Source of the DNA: Dyella sp. RRB7
GTDB lineage: Bacteria; Pseudomonadota; Gammaproteobacteria; Xanthomonadales; Rhodanobacteraceae
DNA length: 64,000 nucleotides
Direction of reading: 5' to 3'
Assembly: GCF_022761115.1 (NCBI RefSeq)
Contig: NZ_JAKWJS010000003.1
Span: 372,001 to 436,000 of the forward strand
Part shown: piece by piece, positions 1-64,000 of the stretch
Layout of the letters: each line of letters opens with the position of its first letter
How positions within the stretch are numbered: position 1 is the stretch's first letter
Program-made: the position numbers and the translations under genes
Notes under the pieces: model-generated
What the model was told of the DNA's origin: nothing
Databases searched by the model: none
Seen by the model: only the letters and a program-made list of their open reading frames with translations

Positions 1-549
1 GAGGGTGAAGGCCAGGCGCGCCAGCTGCTGCTGAAGTCGCCCCATGCCACCGTGGAAAAGACCGGCCGCGACGCCCATCCGCTATTGCATGACGCCCTGG
101 CCGGCATCGAGCTGGGCACGCTGCCGCCCGCCTACGTGGCCGGCGGTCGCCACTGGTGGCTGGCCGAGTGCGCGGACGAAGCGAGCCTGCGCCAGTGGCA
201 GCCCGACCACGCCGCCATCGGCGCGCTGGCCCATGCCACCGACAGCCTGGGCCTGTGCGTGTTTGCACGCAGCGCGCATGCCGACTACCAACTGGCGGTG
301 CGTGCCTTCCCGGCTGGCGTCGGCCTGGTGGAAGATCCGGCCTCCGGCGCCGCGAATGGCCTGATCGCCGCCTACGTCGCCCACGCCGAGCCCCATGGCC
401 CGTTAGCCCGCGGCTACACCGTCAGCCAGGGACGCGAGATCGGCCACGACGCCAGCCTCACCGTGCGCATCGATGGCGATACCGTGTGGATTGGTGGACA
501 CACCAACACCATCATCGACGGCACGCTGCACTGGAACGGCGCAGCGTGA
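1..549 (+). CDS. PhzF-family isomerase/epimerase, 3' part
   Basis: The reading frame is open from base 1, so only the C-terminal 182 residues are present and the start lies outside the window. The segment [15 protein letters not shown] is the signature of the second half of PhzF-fold proteins (phenazine biosynthesis PhzF, diaminopimelate-epimerase fold). The family isomerises or epimerises small acids, but the substrate of most members is unknown and nothing here narrows it; no phenazine genes are nearby. The stop codon overlaps the GTG start of the next gene (GTGA), so the two are probably translationally coupled. Confidence 0.85.
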
Positions 550-1013
550 ACCCCGCAGCGCAAATCTGGGTGGACGCCGATGCGTGTCCGGTGGCGATCA
601 AGGAAGTCTTGTTCCGCGCCGCCGAACGCGAGCAGGTGCAGGTGACCCTGGTCGCCAACCAGTGGCTGCGCACGCCAGCATCGCGCTTCGTCCGTGCCAT
701 CCAGGTGCCGGGCGGGTTCGATGTGGCGGACAACGAAATCGTGCAGCGCGTCGCCGCGGATGACCTGGTGGTGACCCAGGACATCCCGCTCGCCGCCCTG
801 GTGATCGAAAAAGGCGCGCTGGCGATGCATCCGCGCGGCGAGCTGTACACCGCCGACACCATCGCCCAGCGCTTAGGAATGCGCAACTTCATGGACGAAC
901 TGCGTGGCGCCGGTGTCGACACCGGCGGTCCCGCCGCCTTCCATGCGCGGGACAAGCAGGCGTTTGCCAACCAGTTGGATCGCTGGCTGACGCGGCGGCG
1001 GCAGGCACGCTAG
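546..1013 (+). CDS. YaiI/YqxD family protein (DUF188)
   Basis: A 155-residue protein starting at a GTG inside the stop of the PhzF-like gene. The N-terminal [10 protein letters not shown] and the central VVTQDIPLA are the conserved acidic motifs of the DUF188 (YaiI/YqxD) family, a PIN-like fold of unproven activity. The length matches the usual 150 residues. The C-terminal tail is Arg-rich (RRRQAR). The stop shares a CTAG with the stop of the convergent dehydrogenase gene. The family call is firm; the biochemical role is unknown. Confidence 0.9.
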
Positions 1014-1897
1014 AGCTTGCGCTCATCCAGGTGCGCGCGACGCGCTGCCACCTGCGCCAGGATCGACCAGTCGACGTTTTCATCGCCGGCCGATAGCGCC
1101 TCCAGCAGGCTGTCGCGCAACAATCCCGCCAGCGGCAACGGCACCCGCGTGGCATCGGCCGCGGCCAGCGCCAGGCCAATATCCTTGTAGCCTAGCGGCA
1201 ACGCAAAGCCGGCCGGCGTGTAGCGCTGCTCGGCGATCATGTTGCTGTAGGACTGATAGGCCGGCGCGGTAAACAACGTGTTGGTCATCACCTCCAGGAA
1301 GACGGCCGCGCTGATGCCATGCGCGCGCGTCAAGGCGGAGGCCTCGGCCATGCTCTCGATGGCGGCGCCCAGCATGAAGTTGCCGGCGATCTTCACCACG
1401 TTGGCCCGCTCCGGCGACTCGCCCAGGGGCCAGATGCGGCTGCTCATGGCCTCCAGCAGCGGACGCACGCGCTCGATCACCGACGCCTTGCCGGCGGCGA
1501 GGATATTGAGCTTGCCTGCGGCGGCGACATCGGGGCGGCCAAAAACCGGCGCCGATACGTAGTCGAGACCGCGCCTGGCGTGCTCATCCACCAGTTCCTT
1601 GGCCAGCGCCACCGAGATGGTGGCGTGATTGACGTGCACCGTGCCCTTGTCCATGCCATCGAGCAGGCCGCCGACCAACATCACGTCGCGCACGGCCTGG
1701 TCGTTGGCGAGCATGCTGAACAGCACGTCGCCCTGGGCCGCCCGGTCGGCGCTTTTCACCACCTTGGCGCCCAGCGATGCCAATGGCTCGGTCGCGCCCG
1801 GCGAACGGTTCCACACGGTCACCTCGTGACCTGCCTTGATCAGGTTGCTCGCCATGGCACTCCCCATGGAGCCCAGACCGATAAAGCCGACTTTCAT
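1010..1897 (-). CDS. NAD(P)-dependent 3-hydroxyisobutyrate dehydrogenase-family oxidoreductase
   Basis: A 295-residue protein beginning [12 protein letters not shown], the Rossmann GxGxxG motif of the beta-hydroxyacid dehydrogenase family (GarR, MmsB, GLYR1-like). It continues with [16 protein letters not shown], where the Arg after the second strand suggests NADP preference. [15 protein letters not shown], with Lys just upstream (VVKIAGNF), matches the catalytic helix of the family. The chosen ATG has GGAGGA seven bases upstream; a longer frame to 1951 lacks such support. The substrate could be 3-hydroxyisobutyrate, tartronate semialdehyde or succinic semialdehyde; sequence alone does not decide. 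Confidence 0.88.
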
Positions 1898-1972
1898 ACG
1901 ACCATCCTCCGCTCGACCTAACCTATCCAGTGGATCACGCCACACGTTCAACCCGTGCGAAATCGGCCTGCT

Positions 1973-3151
1973 TCAGGCCACTTCGCCCGCCGCCTGCCCC
2001 GACGCCCAGGCCCACTGGAAGTTGTAGCCGCCCAGCCAGCCGGTGACATCGACCACTTCGCCGATAAAGAACAGGCCCGGCACCCGCTTCGACTGCAGGG
2101 TGGATGAGGAAAGGCCGTCGGTATCGATTCCGCCGAGCGTGACCTCGGCCGTGCGATAGCCTTCCGTACCGCTCGCCACGATCGGCCAGTCGTGCAACTG
2201 CGCGCCGATATTCGCCAGCTCGGCCTCGCGGTACTGCCGCATGGGGCGGCTTTCGAACCATAGCTCGCACAACCGTTGCGCCAGCCGCTTGGGCAGCGCA
2301 TCGGCCAGCACGCTCTTCAGCTCGGCTGCCGGCCGCGCGGCGCGCTGGGTGGTGAGCCACGCGGCGGCATCCATGTCGGGCAACAGGTCGATGCGCAGGT
2401 CATCGCCCGGCTGCCAGTACGACGATATCTGCAGGATCGATGGCCCGCTGATGCCGCGATGGGTAAACAGCATGCCCGCGCGAAAACCGCGCTTGCCCAC
2501 CCGCGCCTCGACCGCCGGCAGCGCCACGCCGGCGAGATCCTGATAGTGCTCCTGGTGCTTGCCGCTCAGGGTCAGCGGCACCAGCCCGGCTCGCGTGGGC
2601 AATACGGCGTGGCCGAACTGCCGCGCAAGCTCGTAGCCAAAACCGGTGGCGCCCATGCTGGGAATCGATAGCCCACCGCTGGCCACCACCAACGACTGCG
2701 CATGCACTTCGCCGCGTGCGGTGAATACACTGAAACCCTCGCCGGTATGACGCACGCGCTGGACGCCGCAACTGGTCTCGATACGCACGCCAGCCTGGCT
2801 GCATTCGTCCAGCAGCATGCGCACGATCAGTTTGGAAGATTCATCGCAGAACAGCTGGCCAAGCTCTTTCTCGTGGTAGGCGATACGGTGCTTTTCCACC
2901 AGCGCGATGAAATCGGACGGCGTATAACGGGCCAGCGCCGACTTGGCGAAATGCGGGTTGGCCGAGAGATAGTTCGCCGGCGTGACCCCGAGATTGGTGA
3001 AATTGCAGCGGCCGCCGCCGGACATCAGGATCTTCTTGCCCACCTTGTTGGCATGATCGACCACCAGCACGCTGCGCCCGCGCTGTCCCGCCGCGATGGC
3101 GCACATCAGCCCAGCCGCGCCGGCACCGATGATGAGTACATCCACTTTCAC
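1973..3151 (-). CDS. HI0933/YhiN-family FAD-dependent oxidoreductase
   Basis: A 392-residue flavoprotein. The N-terminus VDVLIIGAGAAGLMCA is the FAD dinucleotide-binding motif, followed by KILMSGGGRCNFTN, a hallmark of the HI0933 (YhiN) family. The C-terminal GLFFIGEVVDVTGWLGGYNFQWA closes the FAD site. The reaction is not established for most members. The start is GTG with a weak ribosome site; no better upstream start is in frame. A distant relative lies in the same window at 21183-22445. Confidence 0.9.
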   Translation of the reverse strand: MKVDVLIIGAGAAGLMCAIAAGQRGRSVLVVDHANKVGKKILMSGGGRCNFTNLGVTPANYLSANPHFAKSALARYTPSDFIALVEKHRIAYHEKELGQLFCDESSKLIVRMLLDECSQAGVRIETSCGVQRVRHTGEGFSVFTARGEVHAQSLVVASGGLSIPSMGATGFGYELARQFGHAVLPTRAGLVPLTLSGKHQEHYQDLAGVALPAVEARVGKRGFRAGMLFTHRGISGPSILQISSYWQPGDDLRIDLLPDMDAAAWLTTQRAARPAAELKSVLADALPKRLAQRLCELWFESRPMRQYREAELANIGAQLHDWPIVASGTEGYRTAEVTLGGIDTDGLSSSTLQSKRVPGLFFIGEVVDVTGWLGGYNFQWAWASGQAAGEVA

Positions 3152-3260
3152 GCGCGCACCGCCATCATGTTGTTTTCCTTACGCACAAGCCGCGCATTAT
3201 CCGCCAGCCGGCGCCGCTTGGCTTAAACTCCACTTCTTCACTCCGTACCGGACCGCCACC

Positions 3261-3743
3261 ATGCCCTCTTTTGACGTGATTTCCGAAGTCGACAAGCACG
3301 AGCTGACCAATGCCGTGGACCAGGCCAATCGCGAGCTGACCAGCCGCTTCGACTTCAAGGGCTCGGACGCGAAGTTCGAACTGGACAAGTTCGAGATCAC
3401 CCAGAGCGCCCCCAGCGAATTCCAGCTGCAGCAGATGCTGGACATCCTGCGTGGCCGGCTCACCTCGCGGAAGATCGACATCCGCGCCCTGGACGTGTCC
3501 GACCCGGAAACCAACCTGGGCGGCGCGCGCCAGAAGATCACCGTCAAGCAGGGCATCGAACAGCCGGTGGCCAAGAAACTGGTTGCCGCGCTGAAGGAAG
3601 CCAAGCTCAAGGTCGAGGCGCAGATCAATGGCGACAAGCTGCGCGTCACCGGCAAGAAGCGCGACGACCTGCAACTGGCCATGGCCGTGCTGCGCAAGGC
3701 CGACGTGGAGCTGCCGCTGCAGTTCGACAATTTCCGGGATTGA
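3261..3743 (+). CDS. YajQ-family cyclic-di-GMP/nucleotide-binding protein
   Basis: A 160-residue protein with the typical YajQ start MPSFDVISEVDKHE and the segment SRFDFKGSDA. YajQ proteins have two ferredoxin-like domains. In Xanthomonas a YajQ homologue (XC_3703) binds cyclic di-GMP and acts with a LysR regulator; the same role here is inference. The length equals the family norm (160-163). The gene stands alone between two opposite-strand genes and is followed by a hairpin shared with the convergent DUF1345 gene. Confidence 0.95.
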   Translation: MPSFDVISEVDKHELTNAVDQANRELTSRFDFKGSDAKFELDKFEITQSAPSEFQLQQMLDILRGRLTSRKIDIRALDVSDPETNLGGARQKITVKQGIEQPVAKKLVAALKEAKLKVEAQINGDKLRVTGKKRDDLQLAMAVLRKADVELPLQFDNFRD

Positions 3744-3757
3744 GTGACGCTCGATGC

Positions 3758-3780
3758 CCTCCCCCTGTTCACCGGGGAGG
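3758..3780. terminator. Convergent hairpin between yajQ-like and DUF1345 genes
   Basis: CCTCCCC and GGGGAGG form a 7-bp stem around a nine-base loop in the 42-bp gap between two convergent stops. There is no T-tract, so it may be only a weak bidirectional terminator. Confidence 0.4.
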
Positions 3781-3785
3781 CATGC

Positions 3786-4484
3786 TCAGCCTGCCAGCCC
3801 GGCCGCGATATTCACGCTGATCGCGATGATGAACACGTTGAAGAAGAACGCGATCACACTGTGCAGCAACGCCACGCGGCGCAGGTAGCGACTGGTGATT
3901 TGCACGTCGGAAACCTGGAAGGTCATGCCGATCACGATGGCGAAATAGGCGAAATCCCAATAGTCCGGCTGGGGCGTGTCGGGAAACTGCAGGCCTTCGT
4001 GCTGCTTGCCGAAATCGCCGTAATAGCCGTGCGCGTAATGCATGGCGAACATGGTGTTCATGAACAGCCATGACAGCACGATGCTGGCCGCCGCGATGAT
4101 CAGCGCCTGTGCACCACCGCCGCGCGCCGCCCCCATCTCGGTGGTCAGCGCCAACGACACCACGCCGGTCAAGCCCAGGCTGCTCCACAGCACGCCCCAG
4201 CGACCGGTGTCCTGCTTGCGTGCCTCGCTGCGCATCAGTGCCGGCGTGTTGGTCCGATTGAACAGGAATGCCAGCGCCAGGAGATAGATCAGCGCGGCCA
4301 GGTCGAAGCCGAGCAGCAGCGCGGTGGCCGGCTTCAGGTGCAGCCCATGCCACAACCCCAGCCCGACAGCGACAAAAATCAGCGCGGCCACCACCAGGCG
4401 CGGCCTGGTTCGCAGGCTGCGCAGCAAGCCGCCGCGCCGGCCCTTGGCGGATTGCTGCGCGGACTTTCCGGCCGGGCCACTCAT
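3786..4484 (-). CDS. DUF1345 integral membrane protein
   Basis: A 232-residue protein with an Arg/Lys-rich cytoplasmic N-terminus followed by about five hydrophobic segments (roughly residues 27-45, 52-70, 90-110, 122-142 and 200-228). The stretch [23 protein letters not shown] is the signature of DUF1345, a family of unknown function in proteobacterial inner membranes. The start used here (MSGPAGK) has AAGG at a suitable distance; the frame stays open 23 codons further upstream to 4553, but those residues look non-coding. Confidence 0.85.
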
Positions 4485-4588
4485 GCACGCGCCTTGGCGG
4501 CAGGCGAACAACACATCTTCACGATCAAGGCGAACCCTCCCAAGACCCGACATCGGGCATGGCGCATCTTAATCGGTAGTGGGCACGC

Positions 4589-4864
4589 CTAGACGTGCAG
4601 GTCCGCGTACTCGGGATGGCGCGTCATCCAGATCTCGGAGTACGAACAGGCCGGGTCGACCTTCCAGTGCTCGGCACGCGCCTTGTCCAGCGCCGTGCGC
4701 ACCAGGTTGGCAGCGATGCCACGCCCACCGACGGCCGATGGCACGATGGTGTGGGTGATCGTCATGACACCATCGGCGAGCGTGTAATCGAGCACACAGG
4801 GCACGCCATCGACCTTGACTTCGAAGCGGTGCGTCGTGGGGTTGTGACTGATCTCGGCAGACAT
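4589..4864 (-). CDS. Small GNAT-like N-acetyltransferase (YidJ/NATD1 type)
   Basis: A 91-residue protein with ITHTIVPSAVGGRGIAANLV, the acetyl-CoA binding loop of the short GCN5-like family that includes yeast Yjr/human NATD1-type proteins. The acceptor substrate is unknown. CGGAG lies nine bases before the chosen ATG; 20 extra upstream codons are open but lack a ribosome site. The C-terminal half PACSYSEIWMTRHPEYADL ends the fold, so the protein is complete at this short length. Confidence 0.85.
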   Translation of the reverse strand: MSAEISHNPTTHRFEVKVDGVPCVLDYTLADGVMTITHTIVPSAVGGRGIAANLVRTALDKARAEHWKVDPACSYSEIWMTRHPEYADLHV

Positions 4865-5071
4865 GAAGCACTCCGGCAGGAGAGCGGGCGGCGCAAGAGT
4901 AGAACACTCCGCGGCGAACCCCACGTGAAGGCGACGCGGCCCGGCTTTCGCATTTCATGCATGGCGACTTGTGCAGACTCCGGCGAATTTCCGTGAGCGC
5001 GGCTTTGTAGCCTCTGGTAAGGCCAGCAGCCTGCCCGGCGCCAAGCAGGCAGTGAAGCCTGCAGCAGCGAT

Positions 5072-6157
5072 TCAACCCCCTGCCACCACGCGCGACCCGC
5101 GACCCGCAACACGGCGCTCACGCACGGCCTCAGCGAGGCGATCGAGCACGTCGACCGAGGTGTCCCAGTCGATGCAGCCATCGGTGATGCTCTGCCCATA
5201 GCGCAGAGGCTGGCCCGGCAGCAGATCCTGTCGACCGCCGCAAAGGTGGCTTTCCACCATGACGCCAACGATACGCTGCTCGCCTGCGGCAAGCTGGCCG
5301 GCAATATCGTCCAGTACCCGCGGTTGGTTTTCCGGCTGCTTGCCGCTATTGGCGTGACTGGCGTCGATCATCACCCGTCCATCGAGGCCCGCAGCGGTGA
5401 TGGCTGCGCAGGCCGCATCCACGCTGGCCGCGTCGTAGTTGGGCGCCTTGCCGCCACGCAGGATCACATGGCAATCCTCATTGCCCGTGGTCGCGGCGAT
5501 GGCCGTCTGGCCGTCCTTGGTTACGGCCATGAAATGATGTGGTTGCGATGCCGCCTGCACGGCGTCGACGGCGATCTTCACATTGCCATCGGTGCCGTTC
5601 TTGAAACCCACCGGACACGACAGCCCCGACGCCAGCTCGCGATGCACCTGGCTTTCCGTAGTGCGCGCGCCGATCGCGCCCCAGGCCACCAGGTCGGCGA
5701 TGTACTGCGGGGTGATCATATCCAGGAACTCGCATCCCGCCGGCACGCCCAGGTCGTTGATGTCACGCAGCAGGCCGCGTGCGGTGCGCAAGCCCTTGTC
5801 GATGTGGAAGCTGCCGTCCAGGTCCGGATCGTTGATCAGCCCTTTCCAGCCCACGGTGGTGCGCGGCTTCTCGAAGTACACCCGCATCACGATCTCCAGT
5901 TCCGCCGCGTGGCGCTTGCGCTGCGCGGAGAGTCGCCGCGCATATTCGAGCGCCGCTGCCGCATCATGGATCGAGCAAGGGCCGATCACCACCGCGAGGC
6001 GATCGTCTGCACCGCTGAGGATGCGATGCAGCGCCAGGCGCGAGGCCGCCACGGTGTTGGCGGCGTGGCCCGAGGGCATGCAGTCGCGCATGACTTCGGC
6101 GGGCGTGCTGAGTCGGGTGAGGGCGCGAATGCGCAGGTCGTCGGTGGGCTGGTGCAT
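5072..6157 (-). CDS. 3-deoxy-7-phosphoheptulonate (DAHP) synthase, class I alpha
   Basis: A 361-residue enzyme that condenses phosphoenolpyruvate and erythrose 4-phosphate in the first step of the shikimate pathway. Diagnostic motifs are VVIGPCSIHD (about residue 57), KPRTTVGWKGL, GARTTESQVHRELASG, GFKNGTDGN, ILRGGKAPNY and VMIDASHANSGK, including the metal-binding Cys, His, Glu and Asp positions of the AroF/AroG/AroH group. Which effector inhibits it cannot be read safely, so I give no AroF/G/H symbol. The start at 6157 (GGAG upstream) is preferred over the ATG at 6193, which sits directly on the terminator T-tract. The gene lies behind an aromatic attenuator (6195-6330). Confidence 0.96.
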   Translation of the reverse strand: MHQPTDDLRIRALTRLSTPAEVMRDCMPSGHAANTVAASRLALHRILSGADDRLAVVIGPCSIHDAAAALEYARRLSAQRKRHAAELEIVMRVYFEKPRTTVGWKGLINDPDLDGSFHIDKGLRTARGLLRDINDLGVPAGCEFLDMITPQYIADLVAWGAIGARTTESQVHRELASGLSCPVGFKNGTDGNVKIAVDAVQAASQPHHFMAVTKDGQTAIAATTGNEDCHVILRGGKAPNYDAASVDAACAAITAAGLDGRVMIDASHANSGKQPENQPRVLDDIAGQLAAGEQRIVGVMVESHLCGGRQDLLPGQPLRYGQSITDGCIDWDTSVDVLDRLAEAVRERRVAGRGSRVVAGG

Positions 6158-6194
6158 GGGGACTCCGGGTGATGGGGCTTCACTGGAGGCCATG

Positions 6195-6223
6195 AAAAAG
6201 GCCGCCAGTGGTGGCTGGCGGCC
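6195..6223 (-). terminator. Attenuator terminator upstream of DAHP synthase
   Basis: On the minus strand GGCCGCCAG and CTGGCGGCC form a perfect 9-bp stem with a six-base loop, followed by five T residues. It lies between the leader-peptide stop (6247) and the DAHP synthase start (6157). Earlier in the leader, minus-strand CTGGCGG (6270-6276) can pair with the CCGCCAG of the 5' arm to prevent termination, and CCGCCAG (6307-6313) can pair with that CTGGCGG. This is the 1:2, 2:3, 3:4 layout of a ribosome-mediated attenuator. Confidence 0.9.
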
Positions 6224-6246
6224 TGTTTGGGAATGGTGTCTTGCCG

Positions 6247-6330
6247 TTACGACAATCGCGACCAACCCTCCGCCAGCGGCATCGGATAGCCGTAAAACCA
6301 AAAATACTGGCGGGTGGCGAGAGTGGTCAT
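6247..6330 (-). CDS. Aromatic leader peptide (attenuator) of DAHP synthase
   Basis: A 27-codon ORF starting MTTLATRQ and then reading YFWFYGY, with a further Trp near the end (EGW). It thus has three Tyr, two Phe and two Trp, seven aromatic codons in 27. The aromatic run sits between pairing segment 1 (6307-6313) and segment 2 (6270-6276), exactly where a ribosome starved for aromatic aminoacyl-tRNA would mask segment 1 and let the antiterminator form. I see no clear ribosome site before this ATG; an in-frame upstream ATG at 6363 (MVKKAV) would give a 38-residue peptide. Its role is regulatory, not as a product. Confidence 0.85.
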   Translation of the reverse strand: MTTLATRQYFWFYGYPMPLAEGWSRLS

Positions 6331-6403
6331 GGCGTGTAGAGATAACACAGCTTTTTTGACCATGCAAAGGATGCATTTGAAACCAAGCGATACACTTGGC
6401 CGC
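6331..6403. promoter_or_regulatory. Divergent promoter region, DAHP synthase leader / DUF2236 gene
   Basis: This 73-bp gap must carry promoters for both directions. On the minus strand TTGCAT and TATCTC are 17 bases apart and would start transcription just before the leader peptide ATG; on the plus strand there is TTGACC at 6356-6361 without a convincing -10 box. The matches are weak, so the exact promoters are uncertain. Confidence 0.4.
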
Positions 6404-7327
6404 ATGCCTTCTCCCTGGAACCTGCTTGTCCTGCCTGCCCGCGAACCCATTCGCCGCTGGGTGCTGAGCGCCTTTCCACGCGGCGGTGGTGGCCATGTGG
6501 ATTACGACCACCCGGCAGGTGATCCCGGCCTGTTCGGTCCCCATAGCGCCACCTGGCGCGTGCACGCGGACTTCCCCGGCATGCTCGCGGGCGGCCTTGC
6601 CGCGCTGATGCTGCAGACCCTGCACCCGCTCGCTCTCGCCGGCGTATGGGACCACTCCAACTTCCGCGATGACCTGATCGGCCGCCTGCGCCGCACGACG
6701 TCGTTCGTCAGCGGCACCACCTATGCACCGAACGACCAGGCGCAGGCCCTGATCGAGCGCGTGAAAACCATCCATGCGCAGGTGCGCGGCAACACCGGGG
6801 ATGGGCGCCCCTACAGCGCCGATGATCCACACCTGCTGACCTGGGTGCATGTCACCGAGGCCTATAGTTTTCTGCAGGGCTATCGCCGCTACAGTCACAT
6901 CCGCCTGCCCGCCGGTGCCGCGGATCGCTATTACGATGAAGTGCGGCGCGTGGCCGAGGCCTTGGGCGCACGCGAGGTGCCCGCCTCGGAGGCCGAGGTG
7001 AATGCCTATTTTCGGCAGGTTCGCGCTGAACTGCAGTTCAGCGAACGCTCGCGGGTGGTGCTCGAGGTGCTCTCGCGCGTGCGCCTGCCGGTGCCGGTGG
7101 CCGGCTTGTCGCGCGATGTGTTCCTGCAGGCGGGCGCCGCGTTGCTGCCGCCCTGGGCCGAAACGCTGCTGGGCCGCTCGCCGTTGCAGCGGGCGCAGGC
7201 GCGGCTGGCGGCTCGCGCACTGTGGTCGGTGGCCCCGGTGTTCCGGCTGGCGTTGCACGACGGCATTGCGAGCCGCGCCTGCGCACGAGTGGGCGTGGCT
7301 CCGGAGTTGTTGCAGGACTGGGGTTAG
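6404..7327 (+). CDS. Oxygenase MpaB-family protein (DUF2236)
   Basis: A 307-residue protein. GPHSATWRVHADFPGMLAG and ALMLQTLHPLALAG are the conserved N-terminal blocks of DUF2236, followed by the HVTEAYSFLQGYRRY region. The family is named after fungal MpaB (mycophenolic acid biosynthesis) and includes the latex-clearing protein Lcp, a b-type haem oxygenase; the substrate here is unknown. The ATG chosen (MPSPWN) gives the usual family N-terminus; the frame is open back to 6314 but that part overlaps the divergent leader peptide. Confidence 0.88.
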   Translation: MPSPWNLLVLPAREPIRRWVLSAFPRGGGGHVDYDHPAGDPGLFGPHSATWRVHADFPGMLAGGLAALMLQTLHPLALAGVWDHSNFRDDLIGRLRRTTSFVSGTTYAPNDQAQALIERVKTIHAQVRGNTGDGRPYSADDPHLLTWVHVTEAYSFLQGYRRYSHIRLPAGAADRYYDEVRRVAEALGAREVPASEAEVNAYFRQVRAELQFSERSRVVLEVLSRVRLPVPVAGLSRDVFLQAGAALLPPWAETLLGRSPLQRAQARLAARALWSVAPVFRLALHDGIASRACARVGVAPELLQDWG

Positions 7328-7331
7328 TGCG

Positions 7332-7390
7332 GTCGCGCACAGGGTGCGCTCCTGCAAAAGGCCGGCGGTGGATGGCTGCCGGCCCTTTAC
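7332..7390. repeat. Short REP-like palindrome and terminator hairpin
   Basis: Bases 7332-7354 carry GTCGCGCACAGGGTGCGCTC, an imperfect palindrome of the form often found scattered between genes of Xanthomonadaceae and Pseudomonas. A related GTAGGAGCGCAGCGG occurs at about 20554. Just after it GGCCGGC (7360-7366) and GCCGGCC (7378-7384) form a stem followed by CTTT, a plausible terminator for the DUF2236 gene. Confidence 0.5.
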
Positions 7391-7462
7391 TCCTGGCATG
7401 GCCAGATTGACACCCCACGCCGATCGGCTAACGTCGCCGGATCGGAACATCAGGGGGCCAGG

Positions 7463-9334
7463 TTGGCGACGCTTATTCCATCCAGAAACAGCTGCCTGTC
7501 GCGCATGACCGGGGGCGAGAAGCGCCTGTCCGAGCGGCTCGAACAGAAGCTCGAGGACGACTACCTGCTGTGGTACGACGTGCCGATCGGCCCGAAACAG
7601 CGCCGCCCCGATTTCATCGTGTTCCACCCGCGCCGTGGCCTGCTGGTGCTGGAAGTGAAGGACTGGAAGCCCGGCACCATCCAGCAGGCCGACCGCACCC
7701 TGTTCACCCTGCTCACCGGCAGCAGCAGCGTGAAGGAGCACAACCCCCTGATGCAGGCGCGCGACTGCGCCAGTGAAATCTACAAGGAGCTGCAGCGCGA
7801 TCCGGCGCTGCGCTATCCGCCCGGCCATCGCTACGAGGGCAAGCTGCTGATGCCCTGGGCCTATGGCGTGGTGCTGGCCAATATCAGCCGCAAGCAGTTC
7901 GAGGCGGGCCAGCTCGATGCGGTGATACCCGCTCACCTGGTGATCTGCCAGGACGAGATGTACGAATCGGTGGAGCCGGAAGCACTGCAGGAACGGCTGT
8001 GGGCGATGTTCCCGCAGGTGTTTCCCACCGCGCTGACGCTGCCGCAGATCGATCGCGTGCGCTGGCACCTGTTCCCGGAGATTCGCGTGGAACCCGGCGA
8101 GGGGCAGTTCGGCCTGTTCGCGGCAGGCGAGCGCGGCAACGCGACCAAGGTGGAGATTCCCGACCTGATCAAGGTGATGGATGCGCAGCAGGAATCGCTG
8201 GCGCGCTCGCTGGGTGACGAGCACCGCATCATTCACGGCGTGGCCGGCTCGGGCAAGACGATGATCCTGGGCTTTCGCGCCATGCAGCTGGCGCGTGCGC
8301 TGAGCAAGCCCATCCTGGTGCTCTGCTACAACAAGACGCTGGCGGCACGCCTCGACCAGCTGATGGGCGAGCGCGGCCTCAGCGACAAGGTGCAGGTGTA
8401 CAACTTCCACAAGTGGTGCCGCAGCATGCTCACGGCCTACCACGTGCCGCTGCCGGAGGATGGCCCGCACTACGCCAAGGAACTGCCGCCGGCGGTGATT
8501 GCCGGCGTGGACAGCGGCCAGATTCCGCGTTTTCAGTACGGCGCGGTGCTGATCGACGAGGGCCACGATTTCGAGCCGGACTGGTACAAGCTGATCGTGC
8601 AGATGATCGATCCCAACACCAACTCGCTGCTGGTGTTGTACGACGATGCGCAGAACATCTACGGCCAGGCCAACCGCAAGAAGCTAAGCTGGAAAAGCCT
8701 GGGCGTGCAGGCGCAGGGCCGCACCACCATCCTCAAGCTCAACTATCGCAACACGCTGGAGATCCTCTCCGTGGCGCGCGGCTTCGCCAACGAGCTGCTG
8801 CGCGAACGCAGCGAGGAGGACGATGGCGTGCCGCTGATCGCGCCCGAAAGCGCGGGCCGGCGCGGCGCCCTGCCCGAGTTGATCCGCGTGGAACGCATGG
8901 AGGACCAGTTGCCGGCGATCATGCAGCGCCTGCGCGACGAGCAGGCCAGCGGCCGGCGCCTGTCCGACATGGCGGTGATCTTCCGCAATGGCTGGGAGGG
9001 CGAAAAACTGCACGAAGCCCTGCAGCGTGCCGGCATTCCCAGCCGGCTGGCCGAGGGCAACGGCAAGAGCTCGCTGTTCGTGGTCGAGGACACGGTGAAG
9101 CTGGTCACCATGCACTCCAGCAAGGGCCTGGAATTTCCGCTGGTGATCATTCCCGGCCTCGGCTCGCTGCCCAAGCCGGGCAAGGACGAAGTCGAAGAAG
9201 CGCGCCTGCTGTATGTGGCGATGACGCGCGCCACCGAGCGGCTGGTGCTGATCCACCATGAGGATTCGATCTTCAGCCAGCGCATCCGCAACGCCATCAA
9301 CGAGGTGCAGGGGCAGCTGGCGGCCATTGCCTGA
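7463..9334 (+). CDS. NERD-domain UvrD-like DNA helicase/ATPase
   Basis: A 623-residue protein. Residues about 15-130 form a nuclease-related (NERD) domain: RRPDFIVFHPRRGLLVLEVKDWK has the Asp and Glu-x-Lys pattern of restriction-type nucleases. Then comes a superfamily 1 helicase: Walker A IHGVAGSGKTMILGF (about 260), GAVLIDEGHDFEPDW (Walker B), ILKLNYRNTLEI and the C-terminal VTMHSSKGLEFPLVIIPG and LLYVAMTRATERLVL. Such proteins are linked to DNA repair or phage defence, but no partner gene is seen. The TTG start has AGGGGGCC just upstream; an ATG 14 codons later lacks a ribosome site. Confidence 0.9.
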   Translation: MATLIPSRNSCLSRMTGGEKRLSERLEQKLEDDYLLWYDVPIGPKQRRPDFIVFHPRRGLLVLEVKDWKPGTIQQADRTLFTLLTGSSSVKEHNPLMQARDCASEIYKELQRDPALRYPPGHRYEGKLLMPWAYGVVLANISRKQFEAGQLDAVIPAHLVICQDEMYESVEPEALQERLWAMFPQVFPTALTLPQIDRVRWHLFPEIRVEPGEGQFGLFAAGERGNATKVEIPDLIKVMDAQQESLARSLGDEHRIIHGVAGSGKTMILGFRAMQLARALSKPILVLCYNKTLAARLDQLMGERGLSDKVQVYNFHKWCRSMLTAYHVPLPEDGPHYAKELPPAVIAGVDSGQIPRFQYGAVLIDEGHDFEPDWYKLIVQMIDPNTNSLLVLYDDAQNIYGQANRKKLSWKSLGVQAQGRTTILKLNYRNTLEILSVARGFANELLRERSEEDDGVPLIAPESAGRRGALPELIRVERMEDQLPAIMQRLRDEQASGRRLSDMAVIFRNGWEGEKLHEALQRAGIPSRLAEGNGKSSLFVVEDTVKLVTMHSSKGLEFPLVIIPGLGSLPKPGKDEVEEARLLYVAMTRATERLVLIHHEDSIFSQRIRNAINEVQGQLAAIA

Positions 9335-9532
9335 CATTGGCCGCGGCGCAAGAACGCCGTACACCATTTCCACGAACTGGTGCGCGGCGCCTACCGTCAC
9401 CTGCTCGCCAATGCGTAATGCCGGCCCTGGCTACGGAACGAATGCCATTCGCACATTCCACCTGCGCGAGCCGTTGACGATGCCTTAGCACTGGGCGCAG
9501 TCTGATCAGGCACATCTGCAGGAGATGTATCG
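9335..9532. other. Intergenic gap
   Basis: No gene is supported. A short open stretch ending at 9419 reads HHFHELVRGAYRHLLANA but has no start and no upstream body; it could be a relic or chance. Confidence 0.4.
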
Positions 9533-10366
9533 ATGAAGCGATTCTTGGGGTCTGTCCTGCTTGCGCTAGGCGTGGCGTTGCCCACCTTCGCCCAGGGCCT
9601 GAACGGTGTCGTGACGTCCTACGTCGACCTGTACGCCGGACCGGACGTGGGCTACCCGCCCATTGCGCAGCTGCCGGCCGGCACCAGCGTGGCCATCCAG
9701 GGCTGTACGCAAGGCTGGGCCTGGTGCGACGTGATCACCCTGGGCATGCGGGGTTGGGTCGCCGGCACCTTTGTGCAATACACCTACCAGAACCAGCCGG
9801 TGTACGTGGCGGACTATGGCGCGCGCATCGGCATTCCCATCGTCGCCTTCTCCATTGGCCTGTACTGGGACAGCTACTACCGAAACCGGCCGTTCTATCG
9901 CAATCGCGATTACTGGTACGGTCGCCCCTATACGCCGCGACCGCCGCCGCGACCGCCGGGTTACCGGCCAGGTTATCGACCGCCCCCGCCAGGTTACCGA
10001 CCACCGGGCAATGGCCATCGGCCACCGCCCGGCCAGGGACGCCCTCCCGGCAGCCGACCGCCGCCGAACCAGGGCCACCGCCCGCCCAACCAGGGTGGCA
10101 ACCGGCCATCCCAACCGGGTAACCGGCCGCCCGGCCAGGGTAACAACCGCCCGCCTGGCCAGGGCAATCGACCGCCAGGCCAAGGCAACAACCGCCCGTC
10201 CCAACCAGGCAACCGACCGCCCGGCCAGGGAAACAACCGCCCGCCCAACCAGGGCGGCAACCGGCCTCCAAACGGCGGGCAGCGACCGCCGGGCCAGGGT
10301 GGCCATTCGCGTCCGGCGCCGCAGCAACGCCCCGCCCAGGAAAACAACGGCGGCGACCGTCGCTGA
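9533..10366 (+). CDS. Secreted SH3-domain protein with Pro/Gly/Asn repeat tail
   Basis: A 277-residue exported protein. A signal peptide (MKRFLGSVLLALGVALPTFAQ) precedes a bacterial SH3 domain at about residues 22-80 (SYVDLYAGPDVGYPPIAQLPAG, then GWVAGTFVQY). A short aromatic linker YYRNRPFYRNRDYWYGRPY leads to about 145 residues of degenerate repeats such as GNRPPGQGNN and PPNQGGNRP. SH3b domains usually bind cell-wall peptides, and such tails may span the wall or bind polymers; the role is inferred. The family resembles YraI/DUF1236-type SH3 proteins. A good AGGAGA lies before the ATG. Confidence 0.8.
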   Translation: MKRFLGSVLLALGVALPTFAQGLNGVVTSYVDLYAGPDVGYPPIAQLPAGTSVAIQGCTQGWAWCDVITLGMRGWVAGTFVQYTYQNQPVYVADYGARIGIPIVAFSIGLYWDSYYRNRPFYRNRDYWYGRPYTPRPPPRPPGYRPGYRPPPPGYRPPGNGHRPPPGQGRPPGSRPPPNQGHRPPNQGGNRPSQPGNRPPGQGNNRPPGQGNRPPGQGNNRPSQPGNRPPGQGNNRPPNQGGNRPPNGGQRPPGQGGHSRPAPQQRPAQENNGGDRR

Positions 10367-10382
10367 CGTGCGGCTATCTGAA

Positions 10383-10419
10383 AGCCGGCTCCCTATCCAT
10401 GTGGCGACAGGGAGCCGGC
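10383..10419. terminator. Hairpin between convergent genes
   Basis: GCCGGCTCCCT and AGGGAGCCGGC form a perfect 11-bp stem with a 14-base loop in the gap between two convergent stops. There is no long T-tract, so termination strength is uncertain. Confidence 0.5.
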
Positions 10420-10429
10420 CCTTGGGTCT

Positions 10430-10900
10430 TCAGGGCCACCATCCGCGCCCACTCAATGCATAACGGTCCGCCGCACGCTCGAAGGGATTACGTACGCTGA
10501 CCCCGCCGCAAAGCAGGTAGACCGGCAGGAACAGCGGGCCCAGCAACATGTACTGGTAGACGTGCGCCCGCTCGTGATCGGCCAGCACGATGGCGTCGTC
10601 CACGCGCAGCCCGGCGCGGTGCGCATAGGTGAGGCAAGGCGTCGCCAGCTCGTCCCCGGTGTAGATGATGACGTTGCCCAGCGTAAGCGCGCCGCCGCTG
10701 CCCCAAGGCCAACGCCGGAACACCAGCGCCCGCTCGCGTGCCCGCCAGTGCGGACGGGCGCCCAGCGACATACCCGCTATGCCGAGCAGCAGCCCAAGCA
10801 CGCTGTTGGGCAGCGTCCACAACATGCCCAACCCCATCACGGTGGCCAACGCCATGCGTCCGGTTGCGACACGACGGGTAGGCATGCTGCGTATCCGCAT
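10430..10900 (-). CDS. Small membrane protein with HExxH motif
   Basis: A 156-residue protein of unrecognised family. Residues about 15-50 are hydrophobic (VMGLGMLWTLPNSVLGLLLGIAG), and a second hydrophobic stretch (YMLLGPLFLPVYLLCGG) follows LADHERAHVYQY. HERAH fits the zinc-peptidase motif HExxH, and NPFERAADRYA downstream offers a Glu in the position of a third ligand, as in M48-like gluzincins. Peptidase activity is inference. The ATG at 10900 abuts the TAG of the SelO gene, suggesting coupled translation; ATG at 10885 is an alternative start. Confidence 0.65.
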   Translation of the reverse strand: MRIRSMPTRRVATGRMALATVMGLGMLWTLPNSVLGLLLGIAGMSLGARPHWRARERALVFRRWPWGSGGALTLGNVIIYTGDELATPCLTYAHRAGLRVDDAIVLADHERAHVYQYMLLGPLFLPVYLLCGGVSVRNPFERAADRYALSGRGWWP

Positions 10901-12460
10901 CTACGAACTGCAGGAAAGCATGGAACAGCCCGCCTTCTGACGGGCCCAGTCCGGACGCTTTTGCGCGTACCGCTCGTTGCCGGGCTGCTCATCGTAAGGA
11001 TGGCGCATCACCTCGAGCAGTTCGTGGACACCCGCGTAATCGCCCTGCATCGCACGATCGATGGCTTGCTGTGCCAGATAGTTGCGCAGCACATAGCGCG
11101 GATTGGCGGCATGCATGCGTGCACGCCGCTGACCCGGGGATAGCGGATCGCTGGCCACGCGCGCGGCATAACGCAGCAGCCAGTCATGGAAGGCGGGTTC
11201 GAAGGCCTCCCGCTTCGCCTCGTCATAGAACGCCGCGTTGAACGGCAGCAGCGAGGGCTGCTTCAGGTCGACCTCACTGAGCGCGCGGAAGAACAGTGTC
11301 ATGTCCACTTCCGCGTCGGTCAGCAGTGCATGCAGCGATTGCATCAGCGCCACGTCATCATCGCCGCACTCGGCAAGGCCGAGCTTGGCCGCCACGGAAA
11401 CCCGGTCGGCGGCCGCATACCTGGCGGCATAGCGATCGAGTCCCGCCTGCAGTGGCTCGACGCCGGCGAACAATGGCGCCAGCGCCATCGCCAGCCGGCT
11501 CAGGTTCCACCACGCCACGTTCGGCTGCTGGCCGAAACGATAGCGTCGGCGCCCCGCGTCAGTGGTATTGGGCGTCCATTCCGGATCAAAGTTGTCGATC
11601 CACCCATAAGGGCCATAGTCGATGGTGAGGCCAAGGATGGACATGTTGTCGGTGTTCATCACGCCATGCACGAAACCCACGCGCATCCACTGCGCCACCA
11701 TCACCGCGGTGCGCTCGCAGACCTGGCCAAACCATTCGGCGTAGAGCGATTCGCCGCTGCCCTGCAGCTCCGGAAAATCCCGTGCGATGGTGAAATCGAC
11801 CAGTTGCCTGAGCAGCGCGAGATCACCGCGCGCCGCCGGCAATTCGAAATTGCCGAAGCGGATGAACGACGGCGCCACCCGGCAGACGATGGCGCCGGGC
11901 TCCTCCTGCGGGTGGCCGTCGTAGAACATGTCGCGCACGACGGCATCACCGGTGACCACCAGGCTCAAGGCCCGCGTGGTCGGTACGCCGAGGTGGTGCA
12001 TCGCTTCGCTGCACAGGAATTCACGGATGGATGAGCGCAGCACCGCGCGTCCATCCGCGCCGCGCGAATAAGGCGTGCGGCCGGCGCCCTTGAGCTGCAG
12101 CTCCCAACGCCTGCCATCGGCACCGATCGCCTCGCCCAGGGAAATGGCGCGGCCGTCGCCGAGCTGATCCGCCCATACGCCGAACTGATGCCCGCCGTAA
12201 TTGGCCGCGTAGGGCTGCATGCCCTCCAGCAGGGCGTTGCCGCCGAATACCTGGGCAAACTCGGCGCTGCTGATGTCCGCCTCATCCAGCCCCAGCGTCT
12301 GCGCCATCTCGCGCGACCATGCGACGACGCGCGGCGCCGCCACCGGCGTGGGCGCCACCGGGGAATACAGCGCGCCCAGCACCTGTCGCGGCCCGGTGCC
12401 CCACCCGGGGTCGCCGGGCAGTTCGCGGACGAAAGCATTGTCGAAACGTAGCTGCTGCAT
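10901..12460 (-). CDS. selO: Protein adenylyltransferase SelO
   Basis: A 519-residue pseudokinase that transfers AMP from ATP to protein hydroxyl groups (SelO/YdiU, UPF0061). Visible motifs are [63 protein letters not shown] (catalytic and metal Asp/Asn) and WWNLSRLA. The C-terminus CSMLSCSS has Cys where eukaryotic SelO has selenocysteine. The start [10 protein letters not shown] matches the family N-terminus; 26 upstream codons are open but unlike it. In E. coli the family is tied to oxidative stress through glutathionylation. The start of the next gene abuts its stop. Confidence 0.95.
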
Positions 12461-12695
12461 GCGAATGGGATCTCCACGGCTGGCGGAGCCGGCTGGGTAC
12501 ATCTGGTGGTGACGCAAGGTGACACAAGGCACCGCCATGAATGACGCTGCAACCCCTTGTTCAGCTTTGTGAAAAAGATGATCAGCTTGCCGGAAACTTA
12601 CGCCGGAATTCAGTGACCATTGGCATTTGTGTATAGCCCGTGAACCTGTTTAAAGTCGCCCGAGCGGCTGCACAGGGGCAGCCGGGAGACCCTAC
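12461..12695. other. Gap upstream of selO
   Basis: Presumed to contain the selO promoter on the minus strand and a start site for the small ORF at 12696 on the plus strand. I see no clear consensus boxes. Confidence 0.35.
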
Positions 12696-12893
12696 ATGCA
12701 CATGCTTCTTGCCCGTTCCGCCATTGAGCGCGGAATGCAGCTGGTAGCAGGGATGCTCACCCCACGGGATACGCAGGACGCTCCCGACAACCACGCCGAT
12801 CACAGCGGTTTCCAGCTGGTGACTTGGCAACCCGGCGCGCATTCGCGACGGGAGGATGAACTCGCGCGTCGCCGCGAACACCCGTTCGGCTGA
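12696..12893 (+). CDS. Possible small hypothetical protein
   Basis: A 65-codon ORF with CCGGGAGACC seven bases before the ATG, in a gap that otherwise holds no gene. The product (MHMLLARSAIERGMQLVAG, then a charged His/Arg-rich tail) has no recognised domain and no membrane segment. The ribosome site and the isolated position favour a real gene; the lack of family similarity keeps confidence low. Confidence 0.4.
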   Translation: MHMLLARSAIERGMQLVAGMLTPRDTQDAPDNHADHSGFQLVTWQPGAHSRREDELARRREHPFG

Positions 12894-12915
12894 GTCCCAC
12901 GCAACCTCCTGCGCC

Positions 12916-13629
12916 TCAACGCGGCGCAGGACCGGCGAAGATCTGCGCCACCTCCTCCGCTTGCAAGGCACGCCACTGGCCGGGCGCAAGATCTCCCAGC
13001 ACCAGGCCGCCGACCGAAATGCGCGTGAGTGTCTCCACGTGGTTGCCCACTGCGGCGAACATGCGGCGCACCTGGTGGTAGCGTCCTTCGGTCAGGGTCA
13101 AGCGGGCCTGGCGCGGTCCCAGCACCTCCAATGCGGCGGGTTCCAGCGGCTCCTTCTCCGCTTCGAGCATCATCGTGCCGCTGGCGAACAGCTCGCCTTC
13201 GTCGCCGCGCAGATCCTGCGCGAGCGTGGCTTCGTACACCTTGGCCACCTGCGCACGCGGGGAAATGATCCGGTGCAACAGCGCGCCGTCATCGGTAAAC
13301 AGCAGCAGCCCCGAGGTATCGCGATCGAGCCGGCCTACGGTGGAAAGCGCCGGATCGCGCAGGCGATAGCGCGGCGGCAACAGGTCATACACCACGCGCC
13401 CCTGGTCCTTGCGCGAGCAGGTGGCACCCAAGGGCTTGTTCATCATCAACGCCAATCCGGCCGGCGGATCGAGCGGCTCGTCATCGATGCGGATGTGCTC
13501 GTGCGGCACCTTGTCGTCGGCGTAGAGCACCTCCCCATCCGGGTCGGTGATGCGGCCTTCGCGGAACATCATCGTCACGTCCTTGCGGCTGCCGTAGCCG
13601 AGGTTGGCGATCAGCTTGACCAGCTTCAT
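12916..13629 (-). CDS. rsuA: 16S rRNA pseudouridine synthase, RsuA family
   Basis: A 237-residue enzyme that converts a uridine in 16S rRNA (U516 in E. coli) to pseudouridine. An S4-like N-terminus (MKLVKLIANLGYGSRKDV) is followed by the catalytic loop TVGRLDRDTSGLLLFTDDG, with the invariant Asp, and by TEGRYHQVRRMFAAVGNHV, the RsuA/RluB block. The start overlaps the stop of the rsmC-like gene by four bases (ATGA), so the two form an operon. RluE/RluF-like specificity cannot be fully excluded. Confidence 0.9.
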   Translation of the reverse strand: MKLVKLIANLGYGSRKDVTMMFREGRITDPDGEVLYADDKVPHEHIRIDDEPLDPPAGLALMMNKPLGATCSRKDQGRVVYDLLPPRYRLRDPALSTVGRLDRDTSGLLLFTDDGALLHRIISPRAQVAKVYEATLAQDLRGDEGELFASGTMMLEAEKEPLEPAALEVLGPRQARLTLTEGRYHQVRRMFAAVGNHVETLTRISVGGLVLGDLAPGQWRALQAEEVAQIFAGPAPR

Positions 13630-14696
13630 GCGCGCACTCCACCTGCTTCGATCACCTTGAAACCATCCTGCATGACCACGTTGCGTACCTCGTTGAATCG
13701 TGCGGCCAGCGTGGCCTCATAAGGCAGATGGCGATTGGCCACCAGCCAGAAGCGCCCATGCGGAAGCAACGCATCGGCGGCGCTATCGATAAAGGCGCGC
13801 CCCAGTTCGGGCAGGTCGGCGCGCCCCTGGTGGAAGGGCGGATTGCTGATGATGGCGTCATACCGTTGCGGCAGGCCCTGCGTGACATCGTGCCAGTGCA
13901 GCGAAAACGCCACCGGCCTGCCGCAGTCGCGCTGGGCCTGTTCCAGGTTCATGCGCGCAGGCTCCAGCGCGCGGGCCTCGGCTTCGTAAAGATCGACCGC
14001 GGTGACACCGGCACAGCGCGCCAGCAGCTGCGAAGAAAGATAGCCATAGCCCGCCCCAAGATCGGCCACGCGTCCGGTGAGGTCGCTCGGCAGTTGCCCG
14101 GCCAGCAGGGCCGACGCCGTGTCGATGCGATCCCACGCAAACAGGCCCGGCCGACTCATGTAACCGGCCACATTGCGCCGTGGCGCATCGAGCGCCAGCC
14201 ATTCGTCGAGCAGGGCGAGATCCACGCCATCCCCCAATGGCTGGGTCCAGAACACCCGGCATTTGTGCTTGGACAGCTGACGCAGTGATCCTGCCACGCG
14301 CGCCAGATCCGCTTCGCCGGACTTGGCGCCCTCTGCATTGGGCAGGGCCGCCAGTACCACGCCACCCGGCATGGCACGCTTTACCGCCTGCGCGAACAGC
14401 GCACGCGCCTCGTCACGCTGACGCGGCGGCAGCACCAATACCAGCGGATAACGATCCTCCGCACTCAACGGTGCAAGCCGCAGCCCGCTGCGTTCAAGCG
14501 CATTGGCGAAAGGCTTGAAGCTTTGCTGGCAAACCCAGCCAGGCCGCGCCATTTCGCGCAGGCGAAACCCATCGCGCGCGCGCAGGAACAATGCGCGCCC
14601 ATCCGCAGGCAGACTCAGCTGGCCCGTGTCGAAAGGTACGAAGAGAGCCTCCAGCGCTGCGTCGGAAGCAGCGGCGGGTAACACGGCAGCCATCAC
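13626..14696 (-). CDS. rsmC: 16S/23S rRNA guanine-N2 methyltransferase, RsmC/RlmG type
   Basis: A 356-residue SAM-dependent methyltransferase. The N-terminal half is a degenerate methyltransferase-like domain; the C-terminal half has the SAM motif GRVADLGAGYGYLSSQLL (about 210) and the catalytic YDAIISNPPFHQGRAD (about 285), the NPPF signature of N2-guanine methylation. Two-domain length and NPPFHQG fit RsmC (m2G1207) or RlmG (m2G1835). The next gene is rsuA with a 4-bp overlap, which suits a ribosome-modifying operon. Start 14696 or 14693 (two adjacent ATG codons). Confidence 0.88.
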   Translation of the reverse strand: MMAAVLPAAASDAALEALFVPFDTGQLSLPADGRALFLRARDGFRLREMARPGWVCQQSFKPFANALERSGLRLAPLSAEDRYPLVLVLPPRQRDEARALFAQAVKRAMPGGVVLAALPNAEGAKSGEADLARVAGSLRQLSKHKCRVFWTQPLGDGVDLALLDEWLALDAPRRNVAGYMSRPGLFAWDRIDTASALLAGQLPSDLTGRVADLGAGYGYLSSQLLARCAGVTAVDLYEAEARALEPARMNLEQAQRDCGRPVAFSLHWHDVTQGLPQRYDAIISNPPFHQGRADLPELGRAFIDSAADALLPHGRFWLVANRHLPYEATLAARFNEVRNVVMQDGFKVIEAGGVRA

Positions 14697-14758
14697 GCCA
14701 GGGCATCCGTTTCATCAGGGAAAGGCGCATTTTACCCGCCATCTCGCGGAAAACGCCT

Positions 14759-15637
14759 TCAATCCGGCGCCAGCAGTTCGCGCTCGCTGCGGAAATGACG
14801 CATCTTGCCGCTGAGCGGATCGATGAAGCTCAGCGCCTGCGCCAGCAACTGCAAGGGATGCGCATGATCATCGGCCGCCTGCTCGGCCAGCGCCGGGTAA
14901 AACGGGTCGTGCAGGATCGGCGCGCCCAGCCCCGCCATATGCACGCGCAGCTGGTGCTTGCGACCGGTGACCGGGCGCAGCACATAGCGCCAGTACTTCC
15001 CTGCCCGCTCCAGCACGTCGATATGCGTTTCACTGTTGGCCGGCCCAGCCACTTCCTGCATCCGGAAAAACGGCTCGCCGGCGACGATGCGCGAGCGCCG
15101 GACATGCGGGACGTCCAGCGCCGGCAACGCCAAGCCCCAGGCCTGGTAGGTCTTGTCGATCAAGCGCTCGCGAAACAGCGCCTGGTAGGCGGACCGGCTG
15201 GCCGGATTGGCGGAAAACAGCACCAGTCCCGCCGTATGGCGATCGATGCGATGCAACGGCACCAGTTCGGGGTTGTCCAGCGTACGAACCAGCCGCGCCA
15301 GCACCGTCTCCTGCACGAAACCACCCGCCGGCGTCACCGGAAGAAAGTGCGGCTTGTCGACGACAACCAGGTGATGGTCGACATGCAGCAGCGTCTCACG
15401 GAACGGGATGGGCGCCTCGTCGACCACCTCGCGGAAATAACGCACGCACAGGCCTACCCGATAGGGCGCATCCACCGCCAGCGGCTGGCCGGCCTCGTCC
15501 TGTACCCGGCCGCGTGCGAACCGGTCCAGCCAGCGTGCGCGGTCGATCTGCGGAAACTGCGCGCACAGCCCATCGAGCACCGAGGCCCATGGGCCGGGCG
15601 GCAGTTGCAGGGTACTGGCGGCAATGGGGCTGGGCAT
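14759..15637 (-). CDS. RluA-family pseudouridine synthase
   Basis: A 292-residue protein with the RluA-family catalytic segment PLHRIDRHTAGLVLFSANP and the RNA-binding LRPVTGRKHQLRVHMAGLG. HHLVVVDKPHFLPVTPAGG is the usual entry strand. There is no S4 domain. The group resembles RluA (tRNA U32/23S U746), but the target base cannot be told. It precedes the rsmC-rsuA pair on the same strand with a 62-bp gap and may share its transcript. An ATG four codons upstream (15649) is an alternative start. Confidence 0.85.
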   Translation of the reverse strand: MPSPIAASTLQLPPGPWASVLDGLCAQFPQIDRARWLDRFARGRVQDEAGQPLAVDAPYRVGLCVRYFREVVDEAPIPFRETLLHVDHHLVVVDKPHFLPVTPAGGFVQETVLARLVRTLDNPELVPLHRIDRHTAGLVLFSANPASRSAYQALFRERLIDKTYQAWGLALPALDVPHVRRSRIVAGEPFFRMQEVAGPANSETHIDVLERAGKYWRYVLRPVTGRKHQLRVHMAGLGAPILHDPFYPALAEQAADDHAHPLQLLAQALSFIDPLSGKMRHFRSERELLAPD

Positions 15638-15800
15638 GCGCGGATCCATGATGGCAGCCCGTAGCTTAGAGCCACTGCACAGTGCGCGCTCCACCCATAT
15701 TTCCGGACACGAAACCTTCGCTACACTCCGGCCGGGAACGGGCGCACGCTCGTGGGAGGGGCGTCACCTGGACGCCCGGCATATCCGACAGAGGCACGAC

Positions 15801-17825
15801 ATGGATCAGTGGGCAGCACGCGATCGGCAAGAGCAGTTTTCGACACCTCCGGCGCGTCGACGCGCCATTACCTGGCTGGCGTGGATGGTTCTTACCATTG
15901 CCCCGGCGCTGCACGCCGCCACGCTCGATCCCGCGGTGCTGCCCAAGGTGCAGGCGGCCACGTTCGAGGTGGTGATTCCCAAGCCGGTGAACGATCCGCT
16001 CAGCTACGAGAAGCCGCTGCCGCTGGACCAGCTGCCGTTCCAGATACGCAATGACAAGTACTACTCCGTCGGCACCGCCTTCGCGCTCGGCGACAACCGC
16101 TATGTCACCGCCGGTCACGTGCTGTCGATCGGCATCGACAGCCTGATGGGCGAGCCCGCCGTGCGCGATGCCGCCGGCCATGTCTACGCCATTGACAAGA
16201 TCACGCGCTTCTCGCTGCAGCAGGATTTCGTGGAGTTCACCCTGAAGGACCCGCCCAAGGTCGCCCCGCTGGAGGTGGACACCCAGCCCACCATGAACGA
16301 CGTGGTCTACGCCGTGGGCAATGCGCTAGGCACCGGCATCGTGATCCGCGATGGCCTGTACACCTCGCAAACACCCGAAGAGGAGAACGGCCGCTGGAAG
16401 TGGATGCGTTTCTCCGCCGCCGCCTCGCCGGGCAACAGCGGCGGCCCGTTGCTGGACAAGGACGGCAAGGTCATCGGCGTGGTGCTGATGAAGTCGCCTG
16501 ACGAAAACCTCAACTACGCCCTGCCGATCGACATGGTGCTCAAGGCGCCGGCCAACCTCGCCGATGCCGACACGCGCACGGTCTACCAGCTGGACGTGAT
16601 CGACAACAAGCACGCTGGCACCTTCAAGGCCCAGTTCCCGCTGCCCAAGAGCTTTGCCGACTTCAGCGCGACCTTCCAGAAGCTCTACAACGCCAACGTC
16701 GACCAGCAACTGCATGACCTGCTGGCGGAAAACGCGGACACCCTGTTTCCCAAGGGCACGGGCTCCAGTCGCATGCTGCATAGCAGCTCCAGCCTCAACC
16801 CGTTCCCCACCCTGCTTCATCGCAACAGCAGTGGCACCTGGGTGACCTCCAGCACCAGCGAGAGCAAGGGCACCCTGCCCCACAACGGCTACGTGTCCAA
16901 GGCCGTGGTGGGCAGCCAGCTGATGTTCCATCTGCGCAAACCCGACGATGTCAGCGCGCGCCAGCTCTATGGCGATTCGAAGCTGTTCATGGATCTGCTG
17001 CTTCAAGGTGCGCCGCTGCAACGTCGCGTCGGCTCCGAACAGATCAAGGTGACCTCGCTGGGCAAGCCCACCGAGGAACACACGTTCACCGATGCCTACC
17101 AGCGACGCTGGCAGGTGCGCGTATGGCCGATGGCCTACGACAACACCATGCTCATCGCCTTCCTGCTGCCGGTACCCGACGGCTACTCGGCCATGTTCCG
17201 CGTCTCGCCAGCCAAGAGCGAGCATGAGGAAATGGCCGACCTCAAGGCCCTCACCAATTTCGTGTACGTCGCCTACAGCGGCACGCTGGCGCAGTGGAAG
17301 GACTATCTCGCCAACACCGATCTGCTGCCCAGCGTGCTTTCCGACATTGCCATCCGCTTCAACTACGGCAGCGATTTCCACTACCAGTCCAAGCGACTGA
17401 CCTTTGGCTATACGCCGGAATTGCAGAAGATCGACCAGGACAGCCAGTTGGTGCTGGGCATGTCCTACTTCGAGGACCACGGCAAGGTGGTGTGGGATGT
17501 GTCCAACGTGGTGGTGAAGTCCAACATCGACAACGCCGAGAAGATCAGCTTCAACCGCCACATCGCCCCCTCCGACGACCTGGACGACAGCTACCGCCAC
17601 TCCTGGGGAAAGATCGTCCACCGCGATCATCCCGATGACGGCGTGCCTTACAGCGAAAACGACATGACCTATATCGGCACGGTAAGCGGTACGCCGGTTT
17701 CTGCCGAGGCCCAGCCCGGGGTGCTCTACACGGCGTTCTATGGGGTGGATGGGCCGCGGCCCGAGGATGCCATGAAGGGGAAGCTCAATTTGTTGCTGCA
17801 GAAATTGCAGGTCAATGAGCATTGA
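15801..17825 (+). CDS. Secreted trypsin-like serine protease with large C-terminal region
   Basis: A 674-residue protein. Residues about 24-40 form a signal peptide (WLAWMVLTIAPALHAA). The S1-type protease domain shows all three catalytic sites: YVTAGHVLS (His, about 100), QQDFVEF (Asp) and ASPGNSGGPLLD (Ser, about 215). The C-terminal ~400 residues have no family I recognise; they are rich in beta-type segments and may recognise substrate or bind the envelope. GAGG lies eight bases before the ATG; the longer open frame to 15624 is unlikely to be coding. Probably a periplasmic quality-control or degradative protease. Confidence 0.8.
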   Translation: MDQWAARDRQEQFSTPPARRRAITWLAWMVLTIAPALHAATLDPAVLPKVQAATFEVVIPKPVNDPLSYEKPLPLDQLPFQIRNDKYYSVGTAFALGDNRYVTAGHVLSIGIDSLMGEPAVRDAAGHVYAIDKITRFSLQQDFVEFTLKDPPKVAPLEVDTQPTMNDVVYAVGNALGTGIVIRDGLYTSQTPEEENGRWKWMRFSAAASPGNSGGPLLDKDGKVIGVVLMKSPDENLNYALPIDMVLKAPANLADADTRTVYQLDVIDNKHAGTFKAQFPLPKSFADFSATFQKLYNANVDQQLHDLLAENADTLFPKGTGSSRMLHSSSSLNPFPTLLHRNSSGTWVTSSTSESKGTLPHNGYVSKAVVGSQLMFHLRKPDDVSARQLYGDSKLFMDLLLQGAPLQRRVGSEQIKVTSLGKPTEEHTFTDAYQRRWQVRVWPMAYDNTMLIAFLLPVPDGYSAMFRVSPAKSEHEEMADLKALTNFVYVAYSGTLAQWKDYLANTDLLPSVLSDIAIRFNYGSDFHYQSKRLTFGYTPELQKIDQDSQLVLGMSYFEDHGKVVWDVSNVVVKSNIDNAEKISFNRHIAPSDDLDDSYRHSWGKIVHRDHPDDGVPYSENDMTYIGTVSGTPVSAEAQPGVLYTAFYGVDGPRPEDAMKGKLNLLLQKLQVNEH

Positions 17826-17862
17826 GGGCGGTGGCGTTCTTCCGCCCTGCTGCCGGAGGCCG

Positions 17863-18176
17863 GGTCACTTCTCTTTGCTTGCCCACGCATGCGCAGAAGC
17901 GCGTGCGAAGGGCAGGATCCCTGAGTCAAGAGAAGTAACCGGGACAAACGGTACACGGCTTTAGCTCTGGCTGTTGACCTTCCAGTCCCCTATGGCGCGG
18001 CGGGCGGGTGGAGGAAAAGCCCGCAGGGTGGCCGGCACGGATGCCGGCCAGTTTGGCGTCAGGGCAGGAGGCTCTGTCGCCAAACCGCCGTAACCCGCCC
18101 GCGCACCCGAGGGGCGCGCCATCGGGGTGGCCTTTCTCTTGGTCACTTCTCTTTGTCCACGCAAAGAGAAGTGACC
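17863..18176. repeat. Xanthomonad-type dispersed intergenic repeat block
   Basis: The 15-mer GGTCACTTCTCTTTG occurs at 17863-17877 and again at 18141-18155. The second copy is followed after six bases by its perfect reverse complement (18162-18176), making a long hairpin; the first has a degenerate partner near 17927-17940. Between them lies sequence whose minus-strand frame (17961-18386) reads like the spurious repeat-encoded proteins often annotated in Dyella and Xanthomonas. The 578-bp gap holds no gene I can support. Confidence 0.7.
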
Positions 18177-18403
18177 CGGGCCGCGGCAGCGGCTCGGAAG
18201 CCCGCCGCAGGCGAGCACGCTGGCGATAACGCCACCATCAAGAACACAGTCACCGGGTCCCTGCTTCCGCAGGGACGACGAACTAAGAGCGAGCACGCGT
18301 CGCGCCTGTCCCACCTTCGCTGAAATAACGAACCGAGACCATCTCACACCGAAACAACATCCCCTGGCGCAATGTGATATCGCCACCCGAGAGGAGGCGC
18401 AGC

Positions 18404-19771
18404 GTGACGCGATGGCTAAGGATGTTGGCAGGCGCCCTGCTCGTCATGGCGACCACCGTGTCCACAGCGGCCGGACCAACCGCTGCCGGTGCCTTGCGCC
18501 CTCATGGATTCGTGGCGCGCATCGAGCTGACCGGCCCCATCGGCCCCGCCGCCGCCGAGTACGTCGACGACTCCCTGCAGCGCGCCCATCGCGAAGGCGC
18601 CACCGCCATCGTGTTGCAACTGGATACGCCCGGCGGCCTCTCCGATTCGATGCGCCAGATCATCGCCAGCATCCTGGCGGCAAGACAGCCGGTGCTGGGC
18701 TTCGTGGCTCCCAGCGGCGCGCGTGCCGCATCCGCGGGCACCTACATTCTCTATGCCTGCCAGATCGCCGCCATGGCGCCGGCCACGCACCTGGGCGCGG
18801 CAACGCCCGTGCAGTTGGGTGGCGAGAATCCCTTGCCGCTTGGCAACACGCCGGCAGCGGCGGGCACCGCCGCGAAACCCGCCGAGGATGCGGAAGCGGC
18901 CAAGGTGCTGAACGATGCCATCGCCTCGATCCGCTCGCTGGCCCAGCTCAACGGCCGCAATGCGGAGTGGGCCGAACAGGCGGTGCGCGGCGCCGCCACG
19001 CTGACGGCGGATGAAGCACTGCAGAAGCATGTCATCGACCTGATCGCCAACGATACCGACTCGCTGCTCACCCGTGCCGACGGTCGCCATGTGCAGGTGG
19101 CGGGCAGCGATGTCACCCTGAAGTTGGCGGGCCTGGCCGTGCGCGACTATGCGCCCAGCGGGCGCACGCGTTTTCTCGGCATCATCACCAACCCGACCAT
19201 CGCCTACGTCTTGCTGCTCGCCGGCATGTATGGACTGGTGCTGGAAGCTTTCCATCCGGGCGTGCTGTTGCCCGGCGTAGCCGGTGCCATCTGCCTGCTG
19301 ATCGGCCTGTATGCGCTGCAATTGCTGCCGGTCAACTATGCCGGGCTGGCCCTGATGGTGCTGGGTATCGGACTGATACTCACCGAAGCCTTGGTGCCGT
19401 CGGTGGGAGCGATTGGCCTCGGCGGCATCATCGCATTCGTGCTCGGTTCGATCCTGCTGTTCAAGTCGGGCGTACCCGGTTATGCGGTGAACCTGGGCGT
19501 GATCGGCGGCATCGCGGTCTCCGCCATGGTGGTGCTGGCGTTGCTGATGCGGCTGGTGATGAAGTCGCGGCGGGCCCGGCCGTTCAATGGCGACACGCAG
19601 ATGCTGCTGGCCACCGGCGAGCTGTTGCAGGCGGTAAGTGCGGGTGGCGAAAGCTGGGCGCGCATCAGCGGCGAGCAATGGCGAGTACGCTGTGAATCGG
19701 CGCTGCCGGCCGGCGCACGCGTGAGAGTCGTGGGACGTGACGGCCTGCTGCTAAGGGTCACGCCCAGCTGA
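18404..19771 (+). CDS. NfeD-family membrane protein with ClpP-like protease domain (NfeD1b type)
   Basis: A 455-residue protein. After a signal sequence ([17 protein letters not shown]) comes a ClpP/SppA-fold serine protease domain: [36 protein letters not shown] (catalytic Ser in ASAG) and [11 protein letters not shown]. About five membrane helices follow (residues 265-395), then a small OB-fold NfeD domain. GTG start with GAGGAGG eight bases upstream. The following gene encodes its usual SPFH partner, 26 bp away. Homologues cleave stomatin-like proteins in archaea; the bacterial role is in membrane quality or lipid order. Confidence 0.92.
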
Positions 19772-19797
19772 AATCCCGATGGCAAGAGGAGAGGCTT

Positions 19798-20556
19798 ATG
19801 CTCGGCTTCGTCGGTGTGATCGTGGTGTGGGTGGCGGCGCTGCTGTTCCTGTCGATCAAGGTGCTGCCCGAATACCAGCGCGGCGTGGTGCTGACGCTGG
19901 GCCGCTATACCGGCACCAAGGGACCTGGCCTGGTGATCCTGGTGCCCATCGTGCAACGCATGATGCGGGTGGACCTGCGCGTGACGGTGATGGACGTGCC
20001 GCCGCAGGACGTGATCTCGCGCGACAACGTGTCGGTGCGCGTCAACGCCGTGGTGTATTTCCGCGTGGTGGAGCCGGACAAGTCGATCCTGCAGGTGGCG
20101 GATTTCTTCCAGGCCACCAGCCAGCTCGCGCAGACGCGCTTGCGTTCGGTACTGGGCCAGCATGAGCTGGACGACATCCTCTCGCAGCGCGATTCGATCA
20201 ATCGCAGCCTGCAACAGGTGCTCGACGAAGCGACCGACCCGTGGGGCATCAAGGTAAGCAATGTCGAGATCAAGGACGTGGACCTCAACGAGACCATGGT
20301 GCGCGCGATTGCGCGCCAGGCCGAGGCCGAGCGCGAACGGCGTGCCAAGGTGATCCATGCCGACGGCGAATTGCAGGCCGCGGAAAAACTGCGCGACGCC
20401 GCCGCCATGCTTTCCCAGCAGCCACAGGCGCTGCAGCTGCGCTATCTGCAGACCATGTCGGACATGTCCAACAGCGGCAAGGCCTCCACCATCGTGTTCC
20501 CGTTGCCGATGGATCTGCTCAAGCCGTTGCTGGAAGGGCTTCCCCGCTCCCTGTAG
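19798..20556 (+). CDS. SPFH/stomatin-family membrane protein (slipin)
   Basis: A 252-residue protein with one N-terminal membrane helix ([20 protein letters not shown]), then an SPFH domain starting [16 protein letters not shown], with [19 protein letters not shown] and a coiled-coil segment ([20 protein letters not shown]). The C-terminus is hydrophobic. It is the standard partner of the NfeD protease encoded just upstream; together they form flotillin-like membrane assemblies. The ribosome site AGGAGAGG is strong. Confidence 0.94.
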
Positions 20557-20617
20557 GAGCGCAGCGGGGTGCGCCGGACGCGTACAATGGGCAGTTATCT
20601 TTACCCAGGCGTACCCC

Positions 20618-21172
20618 ATGGCCCTCAATGCCACCATCTACAAGGCCGAGCTGCAGGTCAGCGACATGGACCGGCACTACTACGCCACCCATGCGCTGAC
20701 GGTGGCGCGGCATCCCTCCGAAACGGCCGAACGCCTGATGGTGCGCCTGCTGGCGTTTGCCCTGTACGCCGATGACCGCCTGGAATTCGGCAAGGGCCTC
20801 AGCGACGAGGACGAGCCGGCGCTGTGGCGCAAGGCGTATACCGGCGAGATCGAACAATGGATCGAGCTGGGCCAGCCGGACGAGGCACGCATCCGCAAGG
20901 CCTGCGGCCGCGCGCAGCAGGTGGTGGTGATCAACTACAGCGGCCGTAGCGCGGACATCTGGTGGGACAAGCTCGCCGGCACGCTGCATCGCAACCGCAA
21001 CCTCACCGTGCTGGACATCCCCGCCGAGACGGTGGAAACGCTGGCCGCCATGTCCGAACGCGGCATGCGCCTGCAGTGCCTGATCCAGGACGGCCAGTTA
21101 CAGGTGATGAGCGAAACCACCAGCGTATCGGTGGAACCGCAGCGCCGCATGACGGCCACGCTGCCTCACTGA
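20618..21172 (+). CDS. YaeQ family protein
   Basis: A 184-residue protein starting MALNATIYKAELQVSDMDR, with ERLMVRLLAFALYA and YSGRSADIWW, all typical of YaeQ, a PD-(D/E)xK-nuclease-like fold of unknown activity (a family member suppresses RfaH loss in E. coli). Length equals the family norm (about 180). It starts 62 bp after the SPFH gene, behind a short REP-like sequence, and ends 10 bp before the next gene. Confidence 0.95.
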   Translation: MALNATIYKAELQVSDMDRHYYATHALTVARHPSETAERLMVRLLAFALYADDRLEFGKGLSDEDEPALWRKAYTGEIEQWIELGQPDEARIRKACGRAQQVVVINYSGRSADIWWDKLAGTLHRNRNLTVLDIPAETVETLAAMSERGMRLQCLIQDGQLQVMSETTSVSVEPQRRMTATLPH

Positions 21173-21182
21173 GCCGGCCGAC

Positions 21183-22445
21183 ATGTCGCCAGTGCCCTCC
21201 CCCTCCACCCGCGTGGTCATCGTCGGCGGCGGCCCCGCCGGGCTGATGGCGGCCGAAGTCGCGCGCGCGGCGGGCCTGGCGGTGGATCTCTACGAAGCCA
21301 AGGGCTCGGTCGGGCGCAAATTCCTTATCGCCGGCAAGGGTGGCATGAACCTCACCCATGGCGAGCCCAAGCCGGCTTTCGTGCAGCGCTACGGCGCCCG
21401 TGCTCGCGAGGTCGGCGCATGGCTGGATGACTTCGACGCCGACGACCTGCGCGCCTGGGCGCGCGGCCTGGGCGTGGAAACCTTCGTCGGCAGCTCGGGG
21501 CGGGTCTTTCCCAGCGACCTGAAAGCCGCCCCGCTGTTGCGCGGCTGGGTACACCGCCTGCGCGAGAGCGGCGTGCGCTTTCATGTGCATCACCGCTGGC
21601 TGGGCTGGAACGACGACGGTTCGCTGCGCATGGCCGCGCCCGACGGCGAACAGGCGATCCATGCCGATGCCGTGGTGCTGGCCCTGGGCGGTGGCAGTTG
21701 GCCGCAACTGGGTTCCGATGGCGCATGGCAGCCGTGGCTGGCCGCGCGAGGCGTGGCGGTGGCGCCGCTGGTTCCCTCCAATTGCGGCTTCGACATCGGC
21801 TGGAGCGAGCACCTCGCCAGCCGCCACGCCGGCGCCCCGCTGAAACCCGTGGCGATCCATTTCCGCGATGCCGCCGGCATTGAACATTCGCGCCAGGGCG
21901 AATGCGTGATCACCGCCGGCGGCATCGAGGGCAGCCTGATCTACGCCTTCTCCGGCCCGCTGCGCGACGCCATCGCCGCGCATGGCGAAACCACGCTGAC
22001 GCTGGATCTCGCCCCCGACCGCGCGCTGGAACGCCTGCGCCACGACCTGGCCAAGCCCCGCGGCAGTCGCTCGATGAGCGATCACCTGCGCCGACAGACT
22101 GGCCTCACCGGCGTAAAGGCCGCCTTGCTGCACGAAGTGCTGACCCGCGAACAGTTCCACGACACCGATACCCTGGTCCGCGCCATCAAACGCCTGCCGC
22201 TACGGCTCACGCGGGCGCGGCCCATCGAGGAAGCCATCAGCAGCGCCGGTGGCGTGCGCCTGGAGGCGCTGGACGATCGACTGATGCTTACCGCCCTGCC
22301 CGGCGTGTTCTGCGCGGGCGAGATGCTTGACTGGGAAGCCCCCACCGGCGGCTACCTGCTCACCGCTTGCTTCGCCAGTGGCCGCCGTGCCGGCCTGGCG
22401 GCGACGAGCTGGATCAAGCACTTGCAGGGCCCGCCGCAAGACTGA
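21183..22445 (+). CDS. TIGR03862-type FAD-dependent oxidoreductase (HI0933-like)
   Basis: A 420-residue flavoprotein with STRVVIVGGGPAGLMAAE (FAD motif, about residue 10) and VGRKFLIAGKGGMNLTHGE, the form of the HI0933 signature found in the TIGR03862 subgroup. The C-terminal CAGEMLDWEAPTGGYLL closes the FAD site. It is a distant paralogue of the protein at 1973-3151. The reaction is unknown. It probably shares a transcript with the YaeQ gene (10-bp gap). Confidence 0.9.
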   Translation: MSPVPSPSTRVVIVGGGPAGLMAAEVARAAGLAVDLYEAKGSVGRKFLIAGKGGMNLTHGEPKPAFVQRYGARAREVGAWLDDFDADDLRAWARGLGVETFVGSSGRVFPSDLKAAPLLRGWVHRLRESGVRFHVHHRWLGWNDDGSLRMAAPDGEQAIHADAVVLALGGGSWPQLGSDGAWQPWLAARGVAVAPLVPSNCGFDIGWSEHLASRHAGAPLKPVAIHFRDAAGIEHSRQGECVITAGGIEGSLIYAFSGPLRDAIAAHGETTLTLDLAPDRALERLRHDLAKPRGSRSMSDHLRRQTGLTGVKAALLHEVLTREQFHDTDTLVRAIKRLPLRLTRARPIEEAISSAGGVRLEALDDRLMLTALPGVFCAGEMLDWEAPTGGYLLTACFASGRRAGLAATSWIKHLQGPPQD

Positions 22446-22545
22446 GCGACGCGTCGCAAGAACGTTTATCCACACTACATCTTTTCTGTCACATGCCGAT
22501 ACGGAAGCGAAGCGGCAGCGGGATCATGGGGAGCGGAGCAGCACG

Positions 22546-23574
22546 ATGATGGGCTTTTGGTGGCGATTCTTCGCACGTGAGCGCGCGCCTGCCGCACCGG
22601 CGCCGCGCCAGCCTGCGGCCGACCACCAGATGCCGGACGTCGTCGAAGCATCGCCGGGCACCGTATCGGGTGACGAGATCGAGGAATGCTTCCACCGCCA
22701 TATCCTCAACCTGTCCGTCAGCACAGCGGACAGCGCCGGGCTGGCCCGCGAACAGTCCGCGCTGCAGCGCCTGAAGGAGCTGTGCGACAGCGGCCGCTTC
22801 GACGTGCGCAGCCTGCCGCGCATGCCCAGCGTGCTGCCCCAGCTGATGCGCGCGATGAAAAGCGACGACCTCAACGGGGCCCAGCTGGCCAACCTGATCC
22901 GGCGTGATCCGGTACTGGTCGGCGAAGTCATGCGCGTCACCGGCAGCGTCACTTACCGCACCGCGCACCCGGTGGGCAGCCTTCAACATGCGGTGGTGCT
23001 GCTGGGCCAGATCGGCCTGCGCCACGTGGTGTCGTCCTATGTGATGAAACCCATCCTGATGGCCAGCGCCGGCGCGGGCGGCCAGGTGATAGGACAGCGG
23101 CTGTGGGATCACGCCGAACGCTGCGCGCACGCGGCCGTGTTCCTCAGCAAGGGGCAATGCGACCCGTTCGAAGCCTATCTGGCGGGCCTGGTGGGCTACA
23201 GCGGGCTGGGTGCGGTGGCGCGCCTGCTCGATCGGGACGTGGAAGGCACGCTGACGGCCTGCTCACCGGCCTTTGTCGCCGACTGCGCCGGCATCGCCCG
23301 CCAGCTCACCGTGCAGGCGGGGCAGCACTGGGACCTGCCGCCTGCCGTGCTGGATGCGCTGGTCGAACACGCCGGCCCCCGCCAGGATGCCCTGGCGCTG
23401 CCCATGAGCCGCGTGCTGCACGCCGCCCAGCGGCTGGCCACCTGCCAGTTGCTTGCCGAGCAGGGCATGCTCGATACCGGCATCGGCTACGCCGACGACC
23501 CAGTCGCGCAGTTCCCGCCGCAGTTGCTCGCGCGGTGCCGGCAGGACCTGCAGAAAAACTTCGCGACGCCCTGA
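22546..23574 (+). CDS. HDOD-domain protein
   Basis: A 342-residue cytoplasmic protein. The HDOD domain covers about residues 85-290: LPRMPSVLPQLMRAMKSDD, ANLIRRDPVLVGEVMRVTGS and SLQHAVVLLGQIGLRHVV are its standard helices. HDOD resembles HD phosphohydrolases without the catalytic His-Asp pair and usually acts in signalling, often with cyclic di-GMP pathways. The upstream frame is open but non-coding; the ATG pair at 22546/22549 has GGAG upstream. No regulator sits next to it. Confidence 0.88.
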   Translation: MMGFWWRFFARERAPAAPAPRQPAADHQMPDVVEASPGTVSGDEIEECFHRHILNLSVSTADSAGLAREQSALQRLKELCDSGRFDVRSLPRMPSVLPQLMRAMKSDDLNGAQLANLIRRDPVLVGEVMRVTGSVTYRTAHPVGSLQHAVVLLGQIGLRHVVSSYVMKPILMASAGAGGQVIGQRLWDHAERCAHAAVFLSKGQCDPFEAYLAGLVGYSGLGAVARLLDRDVEGTLTACSPAFVADCAGIARQLTVQAGQHWDLPPAVLDALVEHAGPRQDALALPMSRVLHAAQRLATCQLLAEQGMLDTGIGYADDPVAQFPPQLLARCRQDLQKNFATP

Positions 23575-23578
23575 CCGG

Positions 23579-24577
23579 TCACGCCGCGGCGGCGATGCGT
23601 GATCGCACTTCCGCCACGATCTCGAACGAACGGCAGCGCGCCTCGTGATCGAACACGTTGGCAGTCACCATCAATTCGTCGGGGCGGTGCCTGGCCACGA
23701 ACGCCTCGATGCCCTGCTTCACCGTATCGGCATCGCCGATCACCGCGCAGGCCAGCGCATGCTCCACGCCGAACTTCTCGGTCGGCGTCCAATAGCTTTC
23801 GATATCGTCGATCGGCGGCGGAATCAGCCCCGGCCGTCCACGTCGCAGGTTGATGAAACTCTGCTGCTGGGTGGTGAACAGACGCCGTGCCTCGGCATCG
23901 CTGCCGGCCGCCACCACGTTGATGCCCAGCATCGCGTAGGGCGAGGCCAGCCGCTTCGAGGGACGGAAATCCCGCCGATACAGCGCCAGCGCCTCGTCCA
24001 TCGCATCGGGCGCGAAGTGCGAGGCAAACGCAAACGGCAAGCCCATCACCGCCGCCAGCCGGGCACTGAACAGGCTTGAGCCCAGCAGCCACACCGGCAC
24101 CTCGATGCCGGCACCCGGCACCGCACGCACCAGCTGGTCGGCCGTGGCCGGCTCGAAGAACGCCAGCAGCTCGGCGACGTCCTGCGGGAACGTATCGGCA
24201 CTGTCGAAGTAGCGGCGCAGTGCGCGGGCCGTTGCATGGTCGGTCCCCGGCGCCCGCCCCAGGCCAAGATCAATACGCCCCGGGTACAGCGAGGCCAGCG
24301 TGCCGAACTGCTCGGCCACCTGCAGCGGCGCATGGTTGGGCAGCATGATGCCGCCCGCGCCCACCCGGATGGTCGAGGTGCCACCCGCCACATAACCGAT
24401 CAACACCGCCGTGGCGGCGCTGGCGATGCCCGGCATGTTGTGGTGCTCGGCCAGCCAGTAGCGCTGGTAACCCGCCTTCTCGGCGCGCCGCGCCAGGTTC
24501 AGCGTATTGGCAAACGCCTGGGTGGCGTTGCTGCCTTCGGTGACCGGTGCCAGATCGAGTACGGAGAAGGGGATCAT
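23579..24577 (-). CDS. Luciferase-like (LLM class) flavin-dependent oxidoreductase
   Basis: A 332-residue protein of the bacterial luciferase family without F420-type features. [37 protein letters not shown] and [20 protein letters not shown] match the YhbW/MsnO8-like subgroup. Such enzymes use reduced FMN and oxygen on unknown substrates. Stop codon lies 4 bp from the convergent HDOD gene. AGAGG stands before the ATG. Confidence 0.92.
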
Positions 24578-24655
24578 GGGGCGACCTCTGCAGGGAAGTC
24601 ACCGATGTGGGGACGCTGGCGGAAAATGCCAGCGCCCCTGTCGCCCGCGGCGGAC

Positions 24656-24686
24656 AAAAAAACGCCTGCCCGGCCAGGGCAGGCGT
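24656..24686 (-). terminator. Rho-independent terminator of the beta-propeller gene
   Basis: On the minus strand ACGCCTGCCC and GGGCAGGCGT form a perfect 10-bp stem with a five-base loop, followed by a run of seven T. It lies 34 bp past the stop at 24720. Confidence 0.9.
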
Positions 24687-24719
24687 TGCGGGTGTCAGCG
24701 GGAGCGTGCGCTCAGCGGC

Positions 24720-25895
24720 TCAGCGCATGATGCCCGTGTGGCCCAGCGAGTAACGACCCGGCTGCGGCCAAACGGTAAGGCCATGCGGCTCCTGGCCCAC
24801 ATTGACGAAATGGACCTGGCCGGTGGTGGTGTCGAAGGCGTAGACCACGTCGTCGAAGCGGCCCGACAGCCACAGCGTCTTGCCGTCCGCGCTGACGTTG
24901 CCCATGTCCGGGCTGCCGCCGCCGGGCACCGGCCAGTTGGCCACCACCTTCTGGGTGGCGAAGTCGATCACCGACACGCTGCCCTGGCCCTTGCGCGGGC
25001 CGTGGATCTTGTTGGAACCACGGTTGGCGACATACAGCTTGGTGCCGTCACGGCTCGGGTAGAGGCCGTGCGTGCCCACGCCGGTCTTGATGAAACCGAC
25101 CTGCTTGAAGCTCTTGCCATCGATCAGGTAGACGCCATCGGCCATCATGTCGGCCACATAGAACGTCTTGCCATCGGGAGAGGCGCGGATGTCCTGCGGC
25201 ATGCCGTGCTTGGCCAGGTCCAGGTAACCCACCACCTGGCGCTTGACCAGGTCGATCTTGGTCAGCTTGCCGGTGAACTCGCAGGTGAAGATGGCATAGG
25301 TGCCATCGATGGCGAACTCGGCATGGTTGATGCCCTTGCATTCCGGCGCCTGCAGGCTCGAATGCAAGGCCATGCTGTGCGCATCGCGGAAATCCAGGCG
25401 CGCATGCGCCTCGACCACCACGATGGCTTCCTTGCCGTCCGGCGTGAAGTACATGTTGTACGGGTCATCGACCGGAATGTTCGCGCCGGGCTTGCCGGTG
25501 CGCGGATCGATCGGCGTGAGGCTGCCGTCGGTGCCGCGTTCGGCGTTGTTGGTCACCCACAGCGTACGCAGGTCCCACGAGGGCACCACGTGCTGCGGGC
25601 TGCGGCCCACCTTGAACTTGTCCACCACCTTGTAGGTGGCCGGATCGATCACGTACACATCATTCGAACGCAGGTTGGGCACGTACACGCGCTGCAGGTC
25701 GTTCGCCACCGCGGGGCTCAGGTGGTTGAGACCGGCCTCGCTGTACATGTCGGCGGGATTGACCACCGGCGGCATGCCGGGAACGGTGGTGACGGACGAT
25801 GCCGCGAAGGCATGACCGCCCACGCACGCCGCAGTGAGTGCGAACGATGCCAGGCGGAACAGACGGGAGGAACGTGAGGAGTTAGCGATGGCCAT
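24720..25895 (-). CDS. Exported YVTN/YncE-type beta-propeller protein
   Basis: A 391-residue protein with a signal peptide (FRLASFALTAACVGGHAFAAS) and repeated propeller blades: RVYVPNLRSNDVYVIDPATYKV, DGKTFYVADMMADGVYLIDG, DGTKLYVANRGSNKI and DGKTLWLSGRFDDVVYAFD. Each blade has the YVTN-like turn of YncE and of quinohaemoprotein-associated propellers. It probably binds a ligand or partner in the periplasm; no enzyme motif is seen. The creatininase-like gene ends 48 bp upstream on the same strand. Confidence 0.85.
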   Translation of the reverse strand: MAIANSSRSSRLFRLASFALTAACVGGHAFAASSVTTVPGMPPVVNPADMYSEAGLNHLSPAVANDLQRVYVPNLRSNDVYVIDPATYKVVDKFKVGRSPQHVVPSWDLRTLWVTNNAERGTDGSLTPIDPRTGKPGANIPVDDPYNMYFTPDGKEAIVVVEAHARLDFRDAHSMALHSSLQAPECKGINHAEFAIDGTYAIFTCEFTGKLTKIDLVKRQVVGYLDLAKHGMPQDIRASPDGKTFYVADMMADGVYLIDGKSFKQVGFIKTGVGTHGLYPSRDGTKLYVANRGSNKIHGPRKGQGSVSVIDFATQKVVANWPVPGGGSPDMGNVSADGKTLWLSGRFDDVVYAFDTTTGQVHFVNVGQEPHGLTVWPQPGRYSLGHTGIMR

Positions 25896-25942
25896 GGGCA
25901 GACAACATAGGAGTGAAAGTCGGAGGAGCCCCCGCGGGGGCA

Positions 25943-26755
25943 TCAACGCGCCTGCGTATCTTTCCGCAGGGCATTGACGGTTTGTAACACAATAGCATCG
26001 ATGCCTAATTGACCGAGTTCGGCCGAGGCGCGGCGCGGATCGCCGCCATAGACGCCATCGGCCGGCCCCAGCTTGGGCCCGTGCTGCAACCGATCGAGCC
26101 GCACCATCTGCGGATCGACGGCCAACTGCAACGAGGTGTCGGCCAGTCCGGCATGCGTGCCGATTTCGTCATCGCGATAGCCGCGCTGACGCAACTGTTG
26201 CGCATAGCCATCAGACGAGGCAGCGTAATACTCCGGCGGCACGATGGCCCGCGCCTTGCCGGCCCAGGCCTTGTTCAACTGCGCCGCGACGCGGTCGAGG
26301 TCCTTCTGGTAGCCGCCATGGTCACCCAGGAAAACGATGTTCCTGAAACCGTGCACCGCGAAGCTCTGCGCGGCCGATGCCAGCATCTGCTCGAACACCG
26401 CGTCGGGAATGGTGATGGTGCCCGGGAAGCGCATATGCGAGCTGGGCGGCGCATAGCCCCCCTCCGGCACATAGGCGACGACCGGCGCGACCAGTGCGTT
26501 GCCCAGTCGCTCGGCGATCTTCCGCGAGAGCAATGCCGCCCGCGCATTGTGCTTGCCCACCGCGATGCCCGGCCCGCTCTGCTCGGTGCCACCGATGGGA
26601 ATGATGATGGTGGTCTTGCCCGCCTGTACCTGGTCGCGGATCTCCGTCCAGGTCAGGTCTTCCAGCAACACCGTGCGCGGCGCCTGGGCGAAGCAGGCCT
26701 GGGTGGCGAGTAGCAGCAAACCGCACAGAAGCGTACGCAGTGACAAGAGGGACAT
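25943..26755 (-). CDS. Exported creatininase-family protein
   Basis: A 270-residue protein with a signal peptide ending at ATQACFAQ. TTIIIPIGGTEQSGPGIAVGKHN corresponds to the metal-binding motif of creatininases (GSTEQHGPHLPLGTD), and FLGDHGGYQKDLD to the second (NGHGGN). Creatininases are usually cytoplasmic amidohydrolases; export and the changed ligand positions (EQS instead of EQH, His for Asp) set this one apart. It probably shares a transcript with the beta-propeller gene downstream. The substrate is unknown. Confidence 0.82.
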   Translation of the reverse strand: MSLLSLRTLLCGLLLLATQACFAQAPRTVLLEDLTWTEIRDQVQAGKTTIIIPIGGTEQSGPGIAVGKHNARAALLSRKIAERLGNALVAPVVAYVPEGGYAPPSSHMRFPGTITIPDAVFEQMLASAAQSFAVHGFRNIVFLGDHGGYQKDLDRVAAQLNKAWAGKARAIVPPEYYAASSDGYAQQLRQRGYRDDEIGTHAGLADTSLQLAVDPQMVRLDRLQHGPKLGPADGVYGGDPRRASAELGQLGIDAIVLQTVNALRKDTQAR

Positions 26756-26905
26756 GGGGCGATCCTGAAAAGCAGGGGCGCAAGTGTAAAACGCCACACC
26801 GACAGGGGCGAGAACCCGACGACATGGCGCTACACGGTGCCTTCATGTTGAGCGTAGTCTGTTGCCACACGAGTCGATGCCCTCCCCCACATTCAAGGCA
26901 AACCC

Positions 26906-27988
26906 ATGCGCCATTCGCTGCTGGCCTTCACTGTTGCCCTCGCCACGTCGATGGCTGCCCACCCGGCCCTTGCCTGTACCCGCACGCTCTACGTGGGCGC
27001 GGACAACACCGTGATCACCGGCCGCAACATGGACTGGTCCGAGGACATGCGCACCAACCTCTGGGTATTCCCTGCGGGTATCAAGCGCGACGGCAGTGCG
27101 GGGCCGAATTCGCCCCACTGGACCTCGCGCTATGGCAGCGTGATCGCCGCCGGCTACGACATCGGCAGCACCGATGGCATGAACGAGAAAGGCCTGGTGA
27201 TGAACGCGCTGTACCTGGCCGAAACCGACTTCGGCGCGCCGGACCGCCAACGCCCGCACCTGGCCATCAGCCTGTGGGGACAGTACATCCTGGACAACTT
27301 CGCCAGCGTGGACGAAGCGGTGCAGGCGCTTGCCGCGGAACCGTTCCAGATCCTTGCCCCGCCGCTGCCCAACGGCAAGCCGGTCACGATCCACATGTCG
27401 CTGTCCGATGCCAGCGGCGATTCGGCCATCTTCGAATACATCGACGGCAAGCTGGTGATCCATCACAGCCGCCAGTACAAGGTGATGACCAACTCGCCGA
27501 TCTACGCCAAGCAACTGGCCTTGTACGAGTATTGGGAGAGCATCGGCGGCCTCACCTTCCTGCCCGGCACCAACCGCGCCGCCGACCGCTTTGCCCGTGC
27601 ATCGTTCCTGCTCGACGCGGTGCCCAAGCAACTGGACCCGAACTACATCGCCGGCGTGCCCAGGCAGTCGTATGCCTACCAGGCGGTGGCCGAGGTGATG
27701 AGCGTGCAGCGTGCGGTGAGCGTGCCGCTGGGCATCAGCACGGCGGACCAGCCCAATCTCTCATCCACCATCTGGCGCACCGTGGCGGACCAGAAAAACC
27801 TCATCTACTACTTCGACTCGGCCACGCGCCCCGATACTTTCTGGGTCGACCTGCACAAGCTGGATCTGAAGCCGGGCGCGCCGGTGATGAAGCTGACCCT
27901 GGCCAACGGGCAGGTGTACTCGGGCGAGACATCGGCGCAGTTTGTCGCCACGCCGTCGTTCAAGTTCATGCCGGCCCTGGCGCCATAG
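26906..27988 (+). CDS. Exported linear-amide C-N hydrolase (penicillin V acylase/bile salt hydrolase family)
   Basis: A 360-residue Ntn hydrolase. The signal peptide ends at AHPALA and the next residue is Cys (CTRTLYVG), which becomes the N-terminal nucleophile, followed by the family's GRNMDWSEDM. GMNEKGLVMNALYL and later MTNSPIYAKQLA are further conserved blocks. Gram-negative relatives in Pectobacterium and Pseudomonas hydrolyse penicillin V and acyl-homoserine lactones, so a role in amide degradation or quorum quenching is possible but inferred. Confidence 0.9.
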   Translation: MRHSLLAFTVALATSMAAHPALACTRTLYVGADNTVITGRNMDWSEDMRTNLWVFPAGIKRDGSAGPNSPHWTSRYGSVIAAGYDIGSTDGMNEKGLVMNALYLAETDFGAPDRQRPHLAISLWGQYILDNFASVDEAVQALAAEPFQILAPPLPNGKPVTIHMSLSDASGDSAIFEYIDGKLVIHHSRQYKVMTNSPIYAKQLALYEYWESIGGLTFLPGTNRAADRFARASFLLDAVPKQLDPNYIAGVPRQSYAYQAVAEVMSVQRAVSVPLGISTADQPNLSSTIWRTVADQKNLIYYFDSATRPDTFWVDLHKLDLKPGAPVMKLTLANGQVYSGETSAQFVATPSFKFMPALAP

Positions 27989-27997
27989 GCAGGTGCG

Positions 27998-28210
27998 CTA
28001 GTCGGGCGACTCGCCCGGGTGACGCTCCTTCCAGGCGGCCAGCTGCTCGCGGTAGCGCCCCATCGCTTCGTCGTAGAGGTCGAAGATGCAGGGCACGCAG
28101 CCCTGGCCGCAGCAATCCTCGTCGTCGGGACGCTGGGGGCGCGTGGGAGGTGGATCATGGGAGGGCGCCGCTGCGCCCTCCGTCGCGTGGTTTCGTGGTG
28201 AATCAGTCAA
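27998..28210 (-). CDS. Small oxidoreductase-like domain protein (PF09791 type)
   Basis: A 70-residue protein whose core DEDCCGQGCVPCIFDLYDEAMGRY is the Cys-rich signature of the oxidoreductase-like N-terminal family; the four Cys are probably redox or metal ligands. No ATG is in frame; the TTG at 28210 begins five bases after the stop of the methyltransferase gene, suggesting coupled translation, and gives MTDSPRNHA as N-terminus. The true function is unknown. Confidence 0.75.
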   Translation of the reverse strand: MTDSPRNHATEGAAAPSHDPPPTRPQRPDDEDCCGQGCVPCIFDLYDEAMGRYREQLAAWKERHPGESPD

Positions 28211-28214
28211 ACGA

Positions 28215-28988
28215 TCATCCGGGCTTGCGGAAACGATAGATGAACTGGTCGGTATGACCACGGATCGATTTGTCGAACACCTTGATGTTGTGCGGATCGG
28301 CCGGGTTGCGCAGCACGTCGCTTTCCCCGTCGAACACAAAGCCGACCGACTCCACCTGCTGCTTGACGATGGCCGGGTCGATGCGATGCAGCGTATCGGT
28401 GTCGCGCATGCCGGAGCCGGCTTCCGCCACGTGATCCACCACCACGAACAGGCCACCGGGCTTGAGCGAATCGAAGACCTGCTTGTCGAACGACACCGGG
28501 TCGACGCTCCCCATGAACTTGTCCGGATAGTCGTGGTAGTTCTGCGAGGTGAATACCAGGTCGACCTTCTCCGGGGTCTTGAACTGCGCCGCCGGCACCA
28601 TCAGCACGCCCACGTTGGCGTAATGCGGATTGGCCACCAGCGCCTTGGATGCCTGCACGTCGGACTGGGCTTCCTTGCCATATTCATTCGGCCACACGGC
28701 GTACACGCGGCCCTTAGGGCCAACGATGGCGCTGAACACCCGGGTGAAATAGCCGCTGCCGGGAATCAGGTCCACCACTGCCTCACCCGGTTTCACCTCG
28801 GCGAAAGCCATCAGGTCGGCGATCTTGCGACGATCGTCGTTGGGGGCATCATCCTTGCGGGCCGGGTCGTTGATCGCTGCGGTGACATAGGCGGGAACGC
28901 TACTGCCCGTCGCGGTTGGCGCGGCGGCCAGGGCGGCGGTGACGGGAAAAGCCAGGGATACCAGCACTGCAAGAACGGTCGGCCGCAT
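28215..28988 (-). CDS. Exported class I SAM-dependent methyltransferase-like protein
   Basis: A 257-residue protein with a signal peptide (VLAVLVSLAFPVTAALAA). GEAVVDLIPGSGYFTRVFSAIVG is motif I of a class I methyltransferase, and GGLFVVVDHVAE lies in the later strand. This periplasm-targeted group is common in Xanthomonadales; how it obtains SAM outside the cytoplasm is unclear, so it may use another ligand. AAGGAG is ideally placed before the ATG. Confidence 0.85.
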   Translation of the reverse strand: MRPTVLAVLVSLAFPVTAALAAAPTATGSSVPAYVTAAINDPARKDDAPNDDRRKIADLMAFAEVKPGEAVVDLIPGSGYFTRVFSAIVGPKGRVYAVWPNEYGKEAQSDVQASKALVANPHYANVGVLMVPAAQFKTPEKVDLVFTSQNYHDYPDKFMGSVDPVSFDKQVFDSLKPGGLFVVVDHVAEAGSGMRDTDTLHRIDPAIVKQQVESVGFVFDGESDVLRNPADPHNIKVFDKSIRGHTDQFIYRFRKPG

Positions 28989-29139
28989 GACGAACTCCTT
29001 CAGTCAGCTGTGGGGACGCGATGATGCGCCTTTACAGGGTAACTCGCAGCATGACCTTCGGTATGCCCACTCGCTCAAAAACTTTCGATCGCCCCCCTCC
29101 TAACCTCCCCCTGCACGCAGGGGGCGGAGTTTAAGGGCG

Positions 29140-30537
29140 TTACTTCGACGCCGGCTTGCCGGCCAGATCGATCAGCAGCGCGTGCCAGTAAGCCAGGTCG
29201 TCATAGAACGACTTCACCGGAATGCGCTCGTTGAGGCCGTGCGCAAACGCATCACTGTTCTGCATGAACAGGCCGCCCACGCCATAGGTGGGAATACCCG
29301 CGGCACGGAAATACAGGCCATCGGTGGCGCCCGACTCCTGCACGGGAGTAATCGGCACGCCCGGGCGAATGCTGTGCACGGCCTGGGTGACGGCCGCCAG
29401 CACATCCGGACGCAGCGGCGAGGGATCACTGGATACCGCCTTGCCAACGAGGCTCACCTCGACCTTCGGGCCCACCAGGTCCTGCAGCGTGTTGCGCACG
29501 GTATCGATGGCCACGCCGGGGAACACGCGGCAGTTGATGGTGGCCGTGGCCGACTCCGGCAACGCGTTATCCGCATGCCCGCCGCGCAATAGCGTGGCCA
29601 CGCAGGTGGTGCGGGTCTTGCCCACTTCCGACGGTTCCGCGGCCAGCACCTCGGCAGCGGCCGCATCGTGCGGGTTCTGCGCAAACGCGCGCATGGCTTC
29701 GCCCAGCGTGCCCGGCGTGGTGGCGCCCAGGACCTTGAATGAGGCCAGCGTGGTGTCGTTCCACATCACCGGGAAACGGTAGCCCTGCACTTTCTTGAGT
29801 GCATCGGCCAGTTCATAGATGGCGTTGTCCGGACGCGGCAGCGAACTGTGGCCGCCCGGGTTATGCGTGGTCAGCTCGAAGCTGGCGTAGGCTTTCTCGG
29901 CCGTCTGCAGGCCGTACACCAGCGGCTTGCCGGTGTCGCTCAACTCGCCGCCACCGGCGTCCGTATTGAGCGCGAACTCGGCATCCACCAGGTCGCGGTG
30001 ATGCTTCACCAGATCGTCCATGGTGTCCTGCGAAGTTTCCTCATCGCCGGTGTAGACGATGATCAGGTCGCGGGTGGGCACGAAGCCTTCTTTCTTCAGG
30101 CGGATGAAGTTGGCCGCCAGCGCGGTGACGCCGCTCTTGATGTCCTCGGTGCCGCGCCCGAAGAAATAGCCGTTCTCCTCGGTCAGCTTGAACGGGTCGC
30201 GCTGCCAGTCTTCCGGCTTGGCCGTCACCACGTCCATATGCGCCATCAGCGCAATCGGCTTGCCGCCCGTGCCATCGCCGCGATAGCGCACCACCATGGC
30301 CGCAGTCTCGCCATAGGGAATGATGTGGATGTCCGACTCGGGAAAACCCGCGGCGCGGAACTGGTCGGCCAGGTAGTTGGCCATCACCGGCACCTGCCCC
30401 TGCCCGATCTCGGTCTTGAACGCGATGAGCTGACTGAAGATGTCGCGCGCCTGGGCTTGGTCGGGGTCCAGCGTGGTCGCCATGGCAGGCAGCGCGACCG
30501 AGACGGCCAACCATGAAGCAAGCAGGGGTTTGAACAT
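29140..30537 (-). CDS. Exported M20-family metallopeptidase
   Basis: A 465-residue protein with a signal peptide (LLASWLAVSVALPAMA). Zinc-site motifs of M20 are visible: LMAHMDVV (first His and Asp), GTEDIKSG, YTGDEETS (catalytic Glu-Glu pair), LNTDAGGGE (Asp) and VGGLFMQNSDAFAHGLNER (last His). It is likely a periplasmic carboxypeptidase or dipeptidase used for peptide scavenging. GAGAGG sits before the ATG at 30537; the upstream open frame lacks one. Confidence 0.93.
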   Translation of the reverse strand: MFKPLLASWLAVSVALPAMATTLDPDQAQARDIFSQLIAFKTEIGQGQVPVMANYLADQFRAAGFPESDIHIIPYGETAAMVVRYRGDGTGGKPIALMAHMDVVTAKPEDWQRDPFKLTEENGYFFGRGTEDIKSGVTALAANFIRLKKEGFVPTRDLIIVYTGDEETSQDTMDDLVKHHRDLVDAEFALNTDAGGGELSDTGKPLVYGLQTAEKAYASFELTTHNPGGHSSLPRPDNAIYELADALKKVQGYRFPVMWNDTTLASFKVLGATTPGTLGEAMRAFAQNPHDAAAAEVLAAEPSEVGKTRTTCVATLLRGGHADNALPESATATINCRVFPGVAIDTVRNTLQDLVGPKVEVSLVGKAVSSDPSPLRPDVLAAVTQAVHSIRPGVPITPVQESGATDGLYFRAAGIPTYGVGGLFMQNSDAFAHGLNERIPVKSFYDDLAYWHALLIDLAGKPASK

Positions 30538-30634
30538 GAAGCCTCTCACCAGGATCGGAAGAAACCGTGAGTATGTCGTGTTCCCGTCCCTTCGTGCGGC
30601 CCGGGCCGCACGATTTTTTGCGGTATACCCGCTG

Positions 30635-31246
30635 CTATACGGGGTCAAAACGCCAGGCATCGAGAGTGCGGTATTCCCCGCCGCCGATCACGCTGTGCAG
30701 CAATGCAAAACCCTCGACCCGCCAGCTGATCGGATCGATCGGCACCGCTTGCGGCAGCACACCACGGCTGTAGGCAAACGTGACATGCGGCGTGAAGTTG
30801 CGTGAGAGATGCGCGCCCAACCCGGCCAGTATCAACGCCTGCTGCAAATCCTGCCACAGCGCTTGCAAGGCAGGAGGTACCTGCGTGCAGCGCAGTACGC
30901 AAGGCGGCTCGCGCCCATGAAACCCCGCCGCATGGTCGAGCACCAGCTCGAACGCTGCTGCGCGCACCTTGCCTGCCGCAGCGACGGCGGCCTGGACGAT
31001 ATCCGGGCGCAGCATCGGATGGTCGCCAAGGAAATGCAGCGTGGCGTGGTAGAGCGAGGGCCGGATCATCCGCGCGCGCAGATGTTGCGCCGCCACCACC
31101 TCGTTCGCCGCCTGCTCGACACGGCGGCCTGTCGCCTCGTTCGGCAGCAGGGCAAAGAACAGGCGATGGATTTCGGTCGGCGTGTTCGATCCACCGCCGA
31201 GCAAGTCGGGCTGGATATCGGCGGGGGCGGATCGACGGGGGCTCAT
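30635..31246 (-). CDS. thpR: RNA 2',3'-cyclic 3'-phosphodiesterase (2H family)
   Basis: A 203-residue protein of the 2H phosphoesterase fold. The paired motifs are YHATLHFLG (about residue 67) and FTPHVTFAYS (about 155), the two HxT/S catalytic motifs. The family (ThpR/LigT) opens 2',3'-cyclic phosphates at RNA ends. RLFFALLPNEATGRRV is the usual first strand. The start MSPRRSAP is chosen over a longer open frame. A second 2H protein lies 1.3 kb away. Confidence 0.88.
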   Translation of the reverse strand: MSPRRSAPADIQPDLLGGGSNTPTEIHRLFFALLPNEATGRRVEQAANEVVAAQHLRARMIRPSLYHATLHFLGDHPMLRPDIVQAAVAAAGKVRAAAFELVLDHAAGFHGREPPCVLRCTQVPPALQALWQDLQQALILAGLGAHLSRNFTPHVTFAYSRGVLPQAVPIDPISWRVEGFALLHSVIGGGEYRTLDAWRFDPV

Positions 31247-31525
31247 GCCAAAAACAACCAGGGAAACCGGCACAGCCTACCGCAATCGCCCTGGTTTCTC
31301 CCAAGGAAGCAATAAAAGCTCGCGCCCCCATTAACAACCTTGTCACGCCGCTACCGCTGCGTCGGGAGAAGATGCTGCCCCTCCCGTGCTCACACCGTGC
31401 CGACATAGGCAAACGGAAACCAACGGCGCCGGCTGGGCATGGAAATCCGTTGAGCTGCCGTGCACATACATCGCCCTACGCTTGCCTGCGTGCGACACAC
31501 CGCCGCGCTGCCGGAGGGAACGTTG

Positions 31526-31852
31526 ATGAACCACAACAGGCACTTCCATCTGCATCACAAGATCGTCGCCGCCTGCATCGCTGCCGCCTGGGTGGCCATG
31601 CCGCTGCCGGCGCTGGCGCAATACCACCGCCATGAACCGCCACCGCGTTACGACCGCTACCACGGTTATGACCGTCACTATCGCGGCCACGACGACACCG
31701 GCGCCGTGGTGGCCGGTGCCCTGCTGGGCGTGGCTGCCGGCGCTGCCATCGTGGGCGCCAGCACGCCACAACCGCCACCGACGGTGGTCTACACCTCACC
31801 GCCGCCCCCGCCGCCTCCCGGTGTCGTGTACTACCAGGACGACGGCTACTGA
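31526..31852 (+). CDS. Small secreted glycine-zipper-like protein
   Basis: A 108-residue protein with a signal peptide (IVAACIAAAWVAMPLPALAQ), a His/Tyr/Arg-rich segment (HRHEPPPRYDRYHGYDRHY), a hydrophobic Gly/Ala stretch (GAVVAGALLGVAAGAAIVGA) that resembles a glycine-zipper membrane insertion motif, and a proline run (SPPPPPPPGVVYY). GGAGGG lies ten bases upstream of the ATG. Function unknown; such proteins are typical of the outer envelope. It is 57 bp from the next gene on the same strand. Confidence 0.7.
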   Translation: MNHNRHFHLHHKIVAACIAAAWVAMPLPALAQYHRHEPPPRYDRYHGYDRHYRGHDDTGAVVAGALLGVAAGAAIVGASTPQPPPTVVYTSPPPPPPPGVVYYQDDGY

Positions 31853-31909
31853 GCGTGATGCCAGGCGCCCAGCTCAACCATTCGAACCCTTGAATCGGAG
31901 CATCTGACG

Positions 31910-32455
31910 ATGACCCCTACCTTTCGCAGTATCGCCACGCCGGCCGTGCTTGCCGTCGCGCTGCTCACGGCACCGGCCTGGGCGCAGACCTCGCCCACCA
32001 CCGGAACCTCCAACGCATCCTCCGCACCCGCGACCGCCAAGGACCATGCGCAAAAGCGGGCCGATGCCGTCGAACGACGCATCACCGAACTTCATGCCAA
32101 GCTGAAGATCACCGACCAGCAGTCCAAGCAGTGGGATGCGTTCGCGCAGACCATGCGCGACAACGCGCAGAAGGCGGACCAGGCCTTCCACGACCGGGCA
32201 CAGAACATCGCCACCATGAGCGCGCCCGACGCCATGAAGTCCTACGCCGATCTCACGCAGTTGCATGCGGACAACATGAAGAAGCTGTCGTCGTCCTTCA
32301 ATGACTTGTACGCCGTGCTTTCGCCCGAGCAGAAGCAGCTGGCCGATGCGTTGTACCGCAATCCCAACGGCAAGCAAGGTCCCGGGCCGCGCAAAGGCAG
32401 TGGCAAGGGCAGCAAGAGCGGCGCGCCTGCGAGTGCCTCATCGTCCGGTGGCTGA
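31910..32455 (+). CDS. Spy/CpxP-like LTxxQ periplasmic protein
   Basis: A 181-residue protein with a signal peptide (VLAVALLTAPAWAQ). The helical middle (AVERRITELHAKLKITDQQSKQWDAF and LYAVLSPEQKQLADALY) carries two LTxxQ-like repeats as in Spy, CpxP and ZraP, small periplasmic chaperones or stress sensors. The C-terminal tail is low-complexity (Gly, Ser, Lys). It probably forms a unit with the preceding small protein. Confidence 0.75.
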   Translation: MTPTFRSIATPAVLAVALLTAPAWAQTSPTTGTSNASSAPATAKDHAQKRADAVERRITELHAKLKITDQQSKQWDAFAQTMRDNAQKADQAFHDRAQNIATMSAPDAMKSYADLTQLHADNMKKLSSSFNDLYAVLSPEQKQLADALYRNPNGKQGPGPRKGSGKGSKSGAPASASSSGG

Positions 32456-32481
32456 GCAAGTCTGCCATGGCGTCAAGTGAT

Positions 32482-32512
32482 GCACGGTACGAAGGCGACC
32501 TTCGTGCCGTGC
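32482..32512. terminator. Bidirectional hairpin terminator
   Basis: GCACGGTACGAAGG and CCTTCGTGCCGTGC pair over 14 positions (13 Watson-Crick) with a three-base loop, followed by GTTT. It lies between convergent genes ending at 32455 and 32526. Confidence 0.7.
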
Positions 32513-32525
32513 GTTTCGCCGGGAG

Positions 32526-33188
32526 CTAGCGCGCTGGCGCCGTCGTCTTGCCGGGCGCCGCCAACACCGAACGGTGTTGAACATGCAGCGGGCCAAACTG
32601 GCTGCGCGCGTCATAGGTCACGTAATGCAGCTGGCCGATGGACAACGCCACGCTGGGAGCCTCGATGGCAGCCAGTCGTTGCCGCAACGCATCCGCGCCC
32701 AGCCTGCGCCGATACAGCCCCAGGGTGAGATGCGGCACATAGGCCGCCTGCCGCACTTCGCGACTGGCATGCCCCAGCAACACTCGCCACTGGGCAAGCC
32801 GACCCTCGGGGTCGCCCACCGGAATGAAAGCCGCACTGGCGAAGCTGTCAGGCGCCGCCAGCGGCAACGTGCACGGCGTGCCGATAGCGGATTCCAGCCG
32901 GATGATCTGGCGTTGCAGCCGATCCGGCGGAAAGTCATCGTCATGAACCGCGCAGGGCTGATGAAAACCGCAGACGAACACGGTCAAGTGGGGCTGTCGT
33001 TGCGGGCTGGGATGCAGCAGGTCGCCGAGCCGGCGCCGCGCCTCGTCGATATACGCCAGCAGGGCCGGTTGCTCGACCGGGGCGATCCACACGCCATAGC
33101 GCTCGCGGCCGCGATGCCACTCGGGGTAGTCGCGCAGCTCGGCCACCAGCGTTTCGGCGGGACTTGCGAGTGGATCGGAAAAAAGCAT
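32526..33188 (-). CDS. 2'-5' RNA ligase-family 2H phosphoesterase
   Basis: A 220-residue protein with the two 2H motifs PHLTVFVCGF (about 86) and VPHLTLGLYRR (about 168). YGVWIAPVEQPALLAYIDEARR precedes the first motif as in the 2'-5' RNA ligase superfamily (CPDase). The substrate (cyclic RNA ends or nucleotides) is not known. No convincing ribosome site marks the ATG at 33188; MPALAKL at 33227 is an alternative start. Confidence 0.75.
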   Translation of the reverse strand: MLFSDPLASPAETLVAELRDYPEWHRGRERYGVWIAPVEQPALLAYIDEARRRLGDLLHPSPQRQPHLTVFVCGFHQPCAVHDDDFPPDRLQRQIIRLESAIGTPCTLPLAAPDSFASAAFIPVGDPEGRLAQWRVLLGHASREVRQAAYVPHLTLGLYRRRLGADALRQRLAAIEAPSVALSIGQLHYVTYDARSQFGPLHVQHRSVLAAPGKTTAPAR

Positions 33189-33333
33189 GCCCACAATGGT
33201 AGCCGCAAGCTTCGCCAGCGCGGGCATTCCCCTGCGGGAAGTCATATCGCCATGCCACCGGCAGCTCACTAGAGTGAGCGGGGCTGGAAGCTCAACCGTG
33301 TTGCAAGAACCCCGAACACCTTCGGAGACCGTC

Positions 33334-33801
33334 ATGCCACGCAAGCGCCACCCTGCCCTCGCCGCCGCGCTCTGGGGCGGATTCATCGCCGGCACCGTCG
33401 ACATCGGGGCCGCCTCGCTGATCAGCGGCTACCACCCTGTCGTGATCCTCAAGTACATCGCGGGGGGCGTGCTCGGCAAATCGGCGCTGGCCGGCGATCT
33501 ATCCGTCGCCGGGCTTGGCCTGCTGCTGCAATGGGCGATGTCGATCATCATCGCCGCCATCTTCGTGCTGGCGACGCGCCGCCGCGCCGCGCTAGCCAGG
33601 CAATGGCCCGTATGGGGCGTCATCTACGGCGCGGTGATCTTCGTGGTGATGAACTACGTGGTGGTGCCGCTATCGGCCCTGCACGCCAAGCCCCACTTCA
33701 CCGTCTTCAACCTGATCGCCAACCTTGCCGCCATGCTGCTGTTCGGCTGGATCGTGGCGCTGCTGGCCAGCAAAGCCTCGGCGTCGACGCCGGCATCGTG
33801 A
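33334..33801 (+). CDS. Small four-helix membrane protein
   Basis: A 155-residue protein with four predicted membrane segments (about residues 8-30, 40-70, 85-110, 122-148) and charged ends, starting MPRKRHPALAAALWGGF after a CGGAGA site. I cannot assign a firm family; the layout is like DUF1440/YagU-type proteins. Function unknown. Confidence 0.7.
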   Translation: MPRKRHPALAAALWGGFIAGTVDIGAASLISGYHPVVILKYIAGGVLGKSALAGDLSVAGLGLLLQWAMSIIIAAIFVLATRRRAALARQWPVWGVIYGAVIFVVMNYVVVPLSALHAKPHFTVFNLIANLAAMLLFGWIVALLASKASASTPAS

Positions 33802-33822
33802 GTGCCATGTGCGGTTGGCGCG

Positions 33823-33849
33823 ATGTCCGCCTCTCGCAGAGGCGGACAT
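33823..33849. terminator. Convergent hairpin
   Basis: ATGTCCGCCTCT and AGAGGCGGACAT form a perfect 12-bp stem with a CGC loop between two convergent genes. There is no T-tract, but the stem is strong. Confidence 0.55.
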
Positions 33850-33919
33850 TCTCGCGGCGCGACCACGTGCTTGCCTTCAACGGCATTGACGCTCGGTCGA
33901 AACTTCCTACCCAGCGCCC

Positions 33920-35281
33920 CTAGTACAACGGCGTGCCCGCGTTATAGGCGCTGACGAAAGACTGCCAATCCAGATTCACCTGGGCGGCATAGTTGAACGC
34001 AAAAGTCGAAATCTCCGATTCGAGCCCGCTGGTGCTGGTGACGGCATTGCTCACCTGCTTGTCGATGCTGTAAGGCACGATGGCGCTGTTGTAGTCCTGA
34101 TCGGAAATCGCATGAGCCGATGCGAGCGCCTGTCCAAGATACGTCGCGGCGGTATTGAGCTTGCCGGCGCTGGTCAGCTTGGTGTAGTCGAAATCTTCCT
34201 CGAACGGCGATTTCTCGTGGAAGAAATAGGCCTGGCCGTTGATGGTGGCATAACCGATCAGCACGTCGGCGTTGAGTGTCTGCGCCTTGGCCGTCATGGC
34301 CACGCGATTGCCTTCGTTGTTGTTGTAATCCGCCGCGGGCAGCTGGCCATTGTCCACCTCGGCCAAGGCGCTGGCGGTTTCCTGCTTCAGTTCCAGGATT
34401 ACATCGTCGGAGGTCGATGTGGACGGGCCTTCGATGAGTACGTAATAGCGCAGCTTGCCCAGGCTGCCGACACCCGATCCGAGCTTCTGATGGATGTCCT
34501 TCACCTGGTAGTAACTGGCGGCGTACTGCTTGGACGACGCGATGGAGCTGATGTAGCTGTTCATCGCGGCGGCGATGTTGCTGTAGGTGGTGCTGTCCAC
34601 CGCCACCAGCGTATTGGCGATGTTCTGGAAGCTGCGCACGCCGCCGGTCACCTGCGTGTACTTGCCGAGCAGACTGGCGCGGCTATCGCTCTTGGAATCG
34701 CCGATGGTGTTCTGCACCGCGCCGGACGTGTTGCCATTCTTGAGCTGGAAGCTCAGCTCGGCGTTGCCGCCCGTGAAATTGTTCATTTCGCTGACATACG
34801 CGCCCACCATGGTGTCGATGGCGGTCGTAATGTCGCTGTCCGCGATGCCGTTGGCGCGACCGGCCAGCACCATGCTGGTGGCCAGGCGACGCAGGTCCCA
34901 TACGTACTGGCCAAGATAGCCCTCGTCGAAATCATCCACCGAAAACACGTTGTTGCCGCTGCTGTCCTGCCACGCGCCGAAGTTGCCGATATGCGCGTCG
35001 CCACCGATCCAGGTGTAGCCGGTCTGCGTGGTCGCATAACTCGACGCCGGCAGGGTCAGCATGTCCTGGTAGAAAATATGATCGGTACCGCGATAGAAGT
35101 CGAAGGCATCGGCCGCCATGGTCGACATCTTGGTGGCCAGGTCGGCGCTGTCGGTAGCCGCAAAGGGATGGTTATAGTTGTAGATCTGCGAAACCACCCA
35201 ACTGGTTCGCGAGGTGGCGGCATGCGCGACGGATGCGCACAGCAAACTGGCGACGGACAAGACCATCCACGCTTTCTTCAT
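33920..35281 (-). CDS. Exported DUF2252 family protein
   Basis: A 453-residue protein with a signal peptide (VLSVASLLCASVAHA). IGGDAHIGNFGAW and VFSVDDFDEGYLGQYVWDLRRLATS match the DUF2252 core (HGDxHxxNFG, then an Asp-rich strand), which resembles aminoglycoside-phosphotransferase/kinase folds. Most members are cytoplasmic, while this one is exported, so ATP-dependent action is doubtful. GGGGG lies nine bases before the ATG. The sequence is Ser/Thr/Asn-rich, as expected after export. Confidence 0.8.
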   Translation of the reverse strand: MKKAWMVLSVASLLCASVAHAATSRTSWVVSQIYNYNHPFAATDSADLATKMSTMAADAFDFYRGTDHIFYQDMLTLPASSYATTQTGYTWIGGDAHIGNFGAWQDSSGNNVFSVDDFDEGYLGQYVWDLRRLATSMVLAGRANGIADSDITTAIDTMVGAYVSEMNNFTGGNAELSFQLKNGNTSGAVQNTIGDSKSDSRASLLGKYTQVTGGVRSFQNIANTLVAVDSTTYSNIAAAMNSYISSIASSKQYAASYYQVKDIHQKLGSGVGSLGKLRYYVLIEGPSTSTSDDVILELKQETASALAEVDNGQLPAADYNNNEGNRVAMTAKAQTLNADVLIGYATINGQAYFFHEKSPFEEDFDYTKLTSAGKLNTAATYLGQALASAHAISDQDYNSAIVPYSIDKQVSNAVTSTSGLESEISTFAFNYAAQVNLDWQSFVSAYNAGTPLY

Positions 35282-35485
35282 GACTAGCCCCCGGAATAAT
35301 GAAAAGGCGCAGCAAAGCCGCGCCCGTCTTGGTGAAGGGGGAGATTCAAGCAACCCTGCGTGACAGCGAGGTGACTCGATGGCGCACTCCAAGCCGGCCA
35401 CGCCCGTCTCGACCGCAAGACATTGCGATATCGATCGCGGCATCATTGGCCATCGCCACCCGCCGCGCGAAACACCAGGGCCGCC

Positions 35486-35722
35486 ATGGAACCGCTACGT
35501 CGAATCGCGATCTGCCTCCTGGTCGCCTACTGCGCCTATTCCGCACACGTCATCTGGCTGATGAATCGCACCCACGACACCTGCAGCGAGGCGCTGCAGG
35601 GACAACCCGACAGGCACGAACTGCTTGGCGCGCAACGCATTTGCAGCGCGGCCGGCGTGGATACCATGGCCATGTTGAAGGTGATCTTTCCGCAAACGCC
35701 TCGGCACAGGCCCGCGTCTTGA
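35486..35722 (+). CDS. Small single-span membrane protein
   Basis: A 78-residue ORF with one N-terminal hydrophobic segment (IAICLLVAYCAYSAHVIWLM) and a soluble Cys-containing tail. The ribosome site is weak, and I recognise no family. It lies in the gap before the GIY-YIG gene, 43 bp away. Confidence 0.4.
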   Translation: MEPLRRIAICLLVAYCAYSAHVIWLMNRTHDTCSEALQGQPDRHELLGAQRICSAAGVDTMAMLKVIFPQTPRHRPAS

Positions 35723-35765
35723 GCACAAGCCACCGCCAGGCGATGCCTGATTCGCGAGCCGATCC

Positions 35766-36053
35766 ATGAGCACTGGCGATGACGCCGTGCAAGCGCGCAG
35801 CGGCTCGTGGTGGCTGTATCTGATCGAGTGCCGCGACGGCTCGTTCTATGCCGGCATCACCAACGACCTCGATGCACGCTACGCGGCCCATGTCGCCGGC
35901 CGTGGCGCCCGCTACACGCGATCGCACCCGCCGCTGCGGCTGATCGGTGCGCGGCCCTATGCGGACAGGGCTGCGGCGTCACGTGCCGAGTGGGAGATCA
36001 AGCAATTGCCCCGGCATCGCAAGCCTGGCTATTTGAGCGAAGGCGCTGATTGA
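35766..36053 (+). CDS. GIY-YIG nuclease-family protein (UPF0213 type)
   Basis: A 95-residue protein. WWLYLIECRDGSFYAGITNDLDARYAAH is the GIY-YIG motif, and RAEWEIKQLPRHRK holds the catalytic Glu and basic helix. The length is normal for the YhbQ group, which acts on DNA structures in vitro in E. coli. The cellular role is unclear. A palindromic repeat follows the gene. Confidence 0.92.
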   Translation: MSTGDDAVQARSGSWWLYLIECRDGSFYAGITNDLDARYAAHVAGRGARYTRSHPPLRLIGARPYADRAAASRAEWEIKQLPRHRKPGYLSEGAD

Positions 36054-36082
36054 GTCCACTGGAAGCACCGCAACGCCCCTCC

Positions 36083-36110
36083 CGTCATCCCGGCGAAGGC
36101 CGGAATGACG
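36083..36110. repeat. Palindromic intergenic repeat
   Basis: CGTCATCCCGGCGAAGGCCG followed by GAATGACG forms a near-perfect inverted repeat. A diverged copy (CGTCAGCCCGG to CCGGCATGACG) lies at 38543-38570, so the two flank the M28 peptidase gene. This is a widespread proteobacterial REP-like element. Confidence 0.75.
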
Positions 36111-36150
36111 GAAAGGACCTGACAGAACAGGGTTATATGGTCACAGGGAA

Positions 36151-38460
36151 CTAAGACGCCTTCTTCAGCAACGCCGTCAAATGATCCAGCTGCGCACGGT
36201 AGCGGTCGAGCACCTTGGCGGTAGCCACCGCATATTGGTTGGCCTCGTCCCAGCGACGCGCCTCCAGCGCTTCGCGCACGCCGGGCACGGTCTTCACTTC
36301 ATAGCCGGTCAACATGCCCGGTGCGTAGATCATGTGCTGGAACCATGGGCGCCCAGGCAGGCCCGAGCGGTCGGACAGCGCCTGCTCCATTTGGCCCATC
36401 AAGGCATTCAACTCGCGCAATTGCCCGGCCGACAGATCAAAGCCCGCCGCAGCGCGCTCGTCATAAGCGGCTTCATAAGCCTGCGCACTCTGCTTGAGTT
36501 GTTTGGCCGCCTGATCCAGCGGCGCCAGCTGGATGTCCGGCACGTCGGAATCACGCGCGGGCGGCGCCACCGGACGCGTGGGGTCCGACACCAGCGCGAA
36601 AGCCCGCTGGTCGAGCAGCTTGTGCTGCTGCTCGGTGTCCTTGCGGGTGGTATCGAGCAGCTTGTGCAGCTGATCCACGTAGCGATCCAGCGTGTCGCTG
36701 AAATCGCCGAAGCGCAGCGGCACCACGCTGGCATCCGCCGTGCGCAGCACGATGTGCCCGGCGACCTTGGACAACGCCACGCCGTAGGCGAAGGTGGGGT
36801 CGCCAAAGCGCGCGTAGTGATCAAACGAGTCATAGGCCGAGTGATAGATGCCGCCGTTGTCGTCCTCGCCGCTGAAGCCGAGGTCCAGCGAGGCAATGCC
36901 CAGGTGCTCGAGGAAGGCACTGAAGTCCGAGCCCGAGCCCAGCGCGCCGATCGGCACGTCGCCGCCCTGTGCCGCCAACGTGGCTTCTTCCTTGATGGCG
37001 GGCTTGGCGTCCTTGCTGCTGCCGTCGACCAGCAGGCGGGCGCGCATGCGTTCGCGCACGCTCACGGTGGTCTCGGGATCGGTGACGCCGTCGGCCACCT
37101 GGTTCACCAGGTGCTGCAGCGAATGGCTGCCACCGGCGCTGAGGAAGCCGCGGCCGTTGGTGTCGGAGTTGAGATACAGCACGGCCTTCTGCTGCAGCTC
37201 CTTGCCATGCGTCTCCGCCCATTCGGTGGAACCGAGCAGGCCCGGCTCCTCACCGTCCCAGCTGGCATAGACCAGCGTGCGCTGCGGGCGCCAGCCCTGC
37301 CTGTACAGCGTGCCGATGGCCTTGGCCTCGGCCAGCAACGCGACATTGCCCGATAGCGGATCCCACGCGCCAAACACCCAGCCATCGTGGTGATTGCCGC
37401 GGATGACCCACTGGTCCGGCTCGGTGGAGCCCTTGAGCACGGCGATCACGTCGTACACCGGCTTCTGCCCCCAATCGGACAGCACCGTCAGGTGCACCGG
37501 CGCCGTGCTGGGTCCTACGTGATAGGTCAGCGGCAGCGAGCCGCGCCAGCGGGACGGCGCCACCGGCCCGGTGAGCGATTGCAGCAGCGGCGTGGCATCG
37601 GCATAGGAGATCGGTATCACCGGAATCTTCAGCAGCGTCTTCGCATCCTTCAACGCCAGCCGCTTGGCCTCGGGCGTCGAACCCACGCCGGGCGTGAGCG
37701 GATCGCCGGGGTATTGCTGCATGTCGGCCACCGAACCGCGCTGCACGCCATCGGCCGGGCGCCAGCCGCCCTGCGGATAGGTGTCGCCCTCCGCATAGCC
37801 ATCGTCATGCGGGTCCGAGTAGATCAGGCAACCTACCGCACCATGCTCCTGCGCCAGCTTGGGCTTGAGGCCACGCCAGCCACCGCCGTAGCGGGTGATG
37901 ACGATCTTGCCGCGCACGTCGATGCCGCGACGGGCCAGCTCCTTGTAGTCGTCCGGCATGCCGTAGTTGGCGTAGACCAGCGGCGCGGTCACGTCGCCAT
38001 CGCCGCCGTAGACGTTGTAGGGCGGCAACACGCCGTCCTGGATGCTGGAGGTGGCATCGCCCGCCACCGCCGGCTCGTTGAGTTTCGCGGTATAGGGGTG
38101 CGGCCCCTGCAGCTCCAGCACCACTTTCTTCGGCGTGGGATAGAGCACGCTGAAGGTTTCGATATGGGCATCCCAGCCCCACTCGCGGAACTTGGCCAGC
38201 ATGAATTCGGCATTGGCCTTGTCGTGCGGCGCACCGACCTGGTTGGGCCCGGACGACATCTGCTTGAGCCATTCACGCTGGTCGGCAGGGTCCAGCAGCG
38301 CATCGAAACGCTGCTCCAGGCTCTGCTGCGCGGCGGCGCCAGCGCTGGTGAAACCAAGCATGGCATCGTTGCCTTGACGGTTATCGGCAGCCGACGTGGC
38401 GGTGCCCATCGTCGCCAGCAGGCAAGCCGCCAGCAGCGGCCGGATCTTCAATCGGGTCAT
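36151..38460 (-). CDS. Exported M28-family peptidase (glutamate carboxypeptidase II-like)
   Basis: A 769-residue protein with a signal peptide (LLAACLLATMGTATSAAD). Domain order follows GCPII/transferrin-receptor proteins: a split peptidase domain, a PA insert (about 150-320: ANYGMPDDYKELARRGIDVRGK), zinc motifs IRGNHHDGWVFGAWDPLSGN (His and Asp), WDGEEPGLLGSTEW (Glu-Glu) and YHSAYDSFDHY (His), and a C-terminal helical dimerisation domain. It probably trims glutamate or other acidic C-termini from peptides in the periplasm. GAGAGG stands before the ATG. Confidence 0.93.
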   Translation of the reverse strand: MTRLKIRPLLAACLLATMGTATSAADNRQGNDAMLGFTSAGAAAQQSLEQRFDALLDPADQREWLKQMSSGPNQVGAPHDKANAEFMLAKFREWGWDAHIETFSVLYPTPKKVVLELQGPHPYTAKLNEPAVAGDATSSIQDGVLPPYNVYGGDGDVTAPLVYANYGMPDDYKELARRGIDVRGKIVITRYGGGWRGLKPKLAQEHGAVGCLIYSDPHDDGYAEGDTYPQGGWRPADGVQRGSVADMQQYPGDPLTPGVGSTPEAKRLALKDAKTLLKIPVIPISYADATPLLQSLTGPVAPSRWRGSLPLTYHVGPSTAPVHLTVLSDWGQKPVYDVIAVLKGSTEPDQWVIRGNHHDGWVFGAWDPLSGNVALLAEAKAIGTLYRQGWRPQRTLVYASWDGEEPGLLGSTEWAETHGKELQQKAVLYLNSDTNGRGFLSAGGSHSLQHLVNQVADGVTDPETTVSVRERMRARLLVDGSSKDAKPAIKEEATLAAQGGDVPIGALGSGSDFSAFLEHLGIASLDLGFSGEDDNGGIYHSAYDSFDHYARFGDPTFAYGVALSKVAGHIVLRTADASVVPLRFGDFSDTLDRYVDQLHKLLDTTRKDTEQQHKLLDQRAFALVSDPTRPVAPPARDSDVPDIQLAPLDQAAKQLKQSAQAYEAAYDERAAAGFDLSAGQLRELNALMGQMEQALSDRSGLPGRPWFQHMIYAPGMLTGYEVKTVPGVREALEARRWDEANQYAVATAKVLDRYRAQLDHLTALLKKAS

Positions 38461-38542
38461 GCGTTTCCTCTCCCTAGGCTGGTCATGCAGGTAGTGACGC
38501 GGGCGAACCTGCCCCAATGAACGATCGAAGCCCCCTCTCTCC

Positions 38543-38570
38543 CGTCAGCCCGGTGTTCGCCGGCATGACG
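38543..38570. repeat. Diverged copy of the palindromic repeat
   Basis: CGTCAGCCCGGTGTTCGCCG followed by GCATGACG repeats the 36083-36110 element with a few mismatches. The two copies lie on either side of the M28 gene. Confidence 0.6.
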
Positions 38571-38638
38571 ATCCAGAGCAGCAATCCCTGACGCGACAGT
38601 TATAGCAAGGGCTGGGCTGCCGGCACCTAGGACAAAGG

Positions 38639-40087
38639 TCATGCCTGCCCGTGGCGACGCCCAGCCTTCCATGCCTCAAGGCGACGGCGAATGTAGCCGT
38701 GGTAGTCGCTTTCCGTGTGCAGCGCGGTCAGCTCGGGCTGGGAGCCTTCCGCCTGGCCAGGCACCGGCAGCTGCGCCACCAGCGCGGCATACACCTGCTG
38801 CAAATGCGACGGCTGGCCCGCCGCGGGGTTGGCGCCTGTCGAGCGAGGCGCCACGACGCCGGCGAGCGGATCGTCCGTGCGCGGTGCCGCAAGGCTGAGC
38901 ACAGCCCCGACCGTTGGAGCGGCGGCATCGCGGGCCGTCAACGCCGGTACGTTCCAGCGTTGTTCCACCGTGCGCAGTATCGAGGTGTGATCGAACGGCG
39001 TGGCGCCATCGGGCACGCGCAACACCGTGCCCGCGGGAATCAGCGGCGAGACCAGCACGGTCGGCACGCGCGGGCCGAACCGCTTGAAATCGAAACCATG
39101 CTCGCCCGCCGTGGCATCCGGCGGCACTGCGCCCAGGGGCGGCGGCACGTGGTCATAACAGCCGCCGTGTTCGTCGTAGGTAATGATCAGCAGGGTCTGG
39201 TTCCACGCCGGGCTGTTGCGCAGGGCGACGTACACGTCATGGATCAATTGCTCGCCCAGTGCGACATCGTAGTTGGGATGCTGGCTGTTGCCGCTGGAAC
39301 CCCAGCTCGGCTCCAGAAAGGTGTAAGACGCCAGCGTGCCCTTCGCCGCGGCCGCCTGGAAATCCGTGAACTGGCCGAAGCTGGCATCCGGCGCACCGAC
39401 GAGGTCGGTGAAGGTCACGCGCGTCAGCGGGTCCGCATCGTAGCCATGGATCATCCATGACACGCCCCGTTTGCTGAGCGAGGTGTAGATGGTCGGCGCC
39501 GTGAACGACTTGGTGGTGTCGTCCATATGCCCTTGCGAGGTGCCCGCATGCACGAAAGCGCGATTGGGCAGCGTTTCGGTGGGCACCGAGCCGTACCAGT
39601 GATCGCATACCGCAAAGCCGCGCGCCAACGCAGACAACACCGGCAGCGTATCCGGCGTATGCATGCCCATGATGTCCGCCGCCACCGTGCCGCTGAGGAT
39701 CGACCACTTCTCCGTGGCTTCCCAACCCAGCGTGTAGGCAAAGTTGGCGACAAAACCCTGATTGGTCGCCACCGCGGGCGTCGGCGCCGTATCGCTGCCG
39801 AACAGTTGTGCGTTGGTGGCGCTATAGCCCTCGCCCGGATCGGCCCCGGGCTGAAAGTAGGTGGATGTCGTCGATGGCGGAATCTTGAACACCGTCACCG
39901 GCGCCGCACCATTGGCGCCAGGATTGGATTCCGTGCCCGTCAGCCCGTCGAACGGTTGGCCGGCGGTCGACACGTTGCCGCTGTCCGCATAGAGGAAACC
40001 GAGCATGTGATCGAACGACCGGTTCTCCAGCATCAGTACGACGATATGGTTGATCGCCGCCAGCGGATCGGCGCTTGTGTTGGACAT
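38639..40087 (-). CDS. Phosphoesterase-family protein (acid phosphatase/phospholipase C-like)
   Basis: A 482-residue protein. INHIVVLMLENRSFDHMLGFL is the metal-binding entry motif of phospholipase C/AcpA phosphoesterases. Further sites are PNRAFVHAGTSQGHMD, TLLIITYDEHGGCYDHVPPP (Asp, Glu, His) and FGPRVPTVLVSPLIPAG. No signal peptide is visible at the chosen ATG, which is unusual because most members are TAT-exported; a 23-codon upstream frame does not supply one. The substrate may be a phospholipid or phosphomonoester. Confidence 0.9.
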   Translation of the reverse strand: MSNTSADPLAAINHIVVLMLENRSFDHMLGFLYADSGNVSTAGQPFDGLTGTESNPGANGAAPVTVFKIPPSTTSTYFQPGADPGEGYSATNAQLFGSDTAPTPAVATNQGFVANFAYTLGWEATEKWSILSGTVAADIMGMHTPDTLPVLSALARGFAVCDHWYGSVPTETLPNRAFVHAGTSQGHMDDTTKSFTAPTIYTSLSKRGVSWMIHGYDADPLTRVTFTDLVGAPDASFGQFTDFQAAAAKGTLASYTFLEPSWGSSGNSQHPNYDVALGEQLIHDVYVALRNSPAWNQTLLIITYDEHGGCYDHVPPPLGAVPPDATAGEHGFDFKRFGPRVPTVLVSPLIPAGTVLRVPDGATPFDHTSILRTVEQRWNVPALTARDAAAPTVGAVLSLAAPRTDDPLAGVVAPRSTGANPAAGQPSHLQQVYAALVAQLPVPGQAEGSQPELTALHTESDYHGYIRRRLEAWKAGRRHGQA

Positions 40088-40340
40088 GTCGTGCCACCTT
40101 CCCTTCGCGAAGTGCGCAGTTGCATGCCGCCATCGAGGCCAGGGCCATTCCAGCATCGGCGCATGTCGATGGCGTTACCCCGCCATCTTGCCCGGCGCGC
40201 GGAGGCCATGACGACCACGCCGTCACACGCACTGAAGTTTGTCGCCCGGGCGCCGATAACACGGTATGCCACGGCAACGAGGCCGCTCCGGCGCGTGCCC
40301 CACGGCACGCTTCAGGCGAATTCTTCAAGGTGGGAAACCT

Positions 40341-40961
40341 ATGCTGCAACCGGCGCCCAATATCACTTATCTCAAAGCGGCCTGGGCCGCGCTTGGCGGA
40401 ATCAGCGGAGCCAATGCCAAGCAGAGCTACGAAGCCGCTGGCCTGAGCTTTACCCGCGTCAACCATTCCACCCTGGTACGCAAGAACGATGTCCAGGTGT
40501 CCACCATGCCGGTGCGCTACACGCGCCAGGAGCTGCGGGTGGGCTTTCTCGGACGCATCGAAAACGAGGTGCGCAAAATGGTGGCCCAGATGGAGCCCAT
40601 TCTGCTGCGCGACCTGGAACTTCCCTCGGGGTACCAGCTGGTCATCGAGCTGGAGGAATGCCTGCGCCTGCTCCGTCGCAAAGGCAACCGCTCGCTTTCC
40701 ATCATGGTGGTTCCGCAGGAAGAAACCGCATTCGCCGCCACGCTGCGGATCGAAATGCGCGTCTTCCTCGATTCACCGCGCGCCTGCCTGTTCGCCTGCG
40801 TCGCCGATGCCGGCATGCACCACCATGTCGACCTGCTGGCCACCGCCCCCAAGCGCGTGCGCGTGCCGCGCGCAGGCAGCTACGCCGAACTGGCCGAACA
40901 GATGGCCAGCACGGTCAACGCCGCGCTCTCGCTCGCCTACACCGACGCGCTGGCGGCCTGA
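40341..40961 (+). CDS. Hypothetical protein
   Basis: A 206-residue soluble protein, start MLQPAPNITYLKAAWAALGG, with AAGGTGGGA before the ATG. I recognise no family. The sequence is compact and balanced (for example RYTRQELRVGFLGRIENEVR and YQLVIELEECLRLLRRKG), so it is certainly coding. It stands alone between opposite-strand and distant genes. Confidence 0.75.
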   Translation: MLQPAPNITYLKAAWAALGGISGANAKQSYEAAGLSFTRVNHSTLVRKNDVQVSTMPVRYTRQELRVGFLGRIENEVRKMVAQMEPILLRDLELPSGYQLVIELEECLRLLRRKGNRSLSIMVVPQEETAFAATLRIEMRVFLDSPRACLFACVADAGMHHHVDLLATAPKRVRVPRAGSYAELAEQMASTVNAALSLAYTDALAA

Positions 40962-41038
40962 TCGGCGGCGCGCAGGGACGATCCGCCAACGAGCAAAACG
41001 GCGGCCGTCATCCACGTACGTATCTTTTGTCCGTTCAT
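40937..41038 (-). CDS. Possible short exported peptide or gene remnant
   Basis: A 33-codon ORF with GTGAGGAATGCG ahead of ATG, a strong ribosome site. The peptide MNGQKIRTWMTAAVLLVGG reads as a signal peptide and stops soon after the predicted cleavage, overlapping the convergent gene by 25 bp. It may be a truncated secreted protein; evidence is limited to the ribosome site and hydrophobic core. The rest of the gap 41039-41277 shows no gene. Confidence 0.3.
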   Translation of the reverse strand: MNGQKIRTWMTAAVLLVGGSSLRAADQAASASV

Positions 41039-41277
41039 CGCATTCCTCACCGGGCATGCGTGTTTCTTCGCGGAACCGTCTTTGCCAGGCGTCATGCGCT
41101 GTGCGCGGCCCAACATGCGCGAACGGCCCACTCCAAGTCGTAAAAGTAAACGCCAAGCGGCGCCGGCCACCACGATCGCGATTCCTTGCGACCAACCCAG
41201 GTCGACGGAACTGTCACCCCATCTCGATAGACTGCCGTACGCTGTCTCTCTCAACCGGGCCGTCGAACAGGTAAGCC

Positions 41278-43155
41278 GTGACCCACTCCAGCACGTCCGA
41301 ACCGTGGAAGAAACCTGCCCTGCTGGCTGCCAGCGTCGGCGCACTCGGGGTGGTTTTCGGTGACATCGGCACCAGTCCGCTCTACACCTTCAAGACCGTG
41401 CTCGACCTGACCGGTGGCCATGCCGCGCCGACGATACTGGGCGTGATCTCGCTGTTGGTATGGACGCTGGTCATCGTCACCACGGTGAAGTACGCCGGCT
41501 TCGCCATGCGCATCGACAACGACGGCGAAGGCGGCATCCTCGCCTTGATGGCCTTGCTCGGCGTCAAGCGACATCAGCGCCCGCTGATCGTCGCGACCGG
41601 CCTGTTCGGGGCCGCGCTGATCTACGGCGACGGCGCCATCACGCCGGCCATCTCCGTGCTATCGGCACTGGAGGGCCTGAACATCGTCGCGCCATCGCTG
41701 CAACATTATGTGCTGCCGCTCACCGTGGTCATCCTGCTGGCGCTGTTTGCGCTGCAGCCGATGGGCACCGCCAAGATCGGACGGGCCTTCGGCCCCATCA
41801 TGGCGCTTTGGTTCCTGACCATGGCCACGCTGGGGCTATGGGGCATCACGCAGCATCCGGCCATCCTGTGGGCACTCAACCCGTACTACGGCATCCACTA
41901 TCTGGTGAATGGCGGCGGCAGCGGATTCCTGGTGTTGGGCGGCGTCTTTCTGTGCGTCACCGGCGCCGAAGCCCTGTATGCGGACATGGGCCACTTCGGC
42001 GCAGGCCCGATCAAGCTGGCGTGGTCCACCCTGGTGTTTCCCAGCCTGGTGCTCAACTACGCGGGCCAGGGCGCCATCGTACTGGCCGGCGCACCGACGG
42101 AAGGCAACATCTTCTATCGCTTGTGCCCGCCGTGGCTCACCTTGCCCCTGATCATCCTGTCGACCGTCGCCACCATCATCGCCAGCCAGTCGATCATCAC
42201 CGGCGCGTTCTCGATGACGCGGCAAGCCATCCAGCTCGGCTGGATGCCCCGGCTGAAGATTCGGCAGACCTCGCAGGAAGGCTACGGCCAGATCTATGTC
42301 GGTGGGGTCAACTGGGTGTTGATGCTGGTGACCATCGGCCTGGCGCTGGGCTTTGGCAAGTCGGACAACCTTGCCGGCGCTTACGGCATCGCCGTGTCCG
42401 CCACCATGTTGATGACCACCGGTTTGCTGTTTATCGCCATGCGCGAAATCTGGCAATGGAACCTGGCCATCAGCGGCGCCATTGCCGGCCTGTTTTTCGT
42501 GGTGGACGCATCGTTCTTTGCATCGAACATGATGAAGCTGTTCGACGGCGGCTATGTGCCGTTGATACTCGCCGCCATGGTCTACACGATCATGTACGTA
42601 TGGCACAAAGGCATTACCGCCGTCGCCCTGCGGCTTGGCGAAAACCCGGTGCCCATCGATAGCTTTTTCGCCGACCTTGCCGAGGCCAGGATATCGCGTG
42701 TGCCGGGTACCGCCGTATTTCTCACCCGCGCCAAAGCCAATACGCCACCGGTGATGCAGTGGTACGTGCGGCACAGTCACGCGCTGCATGAGCGGGTACT
42801 GGCGGTCACGCTGGATGTCGCGTCCACGCCGTACATCGCGGCGAAAGACCGGCTGAGCATGGCCGAGATGGCGCCCAACTTCTGGGTCATCACCGCCCGC
42901 TACGGCTTCATGCAGAAACCCGACCTGCCGGCCCTGATGTCGCTGATCGCCACGCGCGGCTGCCCCATCGAAACCCACGAGCTGACCTATTTCATCGGCA
43001 TGGAGAAAATCGTGCCGCGCGATGATGGTCGCGGCCTGCCACGCTGGATCGAAGGGTTGTTCAACGTCCTGCTGCGCAACAGCGCCCGCGTGACCGACTA
43101 CCTCCATGTGCCGCCCGACCAGGTCGTGGACATCGGGCGGCAGGTGTCGATCTAG
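41278..43155 (+). CDS. kup: Low-affinity potassium transporter Kup
   Basis: A 625-residue membrane protein (K+ uptake, proton-coupled). GALGVVFGDIGTSPLYTFK is the hallmark N-terminal helix of the KUP/HAK/KT family, followed by GEGGILALMALLG and VTGAEALYADMGHFG. About twelve helices cover residues 1-450, then a cytoplasmic C-terminal domain (PGTAVFLTRAKANTPPVM). GTG start with AGGTAA before it. Some organisms carry several copies. Confidence 0.97.
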   Translation: MTHSSTSEPWKKPALLAASVGALGVVFGDIGTSPLYTFKTVLDLTGGHAAPTILGVISLLVWTLVIVTTVKYAGFAMRIDNDGEGGILALMALLGVKRHQRPLIVATGLFGAALIYGDGAITPAISVLSALEGLNIVAPSLQHYVLPLTVVILLALFALQPMGTAKIGRAFGPIMALWFLTMATLGLWGITQHPAILWALNPYYGIHYLVNGGGSGFLVLGGVFLCVTGAEALYADMGHFGAGPIKLAWSTLVFPSLVLNYAGQGAIVLAGAPTEGNIFYRLCPPWLTLPLIILSTVATIIASQSIITGAFSMTRQAIQLGWMPRLKIRQTSQEGYGQIYVGGVNWVLMLVTIGLALGFGKSDNLAGAYGIAVSATMLMTTGLLFIAMREIWQWNLAISGAIAGLFFVVDASFFASNMMKLFDGGYVPLILAAMVYTIMYVWHKGITAVALRLGENPVPIDSFFADLAEARISRVPGTAVFLTRAKANTPPVMQWYVRHSHALHERVLAVTLDVASTPYIAAKDRLSMAEMAPNFWVITARYGFMQKPDLPALMSLIATRGCPIETHELTYFIGMEKIVPRDDGRGLPRWIEGLFNVLLRNSARVTDYLHVPPDQVVDIGRQVSI

Positions 43156-43197
43156 CCGGCATTGCCAACGGTGAGCGGCGGCGCCGGCCCGCCCTAT

Positions 43198-43258
43198 CTA
43201 CTAAAGACATAGTTGACAAGGCGTCGCCCGGCGTTACCATCTACTAAACCCTTAGTAG
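43198..43258. promoter_or_regulatory. BlaI-type promoter with two operator palindromes
   Basis: A -35 box TTGACA (43213-43218) and -10 box TACCAT (43235-43240) are 16 bases apart. The palindrome CTACTAAACCCTTAGTAG (43241-43258, perfect 7-bp arms) covers the likely start of transcription. A half-degenerate copy CTACTAAAGACATAGTTG (43198-43215) overlaps the -35 box. TAGTA-type palindromes are what BlaI/MecI repressors bind, so autorepression is predicted. Confidence 0.8.
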
Positions 43259-43267
43259 GCGGTTGCG

Positions 43268-43642
43268 ATGAAGATATCCCTTACTGATCGCGAAGCCGAT
43301 GTCATGCAGGTGCTATGGGAGCATGGCCCCTCGGTGGTGGCCGAGGTGCGCGAGCGGCTCACCGACCAGCTGGCCTATACCACCGTGCTGACGGTACTCC
43401 GCACGCTGGAAGCCAAGGGCTATGTGGCGCATGACGAGGAAGGCCGCGGCCATCGGTACTTCGCCAGCATCAAGCAACAGGCGGCGCGCAAGAATGCCCT
43501 GGCCCACCTGACCAACAAGTTGTTCAAGGGCTCCACCGAACTGCTTTTCTCGCAGCTGGTGTCCGACCAGAAACTGACACCCGATCAGCTCAAGCGCATG
43601 CGCAAGCTGCTGGCGGAACGATCCGACGAGGAGAAGCCGTGA
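43268..43642 (+). CDS. BlaI/MecI/CopY-family repressor
   Basis: A 124-residue winged-helix repressor: ISLTDREADVMQVLWEHGPSV starts the DNA-binding domain and YTTVLTVLRTLEAKGYV its wing. The C-terminal dimerisation tail ends LAERSDEEKP. The family is inactivated when the partner M56 sensor cuts it. The partner gene follows with a GTGATG overlap. Operators lie just upstream (43198-43258). Confidence 0.95.
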   Translation: MKISLTDREADVMQVLWEHGPSVVAEVRERLTDQLAYTTVLTVLRTLEAKGYVAHDEEGRGHRYFASIKQQAARKNALAHLTNKLFKGSTELLFSQLVSDQKLTPDQLKRMRKLLAERSDEEKP

Positions 43643-45174
43643 TGCTTGCCTGGATGATCTACGTGATCGTTGTCACCATCGCGCTGAGCGTGGCCGCGCT
43701 GGTTGCCGAACATGCGGCGCGGCGACGGCAATCGCCGGGGCGATGGGTCTGGGCGGCGGCCCTGCTCGCGTCGCTGTTGCTACCGACCATCATGGCCTCG
43801 GTATCGGTGCAGGTGCCTGATCTCATGAAGCCGGCCACGCCCTCGATACCCGTGGTGCTGCGCAATGCCACCTCCGTGCCGTTGCCGGCCGCGATCATCG
43901 ATCTTGGCTCGGACGATGCACCGCTCCTGCCTGGTCACACCCATGCGCTATGGCCCCGGCTGTGGGCGGCTTCCTCTGCCGTACTCCTGGCGGCGCTCTG
44001 CCTCAGCGCCGTGATGCTGCATCGGCGAAAGCGCCGTTGGAAGCAGGCGAAGCTTGGCGGCAAGCCCGTCCTTGTCACCCCTGATGTCGGGCCCGCGGTC
44101 GTCGGCCTGTTGCGTCCGAAGATTGTCGTGCCGATCTGGCTGATGCAAGCGCCGGTTGCGCAGCAGCAGTGGGTGATGGCGCACGAGCAATCGCATCTGG
44201 ATGCACACGACCCGCAGCTGCTCACCCTGGCGCTCTGCCTGCTTGTCGTCATGCCGTGGAATGTTCCGCTGTGGTGGCAACTGCTGCGGCTGCGCCGCGC
44301 CATCGAGGTGGATTGCGATGCTCGCGTGCTGCGTGGCGGCGGCAACATCAAGGCGTACTGCGAAACCCTGATCGATGTGGGACAGAACCAGTCGGCCTAT
44401 CTGGGCGCGGTGACGGCCATGTCGGAATCCAAGTCGTTTCTCGAACAAAGGATAAGCATCATGTTGCTCAAGCCAACGAAGTGGACGCGCGCATTGGCGA
44501 CGGCCCTGGTTTGCCTGTCGATAGGCATGGTTGCGTTTGCCGCGCAGGTAAGTCCGCCCAACGCCGCCAGCCCCGCCATCGCTCATGTCGGGCCACTTGC
44601 CGGCTATGCAGGCAACTACAAACTCAATGACCTGTCGGTCGTGAAGGTCACGCCGGACGGCACGCAGTTGTCCGTACAGCTGAGCGGCCAGTCGCCAGTG
44701 GCGTTCATCCCCATCGGCAACGCGACCTTTGCCGCCAAGGTGGTCAACGCGCAGATCAGTTTCGTCGCGGAAGCCCAAGGCCAGGCCACGGCCCTGGTGC
44801 TTCACCAGAATGGCCGCGACATCACCGCGTCGCGCGTCAGTGACGTGGTGGCCAACCAGATCTCGGCGGCCCTGGCTGCGCGGGTCAGTGCGCAGCAGCC
44901 CTTCCCCGGCAGCGACAAGGCACTCCATCGCCTGCTGAGCGAACAGGACGACGCCACCGGCATGTCGCCCGCACTGGCGCAGGCGCGGCACGAACAGAAA
45001 CCCCAGCGTGAGATATACCTCGCCAAACTGGGGCCCATGACCTCCTACGAATTTGCTGGCGTCACCAATCAGGGCTGGGACAAATACATCGTCCGCCATG
45101 AACACGGCACGGAAGAAGTGCTCTTCATGATCGACTCGACGGGAACGATCGTGAGTGCGTCACGGCATCCCTGA
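43639..45174 (+). CDS. BlaR1-like M56 metallopeptidase with DUF3471-like C-terminus
   Basis: A 511-residue membrane sensor-protease. Three or four helices and the zinc motif VMAHEQSHLDAHD (HExxH, about residue 181), with EVDCDARVL as the later ligand region, match BlaR1/MecR1 peptidases that cleave BlaI. Instead of a penicillin-binding sensor, residues about 315-400 (GYAGNYKLNDLSVVKVTPDG, FVAEAQGQATALVLHQNGRD) resemble DUF3471, the small lipocalin-like domain found behind serine beta-lactamase-like proteins. The last 70 residues (YIVRHEHGTEEVLFMID) form another small domain. GTG at 43639 or ATG at 43642 may start it. Confidence 0.88.
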   Translation: MMLAWMIYVIVVTIALSVAALVAEHAARRRQSPGRWVWAAALLASLLLPTIMASVSVQVPDLMKPATPSIPVVLRNATSVPLPAAIIDLGSDDAPLLPGHTHALWPRLWAASSAVLLAALCLSAVMLHRRKRRWKQAKLGGKPVLVTPDVGPAVVGLLRPKIVVPIWLMQAPVAQQQWVMAHEQSHLDAHDPQLLTLALCLLVVMPWNVPLWWQLLRLRRAIEVDCDARVLRGGGNIKAYCETLIDVGQNQSAYLGAVTAMSESKSFLEQRISIMLLKPTKWTRALATALVCLSIGMVAFAAQVSPPNAASPAIAHVGPLAGYAGNYKLNDLSVVKVTPDGTQLSVQLSGQSPVAFIPIGNATFAAKVVNAQISFVAEAQGQATALVLHQNGRDITASRVSDVVANQISAALAARVSAQQPFPGSDKALHRLLSEQDDATGMSPALAQARHEQKPQREIYLAKLGPMTSYEFAGVTNQGWDKYIVRHEHGTEEVLFMIDSTGTIVSASRHP

Positions 45175-45256
45175 ATCCACGACCGAACAAAGACGTCCAA
45201 CGGCACCAGGCGCCGGTGCTCCACCCGATACGATCACCGTGGTTCAAGGAGAACGC

Positions 45257-45508
45257 ATGGATAACCGGAAAAAATATTGGTTTCCTGCCAAGACCTACGG
45301 CTGGGGCTGGGGCCTTCCCAGCGCCTGGCAGGGCTGGCTGGTCTTCGCAGGTTATATTGCAGCCCTGGCCGTGCTCGGCAACGTGTTCCCGCCCAAGAAC
45401 GAACACGCCGCATTCGTCATTGGCGCTGGCGTGCTCACCCTCTTGCTCCTGGCCATCTGCTGGCTCAAGGGCGAGCCACCCAGGTGGCGCTCGGGCGGTA
45501 GAAGCTAG
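45257..45508 (+). CDS. Small two-helix membrane protein
   Basis: An 83-residue protein with two membrane segments (about residues 23-45 and 50-70) and a Gly/Trp-rich N-terminus (KTYGWGWGLPSAWQG). AAGGAGA precedes the ATG. Its family is not recognised. It begins a run of three same-strand membrane genes ending in a FUSC exporter. Confidence 0.65.
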   Translation: MDNRKKYWFPAKTYGWGWGLPSAWQGWLVFAGYIAALAVLGNVFPPKNEHAAFVIGAGVLTLLLLAICWLKGEPPRWRSGGRS

Positions 45509-45560
45509 TCCAACGTTCATGTCCACAAGCACGTGGCTCTTGAGGAAAGGAATCTCTCTT

Positions 45561-45968
45561 ATGAAACGCCGCTTTCCGACATGGTGGGGACTGATCTGGC
45601 GTCTGCTTATTGCAGCGGCGGCGGTGATGTTGTTGATGCATCCTGAACTTCAGGGCATTGCGCCAATCCTCGACCTGCTTGGATCCTTGGGTCTTGATGG
45701 CGCGCTACTGCTTGTTGAACTCCAATGCGCCGTATGGCTTGCTCCCGTGTTCAACCAATGGGTCGTTCCTTGCCTGACCCGGCTATGGAACCGTCATGGC
45801 GCGCCACGCCTCGGCATGCCGCCGAGCGACAATGTTCTGGTGGACGCATCGCTCAGCGCATTCCACGCTTTCCTGTGTCGTGGTGGACAGGCAGGCCTGG
45901 CCTTGTATCTGGTGTATATCGCATTGAGCTATCACTTCACCGTGACCGCGGGGCATCCCCTGGCCTAA
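45561..45968 (+). CDS. Hypothetical membrane protein
   Basis: A 135-residue protein with hydrophobic segments at about residues 8-26 and 40-65 and near the C-terminus (GLALYLVYIALSYHFTV). AAGGAA is 11 bases before the ATG. No family recognised. The FUSC gene starts 22 bp downstream, so the two are probably co-transcribed. Confidence 0.6.
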   Translation: MKRRFPTWWGLIWRLLIAAAAVMLLMHPELQGIAPILDLLGSLGLDGALLLVELQCAVWLAPVFNQWVVPCLTRLWNRHGAPRLGMPPSDNVLVDASLSAFHAFLCRGGQAGLALYLVYIALSYHFTVTAGHPLA

Positions 45969-45989
45969 CCGGGTGACAGGGTCACAAGC

Positions 45990-47471
45990 ATGGAAGATCA
46001 GCCAATGCAGCAACGTACGCCTGGCGCGACCATCGACATCGCCGCACTCCGGCGCGCAGGGCGGGAAGCGGTCGTAACGATGCTGGCCGCCATCGGCACC
46101 CTGTGGTGTGCGTTGGCGCTGGATCCCGAGCCGGGCCCGGCGGTATTGGCGGTGGTGCTGTGCCTGTCGCTTTCGCGCAGCCACCTCGATCGCGATCGCC
46201 AGGGCAGGATCGAGGCGGCCGTGGCGCTGCCAGCGGTGGCGCTGGTTGCGGTGGGTGTCGGCCTGCTGTTGCAATCGGCACCATGGATCGGCGCTGCCGT
46301 CTTTACCGGCGGCATGTTCCTCTCGATCTGGCTGCGCCGGTTTGGCTCCATGGCGAGTCGGGCCGGCTCGCTGATCGCCCTGCCCTTTGTTGCGCTGCTC
46401 AGCACGCCTTACATCCCCTCGACGAAGGTCAGCCATATGCTGGCCGTGTGGATACCGGTCATCGTCGCCTTGCTGGCACTGCTATGGGTCAGTGCCTTGC
46501 ATGCGCTGGCCCGTCGCCTGAATTTTCTGGCGCCGTCGCAAACGCCCGTTCGCCCACCGCCATCCACCGTGACGATGCCCGCGCCTCCCCGCGATGGCGC
46601 CCTGCGCCCGGTGGCATCCACCCGCATGGCGATCCAGATGGCGGTCGCGCTCGCCGTGTCCTTCGTGGTCGGCTACGCCTTCTTCGCCGAGCGCTGGGCG
46701 TGGATCGTACTCACCGCCTTCATCGTCAACAGCGGCAATCGCGGGCGGCTGGATGTGGCCTACAAGAGCGTGCTGCGCGTGCTCGGCGCCGCGAGCGGCA
46801 CGCTGGCCGCCCTGGTGCTCAGTGCCCACCTTGGGTCCCATGACACGGCAACGGCAGTGATGATTCTGCTCGTGGTCTTTCTGGGTGTATGGCTGCGGCC
46901 GATCAGTTATGCCTGGTGGGCGCTGTTCGTCACCATCGCCCTGGCGTTGCTGCAGGGCTTTGCCGGTACGCCGGCACTGCACATGCTTTGGCCGCGCCTG
47001 GAGGAAATCGCCATCGGCGCCATCATCGGTGTCGCCAGCGCGTGGTTCGTGTTGCCGGTAAGGTCTACCGGCGTGCTGCGCCGGCGCCTTGCCGATGCCC
47101 TGGCCGCGCTTGCCGAAGCGCTCGACCCGGCCACGCCGCATCGAACGCCCGATGCGTTCATCGCGGCCATCGCTGGCCTGGAACAGGTACGCCCTGCCTT
47201 CCACGCGAGCCGCTTCGTGACGCGACGCTTCCGTGCAGCGCAGCCGGCGGATTGGGTGGACACGCTGGTGGCATGCCGCGCCCCCGCTGTCGCACTGATC
47301 GAAAAGGGCGAAATGCCAGGCGGGGTACGCCGTGCGGTGGGGGCGGCGCGCAAGGCGATGCGCGATCCTGCGGACATGTTGCCGGCCCTGCAAGCGTTGC
47401 ATCGCTCACTGCATGAGCCACCCCCTTGCGATAGGACCGAACCCGCTCAAGCCAAGGCCCCTCCCCTCTAG
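45990..47471 (+). CDS. FUSC-family inner-membrane transporter
   Basis: A 493-residue protein with two clusters of membrane helices (about residues 30-175 and 215-330) separated by a hydrophilic Pro-rich loop, the half-repeat plan of FUSC/aromatic-acid exporter (AaeB/YccS) proteins. RMAIQMAVALAVSFVVGYAFF and WAWIVLTAFIVNSGNRGR are typical of the second cluster. A cytoplasmic helical C-terminal domain follows. Likely an exporter of aromatic or fusaric-type acids, but the substrate is inferred. No adaptor (AaeA-like) gene is nearby. Confidence 0.85.
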   Translation: MEDQPMQQRTPGATIDIAALRRAGREAVVTMLAAIGTLWCALALDPEPGPAVLAVVLCLSLSRSHLDRDRQGRIEAAVALPAVALVAVGVGLLLQSAPWIGAAVFTGGMFLSIWLRRFGSMASRAGSLIALPFVALLSTPYIPSTKVSHMLAVWIPVIVALLALLWVSALHALARRLNFLAPSQTPVRPPPSTVTMPAPPRDGALRPVASTRMAIQMAVALAVSFVVGYAFFAERWAWIVLTAFIVNSGNRGRLDVAYKSVLRVLGAASGTLAALVLSAHLGSHDTATAVMILLVVFLGVWLRPISYAWWALFVTIALALLQGFAGTPALHMLWPRLEEIAIGAIIGVASAWFVLPVRSTGVLRRRLADALAALAEALDPATPHRTPDAFIAAIAGLEQVRPAFHASRFVTRRFRAAQPADWVDTLVACRAPAVALIEKGEMPGGVRRAVGAARKAMRDPADMLPALQALHRSLHEPPPCDRTEPAQAKAPPL

Positions 47472-47535
47472 CCCTGGCCGGCACCGGTGGTGTTAAGTTG
47501 CGGGTTTACCCACTCGCTTGCCGGAGCTTTGCCCC

Positions 47536-49494
47536 ATGTCCCGTGTCCCTTCCGCTGGTTCGCAGGTTGTCACGCTTCGTACGTTTTCACGCCTTGCGAT
47601 AGCCATAGCGACAGCGCTTGCGGCCGGCACCGCGTTCGCCCAGGAAACGCGTGCCGCCGAGGTGCCGCCACCGCAGGACGCGCCCTACGTTGGCACGGTG
47701 AATATTCATGTCGACGCCAGCGACACCGCGCAAGGCATCTTCCGCGTCCATGAAACCATCCCGGTGAAGCCGGGCGCACTGACCCTGCTGTACCCGCAGT
47801 GGATTCCCGGCGATCACTCGCCGACCGGCCCCATCGCGATGCTCGCCGGCCTCAAGCTCACCGCCAACGGCCAGCCGCTGATGTGGAAGCGCGACAAGTA
47901 CGACGTGTACGCGTTTCATCTCGACGTGCCCGCAGGCGTCTCCTCGATCGATGCCGACTTCCAGTACCTGTCGGGCCGTACCGACAGCGAAGGCTTCGAG
48001 ATCACCGACCGCATGATGGACATGGAATGGAGCAAGGTGTCGCTGTACCCGGCTGGCTATTTTTCGCGCGGCATCACCTTCGCACCCAGCGTCACCTTCG
48101 CACACGGCTGGCAGTTCGGCACCGCGCTGGAGACGGCTTCGCAATCGGGTGACACCGTCACCTTCAAGCCAGTGACGTACAACAACCTGGTCGATTCGCC
48201 GATCTACGCCGGCCTGTACTTCAAGCGGGTGGATCTCAATCCGGGCGGCAAGACGCCGGTGCACCTGGACATCGTCGCCGACGAGCCCAAGTACCTGGAG
48301 ATGACACCCGAGCAGCTGACGGTGCATCGCGCCCTGGTCACCCAGGCGGAAAAACTGTTCGGCTCGCACCACTACGACCACTATGACTTCCTGTTCTCGC
48401 TGTCGGAGCAGTTGGGCGGCAACGGTACCGAGCATCACCAGTCCAGCGAGGACGGCCTCGGCACCGACTACTTCACCGGATGGAAGGACGCCGCGCCCGA
48501 CCGCGACCTGCTGGCCCACGAGTACACGCATTCGTGGAACGGCAAGTTCCGCCGCCCGGCCGACCTGTGGACGCCCAACTTCAACGTACCGATGGGCGAT
48601 TCGCTGCTGTGGGTCTACGAAGGCCAGACGCAGTACTGGGGCTTCGTGCTGACCGCGCGCGCCGGCATGTGGTCGCCACAGGAATTCCTCGATGCGCTGG
48701 CGATGGTGGCGGCCAACTACGACCGCAACCGCGTGGGCTTCCAGTGGCGCACGCTCGAAGACACCACCAACGACCCGACCGCGGCCCGCCGTTCGAGCCT
48801 GCCGTACCGCAGCTGGCAGATGAGCGAGGACTACTACAGCGGCGGCCAGATGATGTGGCTGGAAGTGGACGCCAAACTGCGCGCGCTGACCCACGACCAG
48901 AAATCGCTGGACGATTTCGCCCGCGCGTTCTTCGGCGTCGACAACGGCAGCTATGTCACCAAGACCTATACCTTCGACGACGTGGTGGCGGCACTGAATG
49001 GCGTGGCCCCGTTCGACTGGGCCAGCTTCCTGCACCAGCGCGTCGGCACGCTCAACCCGCCGCTGGAAAACGGCATTGCCGCCACCGGCTGGAAGCTGGT
49101 CTATACCGACCAGGAAAGCGCCTACGAAAAGCAGTACAACAGCCGGTCCGAACCGTCCCGCCATCTGTACAACTTCGCCTGGTCCATCGGCCTGACCATG
49201 AACGACAAGGGTCAGGTCAACGACGTGCGCTGGAACGGCCCGGCGTTCAAGGCCGGCGTCAGCACCGGCGCCACCCTGGTGGCGGTGAACGGCCAGACCT
49301 ATTCGAACGATGTGCTGAAGAGCGCCATCGCGGCAGCCAAGGACAGCAAGGCACCGATCCAGCTGCTGCTGCAGTACCAGGGCAGCTACCGCACGGTGCC
49401 GGTGGACTACCACGACGGCCTGCAGTACCCGCACCTGGTGCGCGTGAACGGCACGCCCGATTACCTGAGCGAGATCATCGCGCCGCGCAAGTAA
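47536..49494 (+). CDS. Exported M61-family aminopeptidase with PDZ domain
   Basis: A 652-residue protein with a signal peptide (AIAIATALAAGTAFAQ). An N-terminal beta-domain precedes the peptidase with the zinc motif LLAHEYTHSWNGKFRRP (HExxH, about residue 337), and YEGQTQYWGF supplies the third ligand. A C-terminal PDZ-like domain (about residues 555-620: GPAFKAGVSTGATLVAVNGQ) completes the M61 (glycyl aminopeptidase) plan described from Sphingomonas. A strong terminator follows. Confidence 0.95.
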   Translation: MSRVPSAGSQVVTLRTFSRLAIAIATALAAGTAFAQETRAAEVPPPQDAPYVGTVNIHVDASDTAQGIFRVHETIPVKPGALTLLYPQWIPGDHSPTGPIAMLAGLKLTANGQPLMWKRDKYDVYAFHLDVPAGVSSIDADFQYLSGRTDSEGFEITDRMMDMEWSKVSLYPAGYFSRGITFAPSVTFAHGWQFGTALETASQSGDTVTFKPVTYNNLVDSPIYAGLYFKRVDLNPGGKTPVHLDIVADEPKYLEMTPEQLTVHRALVTQAEKLFGSHHYDHYDFLFSLSEQLGGNGTEHHQSSEDGLGTDYFTGWKDAAPDRDLLAHEYTHSWNGKFRRPADLWTPNFNVPMGDSLLWVYEGQTQYWGFVLTARAGMWSPQEFLDALAMVAANYDRNRVGFQWRTLEDTTNDPTAARRSSLPYRSWQMSEDYYSGGQMMWLEVDAKLRALTHDQKSLDDFARAFFGVDNGSYVTKTYTFDDVVAALNGVAPFDWASFLHQRVGTLNPPLENGIAATGWKLVYTDQESAYEKQYNSRSEPSRHLYNFAWSIGLTMNDKGQVNDVRWNGPAFKAGVSTGATLVAVNGQTYSNDVLKSAIAAAKDSKAPIQLLLQYQGSYRTVPVDYHDGLQYPHLVRVNGTPDYLSEIIAPRK

Positions 49495-49519
49495 TCTGCC
49501 GATATGTAGACGAAGCAAG

Positions 49520-49548
49520 GCGCAGGTGGTCAGCACCTGCGCTTTTTT
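49520..49548 (+). terminator. Rho-independent terminator of the M61 gene
   Basis: GCGCAGGTG and CACCTGCGC form a 9-bp stem with a five-base loop, followed by six T, 26 bp past the stop codon. Confidence 0.9.
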
Positions 49549-49719
49549 CGGGCAGCCGATCCCGCTTCGCGAAAGCCATTGGGCATGCTGACGCACTAGC
49601 AGCAAAGGGGCTTTCTGCTTGGCCCCTGGTCGCCGGCGAAACCAAACACGCCGCGCTAAGCAGCGTGCCCTATCGGCTGTACGACGACGAAGGCACCAGG
49701 CCAATAGCTGCCAGGCGCC

Positions 49720-50472
49720 TCATGTCTCAAGCTCGACATGAGGCTTCGTATTGGGATAGATCTGCTCCACGGTAAGCTCTTTGCGCTGCTCAAGCGTGGG
49801 CCAGTCGAAGGCATTTACCGGCTGGCTGCGATTGACCCATAGCGCGTAGTACAGATGATCGGCGCGAGGGTCCACGGTATTGGGGTGGATCAATATCGTC
49901 AGCCCAAGGCTGTTGAGCTGCAGCCAGGGAACCACCTTCGGAAAAAGGTCGGTGGTGAAGCCGAAGTAGAACGACGGCGTGGTGTGCGGCCCACGCGGTT
50001 CGGTATTCCAGTCGCCCAGTTCGACCAGGAAGCGTTCCGCGGACCATCGCCGAATCAGCGCGGCCTTTTCGTAGCTGTCCTCGTCGAAATAAATGTGCGC
50101 GTGATAGCTCTTGATATCGGTGTATGCCCGCGGCTTGGCAGGGAGCCGGCTTTCGCCGGGCCGCACGCCCGCCGGTCTTGGTGTGGGCTGCTTGTAGGTG
50201 TCGTATCCCCATGGGCTTTCGCCAGGCTTGTGAGGCGGCTCCGCGAAGTTCTTGCCCGCATCGGGAATGCCCGTAGGCGCCTTGGCGTCTGCAGCAAGGA
50301 CGGGACCAGCCAGGCCGGCCAACGCGAAGGCACCTACCGCAAGCCCTGTGTCACGCATCAACTGCCGCCGCGCGGGCGACAGCAGATCGGCCCATTGGCG
50401 ATCCACCGCTTCGTCCACGGGCGGTGTGTCGACCGTATTCTTGTCGGCAGGGGATGTCGTGATGTTCTTCAT
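49720..50472 (-). CDS. TAT-exported DOPA 4,5-dioxygenase-like protein
   Basis: A 250-residue protein. The C-terminal part has the DOPA-dioxygenase family pattern: SYHAHIYFDEDSYEKAA, GPHTTPSFYFGFTTD and LTILIHPNTVDPRADHLYYALW, with the His residues that bind iron. Before it lies an RRQLMRDTG motif and a hydrophobic stretch (GLAVGAFALAGLAGPVLAAD) that look like a twin-arginine signal, so the protein is probably exported. The dioxygenase activity on catechol-type substrates is inferred. Confidence 0.8.
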   Translation of the reverse strand: MKNITTSPADKNTVDTPPVDEAVDRQWADLLSPARRQLMRDTGLAVGAFALAGLAGPVLAADAKAPTGIPDAGKNFAEPPHKPGESPWGYDTYKQPTPRPAGVRPGESRLPAKPRAYTDIKSYHAHIYFDEDSYEKAALIRRWSAERFLVELGDWNTEPRGPHTTPSFYFGFTTDLFPKVVPWLQLNSLGLTILIHPNTVDPRADHLYYALWVNRSQPVNAFDWPTLEQRKELTVEQIYPNTKPHVELET

Positions 50473-50729
50473 GGGGAGTCCTGTGATGGGTAGCGCAAGC
50501 GACGCGCGGTGTTCGCCGTCTCTTGCGGCCCGCGTGGGTCGATACATAGGTTCGGCCATAGAAATAACCGCAATGCGACGAATGGGAAGATTCGCGCAGA
50601 TGAGCATTTCGCATATCGGTAGAACGCCTGGTTATATGCCAATCGGGGCGCTTGATGGTGACATCGTGTTTGGACATCCAGGCGTCTGGCTGCGGTACTC
50701 TTGGTCCATGCAAGGGGAGGTTTCTAGCA
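50473..50729. promoter_or_regulatory. Divergent promoter region
   Basis: This 257-bp gap separates the DOPA-dioxygenase-like gene from the carrier gene and must hold promoters in both directions. No clear consensus boxes are visible. Confidence 0.3.
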
Positions 50730-52022
50730 TTGACTGAGCGCAAGACGTGGCTGCCGTTGGCCATGGGGCAGCGGTGGCTCACCCTGGCGCTGGTGGCGGC
50801 GACGCTGCTTGGTGTCGCCGTTGGCTGGGCATGCCATCGCTCGCTGGCACCCGAGCAGACGATTGCCGTCGCGGCACGCCTCGCCCTTGTCACCGAGGCG
50901 TTTCTGCGGCTGATCAAGATGATCGTGGCGCCGCTGGTGTTCGCCTCGCTGGTCTCGGCGATTACGCGCATGGGCGGCGTGTCGGAGATCGGGCGTGTCG
51001 GCATCAAGGCATTGGCATGGTTCATCGCCGCCTCCTGGGTGTCGCTCACGGTTGGCCTGTTGATGGCGCATGGGCTGCAGCCGGGAGCGGCCCTGCACGC
51101 CATGCCCGGCTTTGCGCAAATCCCCGCAGGGGTTTCCAGTGGCGCCGATGGGCCGCGCCCTGCCCTCGCGGATTTCATGGCGCACCTGGTCCCGCGCTCG
51201 ATCGTCGAGGCAATGGCCGGCAACGAGATGCTGCAGCTGGTGGTGGTTTCGCTGTTCATAGGCACGGCGGCGGCCTCGCTGAAGGAGCAGGCAGCACGGT
51301 TCGTCGAGCTAGTCGAGCAGCTGGCGGCCGTCATGTTCAGGGTGACCGACTATGTGATGAAGGCGGCGCCGCTGGCAGTGTTCGCCGCCCTGGCCAGCTC
51401 GATCGCTGTCCACGGCATCGGCATGCTGGGAACCTACGCGCGTTTCGTGGCGGGGTTCTATCTCTCCCTTGGCGTACTGTGGTTGCTGCTGATCGCGGCG
51501 CTGACGCTGATCATAGGGTCGCGCAGTATTCGACTGCTTGCCGATATCCGGCAGACGCTGCTGCTGGCGTTCGCCACGTCTTCCTCCGAGGCCGCCTATC
51601 CGCGCCTGCTGGAAGAGCTGGTGGCCTTTGGCATACCGCGACGCATCGCCAGCTTCGTGCTGCCGCTCGGATACTCGTTCAATCTCGACGGGGCGATGAT
51701 GTATTGCACGTTTGCCATCCTGTTCATCGCGCAGGCCTATGGCATCGATCTCACGTGGGCACAGCAGATCACGCTGTTCGGGCTGCTCATGCTCATGACC
51801 AAGGGGCTGGCCGGCGTGCCGCGGGCGGCCATAGCGGTCATCGCAGTCACACTGCCCTATTTTCATCTGCCGGAAAGCGGCATGGCACTCGTGCTGGCGG
51901 TCGACCACGTGCTGGACATGGGGCGCTCGGCGACGAATATCGTGGGCAACTCCGTGGCCGCCGCCGCGGTGGCTTCCTGGGAAGGGCAGCTTGCCACGCC
52001 TCCGCCAGAGGAGCCGTCCTGA
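50730..52022 (+). CDS. Dicarboxylate/amino-acid:cation symporter (DctA/GltP family)
   Basis: A 430-residue membrane protein. Characteristic motifs are RLIKMIVAPLVFASLVSAI, AFATSSSEAAYPRLL (the serine-rich hairpin), PLGYSFNLDGAMMYCTFAILFIAQAYG and DHVLDMGRSATNIVGNSVAA (substrate and cation sites). The start is TTG with GGGGAGG ten bases upstream; ATG at 50763 is 11 codons later and lacks a ribosome site. Likely substrates are C4-dicarboxylates or glutamate/aspartate. Confidence 0.93.
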   Translation: MTERKTWLPLAMGQRWLTLALVAATLLGVAVGWACHRSLAPEQTIAVAARLALVTEAFLRLIKMIVAPLVFASLVSAITRMGGVSEIGRVGIKALAWFIAASWVSLTVGLLMAHGLQPGAALHAMPGFAQIPAGVSSGADGPRPALADFMAHLVPRSIVEAMAGNEMLQLVVVSLFIGTAAASLKEQAARFVELVEQLAAVMFRVTDYVMKAAPLAVFAALASSIAVHGIGMLGTYARFVAGFYLSLGVLWLLLIAALTLIIGSRSIRLLADIRQTLLLAFATSSSEAAYPRLLEELVAFGIPRRIASFVLPLGYSFNLDGAMMYCTFAILFIAQAYGIDLTWAQQITLFGLLMLMTKGLAGVPRAAIAVIAVTLPYFHLPESGMALVLAVDHVLDMGRSATNIVGNSVAAAAVASWEGQLATPPPEEPS

Positions 52023-52237
52023 TCGACTGCCCCAGCCCCCCCGTCGCGCACTTTCCCGCCGATCACATCGAGGCCAGGCCGGGATCGCCGTCGACCGATG
52101 CACCAAACCGCACCCCGGCAACGAAGACATAACCAGACGTGCATGACGTTGTTGCACCTGCGCACGATCTTCTAGCAGGTCTTTAACGATACCTATGGTT
52201 GCCTACGCACCGAGTACGCCAACACAGTGAGTTTTCC

Positions 52238-52822
52238 ATGTCCGACGTGCCCACGACTTCCATCGGGGATTGGAGTAAACGAGTTCTTGCGACGATCGAT
52301 GCCTGCATTCATCCAGGCAAGGCGATGGACGTCGCCACGATTGCCCAGGCGCTTTCGCCGGCCTCCACCTGGCAGGGCTGCCCCCGCACGGCGGATCTTT
52401 CGCCAAACGGCACCTTGCCGGCCTATCGGCGCATGCCGCTCGGTGTCGATGGACCGGGCCCGTACGAAGCCTTGTTGATCCTGTGGCCGCCGGGTCATGC
52501 CACCCCGGTCCACGACCATCAGGGTTTGTGGGGGCTGGAGTACGTGCTCGACGGCGTGCTCGAGGTGGAGTCCTTCGTGCTGACGCCCGAGCCGGCCATT
52601 CACTTGGAACCTCGGAGTACATTGATCGCGGGCGTCGGCGACTATCTGGTATTTTCCGATGCGGACTATGCGCATCGTTGCCGCAACCTGTCCAAGAACC
52701 GCCCCGCCCTCAGCCTGCATGTCTACGGCGGCAGCCTCGACTGGTACCGAAGCTTCCATGCCGAAGGCGAGGGATGGTCGTGGCAACTGCACCAGTCCAT
52801 TCGTAACGAACTGCCCGCGTAG
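52238..52822 (+). CDS. Cysteine dioxygenase-like cupin protein
   Basis: A 194-residue cupin. ATPVHDHQGLWGLEYVLDGVLEVE carries the His-x-His of the iron site, and DADYAHRCRNLS gives the third His. The fold and motifs match bacterial cysteine/thiol dioxygenases (PF05995-like). The 2-cysteine substrate is inferred. Ribosome site is weak (GTGAG). Confidence 0.8.
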   Translation: MSDVPTTSIGDWSKRVLATIDACIHPGKAMDVATIAQALSPASTWQGCPRTADLSPNGTLPAYRRMPLGVDGPGPYEALLILWPPGHATPVHDHQGLWGLEYVLDGVLEVESFVLTPEPAIHLEPRSTLIAGVGDYLVFSDADYAHRCRNLSKNRPALSLHVYGGSLDWYRSFHAEGEGWSWQLHQSIRNELPA

Positions 52823-52876
52823 TCGCGGATTCTGGCGATGCACCGACATGCCGGCATTTCCCGCCCACGCGGCGGG

Positions 52877-53626
52877 CTATCGCAAGCGATACCGGCTCGG
52901 TGATATCCCGAACTGTTTTTTGAAGGCCGCGCTGAAGGAGGCCAGGCTCAGATAGCCGCATTCGAGCGCGGTGCGGGCCACACTGTCGCCGGCGCAGAGG
53001 AGCGTGACGGAATGGATCAGCCGCGCCTTCTGTCGCCAGCCTTCAATAGTGAGGCCCGTTTCCTGCGGAAATAGTCGTTGCAAGGTGCGCAAGCTGGCAC
53101 CGACATCTTTTGCCAGCTGGGGCAATTCTTGGTTCTCGCCCGGCGCATTCAGCAGCATTTGAGCAAGCTTCAGGGCCCTGGCGGTGCGCGGAAGCGGCAG
53201 CATCATGTCTTCGCTTCGAGCCTCCAGCAATAGATCGACAAGCAGGCCGGCGAGGCGCTCGTGTGCCGGCTGCGTCGGCGCCAGCATCCCGATCTTCAGG
53301 ATATGCAGGATCAACTCGCGAAGCAGGGGCACTACTTCCAAAGCGACCGGTGTCACAGGCAACGATGCAGCGCGGTGTGCGCTGATGTAAATCGTGCGAA
53401 GCGCGACGTCGCCCTGCATCTTGATGCCATGTTGGATACCCGCCGGCAACCATATGGCCCGCGTGGTCGGGACAAGCCAGGTGGCATCCCCGGTTATTAC
53501 CTGCATGACACCGGTAGCCGCAAAGATAAGCTGCCCCCAGGCATGACGATGCTCTTGTAACCACGTACCGGCGTGAAAGGTCGCCGCCAGCGTGCGGATA
53601 TCCAAGCCGTCGGCATCGCCAATCAA
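52877..53626 (-). CDS. AraC-family regulator with cupin N-terminus
   Basis: A 249-residue regulator. The N-terminal cupin (ATFHAGTWLQEHRHAWGQLIF, HGIKMQGDVALRTIYI) is probably the sensor. The C-terminal AraC helix-turn-helix has SLRTLQRLFPQETGLTIEGWRQKARL and YLSLASFSAAFKKQFGISPSRYR. TTG start overlapping the TGA of the VOC gene (TTGA), so translation is coupled. Its target is not known but could include the adjacent VOC gene. Confidence 0.9.
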   Translation of the reverse strand: MIGDADGLDIRTLAATFHAGTWLQEHRHAWGQLIFAATGVMQVITGDATWLVPTTRAIWLPAGIQHGIKMQGDVALRTIYISAHRAASLPVTPVALEVVPLLRELILHILKIGMLAPTQPAHERLAGLLVDLLLEARSEDMMLPLPRTARALKLAQMLLNAPGENQELPQLAKDVGASLRTLQRLFPQETGLTIEGWRQKARLIHSVTLLCAGDSVARTALECGYLSLASFSAAFKKQFGISPSRYRLR

Positions 53627-54000
53627 TCGAAGACCCCCGGGTCGTACTGCATCGCGCCAACGAGATTGCCTTCGGTGTCTTCGAAATAGATGAGTTCACC
53701 CACGCCATCGATGCGGTACGGCGGCATGACGATCTTCCCCCCGCCCGCTTCGATGGCGGCGATCGTCGCCTTGAGATCGACTACGCCAAAGCTTGCCTCA
53801 TATCCCACCATGCGCACGCCAGGGACGATGTCCCGGCGCTCCTGAAGCGCCCCCAGCAATCCGGTGCCAGCGTCCTTCACCTGATAAAAGCCCGGTGGTC
53901 CCCATGGCTGGAAGCGCCAGCCAAAGACTCCCTCGTAAAAGATCTTTGCGCGGCCGACGTCGTCGGCATTGATGGCGAAGTGGCGAAAAATGGCAGGCAT
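53623..54000 (-). CDS. VOC-family (glyoxalase/dioxygenase fold) protein
   Basis: A 125-residue protein with FRHFAINADDVGRAKIFYEGVFGWRFQPW and ELIYFEDTEGNLVGAMQYD, the paired beta-alpha-beta-beta-beta units of the vicinal oxygen chelate fold. His and Glu at the metal positions are present. Function could be detoxification or ring cleavage. GAAGAGG precedes the ATG. It forms an operon with the AraC gene. Confidence 0.88.
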   Translation of the reverse strand: MPAIFRHFAINADDVGRAKIFYEGVFGWRFQPWGPPGFYQVKDAGTGLLGALQERRDIVPGVRMVGYEASFGVVDLKATIAAIEAGGGKIVMPPYRIDGVGELIYFEDTEGNLVGAMQYDPGVFD

Positions 54001-54216
54001 GTGGCATACCTCTTCAAGTCAGATCGACATCCAGCATATCTGCGCCAATAATGGCGTGCATTCGAAAATATGACAGAAACGCACCGCCACGCGCCACGAT
54101 GTATGACCCTCCGGCGATTTGGAACACCAGGCAATGGAATATCTGTTTCCGCGACCCGGGGCGAACCTCGTCCACGATCGACGTTTGCAGGGTGCTACTG
54201 GGAAATCACAGCCACG

Positions 54217-54639
54217 ATGCAGCTGCAATTTCGCGAAGCGCGTTTGCAAGACCTCTGGCGAGACTCGCATGGTGACGAGCCCGTGCATCCTTATGTCGCG
54301 AACGGCCGGATAAGAAGTTGGGAGTGTGTAGATGATGCCCGGGTTGTGGGCCACTGCGCGGGCGATGCGCAGACCGGGGAGATACTGGGGCTCTCGGTGC
54401 TTCCCGCCTACCAAGCCAAGGGGATTGCAAGGAAGCTTCTCTCCTTGGTCGTCGACTGGCTGCGATCTGCAGGTGCCGAGCGGATCTGGCTCGCCGCTCC
54501 CTTCGATCCGGCGCAGCGCGCTCATGGCTTCTATCGCGCCTTGGGATGGGAGCCGACCGGCGAACCAGCTACCGAAGGGTCGCAGATTCTGGAACTTCGC
54601 AATGCCCGCTTCCGCCCTAAAATACACGTCCCGCAATGA
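54217..54639 (+). CDS. GNAT-family N-acetyltransferase
   Basis: A 140-residue protein with VLPAYQAKGIARKLLSLVVDWL, the acetyl-CoA pyrophosphate loop (Q/R-x-x-G-x-G/A) of GNAT enzymes, and APFDPAQRAHGFYRALGWE near the C-terminus. The acceptor is unknown. The start at 54217 fits the usual N-terminus; the longer frame to 54070 is low in coding character. The next gene starts 18 bp downstream. Confidence 0.8.
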   Translation: MQLQFREARLQDLWRDSHGDEPVHPYVANGRIRSWECVDDARVVGHCAGDAQTGEILGLSVLPAYQAKGIARKLLSLVVDWLRSAGAERIWLAAPFDPAQRAHGFYRALGWEPTGEPATEGSQILELRNARFRPKIHVPQ

Positions 54640-54657
54640 CTTGGAAGAGACAGGGAA

Positions 54658-55104
54658 GTGAGCATTCCACCGCCGGCTTTGGCAGTATCGATCGCGCTAT
54701 CCACCTTGGCGACATCCCGGATCCTTGAGCCGATCTGGCTACCTAATGGCATTGCCTCGTGTTGCGCGCTGCTGCTGGCCGCGCTTGGCACAGCCCTCGA
54801 TGTGAGCGCCAAGGGGTTATTCGTGCGCCAAGGGACCACGGTAAATCCGATGACACCTGGTTCTACGACGGTGATCGTGCGCGCGGGGGCTTACCGATGG
54901 AGCAGAAATCCCATGTATCTCGGCCGGGTCATGCAGCTCTTCGCATTGGCCATATACCTGGGCAATCTGCCGGGCCTGCTGGGCGCCCTCCTTTTCGCAA
55001 TCTACCTGGACCGCGTCCAGATCCCGGCAGAGGAGCAGGCTCTGACAGAGCGCTTCTCCGGTGACTACTTGAACTACAGGTCCGGAGTGCGCCGATGGCT
55101 TTGA
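54658..55104 (+). CDS. Isoprenylcysteine carboxyl methyltransferase-like membrane protein
   Basis: A 148-residue membrane protein with about three helices. YRWSRNPMYLGRVMQLFALAIYLGNL and RVQIPAEEQALTERFSGDYLNYR form the ICMT/PEMT C-terminal SAM-binding region (RNPMYLG, then Glu-Glu and YxxY). Bacterial members methylate unknown lipids or small molecules. Start is GTG. It lies in the same unit as the acetyltransferase. Confidence 0.85.
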   Translation: MSIPPPALAVSIALSTLATSRILEPIWLPNGIASCCALLLAALGTALDVSAKGLFVRQGTTVNPMTPGSTTVIVRAGAYRWSRNPMYLGRVMQLFALAIYLGNLPGLLGALLFAIYLDRVQIPAEEQALTERFSGDYLNYRSGVRRWL

Positions 55105-55189
55105 TCGCAGAAACTACCGATGCCCGCATTCCCCCCACGCGCCCATTTCCCATCGTCCCTGGTCGACACGCGCCCGCCCATGGCGCTGG

Positions 55190-56200
55190 CTACCCGCCAA
55201 CCCCGTTCCGATGAAGGAAGTCACGCATCCGCTCGGCAATCTCGGCGTGGTGAGTCTCCAAAGCGAAATGCCCCGTATCGAGAAAATGGATCTCGGCGAG
55301 CGGCAAGTCGCGCCTGTAGGCCTCAGCGCCCGGCGGAATGAAGAACGGATCATTCTTGCCCCATACCGCCAACAGCGGCGGGCGATGTTCACGGAAGTAG
55401 CGCTGGAAGGCTGGATACAACGCCACATTGGTACGGTAGCTCAACACGAGATCCAGCTGGATGTCCTGCGCGCCGGGGCGGTGCATGTAAAAAGTGTCGA
55501 GCGTGTAGCCATCGGGTGATACGAGTCCCGCCGGCGCACCGTGCTGATACTGGAAGCGGATGGCTTCATCCGTCAGCGAGGCGCGGCATATCTCGCGATT
55601 CTGCGGCGACGGATCACGCCAATAGGTTTGCCACGGGCCCCAATCCTTGCTCAGGCCCTCTTCGTAGGCATTGCCATTCTGCGTGATGATCGCGCTCACC
55701 CGTTCCGGATGCCTCATCGCAAGCCTCAGTCCGGTCGGCGCACCATAGTCGAAGATGTACAAGGCATAGCGCGCCAGGCCCAGCGCGTCGACGAATCCGC
55801 CGATCACTTCGGCAAGTTTGTCGAAGCTGTAGTCGAAGGAGCCTCGCGGCGGCGCCTTGGTGTTGCCAAAACCCGGCAGATCCGGCGCTATCACGCGATA
55901 GCGATCCGCAAGCGCGGGCATCAGGTCCCGAAACATATGGCCCGATGTCGGAAAGCCGTGAAGCAGAAGCAACACCGGCGCATCCGCCGGACCGGCTTCG
56001 CGATAGAACACCGTGACATCACCTACCTGCTGGGTGCCAAATCGTACGGACATGTCGTTCACCTTGCCTCGCGGCGTTGCCTGGCTCTGTGCTTTGGGAA
56101 ACTTCTGCGGAGCATCGTCCGCCCCGGCGGCAGCGGCCACCAACCCCAGCCCGGCCGCCGCCAAAAACGACCGTCGATTGAAACCGTCACGCATGGACAT
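55190..56200 (-). CDS. TAT-exported alpha/beta hydrolase (epoxide hydrolase/haloalkane dehalogenase type)
   Basis: A 336-residue protein. The N-terminus has NRRSFLAAAGLGLVAAAAGA, a twin-arginine signal. The hydrolase core shows LLLLHGFPTSGHMF (oxyanion), IFDYGAPTGLRLA where the nucleophile is Asp rather than Ser, as in epoxide hydrolases and dehalogenases, WGKNDPFF (acid) and DTGHFALETH (His). The substrate is unknown. GGAGG stands before the ATG at 56200. A divergent LysR gene next door may control it. Confidence 0.88.
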   Translation of the reverse strand: MSMRDGFNRRSFLAAAGLGLVAAAAGADDAPQKFPKAQSQATPRGKVNDMSVRFGTQQVGDVTVFYREAGPADAPVLLLLHGFPTSGHMFRDLMPALADRYRVIAPDLPGFGNTKAPPRGSFDYSFDKLAEVIGGFVDALGLARYALYIFDYGAPTGLRLAMRHPERVSAIITQNGNAYEEGLSKDWGPWQTYWRDPSPQNREICRASLTDEAIRFQYQHGAPAGLVSPDGYTLDTFYMHRPGAQDIQLDLVLSYRTNVALYPAFQRYFREHRPPLLAVWGKNDPFFIPPGAEAYRRDLPLAEIHFLDTGHFALETHHAEIAERMRDFLHRNGVGG

Positions 56201-56282
56201 CTCTGCCGCCTCCGTCAGTTCACCGAGGCCAGCATAGATAGTTTCCAATTGAGCAATAAGTGAGCCATGATGCAACAAATCA

Positions 56283-56297
56283 TTTCATGAAGTGAAA
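56283..56297. promoter_or_regulatory. LysR-type palindrome in the divergent promoter
   Basis: TTTCATGAAGTGAAA has inverted arms TTTCA and TGAAA with a five-base spacer, directly before the LysR ATG at 56300. Its size and position suit an autoregulatory LysR site, which is inference. Confidence 0.45.
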
Positions 56298-56299
56298 GC

Positions 56300-57232
56300 A
56301 TGGATCGTCTGGACGCTATGCAGATCTTCGTCGCCGTGGTGGAGCAGCGTTCGCTGGCCGCCGCCGCGCGTGTTCTCGGCAAGTCGCCGGCCACGGTGAC
56401 GCGCGCCATAGCGCTACTGGAAGGCCGACTGGGAGAACGCCTGCTGCATCGAAGCGCGCGAACCCTGAAGCTGACCGAGAGCGGCGAGCGGCACCTTGCG
56501 GTCTATCGCACGGTTCTGGCGGAGCTGGAGGAAGCAGAGACACCCTCCGATATCGAAGGCCGCGTCGAAGGAACGCTGACCATCACCGCACCGGAACTGT
56601 TTGGCCGGCTCAAGGTGATGCCGGTCGTCGAGAGCTTTCTCGCGGCGCATCCCGGGGTACGCATGCGTGTGCTTCTGTTGAATCGCCTGGTCAACCTGGT
56701 CGATGAAGGCGTGGATGCCGCGGTGCGCATTGCCCGGCTGGCCGATTCCAGCGTCAAGGCCGTCGGCATTGGCGAACTCAGGAAAATGCTTTGCGCATCG
56801 CCCGCCTATATCGACAGGTTCGGCGCCCCGGTACACCCGGAAGATCTCCAGCGTTACGCCTGCATCGGCGCCGATGGTCATGACCAGGAGCTATGGCGCT
56901 TCGTCGATCGCTGCTTGCCGCGAAGCAAACCCTTTTCCATTGCCGTCCAGCCGCGCCTGATGCTCAACAGCGCGGGCGCCGCGGTTGATGCAGCGATGCG
57001 TGGCAGTGGCATCTGCCAGGCGTTGAGCTACCAGATCGTCGACGCTGTAGTCGAAGGGCGCCTGGTGCCCGTGCTGCCAAACTTTGAACCGAAGACCATT
57101 CCGGCCCAGCTGGTGTTCCACGCCATCCCTCGACACAACGCGGCGTTGCGCGCGTTCATCGATCACGCCGTGCCGCTGCTGCGACAGGCGTTATCGGATA
57201 TAGGCCACCGAATGCCTCCCGGCCGCGGGTGA
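56300..57232 (+). CDS. LysR-family transcriptional regulator
   Basis: A 310-residue protein. MDRLDAMQIFVAVVEQRSLAAAARVLGKSPATVTRAIALLE is the winged HTH; the rest is the effector-binding domain (GTLTITAPELFGRLKVMPVV). The subgroup is that which regulates neighbouring oxidoreductase or hydrolase genes. Divergent from the TAT hydrolase, which is the likely target. Confidence 0.94.
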   Translation: MDRLDAMQIFVAVVEQRSLAAAARVLGKSPATVTRAIALLEGRLGERLLHRSARTLKLTESGERHLAVYRTVLAELEEAETPSDIEGRVEGTLTITAPELFGRLKVMPVVESFLAAHPGVRMRVLLLNRLVNLVDEGVDAAVRIARLADSSVKAVGIGELRKMLCASPAYIDRFGAPVHPEDLQRYACIGADGHDQELWRFVDRCLPRSKPFSIAVQPRLMLNSAGAAVDAAMRGSGICQALSYQIVDAVVEGRLVPVLPNFEPKTIPAQLVFHAIPRHNAALRAFIDHAVPLLRQALSDIGHRMPPGRG

Positions 57233-57357
57233 CCGGTATCGTTCTTTCGATGCCATGAAGGAAGACCGATGGCAGACACGCCAGGCCAACCAACCCTGGC
57301 CCAAATGGTCTGATTTCTGTCCTTTACGCCAAATGCCGCAGCCCGCAGACTTCGGGC

Positions 57358-58365
57358 ATGAAACCTATGGCATCGACACGGGAACGGACGGTTGCACTGA
57401 TCCTCTTTGAGGGGTTTCAGGCGCTCGATGTGTTTGGCCCGCTGGATGCGTTCGATGCTGCCAATGGGTTGGTGCCGGGCAGTTATCGGTTGCAGCTGTG
57501 GAGCCTGGATGGCGAAATAGTGCGGGCCGAGAACGGTACGCGGGTGGTGGCGGATCGCAGCGTGCACAGCAATCTTCGGCCGGACACGCTGATCATCCCG
57601 GGAGGTTGCGGCGCGCGGTCGCTGCAGTTGTCCGATACACAGCGCAAAGCCCTGCTTGCCATCGCCCGCCACAGTCGCCGGCTGGTCAGTGTCTGCACGG
57701 GCGCGTTCCTGGCAGCGGAACTGGCGAACGGCCCACTGCGCATCGCCACCCATTGGAAGTACGCCAACGAGTTGCGCAAGCGCTTCCCGCAGCTTCATGT
57801 CGATGCGGATGTGCTGTATGTGCACGACGGCAACCTATGGTCGTCGGCGGGCATTGCTGCAGGCATCGATCTGGCGTTGAAGCTGATTGCCGACGACCTG
57901 GGCGAGGCAGTGTCCATCGCCTGTGCGCGGCAGCTGGTGGTGCACTACCGGCGGGCCGGCGATCAGGCACAGTTTTCCGAACCCCTGCAGTTGCAGCAAC
58001 GCACCGCCGGTGAATTTGGTGGCCTGCTGGCGTGGATGCTGGCCAACCCGCGGTCGGACCTTTCGGTAACGGCCTTGGCCGAACGCACAGGCATGAGCCA
58101 GCGCAATCTCACGCGGCGCTTCACGCAGACCTTTGGCGAGCCGCCGGCGAAATTCGTCGAACGCATGCGGCTGGACCATGCGCGCACCTTGCTGATGCAA
58201 GGCCTGCGTATCGATGCCATCGCCCGCGCCGCGGGATACCAAAGCGCCGATGCGTTCCGCCGCGCGTTCGAACGACGCTTTTCTGTTTCACCCAGCGCTT
58301 ATTGCCAGCGCTTTGGTCCCACACCCCCTGCCCCGGCAGGATCAACCCGGCGGCAACAGGCATGA
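57358..58365 (+). CDS. GlxA-type regulator (DJ-1/PfpI plus AraC)
   Basis: A 335-residue regulator. The N-terminal DJ-1/PfpI-like domain (ALILFEGFQALDVFGPLDAF, ADTLIIPGG-like IIPGGCGARS, SVCTGAFLAAEL with the conserved Cys) precedes an AraC HTH pair (LSVTALAERTGMSQRNLTRRFTQ and IARAAGYQSADAFRRAFERRF). The family controls amine or detoxification genes. The cytochrome P460 gene downstream could be a target, but this is inference. Confidence 0.93.
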   Translation: MKPMASTRERTVALILFEGFQALDVFGPLDAFDAANGLVPGSYRLQLWSLDGEIVRAENGTRVVADRSVHSNLRPDTLIIPGGCGARSLQLSDTQRKALLAIARHSRRLVSVCTGAFLAAELANGPLRIATHWKYANELRKRFPQLHVDADVLYVHDGNLWSSAGIAAGIDLALKLIADDLGEAVSIACARQLVVHYRRAGDQAQFSEPLQLQQRTAGEFGGLLAWMLANPRSDLSVTALAERTGMSQRNLTRRFTQTFGEPPAKFVERMRLDHARTLLMQGLRIDAIARAAGYQSADAFRRAFERRFSVSPSAYCQRFGPTPPAPAGSTRRQQA

Positions 58366-58497
58366 AGCTTATCTCCACGCCATAGCGCGTACCTCCGCGT
58401 TTCGTAAATCCATCCACTTATCCCGCCGCACGAACCGCCATCGACCGGGTTCGGGCCCGACCGCGGCCGGGCGCCAATCCACCAAGGAATATGTGAC

Positions 58498-59124
58498 ATG
58501 GTCAAGCCAACGTTTCTACAGCTCGCCCTGCTTGTCATCGCGGCCGCCGCACTGCCGGTGGTGGTATTTGCCGATGGCCCAACAACCGGCGCGCATGAAC
58601 CCACCTATACGGCAGACGGCAAACTGATTCCGCCTGCCGACTATCGCGAGTGGGTGTTCTTGAGCTCCGGCCTGGATATGAGCTACAACGAAAAAGCCAA
58701 CGCCTCGCCCGACCCCGTGTTCGACAATGTCTTCGTCAACCCGGAGGCCTACCGCGTATTTCTCCAAACCGGTACGTGGCCGGACAAGACGCAGTTCGTG
58801 CTGGAGGTTCGCGGATCATCGGCCAAAGGCTCGATCAATCATCGCGGCCACTTCCAAAGCGGCGACGTCAAAGGCATGGAGATGCATGTGAAGGACAAGG
58901 CGCGTTTCGACGGTGGCTGGGCATTCTTCGATATCGAGGACGGCGCCCCCGCCTCGAAAATTCCGACAACGGCAGCCTGCTACGCATGCCATCGCGATCA
59001 CGGCGCAGTGGACACTACCTTCACGCAGTTCTACCCCACCTTGCTGCCTATCGCCAGGAAACAAGCCACGCTCAGCGAGGCCTATCTCAGGGACGAGGCG
59101 GAGCTTGCCAAGACCGTGCATTGA
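58498..59124 (+). CDS. Cytochrome P460-family haem protein
   Basis: A 208-residue exported protein with a signal peptide (LALLVIAAAALPVVVFA). ADYREWVFLSSGLDMSY is the usual P460 entry, and TTAACYACHRDHGAVD holds the CxxCH haem attachment site near residue 163. Cytochromes P460 oxidise hydroxylamine in ammonia oxidisers; in other bacteria they may deal with NO or hydroxylamine stress. The crosslinking Lys is not identified here. AAGGAA precedes the ATG. Confidence 0.9.
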   Translation: MVKPTFLQLALLVIAAAALPVVVFADGPTTGAHEPTYTADGKLIPPADYREWVFLSSGLDMSYNEKANASPDPVFDNVFVNPEAYRVFLQTGTWPDKTQFVLEVRGSSAKGSINHRGHFQSGDVKGMEMHVKDKARFDGGWAFFDIEDGAPASKIPTTAACYACHRDHGAVDTTFTQFYPTLLPIARKQATLSEAYLRDEAELAKTVH

Positions 59125-59275
59125 TTCCTTGCCGCCAACGACCATCGCCCCGCGGGTGAAAAACCCCGAACAATTGAGCGCCGATGCCAGAACGATTGCA
59201 CAGTAACGCCGCAGTTCATGCGTACGATACCAAGGGCGCCCTTAGCCGCCGTAGACGTTACGCAGAAATCCATCC

Positions 59276-59404
59276 CTAGCGACGACTTTTCCAAATGACT
59301 TCGCCGCCCATGTCGATAAGCCAGGTTTCCATATCGTCGGTCATATGCTTGTTCCTGATCTGCATCCCATGTTCCCGGCGCCAGCTCTGAAGCGGTCGGC
59401 TCAT
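59276..59404 (-). CDS. Tiny ORF overlapping a decayed gene
   Basis: A 42-codon ORF, start MSRPLQSWRREHGMQ, ending GGEVIWKSRR. Its ATG overlaps by four bases (ATGA) the stop of the open frame at 59401-59787. The sequence is balanced and hydrophilic. It may be a real small gene translated by coupling, or the start of a lost one; no family is recognised. Confidence 0.35.
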   Translation of the reverse strand: MSRPLQSWRREHGMQIRNKHMTDDMETWLIDMGGEVIWKSRR

Positions 59405-59787
59405 CTGTCGGTTTGCGAAACTCGCCAGGCTAGAACGGCGGCCAGAACTTCTCCACCCAGCGATTGCCGAATATTTCTCGCCCTGTAAGGCGAGGAACTA
59501 CCCCGCACAGCTGGAGCGGAGAAGTTAATTTCCTCGGCGAGCCAGGTCAGATAGTCATGCCCTTCACATTCGTAGAAACCGGCTTCGTTCGTATCAAGCC
59601 CAATGAGGACGCCGTACCCAACAGCGCCATGTTCACAGGCGACGTCTAGCAGCAAGGCGCTGGCGTCCCGAAGCAGAAACCCCCGTTGGGGTTCTGGTCT
59701 AGGAATCAAATGCCTGCTGTGGTGAGAATTACTTGGCAAAAAACTGCCCTGCTCACCTTGCGATAGCGCGGCGGACTCGTCATTCAA
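59401..59787 (-). pseudogene. Probable frameshifted hypothetical gene
   Basis: The open frame has only a TTG start and reads GLDTNEAGFYECEGHDYLTW, then a poorer tail after the G-run at 59501-59504. Skipping one base there switches to a frame that reads VVPRLTGREIFGNRWVEKFW and ends at TAG 59430, which looks more like a natural C-terminus. A single-base insertion in the G run would explain this. The family is unknown; it resembles small orphan or immunity-type proteins only in general style. Confidence 0.5.
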
Positions 59788-59914
59788 CGAATTGAAGAAG
59801 AATTTCCTCGTGGGTGCTCACGATGCGCGAATAAACTCCGCACAAGCTGGAGAAGGCGACCTTAGCGGGCCTCTTCACAAATAGCCCTGGCGCCCCACTC
59901 CTGATTGGCTTCAA

Positions 59915-61030
59915 CTATTGCGCCATCGAGTGAAAATCAAGATCGGGGTCGTCATAGTCGGTGCTAAGCGCGCCGCCATGCTTGTCGACTCGGATGGAAA
60001 ACAGACGCGGCCAAGTATGCGGGTCACCAGCGCAAGTGGCATCATGCCTTTCGTGGACATCGAATACCCAGCGGTCGACGTCAACATCGCCGTCAAGGAT
60101 ATCCATACACTTGAGCGGCACGGATGAAAGCGGGTGTTTGCCAAGTGCCGCAAAGATCAAGTCGCGTGCCTGATCCCTGCCAATCGCAGCGGAAGATGAA
60201 TTGGCGTGGATCGCTGGCTCTGGCAACTGCGCTGTGAGAAACAGTACCCGTAGCGTGCTCGGTGGAGTGAAGTCATCACGTTCGGCGACGAAGCGGGTGC
60301 TCGATTCCTTCTGAAGAGCCCCTGGAAAACATACCGACACCAGATCCTTGGGCGTGGCCTTGTCCAGCACCAGTGTAAAGTGCTTCACCGGCCCGCCAGG
60401 CAGCGAGTCCTTTGACGTATCCAGCTTGACATCGTACTGGGGGTCATTGGCATTGCTGGTGCGATCACTAAAGGTTTTGCGTGCCGCTTCGCTCATGCAG
60501 ACCGCCTGCGCGTCGCTGGCCGACACGGGGTAGATGGCATTGACACCCCCTGCCGCCTCGTAATCCAGTGCGATGGTCAGCTCTCGGCCCGCAGGAAATG
60601 TTTACGTCCATGTACGCGTTACCTTGATTGGCGAAACCATGCCCTGCCCAGGGGCGATGGTTTTTTTGTCAGTACGCACGGCTTGCGATTTGCCATCCAC
60701 CGTTACCACCAGGGCCAGTGGATTGTTGACGTCGGCGCCGTCCAGAGCGTTTTCCTGCTCCAGTGGCGCGCGGTCAAAGGCCGGCAAGTGAAAAGCCGCT
60801 TCGCGAACAATGTCGCGATCGCCTTCATTGCGAATGACGTACTCGATGTGGATATGCGTAGGCGATATCGATAAATGCTCCGCTTCGAGTGATAGACCAT
60901 TGCTATCAGATAGGCTCAACCCACCCGTTGGCGTAGCTATTGAAATGTCGCTTGCAGATATGGGCGACATCATCAAGCCGAGAATCGCCGCGCTCGCCCA
61001 GGGGGCGATGCGTTTCAATAAGATCTTCAT
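59915..61030 (-). pseudogene. DUF4424-family gene interrupted by an in-frame stop
   Basis: Two open stretches, 60602-61030 and 59915-60526, lie in the same frame and read as one exported protein. The first has a signal peptide (IAPWASAAILGLMMSPISAS) and the DUF4424 start TPTGGLSLSDSNGLSLEAE with SISPTHIHIEYVIRNEG. At 60602-60604 a TAA follows RTWT and the frame then continues TFPAGRELTIALDYEAAGG, exactly the expected downstream sequence; a Tyr codon (TAC/TAT) to TAA change is the simple cause. About 371 codons in all. Either a true pseudogene or a sequence error. Confidence 0.8.
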
Positions 61031-61573
61031 AGGTTATTGGATTCTCCGGACTTTGCAGACCAACATGATCAGGCGAACTGTCGCCTCACTTTGTCGGTGC
61101 GCATCGTATGCATGGCCCTGCATCCAAAACATAAGACGCGCCCTAAAGACGGCCGGCTCGGTGCGGTCTCAAGATGTACCATTGCCTCGACCGATCCGCT
61201 CCGATGGAACAGCGTCCGTTCGCCTCGCAGGGTTTCGCGGTCGACCTCGGCTTGCTCGTGGCTCATTCACGGGCGCAACGTCACCTGATGCAAGGTGGGT
61301 TCTTCGTGGCGTCATCATCTTCGGCGCCGGCTCAACATCACTCGAATCGGCAGCGCGGCGAAAGTGATTTGTTCAAAGCATCCCTGAAGACGGTCGCCTC
61401 AACCGGAGCGGTGGCATCACTGCCTGTTGGCTAATGAACCTGAGCCGGCCTGTGCCTTTGCGTTCCAAATGGTCCATCTGGGATGTACGGCTGGCTATCG
61501 TCCGTCGGCCGCAACGCTTGTAAAACCACCGCGGAGTGGTAATAAAGTCAGGCCCTTGCCGCCGAGCCCGACC
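61031..61573. other. Gap without a supported gene
   Basis: Several short overlapping frames on both strands lack ribosome sites or recognisable sequence. I see no RNA gene, repeat or long hairpin. Confidence 0.4.
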
Positions 61574-61702
61574 ATGCATGACTTGCCACTGCTTCACCTC
61601 GCCGTTTCGGCGACTTCGCCGACCAAGGCGCGGGTGCTCCATGGCGAGAACGCCTCGGAGTTCAAGGCATTGGTGTATCGCGCACGGTTGCTCGCCCCAT
61701 GA
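61574..61702 (+). CDS. Small ORF overlapping the DUF3820 start
   Basis: A 42-codon ORF (MHDLPLLHLAVSATSPTKAR) whose TGA overlaps the ATG of the DUF3820 gene (ATGA). The overlap hints at coupled translation, but there is no ribosome site and no known family. Confidence 0.3.
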   Translation: MHDLPLLHLAVSATSPTKARVLHGENASEFKALVYRARLLAP

Positions 61703-61911
61703 AACCAGAAGACCTGCAACGCCTGGTGACCGTCACCATGCCTTACGGCAAATACCAGGGCCGACTGATCGCCGACCTGCCCGGCGCCTATCTCGCCTGG
61801 TTTGCGCGCAAGGGCTTTCCACCCGGTGAGCTGGGCCACTTGTTGGCATTGGCGCTTGAGCTCGATCACAACGGCCTGAAAGGGCTGCTCGACCCGCTGC
61901 GAAAGCGATAA
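61699..61911 (+). CDS. DUF3820 family protein
   Basis: A 70-residue protein, TMPYGKYQGRLIADLPGAYLAWFARKGFP, a standard DUF3820 signature, of unknown function (fold related to exonuclease-associated small domains). The length equals the family norm. It stands alone downstream of a gap. Confidence 0.88.
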   Translation: MKPEDLQRLVTVTMPYGKYQGRLIADLPGAYLAWFARKGFPPGELGHLLALALELDHNGLKGLLDPLRKR

Positions 61912-62322
61912 CACCGCACAGCCATGTTTTTTCGCTGGGCGCGCAGGCAGCTACCCATTTCCATGTAGGGATGTAATCCAGCCGGATACGACCCTGGATG
62001 GTCCAGGTGCGGCGCACCGTCCTCATAACGCGACACGCCGCGGGGCAATCATCGGACCCCAGCATTCCACCAACGGCCCATGACTGAGCAACTCGGCGGA
62101 TCGTGTGAGCCGCAACTCATGCGATCCGCGCCACCTCACTGCATCGCTGCAAGGGTCACCCATGTAACCCCACGAGAGATGGCGTGCTTGACCGGCCGAA
62201 GGTAGCGAGGCAACTGGCAGCTGCGCATAAGCGGTTGCCGCTTTGCCACTTGCGGCTAAGCGGACAGCCCTATTGGCCATAGCCCTGTACGCACCTATGC
62301 TTACCCCGACAAAGGGGGAGCT
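61912..62322. other. Gap without a supported gene
   Basis: About 410 bp with no frame that looks coding, apart from GGGGGAG before the next ATG. No terminator hairpin is obvious. Confidence 0.4.
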
Positions 62323-63003
62323 ATGGACTCGGCGAAACTGACCTTTCGGGAGTTGAACGATCGTATTGAGGCACTACCGCAGCATCCGAGCATGTCGGTG
62401 CAAGCTTCAAAGCGCACTCAATGGGGCTATTTCATCGGGTTTGCAGCCTGGGGCGCGGGGCTCCTTCTAGCCAAACTGCTTCCCCATAACCAGATCTACA
62501 CCGTGGTGGTCACCGCGGTGATGTTGATCGTCGAACTCGTCGCCATGGCTGTCGCGGTGATCCCCCAGCGCCCATGGAGGCTACCCGGATTCCGCCAGGA
62601 GCGCTGCGAATACGCGGAGCAGCTGGATTTCGACATGCCTCACCATGCCGAACTCATTCAATGGCTGCGGACATTTCCCAGAGAGCAACTCGAAGCGATG
62701 GGGGAATACGCCGCCCATCGCCATGAGCGCCTCAAAGACAAACTACCGTTGCTCACTGGAAGCCTGGAAAAGCTGGGCGCGCTTCCCATCGTGATCGCCC
62801 TCTACATCCAGTTCAAAGACCTCCATTGGCCACCGCAACCGAGCTGGGCTGAGATAATCCTGGGGGCTGCGCTTGTACTCTGCTATTGGTCGAGCCTGCT
62901 GCAAGTTAGCGTCCGCTTTCGCGTAGCGCTTTACGAAACCCTGCTTAGAAAGGCAGCGGACGCGCCCGACATCTGCACCAGCGACCACGGTCGCTGCAAC
63001 TAG
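62323..63003 (+). CDS. Two-to-three-helix membrane protein of unknown family
   Basis: A 226-residue protein. Hydrophobic segments lie at about residues 33-52, 56-78 and 180-205; a helical charged region with HHAELIQWLRTFPREQLEAM lies between. AAGGGGGAGCT precedes the ATG. The style resembles small envelope proteins encoded near polymorphic toxin or orphan loci, but I recognise no family. Confidence 0.65.
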   Translation: MDSAKLTFRELNDRIEALPQHPSMSVQASKRTQWGYFIGFAAWGAGLLLAKLLPHNQIYTVVVTAVMLIVELVAMAVAVIPQRPWRLPGFRQERCEYAEQLDFDMPHHAELIQWLRTFPREQLEAMGEYAAHRHERLKDKLPLLTGSLEKLGALPIVIALYIQFKDLHWPPQPSWAEIILGAALVLCYWSSLLQVSVRFRVALYETLLRKAADAPDICTSDHGRCN

Positions 63004-63063
63004 CGATGCCACCAGGTGGAGGCCACGTTGGGCTCTCCACCGGAAGAGGCCATGCTTCGGCTG

Positions 63064-64000
63064 TCACGAGCCCAGATAGTTCTTTAGCCAGATGCCTTTC
63101 AAGTACTTGAGTGCCTGCATATAAACATTGTCGTTATTGTTGTGCTGTATGCAAATGGGCAGTATCCATACCGAGTTCGAGCCCTGGGGAACGATCGATG
63201 CGTGGGTTCCGCCAATGACATGGCCACCCACCAGCGAGTTCCCGCAGTTGAAGCCGTTGGATTGGTAGGATGTGCAAACGACGGGATACGTGCCGAACTG
63301 ATTCGCCCATAGCTGTATCCATGACAGGCCGGCGATCTTTGGATCATTGGTACTGCCAATGACGTTGGCGAAAGCCTCTCCATAAGTGAGCGTGACTTCG
63401 CCGCCAAACACCGAATCCACGGTGAAAATTTCGTCCTGGGGGCCATACTGGCGCCCCGGCTCATGGAAACCCAGAAATTTCCCGCCTCGATACACCGTGA
63501 GGAACTGCTGGTGCTCCTCGGCCGACATCTCGGGCGGATCCTTGCGAACCTGCACGATCAGTTGGGGTACTTTTTTCAATGCGTCAATCAACCTGTCACT
63601 GACGGTTCTCACGATGCCCCTGAAGACATCCCGAAGCCCCGGCGTCAGCGTTGTCAGGTAGTTCCAATGCGGGTTGGCCGCCAGTTCATCGCTCACGAAG
63701 CCACCGCCAGCGCTCCGTTGGCGGCAATACTCCGTCGTTCCCTGGGGCACCGTGGTGAGACACATGGACCCCGCGGAATCGAAATCGGTACCGCAGACCG
63801 TAATGACACGTCGATCCGGCTCATAGGTGTATTCGAAGCTGAATTGGCCAAGCAGCCGGCGCCCCTCGAAAGAGGAAATCACGCCGAGATCGACAAAATC
63901 CGAGCGGGCGACATTGGTGCCCTCGTCCAGCTTGAACGCGACCGTGTGCTCGCTATCGGACAACGATACGAATTCGTTGCGATAGGGGTTTGGCAGCGAG
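63064..64000 (-). CDS. Large hypothetical protein, 3' part, with Cys/His-rich C-terminus
   Basis: The frame is open to base 64000, so the gene starts outside the window and 311 residues are visible. The upstream codons read NPYRNEFVSL, so a TTG at 63963 is not the start. The C-terminal 110 residues contain CTSYQSNGFNCGNSLVGGHV and ILPICIQHNNND, a Cys/His spacing that recalls HNH-type nuclease or zinc-binding folds; this is only a resemblance. The middle (RGIVRTVSDRLIDALKKVPQ, EEHQQFLTVYRGGKFLGF) has no recognised domain. Confidence 0.7.
   Translation of the reverse strand, partial: SLPNPYRNEFVSLSDSEHTVAFKLDEGTNVARSDFVDLGVISSFEGRRLLGQFSFEYTYEPDRRVITVCGTDFDSAGSMCLTTVPQGTTEYCRQRSAGGGFVSDELAANPHWNYLTTLTPGLRDVFRGIVRTVSDRLIDALKKVPQLIVQVRKDPPEMSAEEHQQFLTVYRGGKFLGFHEPGRQYGPQDEIFTVDSVFGGEVTLTYGEAFANVIGSTNDPKIAGLSWIQLWANQFGTYPVVCTSYQSNGFNCGNSLVGGHVIGGTHASIVPQGSNSVWILPICIQHNNNDNVYMQALKYLKGIWLKNYLGS

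Follow-up and report, generated by a model that had tools for sequence, protein, structure and literature searches.

The window, by which we mean the whole 64,000-nucleotide stretch of Dyella sp. RRB7 DNA that was analysed, carries on its minus strand a gene for a type I DAHP synthase, preceded by a short open reading frame rich in aromatic codons and by an intrinsic terminator (Table 1). The leader frame encodes three Tyr (Y9, Y13, Y15), two Phe (F10, F12) and two Trp (W11, W23) in 27 codons, and direct reading confirmed the YFWFYGY run on which the original prediction of an attenuator had been built. The four pairing segments and the T5 tract that it proposed were likewise exact to the base, in coordinates and in letters. 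A terminator scan of positions 6100-6500 returned a single site (shuffle mean 0.6), with a 10-pair stem containing 8 G-C pairs, and the end of its T5 tract at 6195 lies 37 nt upstream of the DAHP synthase start codon. The fold of 6190-6345 has a free energy of -59.9 kcal/mol (z -4.21), and none of 200 shuffles was equally stable. The exact segment 1 word, CCGCCAG, occurs mainly in the window's genus; elsewhere its last codon differs and the 1:2 pairing is looser.

Table 1. Features of the DAHP synthase leader region, in window coordinates
Feature	Position	Strand	Basis or remark
Possible -35 box TTGCAT, 17 nt from the -10 hexamer	6362..6367	-	TTT block conserved at -37 to -35
Extended -10 box TGTTATCTC	6339..6347	-	TG at 6347-6346, hexamer at 6344-6339; family motif
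Leader ORF MTTLATRQYFWFYGYPMPLAEGWSRLS*, 27 codons	6247..6330	-	ATG at 6330, TAA at 6249-6247; read from the sequence
Segment 1 CCGCCAG, partner of segment 2	6307..6313	-	Read from the sequence; 81.3% of cells paired in 74 leaders
Aromatic run Y F W F Y G Y, codons 9-15	6286..6306	-	Y9-Y13 are the sensing codons predicted by the ribosome models
Segment 2 CTGGCGG, within the leader ORF, partner of 1 or 3	6270..6276	-	GGCGG core complementary to segment 3
Intrinsic terminator, stem AGGCCGCCAG/CTGGCGGCCT, loop CCACCA	6195..6224	-	Terminator scan and covariation
Segment 3 CCGCCAG, 5' arm of the terminator and partner of 2	6215..6221	-	Pairing analyses of aligned leaders
Segment 4 CTGGCGG, 3' arm of the terminator	6202..6208	-	Stem covariation
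T tract (T5) of the terminator	6199-6195	-	First T doubles as stem closure
Shine-Dalgarno GGAG of the DAHP synthase gene	6163..6166	-	Read from the sequence
Type I DAHP synthase (AroFGH family)	5072..6157	-	TIGR00034 518.3 bits, PF00793 313.4 bits

The upstream neighbour, a relative of MpaB/rubber oxygenase (PF09995; 6314-7327, plus strand), is divergent and therefore does not feed the terminator at 6195, so that a terminator belonging to this neighbour was rejected. The longest ORF of the neighbour begins inside the leader region, but an ATG at 6404 may be where the gene truly starts. One minus-strand frame, 5072-8566, is open for 1164 codons and spans the gene, the leader and sequence beyond; it is probably an artefact of GC-rich DNA, which may mislead gene finders. 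Further along, at 9533-10366 on the plus strand, lies a secreted-looking protein with a tail that, by eye, is long, repetitive and rich in Pro, Gly, Asn and Gln.

Conservation of the leader was assessed in 152 loci, made up of the best 80 of 590 confirmed named loci and of matches from 72 of 147 genomes of the window's family; the remaining 75 family genomes were without a match to the type I enzyme. At least five F, W or Y within seven codons were present in 124 of the 152 upstream regions; dinucleotide shuffles reached this in 2 of 1,500 cases and opposite strands in 1 of 150. For at least four, the counts were 131 of 152, 48 of 1,500 and 10 of 150 (both controls used only the 150 loci having at least 300 nt upstream). 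The cores of the 124 leaders contain all three aromatics in 104 cases, Phe and Tyr in 19, and Phe and Trp in one. The leader ORF is kept in close relatives: an aromatic-run leader precedes the gene in 71 of the 72 family loci (L106 being the only one without), and the terminator together with a complementary segment is found in 68 of 72. Among the best 80 of 590 named loci, 60 have the leader and 20 lack it; 11 of these 20 are by title Rhodocyclales, Methylotenera or Ferrovum, and one, L062, has only 49 nt upstream.

Leaders are present in the Rhodanobacteraceae, Xanthomonas/Stenotrophomonas, the Burkholderiales and the Rhizobiales (examples are YFWFYGYPMPLAE, FYFWYYGFPMPLAEEG, FYFYFFWHLRPLADREG and SYFWYFSYDSSLAAGG), that is, in alpha-, beta- and gammaproteobacteria. 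The Xanthomonadales, in which the original prediction proposed to search, do conserve the leader, but its range turned out to be wider than this order. It is therefore hardly credible that a constitutive terminator, or the terminator of another gene, simply lies next to a chance ORF. GC-rich DNA does hold many long spurious ORFs, but such a coincidence is at odds with the rarity of the run in shuffled sequences, its recurrence in three classes, the divergent neighbour and the covarying terminator stem described below, and the chance ORF was rejected on the shuffle counts.

A FastTree phylogeny of 141 enzymes (94 with a leader, 46 without) requires at least 8 changes in leader presence, a count read without bootstrap or shuffle test from a tree with many weak branches. 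Phe-Tyr cores without Trp make up 20 of the 141 tree rows, and 12 of them belong to the Oxalobacteraceae (L007, L010, L011, L012, L014, L016, L018, L019, L020, L031, L055 and L067).

A terminator lies downstream of 127 of the 131 leaders, 68 from the family and 59 others; the detector found none in L112, L119, L120 and one other leader. The terminator stem covaries strongly. In an alignment of 74 leaders 96.2% of its cells are paired, with 33 two-sided changes against a shuffle mean of 6.7 and at most 11 in slid controls, and in 52 leaders of three classes the corresponding values are 95.2%, 31, 9.2 and at most 7. In the antiterminator, the core GGCGG:CCGCC forms pairs in 72-74 of the 74 leaders and in 50-52 of the 52 and is almost invariant, and covariation is therefore silent on the 2:3 pairing. 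For the whole 2:3 helix, 166 of 500 shuffles reach the paired cells and 213 of 500 the covariation score of the 74 leaders; for the 52 leaders these numbers are 29 and 92 of 500. For the 1:2 pairing the leaders have 28 two-sided changes where shuffles give 19.3, but neither the number of pairs nor that of pair types surpasses the shuffles. Hence, of the compensatory changes that were to be sought in segments 1-4, those of the 3:4 terminator are clearly there, whereas the 2:3 core is too constant to yield any and 1:2 stays near the shuffles.

Downstream of the aromatic run is a conserved PLAE block, in which all 74 leaders use GCG as the Ala codon. This suggests a constraint at the level of RNA, though such genomes may favour GCG anyway. 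A compact aromatic peptide followed by such a block would also be compatible with a nascent peptide that stalls the ribosome by its sequence together with a ligand signal, as TnaC does, and not through codon hunger. We consider this very unlikely, since Tyr, Phe and Trp interchange, the run varies in length and position, and the constant GCG is what pairing with segment 3 would require.

Upstream of the leader there is a promoter-like motif. Of 70 distinct family leaders, 68 carry TGNTA[TC] at -18 to -15 from the AUG, as do 3 of 560 background windows, and TA[TC]A occupies this zone in all 14 alphaproteobacterial leaders tested, against 2 of 112; a strict sigma-70 scan gave no promoter at the window leader. 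Among 71 family leader starts, 7% show Shine-Dalgarno pairing of -5 kcal/mol or below, compared with 84.5% for 71 gene starts and 47% for background windows. Because of the spacing of the -10 motif, and because the Shine-Dalgarno sequence is mostly missing, the leader is predicted to be leaderless in the family and in the alphaproteobacterial groups. In the window, the transcript would start near 6333-6331, just 5' of the leader AUG. The sequence evidence, namely the conserved extended -10, thus places the promoter-like motif upstream of the leader and not below 6247, in line with the original prediction. The 13 Burkholderiales leaders also have no Shine-Dalgarno sequence, but none of the 13 has TATAA in the leaderless -10 zone, and their start must therefore differ. 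By eye, TATAA is seen about 40-45 nt upstream of the AUG in 12 of these 13 (L028, L032, L035, L037, L040, L041, L042, L044, L046, L047, L049 and L051). Passages of PMC4842269 describe leaderless mRNAs of Bradyrhizobium japonicum with an extended -10, TGnTA, upstream.

The effect of a stalled ribosome on these pairings was modelled in two ways. In a strict model, in which RNA upstream of the ribosome is barred from pairing across it, the antiterminator exceeds 0.5 for at least one codon position in 66 of the 68 family leaders and in 59 of 59 others, and falls to a mean of 0.11 (family) and 0.12 (others) with the ribosome at the stop. In a milder model, in which only the ribosome footprint is masked, the family values are 0.60 in the run, 0.32 at the stop, 0.39 for free RNA and 0.58 at the start codon, and those of the other leaders 0.73, 0.46, 0.49 and 0.67. 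Here the run exceeds the stop in 59 of 68 family leaders and 49 of 59 others, with the order reversed or equal in 9 of 68 and 10 of 59. For the window leader the milder model gives 0.76-0.78 at Y9, F10, W11 and F12, 0.54 at Y13, 0.40 at Y15, where the antiterminator is not favoured, and 0.43 at W23; the antiterminator is favoured also at codons 2-8 (0.77-0.78) and 26-27 (0.76-0.80). A stall at Y9-Y13 would thus favour the antiterminator strongly in one model and modestly in the other. Since the antiterminator is poorly suppressed in the absence of a ribosome and is high at the start codon, the 1:2 pairing seems weaker here than in the classical trp attenuator. For the full window RNA at equilibrium the terminator stands at 0.98, with a stalled ribosome in the run or with none, and the switch must therefore be kinetic, as switching in attenuators generally is thought to be.

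The further Trp of the leader, W23, lies outside the modelled sensing window; Y9-Y13 alone contain all three aromatics. In the strict model this sensing window holds all three in 62 of 68 family leaders and in only 38 of 59 others. The latter proportion, together with the Phe-Tyr cores without Trp on the tree, many of them from the Oxalobacteraceae, would suit an attenuator that senses chiefly one or two aromatics, such as Phe and Tyr, with Trp being incidental. Such a restricted sensor is unlikely, given that 104 of the 124 leaders have Trp, a rare residue, in the core beside both Phe and Tyr, and one more has it beside Phe alone, that it falls within the modelled window of nearly all family leaders, and that it stands in the middle of the run in the window leader.

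The reading that best fits these data, to which we give a probability of roughly 78%, is transcription attenuation mediated by the ribosome, as in trp and ilv, with a leader that responds to the charged tRNAs of all three aromatic amino acids. The leader and the terminator are conserved and the promoter-like motif lies upstream of both, as attenuation through the aromatic codons would demand. According to this model, transcription would begin at the leader AUG or 1-3 nt upstream of it, as the extended -10 indicates, and translation of the leader would take place on a leaderless mRNA. When Tyr-, Phe- or Trp-tRNA is scarce, the ribosome would stall in Y9-Y13, covering segment 1 and leaving segment 2 free; 2:3 pairing would then leave segment 4 without a partner, and RNA polymerase would continue into the DAHP synthase gene. 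When all three tRNAs are charged, the ribosome would pass segment 2 and reach the stop, 2:3 pairing would be prevented in time, 3:4 would form and transcription would stop at 6195. That a leader with a switchable terminator recurs in three classes before the first-step enzyme suggests a single starvation-responsive switch; a single RNA element would probably raise DAHP synthase under shortage of aromatic amino acids, a response to starvation that we infer from the sequences.

The association with DAHP synthase appears to be specific. A covariance model built on 52 leaders was run over 369 genomes of the window's class, with strict filters and 8 scored candidates per genome, so that diverged leaders can escape it. 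It gave 7 full-length matches (E ≤ 1.3e-9), all 7 of which lie before DAHP synthase with an aromatic leader, and the idea that the same leader also precedes other genes was rejected. Some match at E ≤ 0.01 was seen in 126 of the 369 genomes; the other 23 matching loci that were fetched had neither an aromatic leader nor DAHP synthase. A plasmid search using one Burkholderiales leader region gave no match.

In a phylum-wide sample taking one TIGR00034 copy per genome, a run of at least five aromatics was found at 2 of 30 loci (L207 and L210), and 14 of the 30 genomes have three type I copies each. In one family of this phylum comparison, f108, the leader precedes 7 of 7 copies of one type, and a like leader precedes 0 of 5 copies of the other. 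At a distance of 334 nt upstream of a second copy from f108 (L222) lies a Trp-rich ORF that contains 5 aromatics but is unlike the leader and looks like chance, as do ORFs with 4 aromatics, dissimilar to the leader, at L218, L243, L250, L254 and L211. Among 28 further chosen regions, 11 have a run of at least five, and L229, L230, L232 and L233 have a leader-like run of four; in the small-genome family f199 none of 8 chosen regions has a like leader.

The window's genome encodes one type I and one type II DAHP synthase, and the type I enzyme is therefore not the sole enzyme of the first step. The original prediction placed the common first step under an all-aromatic leader. The leader does precede the type I gene, but the type II gene (L111) is also present and no aromatic leader was seen near its start. 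Nor was one seen near the starts of pheA (L186) and of a trpE-like gene (L184), and the second PF04715 match (L185) likewise yielded no aromatic run. A Trp-Trp ORF lies about 1,100 nt upstream of the trpE-like gene. Enzyme sets were counted in 30 leader-bearing genomes. The 11 from alphaproteobacteria and Xanthomonadales have one type I enzyme each and, in 10 of 11, a type II enzyme; the 19 betaproteobacterial genomes have no type II enzyme, and 17 of them have at least two type I copies. None of 18 fetched further type I copies (of 23) in these 19 betaproteobacteria has the leader, and we therefore rejected the idea that Phe/Tyr-only leaders accompany a second enzyme with a leader of its own. 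Lineages with the leader thus combine their enzyme with either a type II synthase or leader-free extra copies of type I.

The enterobacterial trp, pheA, his and leu attenuators consist of a leader with codons for the product of the pathway, of alternative 1:2, 2:3 and 3:4 pairings, and of a terminator before the gene. The present leader shares with them an ORF with product codons, the intrinsic terminator and, as predicted pairings, these alternatives. It differs in that one leader would read three aromatics, in that it would control the common first step and not a terminal branch, in that segment 2 lies within the ORF, and in that the leader is predicted to be leaderless. Attenuators for several amino acids are known as well, those of ilvGMEDA and thr, which likewise carry in one leader the codons for several related products; they serve other amino acids and another pathway. 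The view that known attenuators usually sense one amino acid must therefore be qualified, and the novelty here lies in the aromatic trio and in its target. In E. coli several isozymes share the first step, each answering to a single amino acid and subject to repressor control. One leader reading three charged tRNAs would do for one enzyme what E. coli splits among isozymes.

Searches for described relatives of the leader gave no match. Rfam families, including leaders, riboswitches and T-boxes, had no hit at the gathering score in 7 loci (the best for the window had an E-value of 3.3, far under the gathering score), and NCBIfam profiles gave no family for 4 of 4 leader peptides at E-values up to 10, so that a known RNA or leader-peptide family was rejected. 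The open-access literature searched held no aromatic-trio leader before DAHP synthase, and such a leader is absent from the portions consulted of PMC2965389, PMC1262725, PMC7815308 and PMC10219788; Panina 2001 and Vitreschak 2004 may yet describe one. The trp, pheA, his and leu attenuators are outlined in sections of PMC2659441, Table 3 of which lists Tyr attenuation at aroF, citing Camakaris 1980. This too concerns a DAHP synthase gene, but a single amino acid, and in those sections a leader of the present kind is not described. Excerpts of PMC8632094 propose an attenuator with a uORF, uORFC-13-1, before the DAHP synthase gene aroF of Acholeplasma. It is set apart by its description, with 24 sequences from Acholeplasma and environmental DNA only and a U-run that gives at least one Phe codon. 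The trpL leader of Sinorhizobium meliloti resembles ours in that its attenuator transcript begins at the leader AUG, as is predicted here, and differs in sensing only Trp and in preceding trpE, according to parts of PMC7298713 and PMC10117765. The same parts report that its RNA, rnTrpL, and its peptide, peTrpL, act in trans.

By analogy, one may speculate that the released leaderless RNA of roughly 135 nt, or its peptide, acts in trans on other genes of the aromatic pathway, the leader being an old OR-gate for aromatic hunger. We regard this as improbable. If it were true, trpE, pheA and the type II DAHP synthase, which showed no aromatic leaders of their own, would be tied to the same signal.

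The leader makes multi-amino-acid sensing testable, and the Phe-Tyr cores of the Oxalobacteraceae offer a natural comparison. As for codon usage, loci up to L110 write Phe as TTT at 183 of 230 positions in the leader cores, compared with 75 of 523 in their DAHP synthase genes, a bias that could be explained by a U-rich unstructured run or by slower decoding.
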